Source of the DNA: a virus
IMG/VR virus record: IMGVR_UViG_3300025616_000019
Location: 1-38,187 of that record
DNA length: 38,187 bases
Direction: 5' to 3' (one strand)
Shown here in pieces: positions 1 through 38,187 of this stretch. The notes under the pieces were generated by a model. It was not told the origin of the DNA, did not search any database, and worked only from the letters and a program-made list of their open reading frames with translations. The first letter of the stretch is position 1. Every line of letters starts with the position of its first letter. The position numbers were made by a program, and so were the translations under genes.

Positions 1-84
1 ACACAAACAAGCCTAGCAACACTTAGAGCAGGTACAGTTTATCGAGATACAACAGCAGGAAATGTTTTGAAAGTCAAGACTTAA
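1..84 (+). CDS. C-terminal end of a phage structural-region protein (partial)
   Basis: The first 84 bases read as one open frame ending in TAA; the start lies outside the window. The 27 visible residues end in LRAGTVYRDTTAGNVLKVKT. Short tails of this form (a turn, YRD, then a final VLKV strand) are common at the ends of phage virion proteins. Position directly before the structural genes supports a virion role, but this fragment cannot show which one. Confidence 0.55.
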   Translation, partial: TQTSLATLRAGTVYRDTTAGNVLKVKT

Positions 85-120
85 CATGGTAATATACAAC
101 AAAATGAAAAGGATTTAATT

Positions 121-1428
121 ATGGCAGACGGTGGAATAATGGAAGCAGCTCTTATGAGCGCTGCAATCGGTGGTGGCACCTCATTAGCCACAGGTCAAGA
201 CCCTTTAAAAGGTGCATTATTAGGTGCTATTACTGGCGGTGCAACTGCTGGAGTTGGTGGTCTTTTAGGTACTCCCGCCGCTGCAGGTACTACAGAAGCC
301 ACAGATTTAATAAAAAATGCAATAGGTAATCCAACTCAAGATATAGTAGATTCAGGTATTTTAGGTTCACAAGCTACATTATCTCCATCAGTAGCTAATG
401 TTATGAATGGTGTAGGTGGTACTAGCGCTGCTAACGCTGGAATTACAAGTGGATTAGATAACGCGGTTAGTAGTAATTTATATCCTAATTATGCTCCATC
501 GTTAAATACAGTATCTAATGTAGCAGATGCAGCAAATACAACGGCAGACACAGTAGCTCAAATTCCTAGTAAATTAGCCGCTCAATCTTTACCTACACCC
601 CCTGCTAACTTATCAAATGGTATTAGAAGTTTAGCAGGTATAAATCCCGGTGATACTGGATACTTAGCTAAAGGACTTAATTACTATGATACTTTATCTC
701 CATTAGAAAAAGGTATAGGTGGTGTTGGTGTAGGTTATGGCTATGGTGCTTTAACTAAAAAACCAAATACAGTACCTATGTTACCAAAATATAATAGTAA
801 ACTAGCTGGTTATAACAGAGATGAATTTACACCTACTGACCCTACACAACCTAATCCATATTACACAGCGCAATACGCAGCTCAAGGTGGTTTAATGCAG
901 GCTTATGCAGGTGGTGGCGCAATTGCATTTGACCAAGGTGGTATCGCAGCTATGGCGGGTCAACAAACTCCACAGGGTCCTCAAGGTCCTCAAGGTGCGA
1001 TGTACCCACAAAGTCAACAAGTAAATACTCAATACGCAACACCAAGTCAAATGCCTACAAGTTCTGAAATAGTTAATTCAGGCTATGAAGCTACAACTAA
1101 CCCTTATACTGGAGAGCCAGTAGGTTTTGCACAGGGCGGTGGCATCGGTTCATTAGGCGGTTATGCTCATGGTGGCAACCCTCAGTTACTAGACGGTCCC
1201 GGTGATGGTATGAGTGATTCTATCCCTGCCTCTATTGGTAATAAGCAACCAGCTCGGTTAGCGCAAGGTGAGTTCGTGGTACCTGCCGATGTAGTATCTC
1301 ACTTAGGTAATGGCTCAACAGATGCAGGTGCTAAGCACTTATATAACATGATGGACCAAGTGCGTAAAGCTAGAACAGGTAATTCAAAACAAGGTAAACA
1401 GATTAACCCTGCAAAGTATCTAGCTTAA
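121..1428 (+). CDS. Glycine-rich phage virion-associated protein
   Basis: 435 residues starting at ATG 36 bases after the upstream stop, with AAAAGGA as ribosome site. Residues 13-50 form a small-residue helix-like stretch (AAIGGGTSLATG, GALLGAITGG). Residues 261-285 hold a Gly-rich segment with AGGGAIAF, and a few GPQ triplets follow near residue 290. The C-terminal 80 residues carry GPGDGMSDSIPA (from residue 359) and ARLAQGEFVVPADVV (from 378), a pairing seen in uncharacterised structural proteins of environmental podovirus-like phages. It belongs to the plus-strand structural cluster and probably has a virion or ejection role; no enzyme motif is visible. Confidence 0.7.
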   Translation: MADGGIMEAALMSAAIGGGTSLATGQDPLKGALLGAITGGATAGVGGLLGTPAAAGTTEATDLIKNAIGNPTQDIVDSGILGSQATLSPSVANVMNGVGGTSAANAGITSGLDNAVSSNLYPNYAPSLNTVSNVADAANTTADTVAQIPSKLAAQSLPTPPANLSNGIRSLAGINPGDTGYLAKGLNYYDTLSPLEKGIGGVGVGYGYGALTKKPNTVPMLPKYNSKLAGYNRDEFTPTDPTQPNPYYTAQYAAQGGLMQAYAGGGAIAFDQGGIAAMAGQQTPQGPQGPQGAMYPQSQQVNTQYATPSQMPTSSEIVNSGYEATTNPYTGEPVGFAQGGGIGSLGGYAHGGNPQLLDGPGDGMSDSIPASIGNKQPARLAQGEFVVPADVVSHLGNGSTDAGAKHLYNMMDQVRKARTGNSKQGKQINPAKYLA

Positions 1429-1429
1429 T

Positions 1430-1840
1430 ATGAAAGTACAAATTGTAGCTACTACATATATTCATCAAATATGGGACAAAGTAGAGCCTTATTTTGAAGC
1501 GGCTGAATTAGAAGGCACTGGGGACTGTACAACTTGTCAGTTAAAGTTACAAATAGTAAGTGGTTCCGTATCACTTTTGGTAGCCGTAGATGATGACGGT
1601 GTTATTCAAGGCGCGGCAGCCTTATCTGTGCAAAACCAACCTAACCATAGGGTAGCAGTTATTACCGCAATGGGCGGTAAAGGCATAGTAGATGCAGAAG
1701 TGTTTGAACAAGTAGTAGTCTGGGCCAAATCCCAAGGCGCAACAAAAATAAGAGCTTGGGCTAAAGATAGTCAAGCAAGATTATATCGTCAAAAAGCAGG
1801 ACTTATTACTACGATGAACGTGGTGGAGAAATTAATATGA
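1430..1840 (+). CDS. GNAT-like acetyltransferase-fold phage protein
   Basis: 136 residues starting one base after the preceding stop. The pattern fits a small GNAT fold: a strand with LLVAVDDDGVIQGAAAL at about residues 49-65, a second strand RVAVITAMGG, a helix (EVFEQVVVWAKSQG) and the closing strand TKIRAWAKDSQARLYRQKAG. GNAT-like small proteins occur beside internal or tail genes in T7-like and related phages. Whether it acetylates anything is unknown; the usual acetyl-CoA loop (Q/RxxGxG/A) is at best represented by AMGGKG. The stop overlaps the next start (ATGA), suggesting translational coupling. Confidence 0.55.
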   Translation: MKVQIVATTYIHQIWDKVEPYFEAAELEGTGDCTTCQLKLQIVSGSVSLLVAVDDDGVIQGAAALSVQNQPNHRVAVITAMGGKGIVDAEVFEQVVVWAKSQGATKIRAWAKDSQARLYRQKAGLITTMNVVEKLI

Positions 1841-3264
1841 TTAGCTTTAAATCCCTTGTACATTATTTTAATACTGCATTTACTTTTTATGTTGGAGGCG
1901 GTGGTGGTAATCCTGCTCCTACTACTTCTACTGTTAATCAAACTAATATTCCAGAATATGCTCAGCCTTATGTAGAAGGTATGTTAGGTGCTGCTCAACA
2001 ACAAATATTTAATACTGACGCAAGTGGTAACATCTCAGGGTTTAAACCTTATACTCCATACAGTAATGACCCATCAAATTATTTTGCAGGAGCATCGCCA
2101 TTACAGCAACAATCATATAATAGTGCAGCTAACCTACAAACTCCGGGTCAGTTCGGTCAAGCATCACAGATGTCAGGTGCCGCAGGTATGGGTGCATTTG
2201 GTCTTGCTAATCAAGCCGCTGGTTATGGTGGTGCTAGTGCCGCTGCAGGTATGGGCGGATTAGGCTTTGGTAATCAAGCAGCTGGTTATGGTGCTACAGG
2301 TGCTCAGGCTGGACAACAAGCTACAGGCTATGGTGCAATGGGTGCAGGGTTTGGGCAACAAGCTGGTATGGCAGGTCAGAACTATGCTAACCAAGCAACT
2401 AACCCAAACGCAACTGCGGCTTATATGTCGCCTTATTTACAAAATGCATTGCAACCACAACTTGCTGAAATTGGTCGTCAGTATGGCATTACAGGTACAC
2501 AAGAACAAGGTCAAGCTACTCAAGCAGGTGCTATGGGTGGTAGTCGTGAAGCGTTAATGGCATCTGAGAATGAGCGTAATAAGAACACAGCGATGAACCA
2601 AGCGATTGGTACTGGCTATCAAAATGCATTTACTGCCGCACAACAAGCTCAGCAATATGGTGCTAACTTAGGTTTACAAGGTCAGCAGGCAGGTATTGCT
2701 GGTGCTCAAGCAGGTATTGCAGGTCAAGGCGCAGCGATGCAAGGTGCTGGTCTAGGTATTCAAGGTGCTCAAGCAGGTATGCAAGGTATCAATACTGCGC
2801 TTTCAGGATATGGTCAAGGTATCACAGGTGTTAATGCTGGTCTTGCAGGTATGAATCAAGCTAATGCAGCGGCTGGTACAATGGGTCAATTAGGTACTCA
2901 ACAACTAGCAGCTCAACAAGGTGTTCTCAATACGCAAAATGTAATGGGCCAACAACAACAAGCGCAACAACAAGGTATCATTAACCAAGCTATTCAAAAC
3001 TACGCTACTGCTCAGCAATATCCAATGATGCAGTTAGGTAATATGAGTAACTTATTACATGGTTTACCGATGTCTTCAACAACAACACAATCCTATCAAG
3101 CAGCTCCAAGTGTGGCTAGTCAGGTAGGTGCGTTAGGTGCAGGTGCAATTGGATTATCAAAACTAGCGGCTAAGAAAGGTGGACTACCTAAGCACTTTGA
3201 AAAAGTTGGCGGTGATGGGATTGATAAGATTTCAATGCATGAATTATTGAACTATAAGGAATAG
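1837..3264 (+). CDS. Gly/Ala/Gln-rich repetitive virion protein
   Basis: 475 residues. The first 18 residues (FKSLVHYFNTAFTFYV) are hydrophobic, followed by GGGGG. The segment NIPEYAQPYVEGMLGAAQQQ at about 38-57 is a recurring opening in phage structural proteins. Residues about 105-190 are imperfect repeats of a NQAAGYG or AGMG unit, and residues 270-370 repeat GxQAGIAGAQAG-like units, giving low-complexity, Gln-rich helices. A positively charged tail (LSKLAAKKGGLPKHF) ends it. No catalytic motif. It is likely a virion or ejection component; the start is fixed by the ATGA overlap with the gene before. Confidence 0.65.
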   Translation: MISFKSLVHYFNTAFTFYVGGGGGNPAPTTSTVNQTNIPEYAQPYVEGMLGAAQQQIFNTDASGNISGFKPYTPYSNDPSNYFAGASPLQQQSYNSAANLQTPGQFGQASQMSGAAGMGAFGLANQAAGYGGASAAAGMGGLGFGNQAAGYGATGAQAGQQATGYGAMGAGFGQQAGMAGQNYANQATNPNATAAYMSPYLQNALQPQLAEIGRQYGITGTQEQGQATQAGAMGGSREALMASENERNKNTAMNQAIGTGYQNAFTAAQQAQQYGANLGLQGQQAGIAGAQAGIAGQGAAMQGAGLGIQGAQAGMQGINTALSGYGQGITGVNAGLAGMNQANAAAGTMGQLGTQQLAAQQGVLNTQNVMGQQQQAQQQGIINQAIQNYATAQQYPMMQLGNMSNLLHGLPMSSTTTQSYQAAPSVASQVGALGAGAIGLSKLAAKKGGLPKHFEKVGGDGIDKISMHELLNYKE

Positions 3265-3266
3265 AT

Positions 3267-5054
3267 ATGGCATATGGTAACCCAATGAGTCAGATGGCAG
3301 ACGCAGCTAAGCTGTCTATTCCACAATTACAGCAAGCGCTTAGAGATGGTACGATTGACCCTCAAGTAGGGCAGTTAGTATTGAACTCAAAAATCATCGC
3401 TGATAAAAAGTATAAAGCAGCGATGCAAGCGCAACAACCAACTCAACCACCTGTGGTTGCCCAAAACGCTGCGTATAATCCGGGAGTTACTGGCTTACCT
3501 TCTAACCTACCAGCACAGACAATGGCTGGTGGTGGCATTATTGCATTTAGTGGTGAGACCGATGGGTCGTCAGTTCCCGTACCAGAGTTTGACCCTAACC
3601 AATCATTGTCAGCAAAAGATTATTTTAATTTACCGCCATCATTACGAGCGCAACATAAAGGTAAAGTAGTGTTTACTGGGCTTGATAGTCAAAAACAATA
3701 TGAGTCCGCACATGACGCACCCGCAACACAAGCTGATTATGGAAGCCTAGCTCAGGATATTGGCGCTGTTGCTAATAGGATTAACCCAATAAGGCAGGTA
3801 ACCGATGCCGCTCAAGAACTTGCCGCACGTAATATTCGCGGTGCTGGAGTTGTAGCTGATAGAGCTGTCCGCGGAGCGGGCGTTGTAAATCAAGGCATGC
3901 TTGATGCAGCTAGGTATACTAAGTCAGGGTTAGATAGTCTCTTATCACGTAGCGGGTATTCTGCACCAACACCAACCGCACCTGCACGGGCTACACAAGC
4001 TACTAGACCTTTAGCGGAAAGCCCAGATACCCCAGCAATAGCTGATAACAGATACATTGATTCATTGAACCCAAGAGCTAGCGCCGCAGGTGATACAAGT
4101 GCAAGCGGCGCTACCGCAGGTATTGGTGGCTTAGGTTATAAGCCTACTGGTTATGATACTAGCTATGCGGAAGGCCTTTTAAAAGGCGACAATAATCCTG
4201 AAACAGGATTACCATATACCCGTGCTGAACTATCCGCAAGAAACAAGCAAGAGTTTATTGATGCTGGTGGCGACCCTGACTTATACACTAAAGAAAAAGC
4301 TGCCGCTGAGAAAGCTGGCACTAAATCAGAAGGTAAGAGAAAAGCTGACGAAGCTGCTCCTTGGTTTGCTGTAGCTGAAGCGATGGGTAAAGCTAAATAC
4401 AATCAAGGCTTAGCAGGTTTGTTAGGTGAAGGCGCTGCTGCATATGGTAATAAAGCTGGTGAGATTACAGATAAAGATGAACTACGTGCTGAAGCTATGC
4501 GTAAAGAATTAAGTCAAATTGGCTTAGCTCAAAACACATATAGCCAAGCAGTTGCTTCAGGAAACAGAGATGCTATCAAACAAGCCAAAGACGACTTAGA
4601 AAAACACACTACATTAATTGGCGCTATTAAAATGAAAGACACCGATGCTATTAATGAAGCATTGAAAACTGGCGCACAAGAAAAAACACAACTGCAAGTC
4701 GCTGGCATTGGTGCTGAGGCTTCTAGATATGCGGCGGATAAAGCTGACCGTAGAGTTAATGAAGTTACCGATAATATCATGAAGGACAATCCGGGTATGT
4801 CTAGGTCAGAAGCTGAGAAGAAAGCCTATGAAACTATAATGCCGGGTTTTGGTGCTACAGCTCAACGTGATGTTGCTTCTCAACGAACTAATATGACAGC
4901 AGAATTAGGTGCTTTAGTTAAATCAGGTTCACGTAAACCAGAAGATTTAGCTCGTATTAGAGTATTACAAGCCGCATTAGTTAAATTAGGTCCTGACGCT
5001 GGTGCTGCTCCTGTTGGTACAGACAGGTCATCATTATTTAAAGAAGTTAAGTAG
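3267..5054 (+). CDS. Phage structural-cluster protein with Gly-rich hinge and helical C-terminus
   Basis: 595 residues, beginning two bases after the preceding stop. The N-terminus contains a short helical unit (IPQLQQALRDGTIDPQVGQLVL, read in two parts around residues 18-39) typical of phage proteins of unknown function. A Gly-rich element MAGGGIIAF at residues 86-94 matches a similar element in the 435-residue protein three genes upstream. Residues about 150-270 are Ala-rich and basic, and the last third is predicted to be long charged helices (KEKAAAEKAGTKSEGKRKAD, TDKDELRAEAMRKEL). No enzyme signature. A virion or scaffold-like role is inferred from position. Confidence 0.6.
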   Translation: MAYGNPMSQMADAAKLSIPQLQQALRDGTIDPQVGQLVLNSKIIADKKYKAAMQAQQPTQPPVVAQNAAYNPGVTGLPSNLPAQTMAGGGIIAFSGETDGSSVPVPEFDPNQSLSAKDYFNLPPSLRAQHKGKVVFTGLDSQKQYESAHDAPATQADYGSLAQDIGAVANRINPIRQVTDAAQELAARNIRGAGVVADRAVRGAGVVNQGMLDAARYTKSGLDSLLSRSGYSAPTPTAPARATQATRPLAESPDTPAIADNRYIDSLNPRASAAGDTSASGATAGIGGLGYKPTGYDTSYAEGLLKGDNNPETGLPYTRAELSARNKQEFIDAGGDPDLYTKEKAAAEKAGTKSEGKRKADEAAPWFAVAEAMGKAKYNQGLAGLLGEGAAAYGNKAGEITDKDELRAEAMRKELSQIGLAQNTYSQAVASGNRDAIKQAKDDLEKHTTLIGAIKMKDTDAINEALKTGAQEKTQLQVAGIGAEASRYAADKADRRVNEVTDNIMKDNPGMSRSEAEKKAYETIMPGFGATAQRDVASQRTNMTAELGALVKSGSRKPEDLARIRVLQAALVKLGPDAGAAPVGTDRSSLFKEVK

Positions 5055-5098
5055 AACATAGTATAATCTACATAATATAAATTAATTAAGAGGGCGTT

Positions 5099-8000
5099 AT
5101 GCCTATATATAAAATCCAAGGTCCTGATAACCATATCTATCAATTTGAAGGACCAGAAGATGCTACACAGGCAGAGAAAATAAACTATGCCATGCAGCTG
5201 TATGATAAACGCCAAGCGGAAGTAAAGGCTAAGCAAAACAAAGGCACTGCTGGTGACCTACTTACAGCAGTCAAGCAGGGTGTAGCTCAAATTCCGGGTA
5301 CTATTGCGGGTTTAGCTGATATCCCACTTGAACTTGCTACTGGTAAAAACTACATATCAGAAGCAGGGAATAAGCTAGCTGATATTACTGGTATCCATCC
5401 AGCTGAATATGCTAAAGGATTAGAAGAAGAAAAGTCTGCTAAATACCAAGCCGCACAAGCGGAAGTCAATGCCTTATGGGAAGCCAACAAACAAGGCGCA
5501 GATAATTATGGCGACATAGCTAAATTCTACGCCACCCACCCAGCACTAACAGCTACAAACGTAGCAGAATCAGCACCATCAATGTTACTAGGCGGTGTAG
5601 GTGCTCGCGCTTTAAAAGGTGTTGAAGCATTATCTAAAGGCATTGCTGGAGCATCAGCTCGTGGCGCTATTGGTGAAGGTGCGGTATCAGCAGGGCAGAT
5701 TAATCAACAGCTTGGTGATGAAGGTGGTGGTAGTCGTCAGAAAGCATTGGCGGCTTTAGGTGCTGGTGTTGGTACTGGAGCAATTGCTGGAGCATCAGGT
5801 AAATTAGCTACTCGACTTGGTATCATTGACCCTGAAACATTCCTTGCGGGTCGTGCTAGTAACTTATCCCAAGCTGAACTAAATCAATTCGCAAAAGCGG
5901 CTGACCGTGGGATTGCATCTCGCTTAGGTTTAGGTGTACTTCAAGAAGGTATACTGCAAGAACTTCCTCAATCAGTTCAAGAACAGATGTTCCAGAACTG
6001 GGGTGGTGGTAAACCAATCATGGAAGGCGTTGCCCGTAATGCTATAGAAGGCGCATTAGCAGGTTCTGTCATGGGCGGTGGGTTCAATGCTATCGCTGGC
6101 AATCCAGCTAAAGAACAATTAAAAGCTCAGCAAGACGCACAGGCTGCAGCGGCACAAGAACAACTCGCTCAAGAACATCGACAAGCTACTGGGGTAATGG
6201 AACAGCAACCGATGTTCAACCAAGCGCAAGCACCTGAACCTCAAGGTCCAAGCCAAGCTATTGTTCCTGAACCAACCACTACCCCACCAACTTTTGGCTT
6301 TGGGGCTGAAGGTGAGTTTAATAATGTACCAGCTCCAGAGGTCGCTCCGGGTCAAGAAGATTTATTTACGGGTAAGGGTAAGCCCTCACCTGCTGCGCTT
6401 GCGTCGGTTGAAGCGGCTCGTATACAAGGACTTCCAGCACAAATAGCCGAATTAGCAGCTACTCCTGAAGGTCGCGCTGAACTTAGTTCAAATCGCAAAA
6501 TGTATTTCCCAGACCTTACTACTAAAGAACGTAATGCTAAGATTGTAGAAATCCAACGTGCAGGTGTTGCACCTGTAGAAGCAGCTCCAGTAGTTGAAGG
6601 TACTCTAACACCTGAGTTATTGAAATCATTCGGTATTAAAAGTGGACCTAACTATAAAGCATTGGTTGGAGGAAACCTAGCAAGCCCATCAACTTACAAC
6701 TTGCTTACAACAGCGGCAGCATCCAATACTGAATTTGGTGTTAAAGCCAACCGCATATTAGAAGCATTCCCTCAATACAACCCTAATGCGGTTCAACCTG
6801 ATTTATTTGGAGTTCCTAATGCCCCTCAAGCTCAAGCAACAGAAGCCCCAGCCCCTAGCCAACCAGACCTCTTTGGTGTTCCAGAAAACAATATACAGCC
6901 TCCTGCTAACGAACCACCAGTTGAGCCAAGCGTGGCTGAGCCTATACAACCAGACGAAACCCCGATTGAAAGTACTCCAGAACCTGTCGGGGGAGGAGTG
7001 GGATTACCTAGACAGCCTGCTGTTGGAAGAACTGGACAACCTGCAGTTAGCGTACCAGCACAACCAAGTGCATTAGCTAAACAAGCTGCAGCGACTTTAA
7101 AGAAAGAACCACTTGCTACTGCATGGAGCTACATGAGTGATACTCCATTTGCTAAACTATCTAAGATAGGTAAAGACCGTGTGCGCAGCGCACATGAGTA
7201 TGGGCTTTTAAATCAGGAAGTTGCCGATGGCATTATCGCAACCGAATCTAAAAATGCACGGACAGAAGCGGCTAGTAAAGTAAACAAACCTGAAGCTCCT
7301 CTTGATGAAGCACCAGCACCAGCTAATATAAACCCAGCGCATAAAGCAAATTCTAAGTCAGAATACCAAGAGTATTTAGAAAAGCGCAGTCACGAAGTTC
7401 AAGCGTTAATTGATACTCTATCACCTGCGATTTCTAAAGAACAAGCACGTTCAGAAGTAAAAGAAGCAATAGTTAAATGGAAAAAACGAGCTGAATCTGG
7501 AGAACAGGGGCGGTATGGCGAAGGGGAAATTGAACAAACTGTCGAGTACTTTACTGAGGACCCCCTTGCATACGCTGACGTTATCCCTTTGTCCGCTAAA
7601 GTAGTCGATGCTTTAGATTCAGGCAAGAACAGACTAGAAAATGCTTTAAATGAATTGGCCGAGATTGAGGCTGAAATTAATATTGCTAAATCGCAACATA
7701 ATATGTTGATGTCTGGAAATTATAATAGAGCAATTGATACCTTATTAAATAATGAAATAAGTCCAAAACATGAACAGTTATATCGCGCTATAGCCAATGG
7801 TAATACAGGTAATGTACTAGCATGGATTGCAAAAAATGGCTTTCGTGGGGCGGACCAATTAGTAGCGAAGTTACTGCTTAAAGGAAACATACTACCGAGA
7901 ATAGAATTTAGCACCTCGCCACAAAACAGTATTGGGTCCTATTACGCGGAGTCAGATGCCGTTATTATTGATTCAGGCTATTTCCTACAAGACCATATTA

Positions 8001-11000
8001 ATACTGGCGATTTGATAAAAACAATACTACATGAAATAATCCATTCAGCAACGGTAAACAAGCTATCAAAAGCAATATACATGAGTAGAACACTTCAATC
8101 TGACCCTGACTCACTAAACAGAGCTGATAAACATTATATGCATTCGTCAGAGTATTCAACCGCGCTGAACATCATTGAGGTATTTGATTGGCTTAGAGCG
8201 AACCACCCTAAAACATTCCACCCTGCTATGCATTATGGAGCTACAAACCCATTAGAGATGATGGCTGAATTATTTGTCAATCCTACGTTTTACGAAAGTT
8301 TAGTAGGTATAACCCTTCCAGCAAACTTAGTTAGTAGACAGCCTATAAAAGGAATTCAATGGTTTGTCCGCGCTATTAAACGTTTAGTAGGTCTTGATGC
8401 TGCGCCTGATAGTGCCATAGCTACAATTATGAGCGATACATTAGCGCTAACTAAAAAAAGAGAGTTTGAAAATCGTGTACTTCGCGCTACCCATGAAGAA
8501 ACGCAAGGTAGAACTATACATTACATGCGATACCCACTTCCCGGAAATGGTAATGACGAAAATATAAACCCAGCGCAAATTAGCCCAGCAGCTCAAGCAC
8601 AGGCACAACAAGCTATTAATGCTATGTCAGGCACATTGGTTCAGTCAGCGCCAAAAGTAACTACCACACCGACACAAGTAGCTCAAAACATCGCTACCTC
8701 AATGGTTAAAAATCCTACTGGTGCGTTAGGTATGATTGAGAACATGGCTAATAAGGTTCGTACACTAGCAGTTGATAAGGCAGCGCACTTGTCAGCATCT
8801 ATTCAAGACCATAACAACGGTGCCTTCCGTGATATTAACGGAGTCATGCGTCAAGACATGGGGTTAAGCGCGGCTAATAACATGCAGAACTATATCAATG
8901 CGATATATACACATGGCGGTATTGAAATTCAAGCCGATAAATCTATTCGGGTCAAAACAGAGAAGCACAGCATTGATAATGTATTCCGCGCGGGTCAGAA
9001 ATTAGCTGAACGTATTGGTGTTGAAGATGCTCGTAAGTTAATTACAGGTGCGTTCTACCATTACCGTGCTGAAGCTATATTGAAGTTACCAAGAACTGAG
9101 TGGCCTAAGAACTGGTTAGCTGACCCTCGCATGATTCCAACGCCTACGCAAATCAAAGCGGGTATGGACGCATTTAAACAGTTCCCAGAATTAGAGAAAA
9201 TGCGTACAGAGTTTATTGGTTCTAAAAACCAAATGGTTAAGTTCCTATTTGACGCAGGGTTCTTATCGAAAGTAAAATTCGATGCCTTCCTAGCAGATGA
9301 TTCATACGCTCCTTGGTTACGCCTAAAAGAATACAGCGATACAATTCCCGGACTAGGTAACATGGGTCGTATGGTTGATTTAAGTCAGATGAAGGCATTG
9401 GTCGGTGGCACAGAAGAAGTGAATGACATGCTTGAGAACATGGCACAAATCATTGGTTGGTTTGCACGTTCAGGCATTGCAAATCATACCGCTAACCAAG
9501 CCCTAGGCGTAATGGTTACTATGAATAGCGCTAAGAAATTTAATGTAAGACCGACTAGCGGTGACCCAAGCCATACAGTAATGACTTATGTAGATGGTAA
9601 ACCTACGTTTTGGCAAGTTGATAACCCATACGACTTAGCTGCATTCCAAACAGTTAAAGGGTTAGATAGTTCTGTGATGCGCACTATTGGCAAGGCACTG
9701 GGTACACTACGTGCAGGGATTGTTTTATTCCCAGCATTCCCATTACGCCAAGTTATTATGGACTCGCAACGTGCCTTTGTGCAATCAGGTGTAGAGCGCC
9801 CGTGGGCTTTGGTGGGTAAGATATTTAAAACATTCTTATCAGGTGAAGCATATAGAGCGACGGATAAAGATATTGAAACACTTAGGAAGTATGGTGTAGT
9901 AGGTGGTGTGGACTTTAATGCGCATGATACTACTCGTGGTCGTGCTAAACAGTTTGGACTATCAGAACCCGGAAATTCATTGACTGATAAATGGATGCGT
10001 AGTCCAGCATATAATGCCTTACATACATTAGCGTATAGTGCTGACTTATCTGTGCGTCTTGGTATATTCCGTCAGACTATGGAAGAAACAGGTGATGAAG
10101 TACTTGCGGCAACTCGCGCTCGTGAAATTATTAACTTCCAAAAGGCAGGAACGAGTGAATTAATGCACACGTTAAAACAAACTATCCCGTTCTTGGGTGC
10201 GTACTTACAAGGTATGGATGTGAACTACCGCAGTATGATTGGTCGTGGTAACTCTATGAAGGCACGTAAGGCAGCGGCTGCAGCGTACTGGGGTAATATG
10301 GCTATGTACTCAGGATTAGTAGTTGCCTATACAATGTGCATGTCAGGCGATGATGAGTATGAGGACCAAAAAGGGTTTATTACTGACCGTAATTTCTTAA
10401 TTCCGGGTGTTGGTCTATTGCCAGTACCAACCGATGTAGGCTTCTTAGGTAAAGTTATCCCTGAGCGCATTACGGACTACATACTGCAAGAAGGTACAGC
10501 AGACCCTGAATCAGCAGGTCGTTTACGTTCAGGTATATTGCAAGCGGCAGCGGCAGGCTTCTTACCACCGATGGCAGTGTACGGCATTACTCCAGTATTA
10601 GAAGTTACATTCAACAGAAGTTTCTTCTCTAATATGCCTATTGTTGGGCAGTACTATCAAGGGCTAGAACCATCACAACAGTTCTCCCCTAGTACAAGTG
10701 GATTTGCAAAATCAATCGGTGCGGCTATTAACCAATCCCCATTACAAATCGATTACATACTAAACGCAATTGGTGGTACTTCTGCAGGTGCGCTACTTCA
10801 GTTAGCTGATGTAATGGCAGGTGATGGCAAGATGGCGAGCGATAAGTATCCTATTATCTCTACATTCCAAATGAAGACTGTTGGTGGTCGATACGCTGAA
10901 GAATATTATGCAGTTAGAGAATTAACTGAACAGGCATATAAAACACAACAAGCAATGGCTGAGCGTGGTGATGAAACTGGTCGTGAAGAATATTTGGCTA

Positions 11001-11209
11001 GACCTGAAATACAAGCAAGGATTCAAGCTAGACCGGGCGTAGAAAACATTCACAACATGCTAAATAATGTACAGCACCAACGTAAGCTGATTGAGAACTC
11101 TGACTTAGACCCACAAGCTAAGCGCGATGCTGTGAATGCACTGCTCGCTGATGTAGAGGCTAACCTTAAAGAGTTTGGAATACGTCAAACTAGAAGTGAA
11201 ATAGAATAA
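5099..11209 (+). CDS. Giant ejection-type internal virion protein with zinc-peptidase motif
   Basis: 2,036 residues, the largest gene here. The N-terminus (YKIQGPDNHIYQFEGPEDAT) is typical of phage large polyvalent or internal virion proteins. Residues 155-240 are Gly/Ala-rich and amphipathic; residues about 380-680 are a Pro/Ala/Gln-rich linker with repeated PDLFGVP. A zincin motif HEIIH lies at 978-982, and a possible third ligand is E1057 in MMAELF. Residues 1,180-1,900 resemble the conserved C-terminal region of phage large proteins, with LPLRQ-like and VPTDVGFLGKVIPERI segments and one hydrophobic helix near 1,730. By analogy with T7-type internal proteins it should be packaged and injected. 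The 44-base gap before it contains TATAAT at 5,062-5,067; GAGGG is the ribosome site. Confidence 0.75.
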   Translation: MPIYKIQGPDNHIYQFEGPEDATQAEKINYAMQLYDKRQAEVKAKQNKGTAGDLLTAVKQGVAQIPGTIAGLADIPLELATGKNYISEAGNKLADITGIHPAEYAKGLEEEKSAKYQAAQAEVNALWEANKQGADNYGDIAKFYATHPALTATNVAESAPSMLLGGVGARALKGVEALSKGIAGASARGAIGEGAVSAGQINQQLGDEGGGSRQKALAALGAGVGTGAIAGASGKLATRLGIIDPETFLAGRASNLSQAELNQFAKAADRGIASRLGLGVLQEGILQELPQSVQEQMFQNWGGGKPIMEGVARNAIEGALAGSVMGGGFNAIAGNPAKEQLKAQQDAQAAAAQEQLAQEHRQATGVMEQQPMFNQAQAPEPQGPSQAIVPEPTTTPPTFGFGAEGEFNNVPAPEVAPGQEDLFTGKGKPSPAALASVEAARIQGLPAQIAELAATPEGRAELSSNRKMYFPDLTTKERNAKIVEIQRAGVAPVEAAPVVEGTLTPELLKSFGIKSGPNYKALVGGNLASPSTYNLLTTAAASNTEFGVKANRILEAFPQYNPNAVQPDLFGVPNAPQAQATEAPAPSQPDLFGVPENNIQPPANEPPVEPSVAEPIQPDETPIESTPEPVGGGVGLPRQPAVGRTGQPAVSVPAQPSALAKQAAATLKKEPLATAWSYMSDTPFAKLSKIGKDRVRSAHEYGLLNQEVADGIIATESKNARTEAASKVNKPEAPLDEAPAPANINPAHKANSKSEYQEYLEKRSHEVQALIDTLSPAISKEQARSEVKEAIVKWKKRAESGEQGRYGEGEIEQTVEYFTEDPLAYADVIPLSAKVVDALDSGKNRLENALNELAEIEAEINIAKSQHNMLMSGNYNRAIDTLLNNEISPKHEQLYRAIANGNTGNVLAWIAKNGFRGADQLVAKLLLKGNILPRIEFSTSPQNSIGSYYAESDAVIIDSGYFLQDHINTGDLIKTILHEIIHSATVNKLSKAIYMSRTLQSDPDSLNRADKHYMHSSEYSTALNIIEVFDWLRANHPKTFHPAMHYGATNPLEMMAELFVNPTFYESLVGITLPANLVSRQPIKGIQWFVRAIKRLVGLDAAPDSAIATIMSDTLALTKKREFENRVLRATHEETQGRTIHYMRYPLPGNGNDENINPAQISPAAQAQAQQAINAMSGTLVQSAPKVTTTPTQVAQNIATSMVKNPTGALGMIENMANKVRTLAVDKAAHLSASIQDHNNGAFRDINGVMRQDMGLSAANNMQNYINAIYTHGGIEIQADKSIRVKTEKHSIDNVFRAGQKLAERIGVEDARKLITGAFYHYRAEAILKLPRTEWPKNWLADPRMIPTPTQIKAGMDAFKQFPELEKMRTEFIGSKNQMVKFLFDAGFLSKVKFDAFLADDSYAPWLRLKEYSDTIPGLGNMGRMVDLSQMKALVGGTEEVNDMLENMAQIIGWFARSGIANHTANQALGVMVTMNSAKKFNVRPTSGDPSHTVMTYVDGKPTFWQVDNPYDLAAFQTVKGLDSSVMRTIGKALGTLRAGIVLFPAFPLRQVIMDSQRAFVQSGVERPWALVGKIFKTFLSGEAYRATDKDIETLRKYGVVGGVDFNAHDTTRGRAKQFGLSEPGNSLTDKWMRSPAYNALHTLAYSADLSVRLGIFRQTMEETGDEVLAATRAREIINFQKAGTSELMHTLKQTIPFLGAYLQGMDVNYRSMIGRGNSMKARKAAAAAYWGNMAMYSGLVVAYTMCMSGDDEYEDQKGFITDRNFLIPGVGLLPVPTDVGFLGKVIPERITDYILQEGTADPESAGRLRSGILQAAAAGFLPPMAVYGITPVLEVTFNRSFFSNMPIVGQYYQGLEPSQQFSPSTSGFAKSIGAAINQSPLQIDYILNAIGGTSAGALLQLADVMAGDGKMASDKYPIISTFQMKTVGGRYAEEYYAVRELTEQAYKTQQAMAERGDETGREEYLARPEIQARIQARPGVENIHNMLNNVQHQRKLIENSDLDPQAKRDAVNALLADVEANLKEFGIRQTRSEIE

Positions 11210-11237
11210 AAAAGACCCTGACCGAAGTCAGGGCTTT
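11206..11237. terminator. Bidirectional hairpin terminator between convergent blocks
   Basis: CCCTGAC (11,216-11,222), loop CGAA and GTCAGGG (11,227-11,233), flanked by AAAAAAG on the left and CTTT on the right. Read on the minus strand this is a seven-pair stem closed by a TTCG tetraloop and followed by TCTTTTTT, a strong intrinsic terminator; on the plus strand the U-run is shorter. It sits exactly where the structural (plus) and replication (minus) blocks converge. Confidence 0.85.
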
Positions 11238-11351
11238 AAGGGGTATTACGGAGTATTACGGAGAATAGACAGAATGCAAAACTGTCAGCACGGATAATAC
11301 TATACTAATCAACATTGGTCAACACTGGATTGTATTGGACACTACTGGAGC
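11238..11351. other. Intergenic spacer with small tandem repeat
   Basis: No gene seen. It holds GTATTACGGA twice in tandem immediately after the terminator, and the related short repeats AACATTGGTC and AACACTGGAT near 11,310-11,330. Function unknown. Confidence 0.4.
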
Positions 11352-11567
11352 TTATCTAGTACGCCAGACCATTACCCCTAAGTAACCATCTTCAATTGCA
11401 TTCTTAGCTTCTATCTCTATTTGGATACTACGTGCTACTCGTTTAAGCAGCGATTTAGTTTCCGAAGTCTTTAGTGTAGGAACGAAAAGCCCATCTTTCA
11501 CATCGAGGTACTCGATGGGCACTTCCATTTCAATACCATCAGGCAGGGGTAGTATCATCTGCCACAT
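11352..11567 (-). CDS. Small hypothetical phage protein
   Basis: 71 residues, overlapping the end of the primase-helicase gene by 29 bases. It has a short acidic beta-like N-terminus (ILPLPDGIEMEVPIEYLDV) and a helix with mixed charge (LLKRVARSIQIEIEAKNAI). No clear ribosome site; the ATG at 11,558 is an alternative start. It is the last gene of the minus-strand block. No family recognised. Confidence 0.5.
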   Translation of the reverse strand: MWQMILPLPDGIEMEVPIEYLDVKDGLFVPTLKTSETKSLLKRVARSIQIEIEAKNAIEDGYLGVMVWRTR

Positions 11568-14481
11568 CAGTTACATCTAAGTCATGCCACATATCCATAT
11601 CAAGTCCAACAGCATTAGTGTCGAACTCAATCGCTCGTGTAGAACCTGCAACAACACCAGTACCTACAGTCAATCGTTTAGATACTTGGAACCCACCTGA
11701 CAATGTAAGCAAGCTATTGAATGAGAACTGCCTAGCTACACAATAATCACGCATGGCTTTTGCTACGATATACAACTTGCCAGTATCCGGCTCGTATCGC
11801 GCTACGACCTTGTTGATATTCCTGTTCTTAGGCTGTGCATATAAGCCGTTCGCGTCAGGTAGTGAATCAACCACCAAGATATAGCTATGGTTTTCTACCA
11901 AGAAGTCTGATAACAATGCATCGAACTTAGTAATACTTTGCTCAACTTCATTACGCATTTTATCAATCTGAGTAATCATCACTTCAATGTTGTTGTTAAT
12001 ATCCCAATCATGTAGCCCTAGTTCTTTAGCGATAAATGCCATTGTATATGCACCTGCCACACTAGCTGACCAGTTACGTTCTTTACTGGTGAAGTTAAAC
12101 TTCGCATCCATCTTACGTTGAACTTGAGTAACCATTGCTTCTAGTTTGTCCTCATTCTCTACAAGCCATGATGCTAACAAATGTCCAGCCACACCAAAGT
12201 TCGTTTGCATGAGTGGGAATATCGTATCTGCTGTTAGCTTAGGAAGGACAGGTGTACCACGCATATCGAACTCAAACAGACGCATGTTCTCACCTTCGGC
12301 AGAAGCTTTTAGTGAACCTAACTTATCACGCATTGCGGCATTGGCTGTAGCAAAGGTATTGAGGTTCCATGTAGTATTGTTTACACGCTCTACACCAGTA
12401 ATAGTACTGCGGTTCTTACCACGCCCCATCGTAGCCATATAAACAATGTCACTACAAACTTCAGGTGACTTGTTGGTAAACTCATCTAGGAATAATGACA
12501 TGCTATTAAACACACCCATACGATTAACCGTTGCATTGATTGTATCGTGTGGCATAGATAGCATCTCGCGTGGGTTACCCCATACGCTATTACAGAACAT
12601 ACCAAGCGTTGTTTTACCAATCCCTGACTCATCGCTGATTAGGGTGGTAAGCATGCCGTGATGGTTGATTGCTTTCATTAGGGGCGAGCTTAGCGCCATG
12701 AAGAACACAAACTGGTGTACCTCAAAGCCTGCTTGGTCGTATACATCTGCAACCTTACGCCATGATGCCATGTCGCCTTCCATACGGAACATGTTTTGGT
12801 AATTGGTTGTAGCGTTTGATGGTGGGCAATTCCTGATGCCTGCCTTAGAGTACTCACGCGCTCCTAAAATAAATGACTTGTCTTCTTGCCAACCCATTTG
12901 GGTTCTTGCTTTCTCTTCATTTTGCATTCTTTCTAACTCCTTTGTTGATGCTATTAAATATCGGCTAAGTTCGGCTAGTGCCTTATCCTCAGCAGCGACT
13001 CCTTGACCACATATTATTTCGCGGAGTTTATCTCTTGACCCTACTGCCTTAAGTGGGATATTGAAAACTCTTACTCCGTCTAATGGCAAGTGTAGTCGGC
13101 ATGCCAAAACCTGACCTTCTTCAGGGTCATATAATCTAGCATAAGCATAGAAGTCGTTTTGATATAGAAGCACATCTTCTGTGGTTCCATCTTCTAGCCT
13201 AGTGCTTTTGTACAGCCCACCATTCTGCCCACGTATGTAAGGGCTAGGTGGTACTGGTATTGTTACTTTACTTTGGCTCTTATAGAAAGCCGCTAATGAT
13301 GCGTCAATCTTGGCTATGTCTACTGAATCAATTGGGTCTAGGTCGGCACTCTCATGATGCTCAACTGGTGCTAACTCTACTACTTCTTTTATAACAGGTG
13401 CCACAATAATAGGCTCAACTGATACAGTAACAGGTGCTACCGATGCAATAATCTCATTACCTAATTGGATAGGGCTAGTAATCTTACCGAAGCTAGGGCA
13501 GTTACTACATATACCTGAACGCATACCATCAAAGGTTTTGCATGTGTAAGGACCTTTAGTTTGGTCAGCCTTAGCTACAGTAGAATCAAAGTCATAGTCA
13601 GGGTGGTCCCTTGAAGCCGCATGGATTGCTATTGTACTATCTGAACACACTTGCGCAACGGACAGTACGGCTCGCCACATGGGTTCATCAATGTTCGCTT
13701 GGTCAACAACAGCCTCTAATAGTTGCTGACACCCAGCACCTGCCTGACTTCGTATCATGATTTTTCTAAATGATGACATTGAATTGCCAAGCAATGCTTT
13801 TGTTACTGCGCTTATTTCTTTCTTAGTAGGTGTTCCCGGAAGTTTGATTACTTGCGAAGCGGCAAGTGATGCGTAGGCTACTTCGATTAATCCCTTGAAC
13901 CCGTCAAACATTACCTCGCCACCTGTCATTACGATAGCTACAGTTGATGACGGATTGAAGCGGTAGTTCTGTGTATTAGGTATGCGTAAAATACGTGCCG
14001 CATCTGCGGTACATGCAGGGTCAATACGCAAGCCATCAGACAAGCATAATGTCTTTAACATATCGGCCACAGGTTGCCATGTGTCCTTATCAACAGCTTC
14101 GTCTAGCACCCAGTACACGTGCCAACCATTGCCTGAATCTACAACCGTTGGGCGTGGAAAAGAATGCCGTTCGCAAAACTGCGATATAGCTACAATGCCA
14201 TCATCTTTGTTGGCGTAGTCTTTAAGGGGGTCTTTGTCTTTACAATCTACGTCAAGCCAAAAGGCTTTGAGCCACGCCACATTACCTTGTGTCCGTGTTG
14301 AGGCATCTTTGAAAGTTGCCATTGCGTAGTATGCGTTTTTACCTGCCTGTGATGCAGCTAGTCCAGCCTTAACAAGTTCGTTTTTATCGTTGTGAAACGT
14401 CTGTACGATTGCTTTGTCGTGAATGGTCGTGAGGCAGTAGGTCCCAATAGAAGGCACTACGCTATTAATTAGCGTATCCAT
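11539..14481 (-). CDS. Primase-helicase: AEP-type primase fused to a DUF927-like AAA+ helicase
   Basis: 980 residues. The N-terminal part carries the archaeo-eukaryotic primase signature: FWLDVDCKD with D77 and D79, SGNGWHVYW with H121, and RIDPACTAD with D154 followed by ARILRIPNT. A Cys cluster (C314, C325, C328) follows the primase part and may bind zinc. After a variable linker comes an ATPase of the DUF927/superfamily 3-like type, with Walker A ESGIGKTT (G620-T625) and Walker B SLFLDEF (D666, E667). It should make primers and unwind DNA at the phage fork. No separate DnaB or T7 gp4-like helicase is seen in the window, so this fusion is the likely replicative helicase. Confidence 0.85.
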   Translation of the reverse strand: MDTLINSVVPSIGTYCLTTIHDKAIVQTFHNDKNELVKAGLAASQAGKNAYYAMATFKDASTRTQGNVAWLKAFWLDVDCKDKDPLKDYANKDDGIVAISQFCERHSFPRPTVVDSGNGWHVYWVLDEAVDKDTWQPVADMLKTLCLSDGLRIDPACTADAARILRIPNTQNYRFNPSSTVAIVMTGGEVMFDGFKGLIEVAYASLAASQVIKLPGTPTKKEISAVTKALLGNSMSSFRKIMIRSQAGAGCQQLLEAVVDQANIDEPMWRAVLSVAQVCSDSTIAIHAASRDHPDYDFDSTVAKADQTKGPYTCKTFDGMRSGICSNCPSFGKITSPIQLGNEIIASVAPVTVSVEPIIVAPVIKEVVELAPVEHHESADLDPIDSVDIAKIDASLAAFYKSQSKVTIPVPPSPYIRGQNGGLYKSTRLEDGTTEDVLLYQNDFYAYARLYDPEEGQVLACRLHLPLDGVRVFNIPLKAVGSRDKLREIICGQGVAAEDKALAELSRYLIASTKELERMQNEEKARTQMGWQEDKSFILGAREYSKAGIRNCPPSNATTNYQNMFRMEGDMASWRKVADVYDQAGFEVHQFVFFMALSSPLMKAINHHGMLTTLISDESGIGKTTLGMFCNSVWGNPREMLSMPHDTINATVNRMGVFNSMSLFLDEFTNKSPEVCSDIVYMATMGRGKNRSTITGVERVNNTTWNLNTFATANAAMRDKLGSLKASAEGENMRLFEFDMRGTPVLPKLTADTIFPLMQTNFGVAGHLLASWLVENEDKLEAMVTQVQRKMDAKFNFTSKERNWSASVAGAYTMAFIAKELGLHDWDINNNIEVMITQIDKMRNEVEQSITKFDALLSDFLVENHSYILVVDSLPDANGLYAQPKNRNINKVVARYEPDTGKLYIVAKAMRDYCVARQFSFNSLLTLSGGFQVSKRLTVGTGVVAGSTRAIEFDTNAVGLDMDMWHDLDVTDVADDTTPA

Positions 14482-14493
14482 ATCAAGCCTCTA

Positions 14494-14655
14494 CTAAAAT
14501 AATTCTAGTTGTACGGGGGCATTAGGGTCAAAGCGCGAATGTAACTCCGCTGTAAGACTTGCTAAATCGATATAGTAATCTTTGATTAAATTTGTTTTTT
14601 GAATGGCTATTGATATAAGCTCTTGATTGGTAAAGTTTTTGTATTCTGTTTGCAT
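14494..14655 (-). CDS. 53-residue hypothetical protein before the primase gene
   Basis: Starts at ATG 14,655 with a GGAG ribosome site eight bases upstream and stops 12 bases before the primase-helicase start. The sequence is Gln- and Asn-rich at the start (MQTEYKNFTNQELISIAIQK) and ends in VQLELF. That ending resembles a clamp-binding-like QLxLF peptide (QxxLF), which could be a tether to a sliding clamp, but this is speculative. It lies after the terminator at 14.68 kb. Confidence 0.6.
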   Translation of the reverse strand: MQTEYKNFTNQELISIAIQKTNLIKDYYIDLASLTAELHSRFDPNAPVQLELF

Positions 14656-14675
14656 TATCAGACTCCGTTTGGTAA

Positions 14676-14708
14676 GAAAAATACACCCATCCGCAGGGAC
14701 AGGTGTAT
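14676..14708 (-). terminator. Intrinsic terminator after the probable ssDNA-binding protein gene
   Basis: On the minus strand ATACACCTGTCC pairs with GGATGGGTGTAT (12 pairs, two of them G-U) across the loop CTGC, then TTTTTCTT. It begins 12 bases after the stop of the gene ending at 14,720, so it should separate that gene from the 53-residue and primase genes, wholly or in part. Confidence 0.85.
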
Positions 14709-14719
14709 CGATTATATTA

Positions 14720-15664
14720 CTATTCGCCCCATGCCGCTAGTACATTGCCAATCTTTGCTGACCTTGTATCTGCTTCTGCTGGTGTTGCCTTTTTAGGCGC
14801 TGGGATTTCATCCTCTTCATCAGCTACTACGGCTTTTGCTACTGGCTCGTCATCAACTACTGACGCTACGAAGCCTGATGCTTTTGGTTTAGCCACCGTA
14901 TCTATCACTTTTGGTGCCGCGATTGCTGCTACACCTGTATCTGATTGATAGGCATTAAGACCAATGGCTTGCTCTGCTTCAGGTGTATCTGATTGACTAT
15001 CGACAATCTCTTGCTCATTAGGCTCTAAGAATCGTACTGGAGAGAATACCAATTTAGGTGTTGATGAGTCTGTATCAAACTCCATCTTAGTTACTACAGA
15101 ATCTACACCCACACGGTTGCCGTGTAACATACGAGCATACGCTTCTAATGGCAATTGCTGTGTGCCGTTACCCTTACCAAAGATTGATGTAGCAGGTAAG
15201 ATGATTTGGTATACATCACCACTCATATCGCCTTCAAGTACAACAGCTAAACGGCGTTGATAACGACAAGCACGTGACTCACCATTACCTGACCCAGCGA
15301 TGTTTTGTGGGCATGCCGCGCATGTTGCAGCTTGTGGTGTTTTAGTACCTACGTTAGGTCGGATACCATCGGTTGCAGAACATGTTGGTGCTGATGCTTG
15401 ACCACGTACATACGGAACTGCAGGGTCATAATAAATACGGCTATTAGCAGGTGCTGTACTAACAATAGCGATGTTCATTGAACGGTCAGTATTCTTAGCA
15501 ATCTCTTTACCACCTACCATCATACGGAACACACCGCCCTCAATCGAGATACGTTTGTTCGTAGGACCTGCACTTGATAAAGCTAAAGTTGCCGCACTTA
15601 GTTGGCGGTTTGCAATGTGTGCTGGGATAGCACTTGCATTAAACATTGTTAATGATGTTGTCAT
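14720..15664 (-). CDS. Probable single-stranded DNA-binding / replication accessory protein
   Basis: 314 residues. Residues 40-180 look like a beta-rich core with strands such as ISIEGGVFRMMVGG, AVVLEGDMSG and VYQIILPATS. Four cysteines (C95, C115, C118, C133) form a possible zinc site, as in T4 gp32-like proteins. The C-terminal 80 residues are low-complexity and acidic (VVDDEPVAK, VVADEEDEIPAP), like the acidic tails of phage ssDNA-binding proteins, and end in NVLAAWGE. Location between the primase-helicase and helicase/polymerase genes supports the role. It could instead be another conserved replication protein. Confidence 0.55.
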   Translation of the reverse strand: MTTSLTMFNASAIPAHIANRQLSAATLALSSAGPTNKRISIEGGVFRMMVGGKEIAKNTDRSMNIAIVSTAPANSRIYYDPAVPYVRGQASAPTCSATDGIRPNVGTKTPQAATCAACPQNIAGSGNGESRACRYQRRLAVVLEGDMSGDVYQIILPATSIFGKGNGTQQLPLEAYARMLHGNRVGVDSVVTKMEFDTDSSTPKLVFSPVRFLEPNEQEIVDSQSDTPEAEQAIGLNAYQSDTGVAAIAAPKVIDTVAKPKASGFVASVVDDEPVAKAVVADEEDEIPAPKKATPAEADTRSAKIGNVLAAWGE

Positions 15665-15673
15665 TCTATTCTC

Positions 15674-15862
15674 CTAGTGACTTAAACTTGATTCAATATA
15701 TGTATCTAAATCTGACTTACGGTACGACACACGGTTGGACATTTTAACAAATGGCGGTCCGCTTTTATCTCTACGCATGCGAGCAAGTGTTGCGGTACTC
15801 AGCTTCAAATAATCACATGCTTGAGAAATAGTTAATAACTGGTTATCTTGTGGGTCGCTCAT
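15674..15862 (-). CDS. Excisionase/AlpA-like helix-turn-helix DNA-binding protein
   Basis: 62 residues and almost entirely one winged-helix domain of the HTH_17 type: LTISQACDYLKLSTATLARM is the helix-turn-helix, then GPPFVKMSNRVSYRKSDLDT forms the wing with the typical YRKSDL ending. Proteins of this family are excisionases or transcription regulators. No integrase is in the window, so a regulator of the replication genes is more likely than excision. Ribosome site GGAGTTAT precedes the start. Confidence 0.8.
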   Translation of the reverse strand: MSDPQDNQLLTISQACDYLKLSTATLARMRRDKSGPPFVKMSNRVSYRKSDLDTYIESSLSH

Positions 15863-16258
15863 TTATAACTCCTTACTCTTTGTTGGTTTACGAATTGAGA
15901 TTGCATATTCCCTGTCGATGTTCAGACTAGGTGGGTAGTCATTAGGATGCGCGGCAATCCATTCACGCATATTAGTTTGTTGGATACGTTTCTCTAGTAG
16001 GTCTACTGCACCAGACTCAATTATGTAGGCGTGTAATGCAGCCCAATCACCTGTCCAGTAGCGTTCCTTGATAGTTTTTGTAACCGTGCCGTTATCTGTC
16101 CGTACTGATTCTAGTTGTTGCTCTTTCATCATCTCTAAAATCGTTGCCCGAACATCTACGCGCTGTACTTCTATTTCATCCATTTTGCTTTGTAATTCTG
16201 CTAATGCGGCATCCATCTTACGATGAATAGACACTAACTTATCTATTGTAACAGCCAT
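15863..16258 (-). CDS. Conserved phage protein with coiled-coil N-terminus, function unknown
   Basis: 131 residues from ATG 16,258, chosen because AAGGAG stands eight bases before it; an upstream in-frame start is possible but has no ribosome site. Residues 8-45 are a heptad-like helix (KMDAALAELQSKMDEIEV). The second half (ERYWTGDWAALHAYIIE, LLEKRIQQTNMREW, YAISIRK) matches a pattern I know from phage replication blocks but cannot name. First gene of the transcript that begins at about 16,283. Confidence 0.6.
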   Translation of the reverse strand: MAVTIDKLVSIHRKMDAALAELQSKMDEIEVQRVDVRATILEMMKEQQLESVRTDNGTVTKTIKERYWTGDWAALHAYIIESGAVDLLEKRIQQTNMREWIAAHPNDYPPSLNIDREYAISIRKPTKSKEL

Positions 16259-16289
16259 ATCATTCTCCTTATTTCTACAGCAGGAAACC

Positions 16290-16318
16290 ATTGTACAGGT
16301 ATCATACTATGTCGTCAA
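16290..16318 (-). promoter_or_regulatory. Sigma70-like promoter for the 16.26-14.72 kb operon
   Basis: On the minus strand TTGACG (16,318-16,313), a 17-base spacer, then TACAAT (16,295-16,290). Both boxes are one mismatch from consensus. It lies between the stop of the helicase gene and the start of the 131-residue gene. Confidence 0.7.
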
Positions 16319-16332
16319 GTGTTTTATGATAT

Positions 16333-17889
16333 CTATTCGTTTAATATGTTGTTATATAAATCAATCAGTTGTTGATGTGAATCCACCTTACCATTCAGCA
16401 TTGTGTACATATGGCTTTCTGCTGGACTACCTTGAATCATTATTACTGTTACCTTATGGTCTTGTCCTTTACGATGCGCTCGTGCGTTTGCCTGTAGATA
16501 CGTTTCTACACTAGAAGTCGGGCCAAACCATACTACCGTATTAGCCGCTGTTAATGTAATACCATGTGCCGCCGCTTGTGGTTGAATAATTAGTACACGT
16601 GGGTCAGGGTTCTCTTGAAAGTTTTGGATATGCGTTGCGCGTTTGTTTGCCGATACTGCTCCATTGATAACCGCACAGGATATTTTCTTCTTGGTCAAGA
16701 ACGCTTCAATAACTTCAATCGTATGCGTAAACGGTGCGAACACAATAACTTTCTTAAGGCTCTCGTCAATCACGGCTTCTAGTTCAGCCAACCTATTGCT
16801 GATATCAAAGTACAGCGTAGTACCATCATCAGAATACACAGCACCACATGATATTTGTAACAGCTTGTTTAACTTAGCCGCCGCATTAACTGCACTGACT
16901 GACTCACCTGCCGCTTCAATTAGCAACTGCTTACGTAACACTTGGTAGTACTTCTCTTGTTGTGGGGTCAATGGCACCTCACGAGTTTCATATGTAATGT
17001 CAGGTAGGTCTAAGCATTCTTCTTTAGTAAATCGTATCGCAGGTTGCAACGCTTTAAATACTATGTCCTTAGCACGTGGTCTAGGTATCCATTTGAACGT
17101 GGTAATCTTTTGCATCACTAAGTCCTTCCATCCACTATAAAACGCAGGCACGTTTAGCGGACTAACTAACTTAGCCAAGCCATACGCATCTTCGGGGGAT
17201 TGTGCCGCAGGTGTACCTGTCATTAAGACTAACCGCATCTCAGGTGTAAGTAATTGTTTAAACGCTTTCCATCTACGTGTTTGGGTAGACTTCAAAGCAT
17301 TGGCTTCATCTACAATGATGCAATCGAACTTAGCATCTTTTAATTCTTGTAGCACAATCTCAATCCCGTCAAAGTTTAGTATCACAAACTCATAGTTGCC
17401 TTCAATCACACTACGCCTTGACTTGGGTGTGCCATGTGCAATACCAACTGACCTGTGCGGAAGTACTTGAAACAAATCACGTTGCCATGCAGGTCGCATA
17501 ATGGACAACGGGCACACCACTAGCACCCGTTTTACCTTACCTAAATTCATCAGGTAGTCTATTGCCCATGCCGCGCTTGCCGTTTTACCAACACCCTGCT
17601 CATTAAATACAAAGCATTTAGGGTTGTTAATGATAAACCCTGCTGTTTCTTTTTGATGAGCCATTGGTATGAACCTACCACTCCACTTATAATCTCTATG
17701 GATTATAGATGGTACTTTCTTTAGCCCTAGTTTAGTAAGAGTTTCTGAGTTATCAAAATCCCACTTAACCATTATTTCATGCACACCCTCTGATACTTCA
17801 CCTAGGTAGGCACTTGACTTTATTACATCTGTAAATCGCTCAGGTCGTCTGACAGTAATCAGCAACGCTTTGTTGTCTATTATCTCCAT
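16333..17889 (-). CDS. SNF2/DEAD-family superfamily 2 helicase
   Basis: 518 residues with all hallmark motifs: H78-Q79 before motif I; Walker A NEQGVGKT (G99-T103); VCPLSI (motif Ia); IIVDEAN (D194, E195; motif II); LMTGTP (224 on; motif III); VIVFAPFTH (motif IV region); and QANARAHRKGQ at 466-476 (motif VI, the SNF2-type QxxxRxxRxGQ). It should be an ATP-driven DNA translocase in phage recombination or replication. It is followed at nine bases by the HNH gene and the nuclease block, as in many podovirus and siphovirus replication modules. Confidence 0.9.
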   Translation of the reverse strand: MEIIDNKALLITVRRPERFTDVIKSSAYLGEVSEGVHEIMVKWDFDNSETLTKLGLKKVPSIIHRDYKWSGRFIPMAHQKETAGFIINNPKCFVFNEQGVGKTASAAWAIDYLMNLGKVKRVLVVCPLSIMRPAWQRDLFQVLPHRSVGIAHGTPKSRRSVIEGNYEFVILNFDGIEIVLQELKDAKFDCIIVDEANALKSTQTRRWKAFKQLLTPEMRLVLMTGTPAAQSPEDAYGLAKLVSPLNVPAFYSGWKDLVMQKITTFKWIPRPRAKDIVFKALQPAIRFTKEECLDLPDITYETREVPLTPQQEKYYQVLRKQLLIEAAGESVSAVNAAAKLNKLLQISCGAVYSDDGTTLYFDISNRLAELEAVIDESLKKVIVFAPFTHTIEVIEAFLTKKKISCAVINGAVSANKRATHIQNFQENPDPRVLIIQPQAAAHGITLTAANTVVWFGPTSSVETYLQANARAHRKGQDHKVTVIMIQGSPAESHMYTMLNGKVDSHQQLIDLYNNILNE

Positions 17890-17898
17890 GCCCCATCC

Positions 17899-18168
17899 TT
17901 ATTTTTTCTCTCCCTTTTTGTGGAGATTTTTCTTTTCATTTGCATTAACTGAAATTAGTTTAAGGTTACCCTTAGCTGTTTTGCCACCAGACTCAAGTGG
18001 TTTAACGTGGTCTATCTGTTTACCTTTTCTGTCGATTCCTAGTTTATCATACATTCGTCTAGCTTTGGCACGTTCTCCCTGCTTTTTATCTTCACCATTA
18101 GCTTTCTGATATAACCATTCACGATGCCACTCAGGGTCGCCTTTAGGTAGGTTTGGTTTTCTTGGCAT
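17899..18168 (-). CDS. Small HNH endonuclease-like protein
   Basis: 89 residues, very basic. The HNH core is IDHVKPLESGG (H in the first position), followed by NLKLISVNANEKKNL where the two Asn near ISVNANEKK stand at the N and second H positions. No CxxC zinc knuckles, so this is the short phage variety that lacks the supporting zinc. Ribosome site GGAGTAAGTT. It may cut or nick DNA in packaging or recombination, or be a former homing endonuclease; a stand-alone one is the simplest reading. Confidence 0.75.
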   Translation of the reverse strand: MPRKPNLPKGDPEWHREWLYQKANGEDKKQGERAKARRMYDKLGIDRKGKQIDHVKPLESGGKTAKGNLKLISVNANEKKNLHKKGEKK

Positions 18169-18171
18169 AAC

Positions 18172-18378
18172 TTACTCCTCGTCTAAAAATATAAAGATAG
18201 GAGTTTGTTCTCCCATGTAGCTACCATCGATGTTGAAGTCAAAGAACTCAAGTGCTTCTTCTTCGGTCATACCATCGCGTTCCATTAGTATTTCAATGAT
18301 AGCGGCTACATTATAAACTACTAACTCTTTTGTCGTCTGCCCAATTATGGCATCGTCATATCCATCTGCTATCAGCAT
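18172..18378 (-). CDS. Small conserved acidic phage protein
   Basis: 68 residues, strongly acidic (many D and E, ends in FLDEE). The segment MTEEEALEFFDFNIDGSYMG-EQTPIF is of a type repeatedly found next to phage recombination nucleases; function unknown. It overlaps the nuclease gene by one base (TAATG) with AAGGAG inside the upstream gene, so it is translated with it. Confidence 0.7.
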   Translation of the reverse strand: MLIADGYDDAIIGQTTKELVVYNVAAIIEILMERDGMTEEEALEFFDFNIDGSYMGEQTPIFIFLDEE

Positions 18379-19043
18379 TAGTATCTCCTTGGTTTCGGTC
18401 TATGGTGGGGGCAATCTGTTACAGGACACCACGGGCATAGCCCAGTAGGGTTCTCATGGTACATATTCATATTAGCTGCGGACTCCATCTCTTCTACTTT
18501 ACCCAGCCACAAGACCCATTTCGGCTTCGCATCTTTTTTGAAGTACTCCGCTGTTACTACCTTATCATGCACTACAAAAAGTAAAGCAGCCTTTACATGG
18601 GTTACTTCGGGGAAATACCTAAACACCATCAATGCCATTAGTTCTAACTGGTCTGTATCAGGATACTTTGCGCTACCTGTCTTGTAGTCACCGATGTATG
18701 CCGTGCCTTTTTCTTTGTCTACAATAACGATGTCAGCAATACCGCGAATGAAAACGTTGTCGCCTAAGAATTCACACGGGTCTAAGTTATCATCAAGCGC
18801 CATCTCAAACTCAGGTAACTTCTCGCCTTCAATATCCATCAATGCATCTACTATCGGTTGGAACCTTGAGTGAGGTCCTAATGGTTTGTTCTCGCCAATA
18901 TAATCTTCAAGTGCCTGATGAACGTCTTTCCCATACATGATTGCTTCTGTTTCGGGGAACGGCCATTTCTTTAGTATCCGTGTTTCATAATACTGTCGTT
19001 GGCAATTCTTGAATGCTTTTATTGCTGAGTAACTGTATGCCAT
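18378..19043 (-). CDS. Cas4/RecB-like PD-(D/E)XK nuclease with probable iron-sulfur cysteines
   Basis: 221 residues. RecB-family motifs are complete: H42 (VHQALE), D104 (RGIADIV), D119 and K121 (IGDYKTGS), and Q132 (DTDQLELMAL). C14 near the N-terminus and C203, C206, C211 near the C-terminus (CPWCPVTDC) match the four-cysteine iron-sulfur fold of Cas4/AddB nucleases. It is probably an exonuclease acting with the neighbouring SNF2-type helicase in phage recombination. It is not evidence of CRISPR, since no array or other cas gene is present. Confidence 0.85.
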   Translation of the reverse strand: MAYSYSAIKAFKNCQRQYYETRILKKWPFPETEAIMYGKDVHQALEDYIGENKPLGPHSRFQPIVDALMDIEGEKLPEFEMALDDNLDPCEFLGDNVFIRGIADIVIVDKEKGTAYIGDYKTGSAKYPDTDQLELMALMVFRYFPEVTHVKAALLFVVHDKVVTAEYFKKDAKPKWVLWLGKVEEMESAANMNMYHENPTGLCPWCPVTDCPHHRPKPRRY

Positions 19044-19675
19044 TAGCTTGTAAACCCCCTTAATATTTCACGAACTTGCTCGCATGTTATTGCACGTGCA
19101 AACCTATAATTAATATGTTCATCTTCCCTAATCCATTTTGCCATTGCTCCCACTGACGCTGCGTTTCTATTAATCTTTACATTGTCCACCGACTCAATAA
19201 TGTCACAATAAAATTCAACCTCTATTACATCCTCTGCATGCGTATACCTTTTTGGCGGTCGTACATAGGGCGTTAGTTTTGCAATCTCTTTTGTACTTAG
19301 TATCTTAGGTTCTGTTCTAGCAACGTTTACCTTAAGCGCTTTCGCTTTCTTTTCTTTCTGTATCATTACTTCTATTTCATCTGACCAAAAATGTTGTGGC
19401 GCTGAGAGAACTGCGTCGTGTTTTTCTTGGCTTACGGGTTGCTCCCCTGTGCTTCGCCCATACCCCATTGATACGTTATGTAATGCCGTTTGTCCTTGGT
19501 CTATGTTGTGTTGAATCATCGCAACGATAGCAATTGCATCTGCATCGTCATACCCATTGTCTTCATAGCAAGCTGTTCCACTATTTACTAGGTAATTAGA
19601 ACGTCTTCTGCAAGAGTTATCGCTTTTCCTATATAGTCCAAACCCCTGTGCATTACCACTACTTAGCGTTGCCAT
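19043..19675 (-). CDS. Hypothetical protein between DNA polymerase and RecB-like nuclease
   Basis: 210 residues from ATG 19,675, which overlaps the polymerase end by 17 bases; a GTG eight codons upstream is in frame but less likely. Basic middle (KEKKAKALKVNVAR), a segment ILSTKEIAKLTPYVRPPKRY that looks like a helix-turn with proline wing, and a C-terminal helical part (VGAMAKWIREDEHINYRFAR). The last third could be a small DNA-binding fold but no family is recognised. Translationally coupled to the polymerase. Confidence 0.6.
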   Translation of the reverse strand: MATLSSGNAQGFGLYRKSDNSCRRRSNYLVNSGTACYEDNGYDDADAIAIVAMIQHNIDQGQTALHNVSMGYGRSTGEQPVSQEKHDAVLSAPQHFWSDEIEVMIQKEKKAKALKVNVARTEPKILSTKEIAKLTPYVRPPKRYTHAEDVIEVEFYCDIIESVDNVKINRNAASVGAMAKWIREDEHINYRFARAITCEQVREILRGFTS

Positions 19676-21518
19676 ATCGTTTACCTGAACCAACTTCACA
19701 GTCTAGAGGTAGGCCATTAGCCCAGCTCGGTGGAGTACGCATTACCTGTGTAATGAAAGCCTTAGCTTCCTCTACTTGTTCATCAGGCACTATACATATT
19801 ACCTCATCGTGTACCAACCCAGCAACTGTGTATTTCTTAGCGATATTCATCGTATGCTCTGCCATAATGTCACGTGCAAGGCTCTGTGTCGTGCGTTGGA
19901 ATACTTTGGCACCATAGACCTTATCACGCATTGTAGCTCTGCCACGGCGCACCTCGTAGTGCCACTCGTCACCCTTGAGTCCTGTATCGACTGTCAGCTT
20001 AGGATAGGGTAATGACAACCCGTTTGGTTTAACAATGCCTGCCGTACCTAGTACGGGTAAGAACCCAAATACTGTATGCGACTCATCATTCTTAATCCAT
20101 TCCAGTACCTGACCGCCTTCCTTCCACGCATCAACTACATTGGTATTCTTATCACGGTACAAGTCTTTCAATCGCTCTGCTTCGTTAGCCGTAACAGTTG
20201 TCTTGCCCTTGCTTTGGATACGGATAGTTTCCCGTAGCTTCAATGAGCCTGTGCCGTAAATCAAACTCAAGCAACATACCTTAGCAATGAACCGTTCGAT
20301 ACTGTCCTTACCAATCTTATCGTAAGCAATGTTAAACGCCTCTGATGCAAACACACGATACAAATCCATGCCATCTACAATCTGCTGTATCGCATTGTGC
20401 TGACCTGCCAACCACATACCCAAGCGCAACTCAATGTTACTCAAGTCAGCTACTACTAACTGATGCCCTGCAGGTGCCATGATTGATTTACGTAGCGTTG
20501 AACCACGTGGTAAGTTCTGTGGGTTAGTATCAAAGCCTGACCAACGATGCGTAATCATTGCACCTGAGTACTTCAATGAAAACGGATACGCACCACGAGC
20601 CGCGATATTAGCAAATGCCTCAGTACGTTTCTCTCCAATCGTAGACTTAGCCGCAAGCCTAGTGGTCACCATCGTAGCAATCATTGGGTCTTCACTATCC
20701 ATCAGGTCAGTAAACTCTTCGTCAGTCTTAGCGAATGCCCATGCTTCTTTCTTGGTCTTGTCGCTCACCTTAGTAGGCGGTTCAACACCTCGTGACTTGA
20801 GTAACTCTGCAAACTTATCGTTGCTCATTAGCTGTGTCTTAAGCGAGTCTTCATTCTTAACACCTAGCAAGTTCATCAGGGTCAGTAATGAGCCACGCTT
20901 CTCAGCACGGATATTCATCAAATCATCTACTAACATCTTTTCATCAAGCAATAGTTGTGGCTCCGCGAACATACGGATAGTCAGGTCGATAACTCTTAGC
21001 TCGCTCTTAGGGAAGTTAGGAAGCATCTTGTTGAACACGTTGTAGCAAATCTCCACGTCATGCTTACAGTAAATGCCATACTCTTCCATCTCTAGTGGGT
21101 GGAAGTCAGCACGGTGTTTACCAAGCGCTGTGAGGACCGCTGTGCCCTTATCTTCTTCTCCGTATACCTTTGCTAGGTTTGCTAGTGATGACGACTCCAT
21201 AAGCCCGTGTATAGCGTTAGCCATACTCATAGTATCTAAGTAGCCTGCGGGTTTAATTCCGAATTGCCAGTTCAAGATAGCCGCATCAAATGCAGTGTTC
21301 TGAGCTAGTAATAGGTGGTCACCCCAAGGTAATGATGCTAGGTGTTTCTTGATGGTTGCCTTAGTGCCTGTTACCCATTCAATCGGACCGTCATTAACCT
21401 TAGTAGCTACACCAATCGTTTCAAACAATGGGCTACGTACATACTCTTCTGTGGTTATCTTAGAGAGGCTGAAGTCTTTATCGTAGTAGCTTTCAAAATC
21501 CAAGCATATGATATTCAT
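19659..21518 (-). CDS. Family A DNA polymerase with 3'-5' exonuclease (T7 gp5/PolA-like)
   Basis: 619 residues. Exonuclease motifs: CLDFES (D7, E9), NTAFDAAIL (D78) and YCKHDVEICYN (D154). Polymerase motifs: A, VVADLSNIELRL with D358 and E363; B, R409-x3-K413-x7-Y421-G422; C, VHDEV with H570, D571, E572. All catalytic residues are present, so it should be the replicative polymerase. Position 417, equal to E. coli Pol I Phe762 and T7 Tyr526, is leucine. Such Leu variants are common among environmental phage polymerases. Start at ATG 21,518 overlaps the preceding stop (ATGA). Confidence 0.95.
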   Translation of the reverse strand: MNIICLDFESYYDKDFSLSKITTEEYVRSPLFETIGVATKVNDGPIEWVTGTKATIKKHLASLPWGDHLLLAQNTAFDAAILNWQFGIKPAGYLDTMSMANAIHGLMESSSLANLAKVYGEEDKGTAVLTALGKHRADFHPLEMEEYGIYCKHDVEICYNVFNKMLPNFPKSELRVIDLTIRMFAEPQLLLDEKMLVDDLMNIRAEKRGSLLTLMNLLGVKNEDSLKTQLMSNDKFAELLKSRGVEPPTKVSDKTKKEAWAFAKTDEEFTDLMDSEDPMIATMVTTRLAAKSTIGEKRTEAFANIAARGAYPFSLKYSGAMITHRWSGFDTNPQNLPRGSTLRKSIMAPAGHQLVVADLSNIELRLGMWLAGQHNAIQQIVDGMDLYRVFASEAFNIAYDKIGKDSIERFIAKVCCLSLIYGTGSLKLRETIRIQSKGKTTVTANEAERLKDLYRDKNTNVVDAWKEGGQVLEWIKNDESHTVFGFLPVLGTAGIVKPNGLSLPYPKLTVDTGLKGDEWHYEVRRGRATMRDKVYGAKVFQRTTQSLARDIMAEHTMNIAKKYTVAGLVHDEVICIVPDEQVEEAKAFITQVMRTPPSWANGLPLDCEVGSGKRYGNAK

Positions 21519-21847
21519 CTGCCTGCCCCTGTTGTTCCCATCATCGGGTGTGGGCTAACTACGCCTATGGTATTAATTGCCTTACCCTCTGTACGTAATG
21601 TAACCGTACCGAACCCTGATTCATCCATAACTACGCCATATTTACTAGGGTTAATCAGTTCGTCATTGAACTCCAAATCCCATTTCTCTACTTGCTTAAA
21701 CTCAACCATCTCATTCCAACGCCTGTGCAAGTCTTGTAAATCTTCTGCGTGACACATATTAGCTAACGATGCGTATAGCTGATTGATTTTTGATGTAGTG
21801 CCACGCTCATAAGCTATCTTTAGTAGGTCATCTATTCGTTTTTGCAT
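21515..21847 (-). CDS. Hypothetical protein encoded before DNA polymerase
   Basis: 110 residues; starts after a strong AAGGAG site and overlaps the polymerase start by four bases, so the two are coupled. Helical N-terminal half (DDLLKIAYERGTTSKINQLY) with a possible heptad, then a beta-like C-terminus (GVVMDESGFGTVTLR). No family recognised. A polymerase accessory role is only inferred from location. Confidence 0.6.
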   Translation of the reverse strand: MQKRIDDLLKIAYERGTTSKINQLYASLANMCHAEDLQDLHRRWNEMVEFKQVEKWDLEFNDELINPSKYGVVMDESGFGTVTLRTEGKAINTIGVVSPHPMMGTTGAGR

Positions 21848-21859
21848 TTGTCTTTCTCC

Positions 21860-22081
21860 TTAAATTATCCAGAATATACGGTCACCAATACGCACACCTA
21901 ATGTATCGGATATCGTTGGGTCATCAGGACTTGTCCACATAAGTTGTTTTAGTTTATTTTTTATTTCTAGTGGGATAGCTTCGATGTTTTTATAATACAC
22001 ACCTTTATCTATACCCCCATCACTGGTATTTTCTATCTTGTACTTACCTTTATCTAACTTATATATCACACAACTAAACAT
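21860..22081 (-). CDS. Small hypothetical protein
   Basis: 73 residues from ATG 22,081, preceded by GAGGGAATTG; a TTG start further upstream is less likely. It overlaps the stop of the DksA-like gene by one base. Beta-like N-terminus (MFSCVIYKLDKGKYKIENTS) and a hydrophobic end (IGDRIFWII). No family recognised. Confidence 0.6.
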   Translation of the reverse strand: MFSCVIYKLDKGKYKIENTSDGGIDKGVYYKNIEAIPLEIKNKLKQLMWTSPDDPTISDTLGVRIGDRIFWII

Positions 22082-22275
22082 CAATTCCCTCTTCGTTTCT
22101 GCCAATCAGTCTGACAATCAGGGTTGCACCACCGCAAGCCAAACCCTAATGGTTCATAACAGTTCAGGCATTCGCCTGTCGCCTCTGCTTCTAGCACGGG
22201 CTTTTTACCGTACTTCCGCCTAAGCATGTCTTCGTTTTCCATGTGGGATTGGGCTAAGTCTGCGTCATCACTCAT
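22081..22275 (-). CDS. DksA/TraR-like C4 zinc-finger protein
   Basis: 64 residues from ATG 22,275 (GGAAG ribosome site, earlier in-frame ATG lies inside the oxygenase gene). The C-terminal half is a zinc finger with C36, C39, C50 and C54 (GECLNC ... RWCNPDC), preceded by a short charged helix (MENEDMLRRKYGKKP). Phage TraR/DksA-like proteins of this size bind RNA polymerase or act as small zinc adaptors; the coiled-coil tip of full DksA is missing, so RNA-polymerase control is only possible. Confidence 0.75.
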   Translation of the reverse strand: MSDDADLAQSHMENEDMLRRKYGKKPVLEAEATGECLNCYEPLGFGLRWCNPDCQTDWQKRRGN

Positions 22276-22798
22276 TACTTCTTCCTTTATAGTTATCTCT
22301 AATGTCATTTACTAAATCATCAAAGGATAACTCATCTTTGCCTTTATCAAACTCAATCGAGAATAAATATCTTGGCTTGTCAAAATTAACTACACAATGC
22401 GGTACCTGAGTATTAAATATAGTATAGGTATCAGGGTTGTATCTAAATGGATACACATTTTTAACCGTGTGGGTAGGCGTGTTCGTAAACATGCAAACAC
22501 TCGTTCCTTCAAAACTAAGTAGTAAGTTTACTCCAACTCCACGCCTGTCGTCTATATGCCAATCGTATTGAGTGAATGGTTCCATCTTTAGTACGCCTGC
22601 CTTATACCCATACTCGCTATCAAGCCATTGTAAGAAACGGTCTTTAAATAATATTTCAAACGGCACAGGCTTAGTCATAAAGTTATAGTACGGTTGCCAT
22701 TCAGTACTATCGTTAGCGATGTCCAGTAAGTCCAATGCAATGACTGACTTGTTATGTAGTTCTACTGTTACTTCTATTCCGTCCTTAGAATGTTGCAT
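22268..22798 (-). CDS. 2-oxoglutarate/Fe(II)-dependent oxygenase-like protein
   Basis: 176 residues with a cupin-like pattern. The HxD motif is DWHIDDRRG (H81, D83) and the distal histidine is TQVPHCVVN (H134), followed by R143 (KPRYLFSIEF) for the oxoglutarate carboxylate. This is the layout of the 2OG-Fe(II) / aspartyl-asparaginyl hydroxylase superfamily, which occurs in many aquatic phages with unknown substrates. A nucleic-acid or protein hydroxylation role is possible. Starts after GAGGAG; overlaps the VRR-NUC gene by 14 bases. Confidence 0.7.
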   Translation of the reverse strand: MQHSKDGIEVTVELHNKSVIALDLLDIANDSTEWQPYYNFMTKPVPFEILFKDRFLQWLDSEYGYKAGVLKMEPFTQYDWHIDDRRGVGVNLLLSFEGTSVCMFTNTPTHTVKNVYPFRYNPDTYTIFNTQVPHCVVNFDKPRYLFSIEFDKGKDELSFDDLVNDIRDNYKGRSNE

Positions 22799-23078
22799 CT
22801 AGTATGCTCCTCACTACGTCTATGTTATCTTCATTTACAACAACCGTATCACCACCTGCTATGATTATATTTTGTAACTCACGCAGTTGTAATGCAGTAG
22901 GTGTATTCTTTTTGGCTTTGCACTCTATACCAATGAAGTGCCCTTTAAAGCATACGATAATATCAGGTACTCCACTACGACCAAAGCCCCCAGTAGCAGG
23001 GTAAAAGTAATACGCACCGTATTCATCTAGTATTTTAGCTACTGCGTTCTTTACTTTTTTCTCAGGAGTCAATGCCAT
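22785..23078 (-). CDS. VRR-NUC domain nuclease (PD-(D/E)XK, Holliday-junction-resolvase-like)
   Basis: 97 residues, about the length of a stand-alone VRR-NUC domain. The catalytic pattern is complete: GVPDIIV (D39), GIECKAKK (E52, K54) and TALQLRE (Q64). The TGGFGRSGVPD loop is characteristic of the family, which cleaves branched DNA structures. Expected role: resolving replication or packaging intermediates. Starts with GGAGG six bases before ATG, inside the end of the DUF3310 gene. Confidence 0.85.
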   Translation of the reverse strand: MALTPEKKVKNAVAKILDEYGAYYFYPATGGFGRSGVPDIIVCFKGHFIGIECKAKKNTPTALQLRELQNIIIAGGDTVVVNEDNIDVVRSILDATF

Positions 23079-23400
23079 CGTCAGCCTCCATCTTTTTAAT
23101 CCTACGGGCTAAGTACCACGCTGCTTTTTTCAAATCCTTTAGCGCATCTTCTTTGTACTCATGTCGTAAGATGTATTTTCCAACATTAAACAACAACGGG
23201 TCGGTAGGGAAGAACTCCTCAAGCACATCGATAACTTCCCACTTGTGTTGCGTATAGTGTGTTGGGCTATTAACATCATCAGGTTCTTTTGGTACATGCC
23301 CTAAGTTTAGCTCACGTTGCTTCTCATACTCAATCTCAAATCGTTGCGCTTCGTTACGTAGTCTTACTCGCTCTGATACTGGCTTCCATAGTTCACTCAT
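23062..23400 (-). CDS. DUF3310 protein (T7 gp1.7-like / SaV-like)
   Basis: 112 residues. The C-terminal 65 residues carry the DUF3310 pattern: SPTHYTQHKWEVIDVLE, then FNVGKYILRHEYKEDALKDL and a final helix KKAAWYLARRI. Proteins with this domain are widespread in phages; T7 gp1.7 relatives phosphorylate nucleotides, but the short stand-alone domain has no shown activity here. N-terminus is charged and helical. Coupled by overlap to the 53-residue gene upstream. Confidence 0.85.
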   Translation of the reverse strand: MSELWKPVSERVRLRNEAQRFEIEYEKQRELNLGHVPKEPDDVNSPTHYTQHKWEVIDVLEEFFPTDPLLFNVGKYILRHEYKEDALKDLKKAAWYLARRIKKMEADDGIDS

Positions 23401-23558
23401 GATGCCACCTCTAGTTCGTCAATGTCTATCTCTGTTTCTTTATCGTTAGGAAGCCTAGCCATCACGCTAGTAGGGAAGTGTCCTGCACGTAGTATCTCAA
23501 CTACACACTCGCCTTTCTTCCACCACACCCATTGTGGCATTGTGCGTTTAACTTTCAT
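23397..23558 (-). CDS. 53-residue hypothetical protein
   Basis: Starts ATG 23,558 and overlaps the DUF3310 start (ATGA-type). Pattern MKVKRTMPQWVWWKKGECVV, then an acidic tail (ETEIDIDELE). Tryptophan-rich and amphipathic; could fold as a small beta unit. No family recognised. Confidence 0.6.
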   Translation of the reverse strand: MKVKRTMPQWVWWKKGECVVEILRAGHFPTSVMARLPNDKETEIDIDELEVAS

Positions 23559-23692
23559 ATTGCATCTCCTTGAACTAAAGTCTTACCTATTTTTAATGTG
23601 CATTGTTGTACTTCTTTGATTGCATAATTAGGTACTACACAAGTTACATATAACCAACCACATAATAATCCTGCTACGAATGTATTAATCAT
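23555..23692 (-). CDS. 45-residue membrane peptide
   Basis: Starts ATG 23,692 after GAGGG. A single hydrophobic helix FVAGLLCGWLYVTCVV near the N-terminus is followed by a soluble tail of about 25 residues. The stop overlaps the next start. It is one of three consecutive tiny membrane-type genes; role unknown. Confidence 0.5.
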   Translation of the reverse strand: MINTFVAGLLCGWLYVTCVVPNYAIKEVQQCTLKIGKTLVQGDAI

Positions 23693-23804
23693 CTTTATAT
23701 ACCCTCACCATAACATCGATAATTAAAATAAATACAAAGCCAGCCCACCAAAAATTAGGTGCTTGGTTAGCCCAAAGAAGAAACGCTGTCATGTAGTAAA
23801 TCAT
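23685..23804 (-). CDS. 39-residue membrane peptide
   Basis: Starts ATG 23,804 with AAAGGAT eight bases before it. Two-part hydrophobic region with FLLWANQ and AGFVFILIIDVMV; the C-terminus is charged (RVYKDD). Its stop overlaps the following start by eight bases, so translation is coupled along the run. Function unknown. Confidence 0.45.
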   Translation of the reverse strand: MIYYMTAFLLWANQAPNFWWAGFVFILIIDVMVRVYKDD

Positions 23805-23917
23805 TTGCGGCTATCCTTTATAAAGTTATAGGTTACGAAACACATACCAACACACATAACCCAAGTCAATATAAGTATTGGTACAAAAAGTAAAATGTCT
23901 ATGATATTACATTGCAT
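23801..23917 (-). CDS. 38-residue membrane peptide
   Basis: Starts ATG 23,917 after GGAGAAAAAC. Its hydrophobic stretch IIDILLFVPILILTWVMCVG spans most of the peptide, ending in a basic KDSRK tail. Overlaps the stop of the upstream gene. Function unknown; possible membrane-acting or exclusion peptide. Confidence 0.45.
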   Translation of the reverse strand: MQCNIIDILLFVPILILTWVMCVGMCFVTYNFIKDSRK

Positions 23918-24149
23918 TGTTTTTCTCCTTTAACTTAGCTTCAATGGTACGAGCAAAATTAATTACCCAATCACCAAAGTCTGTTTTATCATATAGTTCA
24001 CATATCTCATCATCACTCAGTCCTTGCCATTCTTTTGATAGCCTATCTATCTCGGCTTGTGCGTTTCTTAAGACTTCTGCTACTTCTTTTAAATCCCAAT
24101 TTTTACCTTGCTCTAAAAAGTCAGCTAGTATAAGTGTCCACGGCATCAT
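23907..24149 (-). CDS. Small phage protein with EWQGLSDDEI module
   Basis: 80 residues (79 if the next ATG is used; GAGAGGA fits either). Helical N-terminal half (LEQGKNWDLKEVAEVLRNAQ), then the module EWQGLSDDEI followed by a helix with FARTIEAKLKEKN. The same module, with an identical 35-base stretch of DNA, occurs in the gene ending at 24,839. This EWQGL(S/T)D(D/E)EI ending recurs as a C-terminal module in many small phage proteins of unknown function. Confidence 0.65.
   Translation of the reverse strand: MMPWTLILADFLEQGKNWDLKEVAEVLRNAQAEIDRLSKEWQGLSDDEICELYDKTDFGDWVINFARTIEAKLKEKNNAM
24003..24037 (-). repeat. 35-base perfect direct repeat, copy 1 (EWQGLSDDEI coding)
   Basis: Identical over 35 bases to 24,932-24,966. 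It encodes most of the EWQGLSDDEI module in the same reading frame. The flanking codons differ, so only this module is shared at the DNA level. Confidence 0.95.
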
Positions 24150-24403
24150 CTATTCCTCTCGTACTGTTCTTTGTCATGTTTCATTGCGTCCATACCACGC
24201 CTAAGTAATAATTCAAAGCCCAACTGCATAAGATATGCCCTGCCTTCATCATCACAGTCTAGAACCACATCTCCACTACCATCGGGGTTATCCCTAATCT
24301 CACCTACGATATCAATTTTCATCTGCTTGTCTCCTTTGGTTAGCCATCTGACTTGCTTATCTAACTGTTTGATACGTTCATATAAGGTTTTCTTTTCGTC
24401 CAT
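24146..24403 (-). CDS. Small phage protein with two plausible starts
   Basis: 85 residues from ATG 24,403 (GAGGGAAG site) or 58 residues from ATG 24,322 (AAAGGAGACAAGCAG, the stronger site). The short form MKIDIVGEIRDNPDGSGDVV and its ending ELLLRRGMDAMK match a compact family pattern with a beta-hairpin and a helix; the long form adds a basic helix (ERIKQLDKQVRWLTKG). Both starts may be used. Function unknown. Confidence 0.6.
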   Translation of the reverse strand: MDEKKTLYERIKQLDKQVRWLTKGDKQMKIDIVGEIRDNPDGSGDVVLDCDDEGRAYLMQLGFELLLRRGMDAMKHDKEQYERNR

Positions 24404-24448
24404 TTCATCTTCCCTCTCGGTAACATATATTACATTTTGCAAGTTTAT

Positions 24449-24491
24449 GCGGTGATTATTACCGCTCGGTATGTATATACAATGTATATAC
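24449..24491. promoter_or_regulatory. Candidate operator: hairpin and two 10-base direct repeats
   Basis: GCGGT (24,449-24,453) and ACCGC (24,461-24,465) form an inverted repeat. Next, ATGTATATAC occurs at 24,471-24,480 and 24,482-24,491, one helical turn apart, each with the palindrome GTATATAC. It lies in one of the few gaps of the minus-strand block, just before the gene starting at 24,403. No clear promoter; binding protein unknown. Confidence 0.4.
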
Positions 24492-24492
24492 T

Positions 24493-24735
24493 TTATTTAA
24501 ACTGCCCCATCACAGACATAAATATTCGGTGGGCTTCACCTGCATCTTCAATGGTTTTACCCATATAAATAAACCCAGTATTAGTGATGCGTAATACCTC
24601 TGTACCATTGCTTGGTTTTAATATAATTTCACCATTCGATACAGGCTTACCAATACTTACTGTTCCATCATCGTGAATAGTAGCCCTTGATTTATCTACT
24701 GTTGCTTGAAGCATCTTTATGTGGGCTGTTGTCAT
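24493..24735 (-). CDS. Small phage hypothetical protein
   Basis: 80 residues. A beta-rich middle (ATIHDDGTVSIGKPV, EIILKPSNGTEVLRITNTGF) resembles short phage proteins that end in an E-D-A-x-E-A-hydrophobic helix (EDAGEAHRIFMSVM). Strong ribosome site AAGGGAGAGGAACAC. No function can be assigned. Confidence 0.6.
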   Translation of the reverse strand: MTTAHIKMLQATVDKSRATIHDDGTVSIGKPVSNGEIILKPSNGTEVLRITNTGFIYMGKTIEDAGEAHRIFMSVMGQFK

Positions 24736-24842
24736 GTGTTCCTCTCCCTTATTGCTTTTTCAATATTTTTTAATGTTGCGTTTATAGCTACTAAAATAAA
24801 ATAAATAGCAAGCAATCCAAAAACAATTCCTATCGTACTCAT
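24732..24842 (-). CDS. 36-residue membrane peptide
   Basis: Starts ATG 24,842 after AAAGGAGAGGAACAC. The hydrophobic helix IGIVFGLLAIYFILVAI fills the N-terminal half, and the rest is charged (KNIEKAIRERNT). Stop overlaps the next start. The ending ERNT matches the end of the gene before it because both coding ends double as the GAGAGGAACACATG ribosome site. Confidence 0.5.
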   Translation of the reverse strand: MSTIGIVFGLLAIYFILVAINATLKNIEKAIRERNT

Positions 24843-25066
24843 GTGTTCCTCTCCTTTAAAGTGCGGTCAATCAATCTAATAAAATCTTCAAGCGATATAT
24901 CACTTACATTAAAAAATATAGCTTTGTCCTTTATCTCATCATCACTCAGTCCTTGCCATTCTTTTGGTTGTTTTAGTGCTTCTTTGCAAGCCTTAACTGC
25001 CTTTGTATGGTCTGTTCCATATAGCAACGCTTCAATTGCCATCTTTAATGGTTCATCTTTAGTCAT
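24839..25066 (-). CDS. Second EWQGLSDDEI-module protein
   Basis: 75 residues from ATG 25,066 (GAGGTACAAG upstream; the TTG start at 25,078 is less likely). N-terminal helix KDEPLKMAIEALLYGTDHTK, then KEWQGLSDDEI and the helix SLEDFIRLIDRTLKERN. The module and the F-x-R-x-I...LKE(R/K)N ending match the gene at 23,907, so the two share a common C-terminal part on different N-terminal parts. Confidence 0.65.
   Translation of the reverse strand: MTKDEPLKMAIEALLYGTDHTKAVKACKEALKQPKEWQGLSDDEIKDKAIFFNVSDISLEDFIRLIDRTLKERNT
24932..24966 (-). repeat. 35-base perfect direct repeat, copy 2
   Basis: Identical to 24,003-24,037, starting at TATCTCATCATC and ending in CATTCTTTTG on the plus strand. In frame with the EWQGLSDDEI module. 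Confidence 0.95.
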
Positions 25067-25391
25067 CTTGTACCTCAATCTTTCCTATTAATGGCATTGC
25101 TGAAGTTTTATCCCATTCTGTACTAAATTCAATTTTCCCAAATCTAGTGTCAATATAAGCATATAAATACTTATTCTTTTTAAACCTAAAGGGTTGTCCT
25201 GATGCAATTACTTCTACTGGTTGTGGTTTGATGCGGTATTGATATTCAACTGTTTCCCATTCAGGATTTGTATCTGCTGTCCATTCAGACCAATCCCATT
25301 CGCCATGACCAGTTTGGCATAACATTGATACTTCAATCTCTGCCCCATCAGCCCACGCTTTTATTTCTTTTGCCCATTTGTGTTGTTTCAT
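25059..25391 (-). CDS. WAKEIKAWADGAEIE-type phage hypothetical protein
   Basis: 110 residues from ATG 25,391 (AAAGGATTAGACAAA upstream; the earlier ATG at 25,436 lacks a good site). The N-terminus HKWAKEIKAWADGAEIEVS and the Trp-rich middle (GEWDWSEWTAD, NPEWETVEYQYRIKPQ) are a recurrent small phage protein type, with no known function. Likely a compact beta-sheet. Confidence 0.65.
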   Translation of the reverse strand: MKQHKWAKEIKAWADGAEIEVSMLCQTGHGEWDWSEWTADTNPEWETVEYQYRIKPQPVEVIASGQPFRFKKNKYLYAYIDTRFGKIEFSTEWDKTSAMPLIGKIEVQDD

Positions 25392-25452
25392 TTTGTCTAA
25401 TCCTTTATTATTTTCACGTGCCGTGAACATTCTCATTCGTTATACAAATTAG

Positions 25453-25626
25453 TTAGTGTTGAATAAAACCTGTTTTATTACAAGCTACGAATGTTGTCTT
25501 TAATACTTCACTATCTAGAAAAACTACATACTTTATCTAGCAAACATTGCTCACCCTATATGCCTCAAACCCAATGCTAGTAAGGCTTTCAAGCGTAGGC
25601 TCGTCAGATAAAGTGTGGACTATTAT
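25453..25626 (-). pseudogene. Possible decayed small gene with internal amber codon and no ATG
   Basis: After AGAGGGG at 25,632-25,638, one frame reads IIVHTLSDEPTLESLTSIGF-like protein sequence for 29 codons, then TAG (25,537-25,539), then continues for 23 more codons (KYVVFLDSEVLKTTFVACNK) to TAA at 25,453. The presumed start codons are ATA ATA. Both parts look coding and share the frame, so this is either a decayed gene or a gene with non-standard initiation and a read-through stop. Confidence 0.35.
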
Positions 25627-25704
25627 CTCTAACCCCTCTATTCATTATCTATAAATGTATCTATTAACTAGCATTTAAAGCCTTTAAGTACACATTTATA
25701 GCTA

Positions 25705-25896
25705 TTACCCACCATAGTAATCAATCAATACAAGCAATGCTTTCTTTACTTTCTTATCCTGTTTAACATCATCAGGGTGCGTAGATACAAATTTATTCTC
25801 TACTAAGTCTAAGCTTTGTTTAAGGTATCCAAGTACCACAGAGTCAAGTACGGTATACATTGGGTCGTTATCATCTAAATCTATACTGATTTTCAT
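25705..25896 (-). CDS. Small phage protein, paralogue of the gene at 26,236
   Basis: 63 residues starting after GGAGAAACGAA. MKISIDLDDNDPMYTVLDSV, a helix (VVLGYLKQSLDLVENK), then HPDDVKQDKKVKKALLVLID. It lines up along its length with the 65-residue gene at 26,236: MK(I/L)SI, VLDSVVL/LMDTIVL, LK, H-x-DD, DK-x-V-x-KAL, Y-(Y/F)-G. Function unknown. Confidence 0.65.
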   Translation of the reverse strand: MKISIDLDDNDPMYTVLDSVVLGYLKQSLDLVENKFVSTHPDDVKQDKKVKKALLVLIDYYGG

Positions 25897-26243
25897 TTCG
25901 TTTCTCCATTAGGGATTACTCGGTAGAACTTCACATACTTCCATTCCAAGTTGCCTGCCAATTCTTTGAATGACTTAGATGCCCATGTTTCAACTTCAAT
26001 CAATTCGTAGGGGCTAACAGGGCACTCAGGACTTTCATCGTGCTTCTTCCATTCGTAATGCTCGCCTGTCGGACCGTTCTGACCTATCACATCTATGCGC
26101 CCCTCGTCCCAATCGGGGTCAGGGTCACGTTCGGTTGGTTCTTTCTTGCGAAAGATTAAATCAAATCTATCCTCAGCTTCTTTAGAGAATACGCCTTTAG
26201 TTTGTATCTTATCCCCTGTGATTTCATTGCGGTTCTTAATCAT
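25893..26243 (-). CDS. Hypothetical protein between two paralogues
   Basis: 116 residues from ATG 26,243 (the ORF could use GTG one codon earlier). Charged N-terminus, an Asp/Glu/Pro-rich middle (EPTERDPDPDWDEGRIDV) and a C-terminal part with WKYVKFYRVIPNGETK. No family recognised. It overlaps both neighbours by a few bases, so all three are coupled. Confidence 0.55.
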   Translation of the reverse strand: MIKNRNEITGDKIQTKGVFSKEAEDRFDLIFRKKEPTERDPDPDWDEGRIDVIGQNGPTGEHYEWKKHDESPECPVSPYELIEVETWASKSFKELAGNLEWKYVKFYRVIPNGETK

Positions 26244-26433
26244 CACTTACTCCAAAGTATTTAATGAGTATGCCCAATGCTTTAATTACTTCCTTATCTG
26301 ACTCAGCATCGTCAGCATGTCTTGAACTCCATTTGTGCATATCGTCACGTGTGCTTTTTAGGTGTGCTAACACGATAGTATCCATCAACTCATACACCGC
26401 GCCATCATCATCAAACTCTATACTTAATTTCAT
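26236..26433 (-). CDS. Small phage protein, paralogue of the gene at 25,705
   Basis: 65 residues after AAGGAGTTACTAGC. MKLSIEFDDDGAVYELMDTI, then HADDAESDKEVIKALGILI and KYFG. The two paralogues differ at most positions but keep hydrophobic spacing and the HxDD and DKxVxKAL motifs. Possibly an acidic helical regulator; no function known. Confidence 0.65.
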   Translation of the reverse strand: MKLSIEFDDDGAVYELMDTIVLAHLKSTRDDMHKWSSRHADDAESDKEVIKALGILIKYFGVSDD

Positions 26434-26774
26434 GCTAGTAACTCCTTATAAATTCTCCCAGTTTTGGGAGCTATGTTTGTGTAACCCATACGAAACGCTA
26501 ATTTAAAATCATCTGCTAATCCTTCGGGTAGGATAATAGGGTCAGTCATATCACCTGCATCATCAGGTTCGATATCGTAGATTGAGTAGTATGTAGCTTT
26601 ACCTGACCCATACTTGAATATCCGCTTATCCCTTGCTAGTGCCGCTAATCCTAACTGCACGTTAGACCTAGAGAAGCCTTGACGGATTAAGCTAACCGAT
26701 GTTCTGTTAGCAAGTCTTATCTCCCCTACTAATTGTTCACGCACCGCCATTATCTCAGGGGTTACATAAGCCAT
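26430..26774 (-). CDS. Possible winged-helix regulator
   Basis: 114 residues, start with AGGAGCATATGT. Residues 3-60 resemble a winged helix: helix REQLVGEIRLANRTS, helix VSLIRQGFSRSNVQLGLAAL, and the wing ARDKRIFKYGSGKATYYSI. The C-terminal 45 residues (GLADDFKLAFRMGY) are unknown. DNA-binding is inferred from the pattern only. Confidence 0.5.
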   Translation of the reverse strand: MAYVTPEIMAVREQLVGEIRLANRTSVSLIRQGFSRSNVQLGLAALARDKRIFKYGSGKATYYSIYDIEPDDAGDMTDPIILPEGLADDFKLAFRMGYTNIAPKTGRIYKELLA

Positions 26775-26932
26775 ACATATGCTCCTATGCTTATCAGCAG
26801 TACTAGATAGGCTACTTCTAGTTTACTATTCCGTTTAATACGTTCGTCTGCGAAAGCTACGCTTGCGTACCTATCTTTACGTTGGAATTTAATATTGCGT
26901 TCGTCCCATTGCTCACGGTATTTGTTTTGCAT
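26762..26932 (-). CDS. Tail-anchored small membrane protein
   Basis: 56 residues from ATG 26,932 (GGAGAACTAAA). Basic, charged N-terminal 38 residues (KYREQWDERNIKFQRKDRY) and a C-terminal hydrophobic helix (VAYLVLLISIGAYVWLM) reaching the last residue. The topology is that of a tail-anchored protein with a cytoplasmic head. Function unknown. Confidence 0.6.
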   Translation of the reverse strand: MQNKYREQWDERNIKFQRKDRYASVAFADERIKRNSKLEVAYLVLLISIGAYVWLM

Positions 26933-26987
26933 TTTAGTTCTCCGAAAATTAAGCACTCGTTCTTTGCGAGGCGTGTTGATAATAATA

Positions 26988-28175
26988 TCACAAAGTTAAT
27001 TCTTTTACATTAATTGTTGTACCTACTGGAATGTTAGGTGTAGGTTTGTTATTGACTACCAACCATAGCACTGGAATACCATCCCAATTACCCACATCAG
27101 CAGAATAAAACTCACCATCTGTAATAACCACCGCGCATACATAATCATCACGTTTCTCCTCCTTATCTATCCACTCAGTAATACAAGATGGGCTAGTACC
27201 CCCACCACCAATAGGCTTAACAGCGTTAGCTAGTGTGTCCATAGCACCGCGCTCAAAACTATCCACGCCTACTACCTTACTACCCCACCATGCGATGTCC
27301 AAGCCACTAGGGTTAATCTCATTACATAGGTGTTGCATATGCCCTAAGAACACAGACAGCGTTGTGTCACCGATAGACCCTGACGTATCGCCTGCAATAA
27401 GAACTCTGCCTATGGCTTCGCTATATGGCGCTGGGATATACAAATCATATGCTACATAAGTACGGTGTGGTCTACGCCATGTTTGTTTGTCAGCCCCACA
27501 ACATACAGTCTTAACAAACTCTGACACGTAGCTACGCCAATCAACTTCGGGTACTAGCATCTCTGTAATGGTACGTGGCATATTAGCCCCGATGTTCCCT
27601 GCCAATGTAGCTTGACGCAAGGCATTGTCTACCTGTACTTCAATCTCCTTAGCATCAGCTTCACTAATACTCTCGGCTTCTTCCCAATCATGTTGGTCGT
27701 GTCCTTGCTCAGGCGAGTCCTTAGCTTCTTTCATCAAGTCATCAAACACAGCCTTAACATTCCATACATCAGGGTCAGCGTACTTAGGCATATAGATACC
27801 GCCCTCAACGAACTTAAGCCCTTGCTTGCCGTATAGGTACTGGGTGTTAATGACTGCATCGCAAGCGATGTTTGCAAGCATTGGGTTTAACTTCCATAAA
27901 CTCTGCCATACGAACAGATGTCTAAACATCTTATGGAAGTTCTCATGTAGTACGATAAACAATACCTGTGGTAGCACTAAGTCCTCAATGAATGTACGGC
28001 TATATATCTCATTCAGTCCATCAGTCGCGGCTGTCTTGCATTCATGGTCGTCATCTACAATCGCAGTAGTACCCATCATGACAATACCTGCCATCCACTT
28101 CCAATCAGGGCTGTTCATGATACTAACCTTGACCTTGCTAATCATCTGTTCTGCATTTAGTCCATCTGTTCTCAT
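26988..28175 (-). CDS. Metallopeptidase-like domain plus VWA domain protein (DUF2201-type)
   Basis: 395 residues. The N-terminal part has HENFHKMFRH (H77-E78-x-x-H81) and NIACDAVIN with D106, matching the zinc-binding core of the DUF2201 putative metallopeptidase. The C-terminal part is a von Willebrand A-like domain with a metal-ion-dependent adhesion site: DTSGS at 263-267, GGGGTSP at 323-329, and VVITDGEF with D353. This architecture is the partner protein of MoxR-family AAA+ ATPases (CobT-, ViaA-like). The matching ATPase is encoded at 29,664. Start after TTGGAGTATTTAAA. Confidence 0.85.
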   Translation of the reverse strand: MRTDGLNAEQMISKVKVSIMNSPDWKWMAGIVMMGTTAIVDDDHECKTAATDGLNEIYSRTFIEDLVLPQVLFIVLHENFHKMFRHLFVWQSLWKLNPMLANIACDAVINTQYLYGKQGLKFVEGGIYMPKYADPDVWNVKAVFDDLMKEAKDSPEQGHDQHDWEEAESISEADAKEIEVQVDNALRQATLAGNIGANMPRTITEMLVPEVDWRSYVSEFVKTVCCGADKQTWRRPHRTYVAYDLYIPAPYSEAIGRVLIAGDTSGSIGDTTLSVFLGHMQHLCNEINPSGLDIAWWGSKVVGVDSFERGAMDTLANAVKPIGGGGTSPSCITEWIDKEEKRDDYVCAVVITDGEFYSADVGNWDGIPVLWLVVNNKPTPNIPVGTTINVKELTL

Positions 28176-28408
28176 TTTAAATACTCCAATCCATTAGCTG
28201 TTAAATGATAGCGCCATGCCCCATTTACATCTGTCGTGTACGCAGGGTTTGTGCCATGAATTCCTACTAGATACCCTTTCCGCGCCATGTAGCCAAAGTC
28301 AATCTTGCCATTAAGCCCTGCTTGTTGTACTTCACGCCATGTCACATCATCACGAGTACCAAATCGTATTAACCATTCGGTAAGATGCTCTTTAATATAC
28401 TCTTTCAT
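28172..28408 (-). CDS. Small cassette protein, paralogue 3 (HGT/LEYLK family)
   Basis: 78 residues: LTEWLIRFGTRDDVTWREVQ, a variable middle, then the ending YHLTANGLEYLK. It shares the frame L-x-E-(W/M)-L-(V/I)-(K/R)-x-GT, an E-(V/I) helix and the L-T-x-x-(G/A)-(L/V)-x-YLK ending with the genes at 28,405 and 29,464. The fold may be a winged helix. The final LEYLK codons (TTGGAGTATTTAAAATGA) are also the next gene's ribosome site. Confidence 0.65.
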   Translation of the reverse strand: MKEYIKEHLTEWLIRFGTRDDVTWREVQQAGLNGKIDFGYMARKGYLVGIHGTNPAYTTDVNGAWRYHLTANGLEYLK

Positions 28409-28617
28409 TTTAAATACTCCAATGCTTTATCGGTCAATCGAAACTGTAAGTGTGTAAGCACACTGCTATCTTTACGCTCTATGTACTTATGGTGTTCGTT
28501 ATGCTGTATGAGTACATAGTCTTGTATCTCATGCCAATCAACCCACTCAGTTCCATGCTTAACTAACATCTCAGTAAGCACAGCTTTATGGCTAGCAACA
28601 CGGTCAAAGTCTTCCAT
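28405..28617 (-). CDS. Small cassette protein, paralogue 2
   Basis: 70 residues: VLTEMLVKHGTEWVDWHEIQ, a middle part with DYVLIQHNEHHKYIERKD, and the ending FRLTDKALEYLK. Same family as the genes at 28,172 and 29,464. Start has no clear ribosome site; it lies one base after the DUF3150 stop and probably depends on coupling. Function unknown. Confidence 0.65.
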   Translation of the reverse strand: MEDFDRVASHKAVLTEMLVKHGTEWVDWHEIQDYVLIQHNEHHKYIERKDSSVLTHLQFRLTDKALEYLK

Positions 28618-28618
28618 A

Positions 28619-29464
28619 TCAAAACCAATCGGCGATTACGCCATCTACTTTAAGTTTGACTTCATCACGTGCACCATCACGCCTAATCTCGCTAGCATCA
28701 ACGCCTAGTAATGCTGACTCTAACCCTGCACGTGCCTTCTCTAGCTTAGGGTCGTTAGTAACATTTAAGCGCTTGAGCATATCGCATAGGTCAACAGCAT
28801 TGTCCACCATTGTATCACGGAATATCCTAGCCTTGCCATCGTCATCATAACCAAGCCTGTCACTCATATGTTTAAGCGTGTCATGCAAGCGTGTCCATAA
28901 GTCTTGATTAACACTTGCCACTCGTTCGTTGAACATGGCTTCATACTCTTTCTTCATGTCATCAACAATCTCATTGGTCGCATCAATCCTAAAGTCACCC
29001 GTAGTAGGCAATGGTAGAAAGGTAACCTTAAACCTAAACTTATCCTTGATGTCATTGACTGATGGGAACTCATTACGGTCAAACAATGCGCCTAACTGAA
29101 ATGCCTGTGCGCTAATCAAGTTAGGGTAATCACGTAGGAACTCAGTAACAAGCGTTACAAACGTGACTTCACATTCATTAACCCATTGTTTTAACTCAAA
29201 GAATTGAGCCATAGGGGTTAGGCGTTGTCCGCTATTAGACCAAGGCAATGTCATCTCATAAAATTCATTACGCTTGATAGCAACAAAGTCAGTAACCTTT
29301 TTAAGGTTGTTCATGCCTGCTAGTAGGTTCTTATTAACGCGAGCCGCATCATCGCTGTGCGCTCCCTTACTTAGCTTAACTTCTTTAGACGCAACCTTAT
29401 CTAGCTTACGTGCCGCCCATGTTGATATGTTTAATTCTACTAATACTGCATTCATTGTAGTCAT
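28619..29464 (-). CDS. DUF3150-like protein of the AAA+/VWA cassette
   Basis: 281 residues; start after AAGGAG overlapping the previous stop by one base. Features are the N-terminal ELNISTWAARKLDK, the spacing VNKNLLAGMNNLKKVTDF, TLPWSNSGQRLTP, and a helical, charged remainder. This pattern fits the DUF3150 family of phages and mobile elements, which lies between a MoxR-like ATPase and a VWA/metallopeptidase gene in such cassettes. No catalytic motif is visible, so it may be a substrate adaptor or structural partner. Confidence 0.65.
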   Translation of the reverse strand: MTTMNAVLVELNISTWAARKLDKVASKEVKLSKGAHSDDAARVNKNLLAGMNNLKKVTDFVAIKRNEFYEMTLPWSNSGQRLTPMAQFFELKQWVNECEVTFVTLVTEFLRDYPNLISAQAFQLGALFDRNEFPSVNDIKDKFRFKVTFLPLPTTGDFRIDATNEIVDDMKKEYEAMFNERVASVNQDLWTRLHDTLKHMSDRLGYDDDGKARIFRDTMVDNAVDLCDMLKRLNVTNDPKLEKARAGLESALLGVDASEIRRDGARDEVKLKVDGVIADWF

Positions 29465-29664
29465 TATCTTTTCTCCTTAAGGTATGTAACACCTTTTTGT
29501 GTTAGTAAGTAAATCCCGTCATCTGTTGCTATCAAATCTAATCGCTGTGCCTTGAACCATGTTGCATCGTCAACTATCATATTAATTTCATTCCCTTTAA
29601 CTTTGCTAGTGCCGTGCTTAACTAGCCACTCCATTAGAAATGGTATCATCAGTCCTCTGCTCAT
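29464..29664 (-). CDS. Small cassette protein, paralogue 1
   Basis: 66 residues: FLMEWLVKHGTSKVKGNEI, NMIVDDATWFKAQRLDLIAT, and the end YLLTQKGVTYLKEKR. It shares the EWLVKHGT and LT-x-x-G-(L/V)-x-YLK signatures with the two small genes at 28,172 and 28,405 but is placed directly after the ATPase. It overlaps the ATPase stop by one base. Confidence 0.65.
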   Translation of the reverse strand: MSRGLMIPFLMEWLVKHGTSKVKGNEINMIVDDATWFKAQRLDLIATDDGIYLLTQKGVTYLKEKR

Positions 29665-30764
29665 TACAAAATCCAGCTATTTTCTATTGCGAAGGCTCGC
29701 ACCTGTTGGTTCTTAAGCGCGATGTTCTTAATCTTCTCAGTAGATGTGACTGTCTTTATCCACGTGCTAGTTACTTCTTTAGGTAATCGTAGGAAGTAAG
29801 TCGCAAACGCATCCATGTTGCTCGCATCTATGTACTGCAATGACTTGAACGTAATCATTAGCTGAGCAGGCGCACTCTTAGGCACACGCGCATTACTAGG
29901 GTTAGTCACAATGTCATCCAGTGCAGGCAGGTCGTAGCCCATCGCAAACATAGCGCTCATGTCTAACGCTGCTTTCATGCCTACTGTACCAATCAATGCT
30001 TTAGTCAGTAACGCCTCACCCGTTACATCCATGTTGCGTGTTTGATGTGATGCCTTCTCCAACGTACGCATACAAACGTATGCCATGTTGTTATGCTGTG
30101 GGTGGTAGATGTAATGAAAAATACCTTGCCCATCTTTGTGCATACGTGCATCAAACTCCGTGTCCTTGTATGAATGGAATATCGCAGGATTTTGCTTAGC
30201 CCATGTCACAACAAGTTCATGTACGTCATTGTTGATAGCCCAATCTATCCACTCATCTTGAGTAGACTTACGCATAGGTATTCTAGTAACGCGACTATTT
30301 GTATGCCCATTAGTTCTATCCCCTACGCCATCTGTCTGAAAGTTGGTCGTACCAAAAACGATACTACCTTGTGGTAACTTGTAGTCACCAACCATCTGCT
30401 CAAGCATTAGGCGGTTCATCATTAGCTTCACGTAGTCAGAACCCTTGAACACCTCATCAAGCATGATAACTTTAGGCTTCTTGTCGTCAGTACCTAGCCA
30501 TATCTCGTTGATGAATGCTTTGGTCACTTGTCTTTCATGGTCAGGCATTGATAGCGCGATGTCAGGTATGTCCTTTAATGGCACGTCAATATAGATGTAG
30601 TCATAAGCATCACCCATTTGTTTTTTCAACGTACCAAGAATGGCACTCTTACCAATTCCGGGTTCTCCCTCAACGACATAGGTTACCTTTGTACCATTAG
30701 CCTTGATTAATAAAGCAGCTTCCGTGTGGTTCACGGCAAAGCTGTATGCGTTTGTTGTACTCAT
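29664..30764 (-). CDS. MoxR-like AAA+ ATPase (CobS-like)
   Basis: 366 residues from ATG 30,764 (AAAGGAGAACAAAA; an earlier in-frame ATG lies upstream). Walker A GEPGIGKS (33-40), Walker B VIMLDEV (D103, E104), sensor 1 FGTTN (138-141 region) and a conserved Arg in NSRVTRI (R158) are all in place. It is a MoxR-family AAA+ ATPase that should remodel a partner in an ATP-dependent way; the VWA protein at 26,988 is the expected partner, with the DUF3150-like protein between them. Role in the phage is unknown. Confidence 0.85.
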   Translation of the reverse strand: MSTTNAYSFAVNHTEAALLIKANGTKVTYVVEGEPGIGKSAILGTLKKQMGDAYDYIYIDVPLKDIPDIALSMPDHERQVTKAFINEIWLGTDDKKPKVIMLDEVFKGSDYVKLMMNRLMLEQMVGDYKLPQGSIVFGTTNFQTDGVGDRTNGHTNSRVTRIPMRKSTQDEWIDWAINNDVHELVVTWAKQNPAIFHSYKDTEFDARMHKDGQGIFHYIYHPQHNNMAYVCMRTLEKASHQTRNMDVTGEALLTKALIGTVGMKAALDMSAMFAMGYDLPALDDIVTNPSNARVPKSAPAQLMITFKSLQYIDASNMDAFATYFLRLPKEVTSTWIKTVTSTEKIKNIALKNQQVRAFAIENSWIL

Positions 30765-30931
30765 TTTTGTTCTCCTTTGCCTTGTGTTTTCATCCACTTA
30801 ATGCATGCTAATGCTTCTGCTTTGGTATCAAACGTGTTGTTACCTTTTGCGTCATACCCATAATCGCCATCTTCATCTACAACTGAATAAGCAGTAATCT
30901 TAACTTCTTCAATAACGTACTTAACTGTCAT
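30761..30931 (-). CDS. Small hypothetical protein before the AAA+ gene
   Basis: 56 residues after AGGAGAACGAC. MTVKYVIEEVKITAYSVVDE, a Tyr/Gly-Asp turn, then TKAEALACIKWMKTQGK. Stop overlaps the ATPase start. Possibly a small alpha/beta unit; unknown. Confidence 0.6.
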   Translation of the reverse strand: MTVKYVIEEVKITAYSVVDEDGDYGYDAKGNNTFDTKAEALACIKWMKTQGKGEQK

Positions 30932-30940
30932 GTCGTTCTC

Positions 30941-31027
30941 CTATATCAAACTAAATAATAAATAAGTTAAGCCCCATACTACGGCTAGTACTACCCATGC
31001 AATTACTAACATCTTTATGTTGTTCAT
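30941..31027 (-). CDS. 28-residue membrane peptide
   Basis: ATG 31,027 after GGGGAATAGATA. Almost entirely one hydrophobic helix (KMLVIAWVVLAVVWGLTYLL), ending in FSLI. Too short to judge by sequence alone; supported by ribosome site and overlap with the upstream stop. Confidence 0.4.
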   Translation of the reverse strand: MNNIKMLVIAWVVLAVVWGLTYLLFSLI

Positions 31028-31179
31028 TATCTATTCCCCGTTTCAATGTTTAGGTCTAGCCTGTCGCTTAGATTAGTATCCAATTCAAATGGGTATATCT
31101 CCCCATCCATCCAAACAAATACAGGCATCTCTTTATGCTCAATCGCTTGTAGCTCTGCTATCAATTCAGCTATTGTCAT
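31027..31179 (-). CDS. 50-residue MTIAELIAELQ-type phage protein
   Basis: MTIAELIAELQAIEHKEMPV, then FVWMDGEIYPFEL. This is a frequent small-phage-protein shape: a short helix and a VFV-x-DGE hairpin. Start with AAGGAGATGCAAC. Unknown function. Confidence 0.6.
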   Translation of the reverse strand: MTIAELIAELQAIEHKEMPVFVWMDGEIYPFELDTNLSDRLDLNIETGNR

Positions 31180-31426
31180 GTTGCATCTCCTTGTTAATTT
31201 TACTCATCAGACCTAAGTCAATCCAACATGAGGTGTCTACCTCATCACCGAACACCACGTAGGCACTAGCTTTATATCGCCCATTGTCTGTGAACTCACC
31301 ACCGAATACATTGATGTCAAACGTAATGCCCCTGTGCGTGATAGCTGACCACGTATCTTCTACGTGCCTGTCCTCATTCCATAGGCGCAAAGCCTCACGC
31401 TTTAGTACGTAATCTAATTCATTCAT
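31166..31426 (-). CDS. Hypothetical phage protein
   Basis: 86 residues, starting after the AAGGAGTTAGCAAA site. N-terminal helix (LKREALRLWNEDRHVEDTW), then alternating strands (GITFDINVFGGEF, YKASAYVVFGDEV) and an acidic end. Overlaps the next start by 14 bases. Unknown. Confidence 0.55.
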   Translation of the reverse strand: MNELDYVLKREALRLWNEDRHVEDTWSAITHRGITFDINVFGGEFTDNGRYKASAYVVFGDEVDTSCWIDLGLMSKINKEMQHDNS

Positions 31427-31560
31427 TTTGCTAACTCCTTTTTAACTTCAATCGTATAAAAGTCTTCATCACATTTTTTGCAGTAGTGTGCATATCCCTC
31501 CGTTACTATTTTGCCTTGTAGTAACTTTGTGCCACACTTAGGGCATTTATATTCAGTCAT
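31423..31560 (-). CDS. 45-residue zinc-ribbon protein
   Basis: Two CxxC pairs: YKCPKCG (C6, C9) and YCKKCDED (C27, C30), separated by a KIVTEGYAH hairpin. A classic short zinc ribbon; expected nucleic-acid or protein binding. The ending KELAK and the AAGGAGTTAGCAAAATG ribosome site are shared with the gene starting at 31,724. Confidence 0.7.
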   Translation of the reverse strand: MTEYKCPKCGTKLLQGKIVTEGYAHYCKKCDEDFYTIEVKKELAK

Positions 31561-31724
31561 TTTGCTAACTCCTTTCTATAGTGTTTAATAATCGCATCTG
31601 CAAATGCCTGTAACTCATCACTGCTAAAGATGTATTCTCTGTAATTATCAATTGGATAATCGTCAAAAGTTTCTGTGTCTAGTGCTGTCTTAACAGCAAT
31701 ACGTTTAATCGTCTTGATGTTCAT
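31557..31724 (-). CDS. 55-residue hypothetical protein
   Basis: MNIKTIKRIAVKTALDTETF, then DELQAFADAIIKHYRKELAK, a helical ending of unknown family. Start after AAAAGGAGATAACC. Its last codons double as the ribosome site for the zinc-ribbon gene. Confidence 0.55.
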   Translation of the reverse strand: MNIKTIKRIAVKTALDTETFDDYPIDNYREYIFSSDELQAFADAIIKHYRKELAK

Positions 31725-31866
31725 GGTTATCTCCTTTTACGTAATCAAGTTTCATGCGTAGGCAATCTTTGTACCCACCATAAAACATTACTCGGTATCC
31801 GTTGCGCACTTCACTACCTTTGCACACAATCGGGTTATTAAATCTGTCTAGCTGAAGCGTATACAT
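31705..31866 (-). CDS. 53-residue hypothetical protein
   Basis: Beta-like, MYTLQLDRFNNPIVCKGSEV, then GYRVMFYGGYKDCLRM and an acidic ending (GDNHEHQDD). It follows the preceding stop with one base shared (TGATG) and overlaps the next gene by 20 bases. Unknown. Confidence 0.5.
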   Translation of the reverse strand: MYTLQLDRFNNPIVCKGSEVRNGYRVMFYGGYKDCLRMKLDYVKGDNHEHQDD

Positions 31867-32042
31867 CACTCGTTCTCCTCAATTTCAACACAATCGGCTA
31901 CCCAAACACGGTTACTAAATATTGCATACGCTTCATCAGCGCTCAATGCTTGCCATGCTTTCTCGTTGGCTTGTGATTGGTTCTCTGCCTCTACTTCTAT
32001 TTCAAAGTCGGGAACAGCTATGTTTACTTGGTACTTTTTCAT
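31866..32042 (-). CDS. 58-residue acidic hypothetical protein
   Basis: MKKYQVNIAVPDFEIEVEAE, then the helix QSQANEKAWQALSADEAYAI, ending NRVWVADCVEIEE. Start after AAGGAGAATGTA, directly downstream of a copy of the AGCCGA palindrome. The beta-helix-beta shape recurs in small phage proteins; unknown function. Confidence 0.55.
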   Translation of the reverse strand: MKKYQVNIAVPDFEIEVEAENQSQANEKAWQALSADEAYAIFSNRVWVADCVEIEENE

Positions 32043-32056
32043 TACATTCTCCTTGT

Positions 32057-32082
32057 GCCAAGCCGATATATGTCGGCTAGGC
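32057..32082. promoter_or_regulatory. AGCCGA-N6-TCGGCT palindrome, copy 1
   Basis: AGCCGA (32,061-32,066), TATATG, TCGGCT (32,073-32,078); with flanks the arms extend to 10 bases with one mismatch. It lies between the stop at 32,086 and the ribosome site of the gene starting at 32,042. No U-tract, so it is not an intrinsic terminator at this place. Confidence 0.75.
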
Positions 32083-32085
32083 GTG

Positions 32086-32262
32086 TTACCACAAAAGCAT
32101 ATCTAAATCACGTTGATGAGATGGCAATACATCAACATCTCTGTGCTCAAAACATGCGTGTATATACTCCTTTACCCAATTATTCAACATCATGTGTGTA
32201 TCTACTACGGGCGTTACCCGTCTGTTCCAACGAGGTTGTCGTTTATGCTTGAGTGTCGTCAT
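32086..32262 (-). CDS. Small hypothetical protein
   Basis: 58 residues from ATG 32,262 (GAGGGG seven bases upstream; the ATG at 32,268 is too close to it). Basic start (LKHKRQPRWNRRV) and the ending VDVLPSHQRDLDMLLW. Overlaps the previous gene's end by 20 bases. Unknown. Confidence 0.45.
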   Translation of the reverse strand: MTTLKHKRQPRWNRRVTPVVDTHMMLNNWVKEYIHACFEHRDVDVLPSHQRDLDMLLW

Positions 32263-32482
32263 CTTCATGCCCCTCTATTATCATGTTCATAAACATTTTA
32301 GCTTCATCAAGCAAGCGACTAGCCCTCATGAGGTTGTATCTATACCATGCTGACCTCACCATGAAGTATGCCGATAACATTACAGCACCAAAGGCAAACC
32401 AATTAGCTTGCATGAATGCAAGTACCATGAGCAGTACTGTTAGTGCGGTGTAGCCCACATTATCCCATCTGATTGTTCTCAT
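32243..32482 (-). CDS. Two-helix membrane protein
   Basis: 79 residues from ATG 32,482 (one base after the peptidase stop; ATG 32,500 is an alternative inside the peptidase gene). Two adjacent hydrophobic helices, YTALTVLLMVLAFMQANW and AFGAVMLSAYFMV, then a charged helix with LLDEAKMFMN and an acidic end. Inner-membrane hairpin topology is likely. No holin-specific motif; role unknown. Confidence 0.6.
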   Translation of the reverse strand: MRTIRWDNVGYTALTVLLMVLAFMQANWFAFGAVMLSAYFMVRSAWYRYNLMRASRLLDEAKMFMNMIIEGHEDDDTQA

Positions 32483-32483
32483 G

Positions 32484-33551
32484 TTAGCGCATCCCCACAT
32501 CTAAGCGGTTGTACGGGTCATGCTCATCATATGTTTCAATCTCTGCATACGATGCCCCATGCTGTGCCTCTAGTAACTGGTCAGCCATATCCTGTAACAA
32601 GAACGCTACTTCGTATGGGTCAGCCGCGAGTACCCAATCAGCTAGGTCGGTGTTAGTACACTCTAACAGCTCGTCAGTCGTAGGTATCTCATACGGATTT
32701 AAGCCTGTGCTAAGCGTAGCTTTCTTGCTTGTGCTACCCCAATTACCATAGCTACCATACCCAAAGCCGTACTTACTTTGAGTGTACTCACGTACTAACG
32801 GGTCACGTACTACGGGTAAGGTAATGCTACCCCAATCTAGTGCACACACAGCATCGCGCAACGCAAGTGCATATACGGTGTCAAGTGTTTCGCTACTGCC
32901 ATGCTCATTCTCATAGCCAATGCTTATGTTTACACACTCTGGAATGATGTCCATGTACTCAGCCGTATCGGTATATACACCAGTAGGGTCTAACTCATGT
33001 CGCATACCAAATAGGTTAATGAGTGTCGTACCTAACTCATCGCTACACGCTCTCTCACCCCGTTGATGGGTAATGATTGATGTAGTGCCTCGTCTGTCAA
33101 ACGCAATCGCATGAGTGAATGTAGCTAGCCAATCGGTATGGTGTAATGCCATAGCACTACTACCCCAACAACCAATCTCCTCACCACGATGGAATATGTA
33201 CGTACCTGCCACATCAGCCTTAATCATCTCCATCATCAGCCATGCACCTGCACCATCATCAGCACCTAGACAATCACAATCGGCATTGACAAACGCTACG
33301 CCATCATCTGACACCCACACTTCTTGGCGTGCATCGCCACTCGTTCTTGCTCTGTGCATAGTATCCACGTGACAAGACCATAAGACTTTGCTATGCCCGT
33401 GCGTATTCTCTACCACGTAGGCTATTACCTCTTGCGCCTCATTAAAGAATGGCGTAGGGTTTAGCGGATAGATGTAGTCCTCAATGAAGTCACGCTCACC
33501 CTCGCTGTTATGTTGGCGCATAGTGCTAAGTATGTTAATTAAATTTTCCAT
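32484..33551 (-). CDS. M28/M20-type zinc aminopeptidase-like protein
   Basis: 355 residues with the metal-ligand set of di-zinc peptidases: SCHVDTM (H61, D63), LGADDGAG (D98/D99), RGEEIG (E124, E125, the catalytic Glu and next ligand), AFDRRG (D152) and YENEHGSSE (H217). Spacing fits the M28/M20/M42 fold. The C-terminal 100 residues (CTNTDLADWVLAADPYEVAF) are extra and helical. It is expected in the cytoplasm and could trim peptides or remove groups from small molecules; no signal peptide is present. It starts one base from the preceding gene's end (ATG/TAA overlap), so the two are co-translated. Confidence 0.8.
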   Translation of the reverse strand: MENLINILSTMRQHNSEGERDFIEDYIYPLNPTPFFNEAQEVIAYVVENTHGHSKVLWSCHVDTMHRARTSGDARQEVWVSDDGVAFVNADCDCLGADDGAGAWLMMEMIKADVAGTYIFHRGEEIGCWGSSAMALHHTDWLATFTHAIAFDRRGTTSIITHQRGERACSDELGTTLINLFGMRHELDPTGVYTDTAEYMDIIPECVNISIGYENEHGSSETLDTVYALALRDAVCALDWGSITLPVVRDPLVREYTQSKYGFGYGSYGNWGSTSKKATLSTGLNPYEIPTTDELLECTNTDLADWVLAADPYEVAFLLQDMADQLLEAQHGASYAEIETYDEHDPYNRLDVGMR

Positions 33552-35125
33552 TATATTTCTCCATTATCAAAGTCAAGTTCAGCTTGTAGTTTCTCTTGGT
33601 CATCTTCATGACATGTAGTGTCATCACTCAATGTAGCTACATCATCTTTATGCGCGTACTCATTCCCATCACTATCGGGGTGGTGTAGGAGTGTGCATAG
33701 GTCAGTCGCTATCAACCCTCTTAACGTAGTAGTCAAGTCATCTATATGTAACCACTCCTCGCTCTCCTCACACCAATAGATGTCATGGTTGTGTATCGTT
33801 TCAATCAAGTAATAGTTATCACCGACACGCACGCAATCATCAGCAGGGTAGTACTCTTCATAACGGTGTCCATACGCATAGGTGTAATCGTTATCTCTAC
33901 ACTGCTCGCACACTTGAACACCTGCCGATTCAATGTAGGTCATGTCATCTTCATCATAGCTATCGCCACACTCATCACACGAGCATTGGTTACTAGACTC
34001 GGTTATCCCATTGGTATTGGTAGCCTCATACTCACCATCACCCACACGTAAGAACTGCACACCATTGATGTATGTAGTACCCACATTCTGCTCACCACCA
34101 TTACCGCTATCAAGGTATGGGCATACGAATGAATTGCTATCATAAACAATAGCTTGCAAGATAACTCCGTCTAATGTAGTGTGGTTCTCATAGCCATTAG
34201 ACTTTAGGTAGTCAAGTAAGTACCTACCCTCAGCATAGCCATTGTCATCGGGGTATACACGTATGTACCCACGCTCATCGTCATCACCATCACGTACAAT
34301 ACATCTTGCTACAATGTCAGCCCCATCAAACACATAGGCTAGGCGTAAGGTACTGTGCTCATTGGCGTATATCCGTACTGCCCTCTCGTTTTGCATGCAT
34401 GAGTTTACCTTGTCACTCTGATATACACTCACCCACCCATTAGGGTCATCTTTCTCAATGAACCGAACTTCCCACCCATTACGTGATGCTATGTTTGCTG
34501 TGTGTTTCTCAGCTATGTTTTTAATGCTTACCTCTGATAGACCTAACACCTCGCGGTATGTAGTCAAGTACTTACCTAGTTTAGTGCGTACCTCTCTGCC
34601 CTCACGCATATGACGTATGGTTGGGTAGTATGCGACTTGAGATGGATTGTCCACGCTGATATGTAACAGGTGTAGCCTGTTCATCAAATCAAACGCGCTG
34701 TGTATTGACATATCGGGTGCTAGGTTACCCATAGTCAGGCGTTCCCACTTGCCATTGTTTAGATTATCCCACGCCGTGTATAGGCTTGGTTCTGCCATAC
34801 GTAGCGCGTTGCCGTGTGCTAAGCGTAGCGCACCAATGTAGTCAATCATAGGCTGAAATTCTAGTGGGGTAACAGGTGTGCGATTAGCTTGTTTATTAAC
34901 TATTGCGCGTAACTTGCCTATTGCGTGTCCTTCATTTAATTGAGATGGGCGTAGTTTGACGTAATAGAAGTCACTGTTATGCCAATGAATATGGCTTGAT
35001 GGTTTCATGTTGTCCTGTATCTGTTGGTGTACGTAGTAGGCTATCGTACCCTTGCTTGATTCCTTAACCTCTAAGTACTTAGCTAGTAACGCAGGTGCTA
35101 CTGGTATTTCGCATTTGTTACACAT
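33551..35125 (-). CDS. 524-residue Cys-containing protein of unknown function, partner of the peptidase
   Basis: The N-terminus starts MCNKCEIP. Residues 239-300 form the best conserved-looking part: DKVNSCMQNERAVRIYA, LRLAYVFDGADIVARCIV and ERGYIRVYPDD, a beta-rich repeat-like unit I have seen in uncharacterised phage proteins. Near the C-terminus a zinc-ribbon-like cluster has C381, C383, C386, C406 and C409 (CSCDECG ... CEQC). Highly acidic at the end (DDQEKLQAELDFDNGEI). Its leader contains a consensus promoter and a hairpin with U-tract (35,147-35,245). No enzymatic motif. Confidence 0.6.
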   Translation of the reverse strand: MCNKCEIPVAPALLAKYLEVKESSKGTIAYYVHQQIQDNMKPSSHIHWHNSDFYYVKLRPSQLNEGHAIGKLRAIVNKQANRTPVTPLEFQPMIDYIGALRLAHGNALRMAEPSLYTAWDNLNNGKWERLTMGNLAPDMSIHSAFDLMNRLHLLHISVDNPSQVAYYPTIRHMREGREVRTKLGKYLTTYREVLGLSEVSIKNIAEKHTANIASRNGWEVRFIEKDDPNGWVSVYQSDKVNSCMQNERAVRIYANEHSTLRLAYVFDGADIVARCIVRDGDDDERGYIRVYPDDNGYAEGRYLLDYLKSNGYENHTTLDGVILQAIVYDSNSFVCPYLDSGNGGEQNVGTTYINGVQFLRVGDGEYEATNTNGITESSNQCSCDECGDSYDEDDMTYIESAGVQVCEQCRDNDYTYAYGHRYEEYYPADDCVRVGDNYYLIETIHNHDIYWCEESEEWLHIDDLTTTLRGLIATDLCTLLHHPDSDGNEYAHKDDVATLSDDTTCHEDDQEKLQAELDFDNGEI

Positions 35126-35146
35126 GATATTATTCTCCGTAGTGGT

Positions 35147-35178
35147 AAAAAAGCCTAGCCGATATATGTCGGCTAGGC
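35147..35178 (-). terminator. Leader terminator/attenuator hairpin (palindrome copy 2)
   Basis: A perfect 10-base inverted repeat, GCCTAGCCGA-TATATG-TCGGCTAGGC (35,153-35,178), is followed on the minus strand by TTTTTT (35,152-35,147). The promoter at 35,217-35,245 lies upstream, and the start codon at 35,125 lies downstream. So an intrinsic terminator stands inside the 5' leader of the 33.5-35.1 kb genes and could block or tune their expression. Confidence 0.85.
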
Positions 35179-35179
35179 G

Positions 35180-35207
35180 GAAGTAAATCTCGTTATAGCT
35201 CTACTTC
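35180..35207 (-). other. Second leader hairpin, GAAGTA/TACTTC
   Basis: GAAGTA at 35,207-35,202 (minus strand) pairs with TACTTC at 35,185-35,180, with a 16-base loop. It forms at the very 5' end of the predicted leader RNA, directly before the terminator-like hairpin. Confidence 0.45.
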
Positions 35208-35216
35208 TTAATATCT

Positions 35217-35245
35217 ATTATACACCTAATATCTCCTTATGTCAA
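35217..35245 (-). promoter_or_regulatory. Consensus sigma70 promoter
   Basis: Minus strand TTGACA (35,245-35,240), 17-base spacer, TATAAT (35,222-35,217): both boxes exact, spacing ideal. It should start transcription near 35,210, about 85 bases before the ATG at 35,125, and drives the peptidase pair and perhaps the genes behind it. Confidence 0.9.
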
Positions 35246-35264
35246 GCGTTATCTTTGTGTGTCA

Positions 35265-35753
35265 TTAGTCCCAGTTTGCAAGCAAATCTACTACCTTAGC
35301 GTCACGTTGTTCTTGCGTTAGTGGTGTGGGAACGAGTGGTGGGGTCACGGTCGTGGTTGGTGTATCCGCGTGTAACCAATTAGCGTGTCGTTTAATAGCC
35401 AAGCGTACCGCGTTTTGATGCCATTTATATTCCTTGCCTACCTCTTTGAAGGTCTGTCCGCTTGCGATTTTCTCGTACATCTCTTTGTCGCGTAGGTGTT
35501 TCAGCATTGGCGTTGATACCATGTTACGGTCAATCACGTTGCTATCCTGTGTGAGAATGAGTTCGCGAATAGCTTCAATTCCGTAATGCTCATCATATAT
35601 GCGGTAGTAACCTACTGAGGGTACACGGTTTGGGTTTGGGTATGAAATGCGTACTTTGTCCCCTACTTTGAATGAACTATAAGGTAAATGCCGTGTATAA
35701 ATAAGCACATTGTCTGCATCAAAACCTAGAATACTTAATAATAAATCACCCAT
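35265..35753 (-). CDS. Probable helix-turn-helix DNA-binding regulator or initiator
   Basis: 162 residues after AAGGAGAAATAAAC. Residues 30-75 contain a beta-barrel-like part (VGDKVRISYPNPNRVPSVGY). Residues 90-125 look like a helix-turn-helix: KEMYEKIASGQTFKEVGKEY, KWHQNAVRLAIKRHAN. The rest is a Pro/Thr-rich linker (TPTTTVTPPLVPTPL) and a charged helix. Its promoter is filled with CCGTAAC boxes, and the box array extends to 36.4 kb, so this protein is the leading candidate for the box-binding factor (repressor or origin-binding). That link is inference. Confidence 0.6.
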   Translation of the reverse strand: MGDLLLSILGFDADNVLIYTRHLPYSSFKVGDKVRISYPNPNRVPSVGYYRIYDEHYGIEAIRELILTQDSNVIDRNMVSTPMLKHLRDKEMYEKIASGQTFKEVGKEYKWHQNAVRLAIKRHANWLHADTPTTTVTPPLVPTPLTQEQRDAKVVDLLANWD

Positions 35754-35789
35754 GTTTATTTCTCCTTGTGGTTGGTGTTACGTGATTGA

Positions 35790-35818
35790 AATATACTCCG
35801 AAACCGTAACATGGTCAA
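35790..35818 (-). promoter_or_regulatory. Sigma70-like promoter within the CCGTAAC array
   Basis: Minus strand TTGACC (35,818-35,813), 17-base spacer, TATATT (35,795-35,790). One CCGTAAC box (35,804-35,810) lies in the spacer and another (35,825-35,831) directly upstream, so a box-binding protein would block or modulate it. The gene at 35,753 starts about 37 bases downstream. Confidence 0.75.
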
Positions 35819-35985
35819 ACGAAACCGTAACCCTGTCAACAAACTGTCACCAAGCTGTCAACAAACCTACCCTGTAACCGTAACAAACCGTAACCGTAAC
35901 AAGCTGTCAACAAACCGTAACTGAAACCGAAACTGTCAACAAAAGGGGGTGTTACATGATGTTACGGAAACGGTGATACCGTAAC
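35804..35985. repeat. Iteron-like array: CCGTAAC x7 and CTGTCAAC x4
   Basis: CCGTAAC starts at 35,804, 35,825, 35,878, 35,888, 35,894, 35,915 and 35,979. Between them CTGTCAAC starts at 35,833, 35,855, 35,904 and 35,933, plus a CTGTCACC variant at 35,844. The reverse form GTTACGG occurs at 35,961, 36,133, 36,139 and 36,255. CTGTCAAC reads GTTGACAG on the minus strand and so contains a -35-like TTGACA. This looks like an origin with iterons or a multi-site operator. No open reading frame explains it. Confidence 0.85.
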
Positions 35986-36424
35986 GCTTTTTTGTTACAT
36001 GATTGCTGTACGCCTAGGGGAGCAACGGGTAGAGGGCTGTTTTGGGGTCTAAATTGAGCGAGTCACGAAAAAAACATAGTCTGCTAGGAATACGCAGAAC
36101 GAGTGCCGCAATCATGTAACACTGCACTTTTTGTTACGGTTACGGTATTGTTCTTTTATTTTTAGGAGAATTATATATTATTATATGTAACATGTAACAC
36201 GCGCCCGCTAATGCACGCTATGACTGGGTTTGAGTGCGATACAGAGCACTATGCGTTACGGTATCAGCGTATCACGGATTATGTAACACCGCACTATGAC
36301 TGGGTCTTCATGTTACAGGTTGTTGACGGAATGAATGACCACTAACCTCACAACCCAATCATACTGTCTGTCACGTCAATTATGTAACGCTTTTTAAAAC
36401 CCCCTCAGAACGAGTGCGCCACAC
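35986..36424. other. Non-coding region with GTAAC/GTTAC cores and a 14-base inverted repeat
   Basis: No gene of useful length. TGTTACATGATTGC (35,993-36,006) is mirrored by GCAATCATGTAACA (36,108-36,121). Further ATGTAAC or GTTAC cores follow at 36,187, 36,194, 36,255, 36,283, 36,312 and 36,384. CTATGACTGGGT occurs twice (about 36,218 and 36,294). Likely part of the origin or control region. Confidence 0.6.
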
Positions 36425-36447
36425 AGCCGACCCGATATATGTCGGCT
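36425..36447. promoter_or_regulatory. AGCCGA palindrome, copy 3 (variant)
   Basis: AGCCGAC (36,425-36,431) and GTCGGCT (36,441-36,447) form seven perfect pairs around CCGATATAT. It differs from the other copies by an inserted or shifted ACC. It lies about six bases downstream of the start predicted for the promoter at 36,460-36,488. Confidence 0.7.
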
Positions 36448-36459
36448 AGGCTTACCATG

Positions 36460-36488
36460 TACCTACCACAGATAGCACCGCTTGTCAA
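36460..36488 (-). promoter_or_regulatory. Possible promoter into the iteron region
   Basis: Minus strand TTGACA (36,488-36,483), 17-base spacer, TAGGTA (36,465-36,460). The -35 is exact but the -10 is weak. A transcript from here would cross the whole non-coding region towards 35,753 and could be a leader or replication primer RNA. Confidence 0.4.
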
Positions 36489-36604
36489 GGGGCATCACAC
36501 CATCGCATAATGAGCGCGCGTGGCGCGACCCGACCTGCACACTGGCTGACTGACTTTTCGCTCGCTGGCTCGCTTGCTGATTGTCACTCGTTCCTTAAAA
36601 AAAG
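36489..36604. other. Intergenic region with GCT-rich short repeats
   Basis: No gene recognised. It holds a GC-rich stretch GAGCGCGCGTGGCGCG (near 36,509-36,524) and a cluster of CTGGCTGACTGAC and CGCTCGCTGGCTCGC units. The function is unknown; the first could be a strong local fold. Confidence 0.35.
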
Positions 36605-36635
36605 CCAAAAAAAAACCCACTCCGTAGAGTGGGTT
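36605..36635 (-). terminator. Strong intrinsic terminator of the 36.65-37.2 kb gene
   Basis: On the minus strand AACCCACTC pairs with GAGTGGGTT (nine pairs; 36,614-36,635) around TACG, then TTTTTTTTGGC. It begins 17 bases after the stop at 36,652, so that gene is a single-gene transcript. Confidence 0.9.
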
Positions 36636-36651
36636 CGTACTGCGGTGAAAT

Positions 36652-37200
36652 CTATTTCAGGATTAACTGAAGTGTTGCGATGTAAGCGGCAGTTGCTTGC
36701 TCCACATCTTTGATTTTACCTGACGGGATAAAGTTGCGATATGCGTCAAGGTTTGCATTTTCTTTTGCAATCCACGCATCACGAAGTTGCACGATGGTTT
36801 GCTTAACTTCTGCAGTTGCCTTAGCCTTTGGCGCTACTGCCTTAACCTTAGCCTTGCTAGTTGCCTTAGCCTTAGCATTGGCGGTAGTTGATACTGCCCA
36901 CTTGAAACCCTTTGGCGCTACTGCCTTAACTTGGCGCATGACCCAGCTTTGCGCGGTTTCAAGTTTGAATGGTACGCCTGACAATGTGGCTTGCAATGAT
37001 TGGTACGCTAGCGCCACATCTTTCTTGGCTTTCTTTTGCGCTGTCAATGTAGTGCACTGACTAACATATAAACACGCTGTAATTAATTGACTACGGACTG
37101 CCACACCATTGGACTTGATACCTACCAATGACGCATTAAAATCCTCAATAGATACAACAACAAGAACAGCAGGTACAGCTTTAGCTTTAGTATTAGACAT
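36652..37200 (-). CDS. Lys/Ala-rich protein with histone H1-like segment
   Basis: 182 residues after AAAGGATATATC. Residues 11-100 are a folded-looking helical/beta part (VLVVVSIEDFNASLVGIKSN, QSLQATLSGVPFKLETAQSW). Residues 107-131 are a Lys/Ala repeat (NAKAKATSKAKVKAVAPKAK), like histone H1 tails or bacterial nucleoid proteins. A helical C-terminus follows. It has its own strong promoter and terminator, which points to an early, highly expressed DNA-associated protein. No family recognised. Confidence 0.6.
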   Translation of the reverse strand: MSNTKAKAVPAVLVVVSIEDFNASLVGIKSNGVAVRSQLITACLYVSQCTTLTAQKKAKKDVALAYQSLQATLSGVPFKLETAQSWVMRQVKAVAPKGFKWAVSTTANAKAKATSKAKVKAVAPKAKATAEVKQTIVQLRDAWIAKENANLDAYRNFIPSGKIKDVEQATAAYIATLQLILK

Positions 37201-37248
37201 GATATATCCTTTATATTGTACGACTGCATGATTGCTGTCGATGTGTTC

Positions 37249-37276
37249 ACTATACTCCCATATCAGATAATGTCAA
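37249..37276 (-). promoter_or_regulatory. Sigma70-like promoter for the Lys/Ala-rich gene
   Basis: Minus strand TTGACA (37,276-37,271), 16-base spacer, TATAGT (37,254-37,249). The start codon at 37,200 lies about 40 bases from the predicted start of transcription. The palindrome copy 4 lies just upstream of the -35. Confidence 0.8.
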
Positions 37277-37294
37277 TAGCTATCACGCACGCTC

Positions 37295-37312
37295 AGCCGA
37301 CATTCATCGGCT
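37295..37312. promoter_or_regulatory. AGCCGA palindrome, copy 4
   Basis: AGCCGA-CATTCA-TCGGCT. The spacer differs from the TATATG of copies 1 and 2 while the arms are kept, which argues that the arms matter. It sits 19 bases upstream of the -35 of the 37.25 kb promoter and in the divergent region between the two gene blocks. Confidence 0.75.
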
Positions 37313-37496
37313 AGGCTAGGCGACCCCCTACCCCCGTTTTTCTCAATTTGGGCGCCTCCTTCCCCCCTCTCTATTTTGAAGCCACAATCCTATAATCTGG
37401 TATCATGACACCCCCCGATACCATTAGACTTAAGCCCTAAAAAAATTTATTTTTTATTTTTGGAATACTTGACCTTATCATCAATTATGAGGCACA
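37313..37496. other. Divergent intergenic region before the terminase small subunit gene
   Basis: It contains short C-runs (GACCCCCTACCCCCG, CTTCCCCCC), an exact TATAAT at 37,391-37,396 without a good -35, a possible TTGAAG (37,376) with TATCAT (37,401) at a 19-base spacing, and an A/T-rich patch at 37,438-37,461. A plus-strand promoter is expected here but not convincing. Confidence 0.4.
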
Positions 37497-38168
37497 ATGC
37501 GCGATATGGCTTCGCAAAGAATACAACTATATGATTTGCTTGAGGGCGTTGTCCCTTACGAACCCCATTTACTACGTACACCAATGCGTACAGAGGACTT
37601 AATGCCTGAACTACTAACAAGTGCCGCTGCCAAAACAGCGAAAGACATACTGCGTAGAAGCGGTGCGCCAGACATGGAAGTAACAGACGAAGATGTGGAA
37701 AATGCTCACACGATGTTCTCCGGCTATATGGCAGGTAATCCCAATGCTATTGCCCAGCACAAACTACAAAAACCCGAAACCGTAATCAAACTAGAAGCCT
37801 TAGTAGCAGAATACGATTGGCGTGTCATCCAACACGCGGACCAAATACGAATGCTAGTAACAAATAAGTTACTAGGACTCTCAGACCATAAAGACCCAAA
37901 GGTGCAGTTGAAAGCAGTAGAACTGCTTGGTAAATTAGCCGACGTAGGGATGTTCGTCGAGAAGCAAGAGATAACCTACAAGCAGAAATCAGAAGAAGAA
38001 TTACAGTCTTCACTCATGCAGAAGCTAGGATTACTTATTGAGGGCGAGCTTGTCGACGATACACCAGCACCTACACCTGCACCAAAAGCAACCCCAATCG
38101 TACGAGAAACAGTACCATTGCCAGTACTACCCGCCATAAACCTTACCGATATACTAGACGCACCATGA
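37497..38168 (+). CDS. Probable terminase small subunit
   Basis: 223 residues; ATG 37,497 after GAGGCACA (an in-frame ATG at 37,506 is less likely). A helical protein: VIKLEALVAEYDWRVIQHAD, then QIRMLVTNKLLGLSDHKDPK and KAVELLGKLADVGMFVEKQE. This pattern is familiar from small terminase subunits of aquatic podovirus/siphovirus genomes: a helical central part, then a Pro-rich linker (TPAPTPAPKATP) and a short C-terminal peptide. It should bind the packaging start site and recruit the large subunit, expected in the next gene, which overlaps its stop by ATGA. Confidence 0.65.
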   Translation: MRDMASQRIQLYDLLEGVVPYEPHLLRTPMRTEDLMPELLTSAAAKTAKDILRRSGAPDMEVTDEDVENAHTMFSGYMAGNPNAIAQHKLQKPETVIKLEALVAEYDWRVIQHADQIRMLVTNKLLGLSDHKDPKVQLKAVELLGKLADVGMFVEKQEITYKQKSEEELQSSLMQKLGLLIEGELVDDTPAPTPAPKATPIVRETVPLPVLPAINLTDILDAP

Positions 38169-38187
38169 TGGAAGCGCTAAAAGCTAA
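38165..38187 (+). CDS. Start of next gene (partial; likely terminase large subunit)
   Basis: ATG 38,165 overlaps the preceding stop (ATGA); the visible codons read MMEALKA. The identity rests only on its position after the likely small terminase subunit. Confidence 0.45.

Follow-up and report, generated by a model that had tools for sequence, protein, structure and literature searches.

Pairs of MoxR and VWA proteins are chaperone/co-chaperone machines, which in known cases comprise extra components (PMC7159879). In phages, cobST-type AAA+/VWA pairs are widespread, occurring in haloarchaeal and bacterial tailed viruses and in T4-like cyanophages, and were proposed to hijack the CobN of the host (PMC8651126); the role of such cobST-like MoxR/VWA pairs is described as uncertain (PMC11288001). 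The cobST-type pair is the nearest described phage counterpart of the unit reported here, which lies in a virus fragment of 38,187 bases (the whole stretch of DNA analyzed, hereafter the window). In both, a tailed phage encodes a MoxR-clade ATPase next to a VWA/MIDAS protein, but the window additionally encodes a DUF3150 component and an array of small, predicted winged-helix paralogs. The MoxR-vWA ternary conflict systems (VMAP, iSTAND, FtsH; PMC7159879) likewise combine MoxR and VWA with a third component, and small adaptor domains are a theme among them; however, their third components and effectors were not found here. The initial annotation named CobS/CobT, RavA/ViaA and conflict systems as known settings of MoxR/VWA pairs. 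A match to known defence models was not obtained: a PADLOC search of all six cassette proteins gave no match at 0.01, and a Pfam scan of the same proteins gave no effector domain above threshold. Altogether, the cassette is best filed as the phage MoxR-VWA kind plus a newly found small-protein family.

The six genes form a run on the (-) strand from position 30764 down to 26988 in the order MoxR, S1, DUF3150-like, S2, S3 and VWA (Table 1), confirming the positions and the strand initially annotated. Neighbouring genes overlap by 1-4 bases, the sole exception being a 1-base gap between the DUF3150-like gene and S2. In a promoter scan, sites were no commoner than in shuffles.

Table 1. Genes of the cassette in the window and the evidence for their assignment.
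Feature	Position	Strand	Evidence
MoxR-clade AAA+ ATPase, 366 aa	29664..30764	-	phrog_1297, Walker A/B, midasin profile match
S1, predicted winged-helix small protein, 66 aa, type A	29464..29664	-	paralogy to S2 and S3; located in MoxR/DUF3150 gap
DUF3150-like protein, 281 aa, third part of the core	28619..29464	-	MinM2 homology; Pfam DUF3150 below cut-off
S2, predicted winged-helix small protein, 70 aa, type B	28405..28617	-	type-B profile, 1.7e-17
S3, predicted winged-helix small protein, 78 aa	28172..28408	-	type-B profile, 1.4e-8; AlphaFold2 model
DUF2201 metallopeptidase/VWA protein, 395 aa	26988..28175	-	Pfam DUF2201_N and DUF2201; invariant motifs

Just downstream of the VWA gene, a second pair of small paralogs of 65 and 63 aa was observed (26236-26433 and 25705-25896, both (-); Z ~27), which is unrelated to S1-S3; relatives of the 26236-26433 gene are present after VWA in the contigs L007 and L015. 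A 114-aa protein encoded in the same region (26430-26774, (-)) resembles by eye a winged-helix or helix-turn-helix protein and showed no match in Pfam or PHROG. Elsewhere in the window, a 2036-aa protein (5099-11209, (+)) comprises an LPD38 domain (1e-19) and shows a weak match to a virion-RNA-polymerase PHROG (6e-8), while the adjoining genes of 435, 136, 475 and 595 aa gave no PHROG match. The primase/helicase and the DNA polymerase (11539-14481 and 19659-21518, (-)) are distant kin of those of Pseudomonas phage Rollin and Rhizobium TM3_14A-type phages (25-35% identity), and the polymerase is also distantly related to that of Pseudomonas phage KPP25. This kinship gives a hint at the affiliation of the window.

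Judged by sequence comparison, the identities of the ATPase and the VWA protein are firm. The ATPase belongs to the PHROG ATPase family phrog_1297 with an E-value of 1.2e-40, its alignment shows a conserved Walker A motif (GEPGxGKS/T), Walker B motif and GTTN region, and the best solved relative of its profile in the PDB is midasin (4e-13). The VWA protein matched Pfam DUF2201_N (7.4e-20) and DUF2201 (1.3e-9), each above the cut-off. Its N-terminal half is formed by the HExxH metallopeptidase domain, and in an alignment of 11 sequences the HExxH (HENFH), the MIDAS (D-x-S-G-S), the TDG and the GGGGT motifs were all invariant. The zinc, MIDAS and Walker motifs look intact, as had been noted before. 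The label "HNH endonuclease" is carried by phrog_1314, by RefSeq entries such as NC_055735 (55250-56380) and by the DUF2201 protein of Vibrio phage 1.238.A in RefSeq. The members found here, however, belong to the DUF2201 HExxH/VWA type, and the naming of phrog_1314 looks like a propagated misannotation.

For the third large protein, the name DUF3150-like was sustained by homology and context, but not by its own Pfam score, which at 0.0023 and 17.7 bits lies under the curated cut-off of 24.9 bits for DUF3150 (PF11348). In tblastn, it matched the annotated DUF3150 protein of Synechococcus phage MinM2 at 6e-18, and one of its relatives matched the MinM2 protein at 2e-25. Because the latter is encoded in the same MoxR/VWA context, this homology supports the DUF3150 identity. 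The same match was found for the two Planktothrix phage records Pag-Yong1 and Pra-JY27, which are identical in length. The structure model of the window protein is mostly helical and showed no matching fold in the PDB, and among the papers of the library searched none mentioned DUF3150.

A wider DUF3150 search of viral contigs yielded 104 relatives, 80 of which were kept as loci. MoxR, DUF3150 and VWA occur together in ~70 phage loci, in four gene orders and often with gaps of just 10-60 bases. The unit was found almost exclusively in viral contigs; a genome scan with DUF3150 returned one MAG contig only, and no cellular reservoir was seen. A scan of viral contigs with the single MoxR sequence detected no relative, although MoxR adjoins every VWA match, so this result reflects a failure of the search pattern and not biology. 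Related pairs without the complete unit were also observed. In Schitoviridae (e.g. Vibrio phage 1.238.A), homologs of the ATPase (22.8% identity) and of the HExxH/VWA protein (29.8%) are encoded side by side, but the one cassette read out comprises neither DUF3150 nor a small paralog array. In Rhizobium phages whose DNA polymerase is related to that of the window, MoxR and VWA lie near each other, the small genes are unrelated, and no recognisable DUF3150 was present in the examples read out.

The initial annotation described the three small proteins as paralogs, and this assignment is well founded. Pairwise Smith-Waterman scores of S1, S2 and S3 ranged from 52 to 56 compared to 23-24 +- 4.5 for shuffles, exceeding them by some 6-7 standard deviations, and none of 2,000 shuffles reached these scores. 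Profiles of the A and B types, made from relatives, recovered each other's members with E-values of 1e-5 to ~0.1, and the type-B profile that scored S2 was built from relatives alone. On these alignments, S1, S2 and S3 are true paralogs of one family, the ends of which are conserved (LxEWLxxxGT in the first helix, LTxxGxxYL in the last). No family in Pfam, PHROGs, NCBIfam or PADLOC covers them, and a tblastn search of phage isolates with S2 gave no match.

Structure modelling and profile searches predict that the small proteins are stand-alone winged-helix domains. The AlphaFold2 model of S3, based on an 18-sequence alignment, reached a pLDDT of 85 and a pTM of 0.71 with the order H-H-H-E-E-H, as expected for winged helices. 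The leading Foldseek matches of this model belong mostly to the MarR family (best E 0.06, probability up to 0.94, none below 0.001), and a 30-sequence profile of the small family matched two winged helices, the ribosomal protein eS10 (4e-5) and PadR (5e-5). Compared to MarR, PadR and eS10, the small proteins are stand-alone domains of 65-95 aa without extended dimerisation helices, many of them are acidic, and they are arrayed beside an ATPase.

The VWA gene was found at 64-77% identity in ten IMG/VR contigs, while the next group showed ~30%. Nine of these ten contigs comprise the small family; in the tenth, L008, unrelated small genes of 107 and 121 aa fill the cassette gaps. Type A was present in 9/9 contigs and exclusively in the MoxR/DUF3150 gap. 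Type B sits between DUF3150 and VWA and is missing in L003, L006 and L009, and a third type (C) precedes type A in L001 and L007. With a profile made from this first group alone, further copies were detected in L064 and L072, and in L061 and L062 following the VWA gene. L064 comprises about ten full copies, placed before, within and after the cassette, and the copy number per related IMG/VR phage ranges from 1 to about 10. Other small genes were observed around these cassettes as well: in several lineages MoxR is directly preceded by a gene whose product is helix-turn-helix-like and ends in a basic tail, as in L010 (4409-4846) and L011 (4226-4687), the same type of gene lies before MoxR in L012 (1514-1984) and L005 (3127-3633), and L072 carries near-duplicate glycine/aspartate-rich small genes (5285-5518 and 5735-6004) in the MoxR/DUF3150 gap.

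In 38 whole contigs, 41 non-redundant copies of the small family were counted, several of which belonged to the searching profile, so that their E-values are not independent. Of these copies, 37 lie in the cassette or within 2.5 kb of it, compared to an approximate random expectation of ~9, which assumes a fixed cassette span of 8.9 kb per contig. The remaining four, which were no members of the profile, lie together as a second array behind the primase gene of G022/G023, a single lineage, ~16 kb from the cassette. The association with the cassette is thereby supported, but a fixed position between MoxR and VWA is not, since copies also precede MoxR, follow VWA or lie behind the primase. Neither is the family a constant part of the cassette: it is optional and absent from most of the ~70 loci. 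Since the core unit is conserved, often without the small genes, the small family can be regarded as a lineage-specific accessory, and since most cassettes do without it, many of them packed nearly gapless, the machine works without the winged-helix family. The wide spread of the core unit suggests that it predates the small family.

The MinM2 cassette, along with that of the Planktothrix phages Pag-Yong1 and Pra-JY27, shows the same layout as the window, with MoxR, a 90-aa gene, DUF3150, tandem genes of 112, 111 and 115 aa, and VWA. The tandem trio are mutual paralogs (scores of 131-253 compared to 27 +- 5), but no relation to the small family of the window was detectable in sequence. MinM2 furthermore differs from the window by a DUF3150 of only 25% identity and by small proteins of 90-115 aa, and its cassette is not annotated as a system. 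That a like layout recurs with another family of mini-proteins argues for a benefit of a small duplicating partner to the MoxR/DUF3150/VWA machine, although this is one case and may be a coincidence.

A comparison of closely related contigs revealed that the small genes diverge faster than their neighbours. Among L005, L007 and L015, the large proteins were 95-100% identical (DUF3150 99-100%), compared to 81-87% for type A and 71% for type B. Between L005 and L015, MoxR and DUF3150 each showed 14 base differences, compared to 31 in the 210 bases of type A; 23 of these 31 fall into codons 19-36 and none into codons 1-17 (Fisher 7e-10). A central excess of changes in type A was found in 6/6 close pairs (Fisher 7e-10 to 0.013), a pattern drawn from few, related contigs and clear in type A only. 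For L007 and L015, the centre of type A showed 11.2 nonsynonymous and 2.8 synonymous changes, while the rest of the gene showed 1 and 8, which suggests selection for change in the centre. Pooled nonsynonymous rates lay below synonymous ones, and given this, the few related contigs and the restriction to type A, relaxed constraint together with recombination could also yield the central divergence. Compared to L005, L001 shares 93% of the DNA of the first helix and only 41% of the centre, while compared to L003, the closer relative by core genes, the shared amounts are 78% and 61%. Since the sharing differs by segment, the small genes look mosaic. A diversity-generating retroelement is an unlikely source of the variation, since the reverse transcriptase domain RVT_1 was found in 0/15 contigs (partly fragments) and the changes are not limited to adenine.

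Taken together, a candidate role of the small winged-helix proteins is that of exchangeable adaptors of a CobST/MoxR-VWA-like, ATP-driven remodelling machine, a reading that we favour tentatively and with less than even confidence. The machine would consist of the MoxR AAA+ ring, the VWA/metallopeptidase co-chaperone and the helical DUF3150 protein as a third subunit. By analogy with studied MoxR-VWA pairs (PMC7159879), the ATPase ring and the VWA protein may capture and remodel a client. The conserved first and last helices of the small proteins would serve for docking, either to the machine or among the small proteins themselves, while their variable centre would contact the substrate and bring clients; duplication or exchange of the small genes could then redirect one constant machine to different proteins of the host or of competitors. 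Adaptors that present targets, as put forward in the initial annotation, fit the contrast between variable small and constant large proteins. The run of gene overlaps, the clustering at the cassette, the changes in copy number, the local fast divergence and the MinM2 parallel support this adaptor reading, from which we infer physical interaction, substrate choice and an arms-race target. The array beside the primase and the absence of the family from most cassettes count against it.

These last two observations could also be explained if the small proteins were independent accessory genes of an early operon, such as inhibitors acting on functions of the host or of competitors, which duplicate and build up in permissive gaps and for which the cassette is simply a tolerant landing place with no physical link to the ATPase. 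Unrelated small genes sharing the gaps, as in L008 and between ATPase and VWA in the Rhizobium phages, would fit this as well. We consider it somewhat unlikely, since the clustering exceeds the random expectation as described above, type A always occupies one gap in nine contigs, and MinM2 shows a like layout with an unrelated trio. The predicted fold, with its MarR-family and PadR matches, raises the further alternative that the small proteins are MarR/PadR-like DNA-binding regulators of phage or host transcription, or that they bring the machine to DNA. Type A is indeed basic (pI 9.1-9.6), and its third helix contains a K and an R that are invariant; across the family, however, the median net charge is -0.5 and many members are acidic (pI 4.4-6), a dimerisation region beyond ~70 residues is absent, and the other best profile match, eS10, is a ribosome-borne winged helix. 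In addition, variation is concentrated in the stretch from the first to the third helix, in type A around helix 2. The region of the recognition helix, the third in type A, varies comparatively little, as would suit contact with a protein better than the reading of DNA. We give this regulator reading a low probability, somewhat below that of independent accessory genes.

Least probable, in our view, is a phage cobaltochelatase of the CobST type, which would act with the CobN of the host and raise cobalamin for nucleotide synthesis, the small proteins being minor stabilising subunits. The wide occurrence of phage cobST pairs with their proposed hijacking of CobN, and the AAA+ and MIDAS-bearing VWA proteins in common, would be in line with such an enzyme. 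CobN (PF02514) was found in 0/27 contigs, a weak counterargument since the host could supply it, and the large chain of ribonucleotide reductase in just 2/27 contigs, which are partly fragments. Moreover, half of the VWA protein is taken up by the metallopeptidase domain, and subunits of a metabolic enzyme would not be expected to diversify fast.

For the study of phage MoxR-VWA cassettes, DUF3150 as a third conserved subunit and the fast-varying, adaptor-like family provide handles for finding the substrate: if the small proteins are variable adaptors, their binding partners should be the clients of the machine. The cassette would then be a phage analogue of adaptor-programmed unfoldases, in which the adaptors diversify much faster than the motor. 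The far-reaching version, in which expanding and recombining mini winged-helix adaptors re-aim a constant AAA+/VWA/DUF3150 machine, the cyanophage arrangement has a separate origin, and the whole belongs to a general arms-race strategy of phages, is a doubtful one at present. If true, pairing a constant motor with an array of diversifying adaptors would be a strategy general to phages in their contest with hosts or rival phages.
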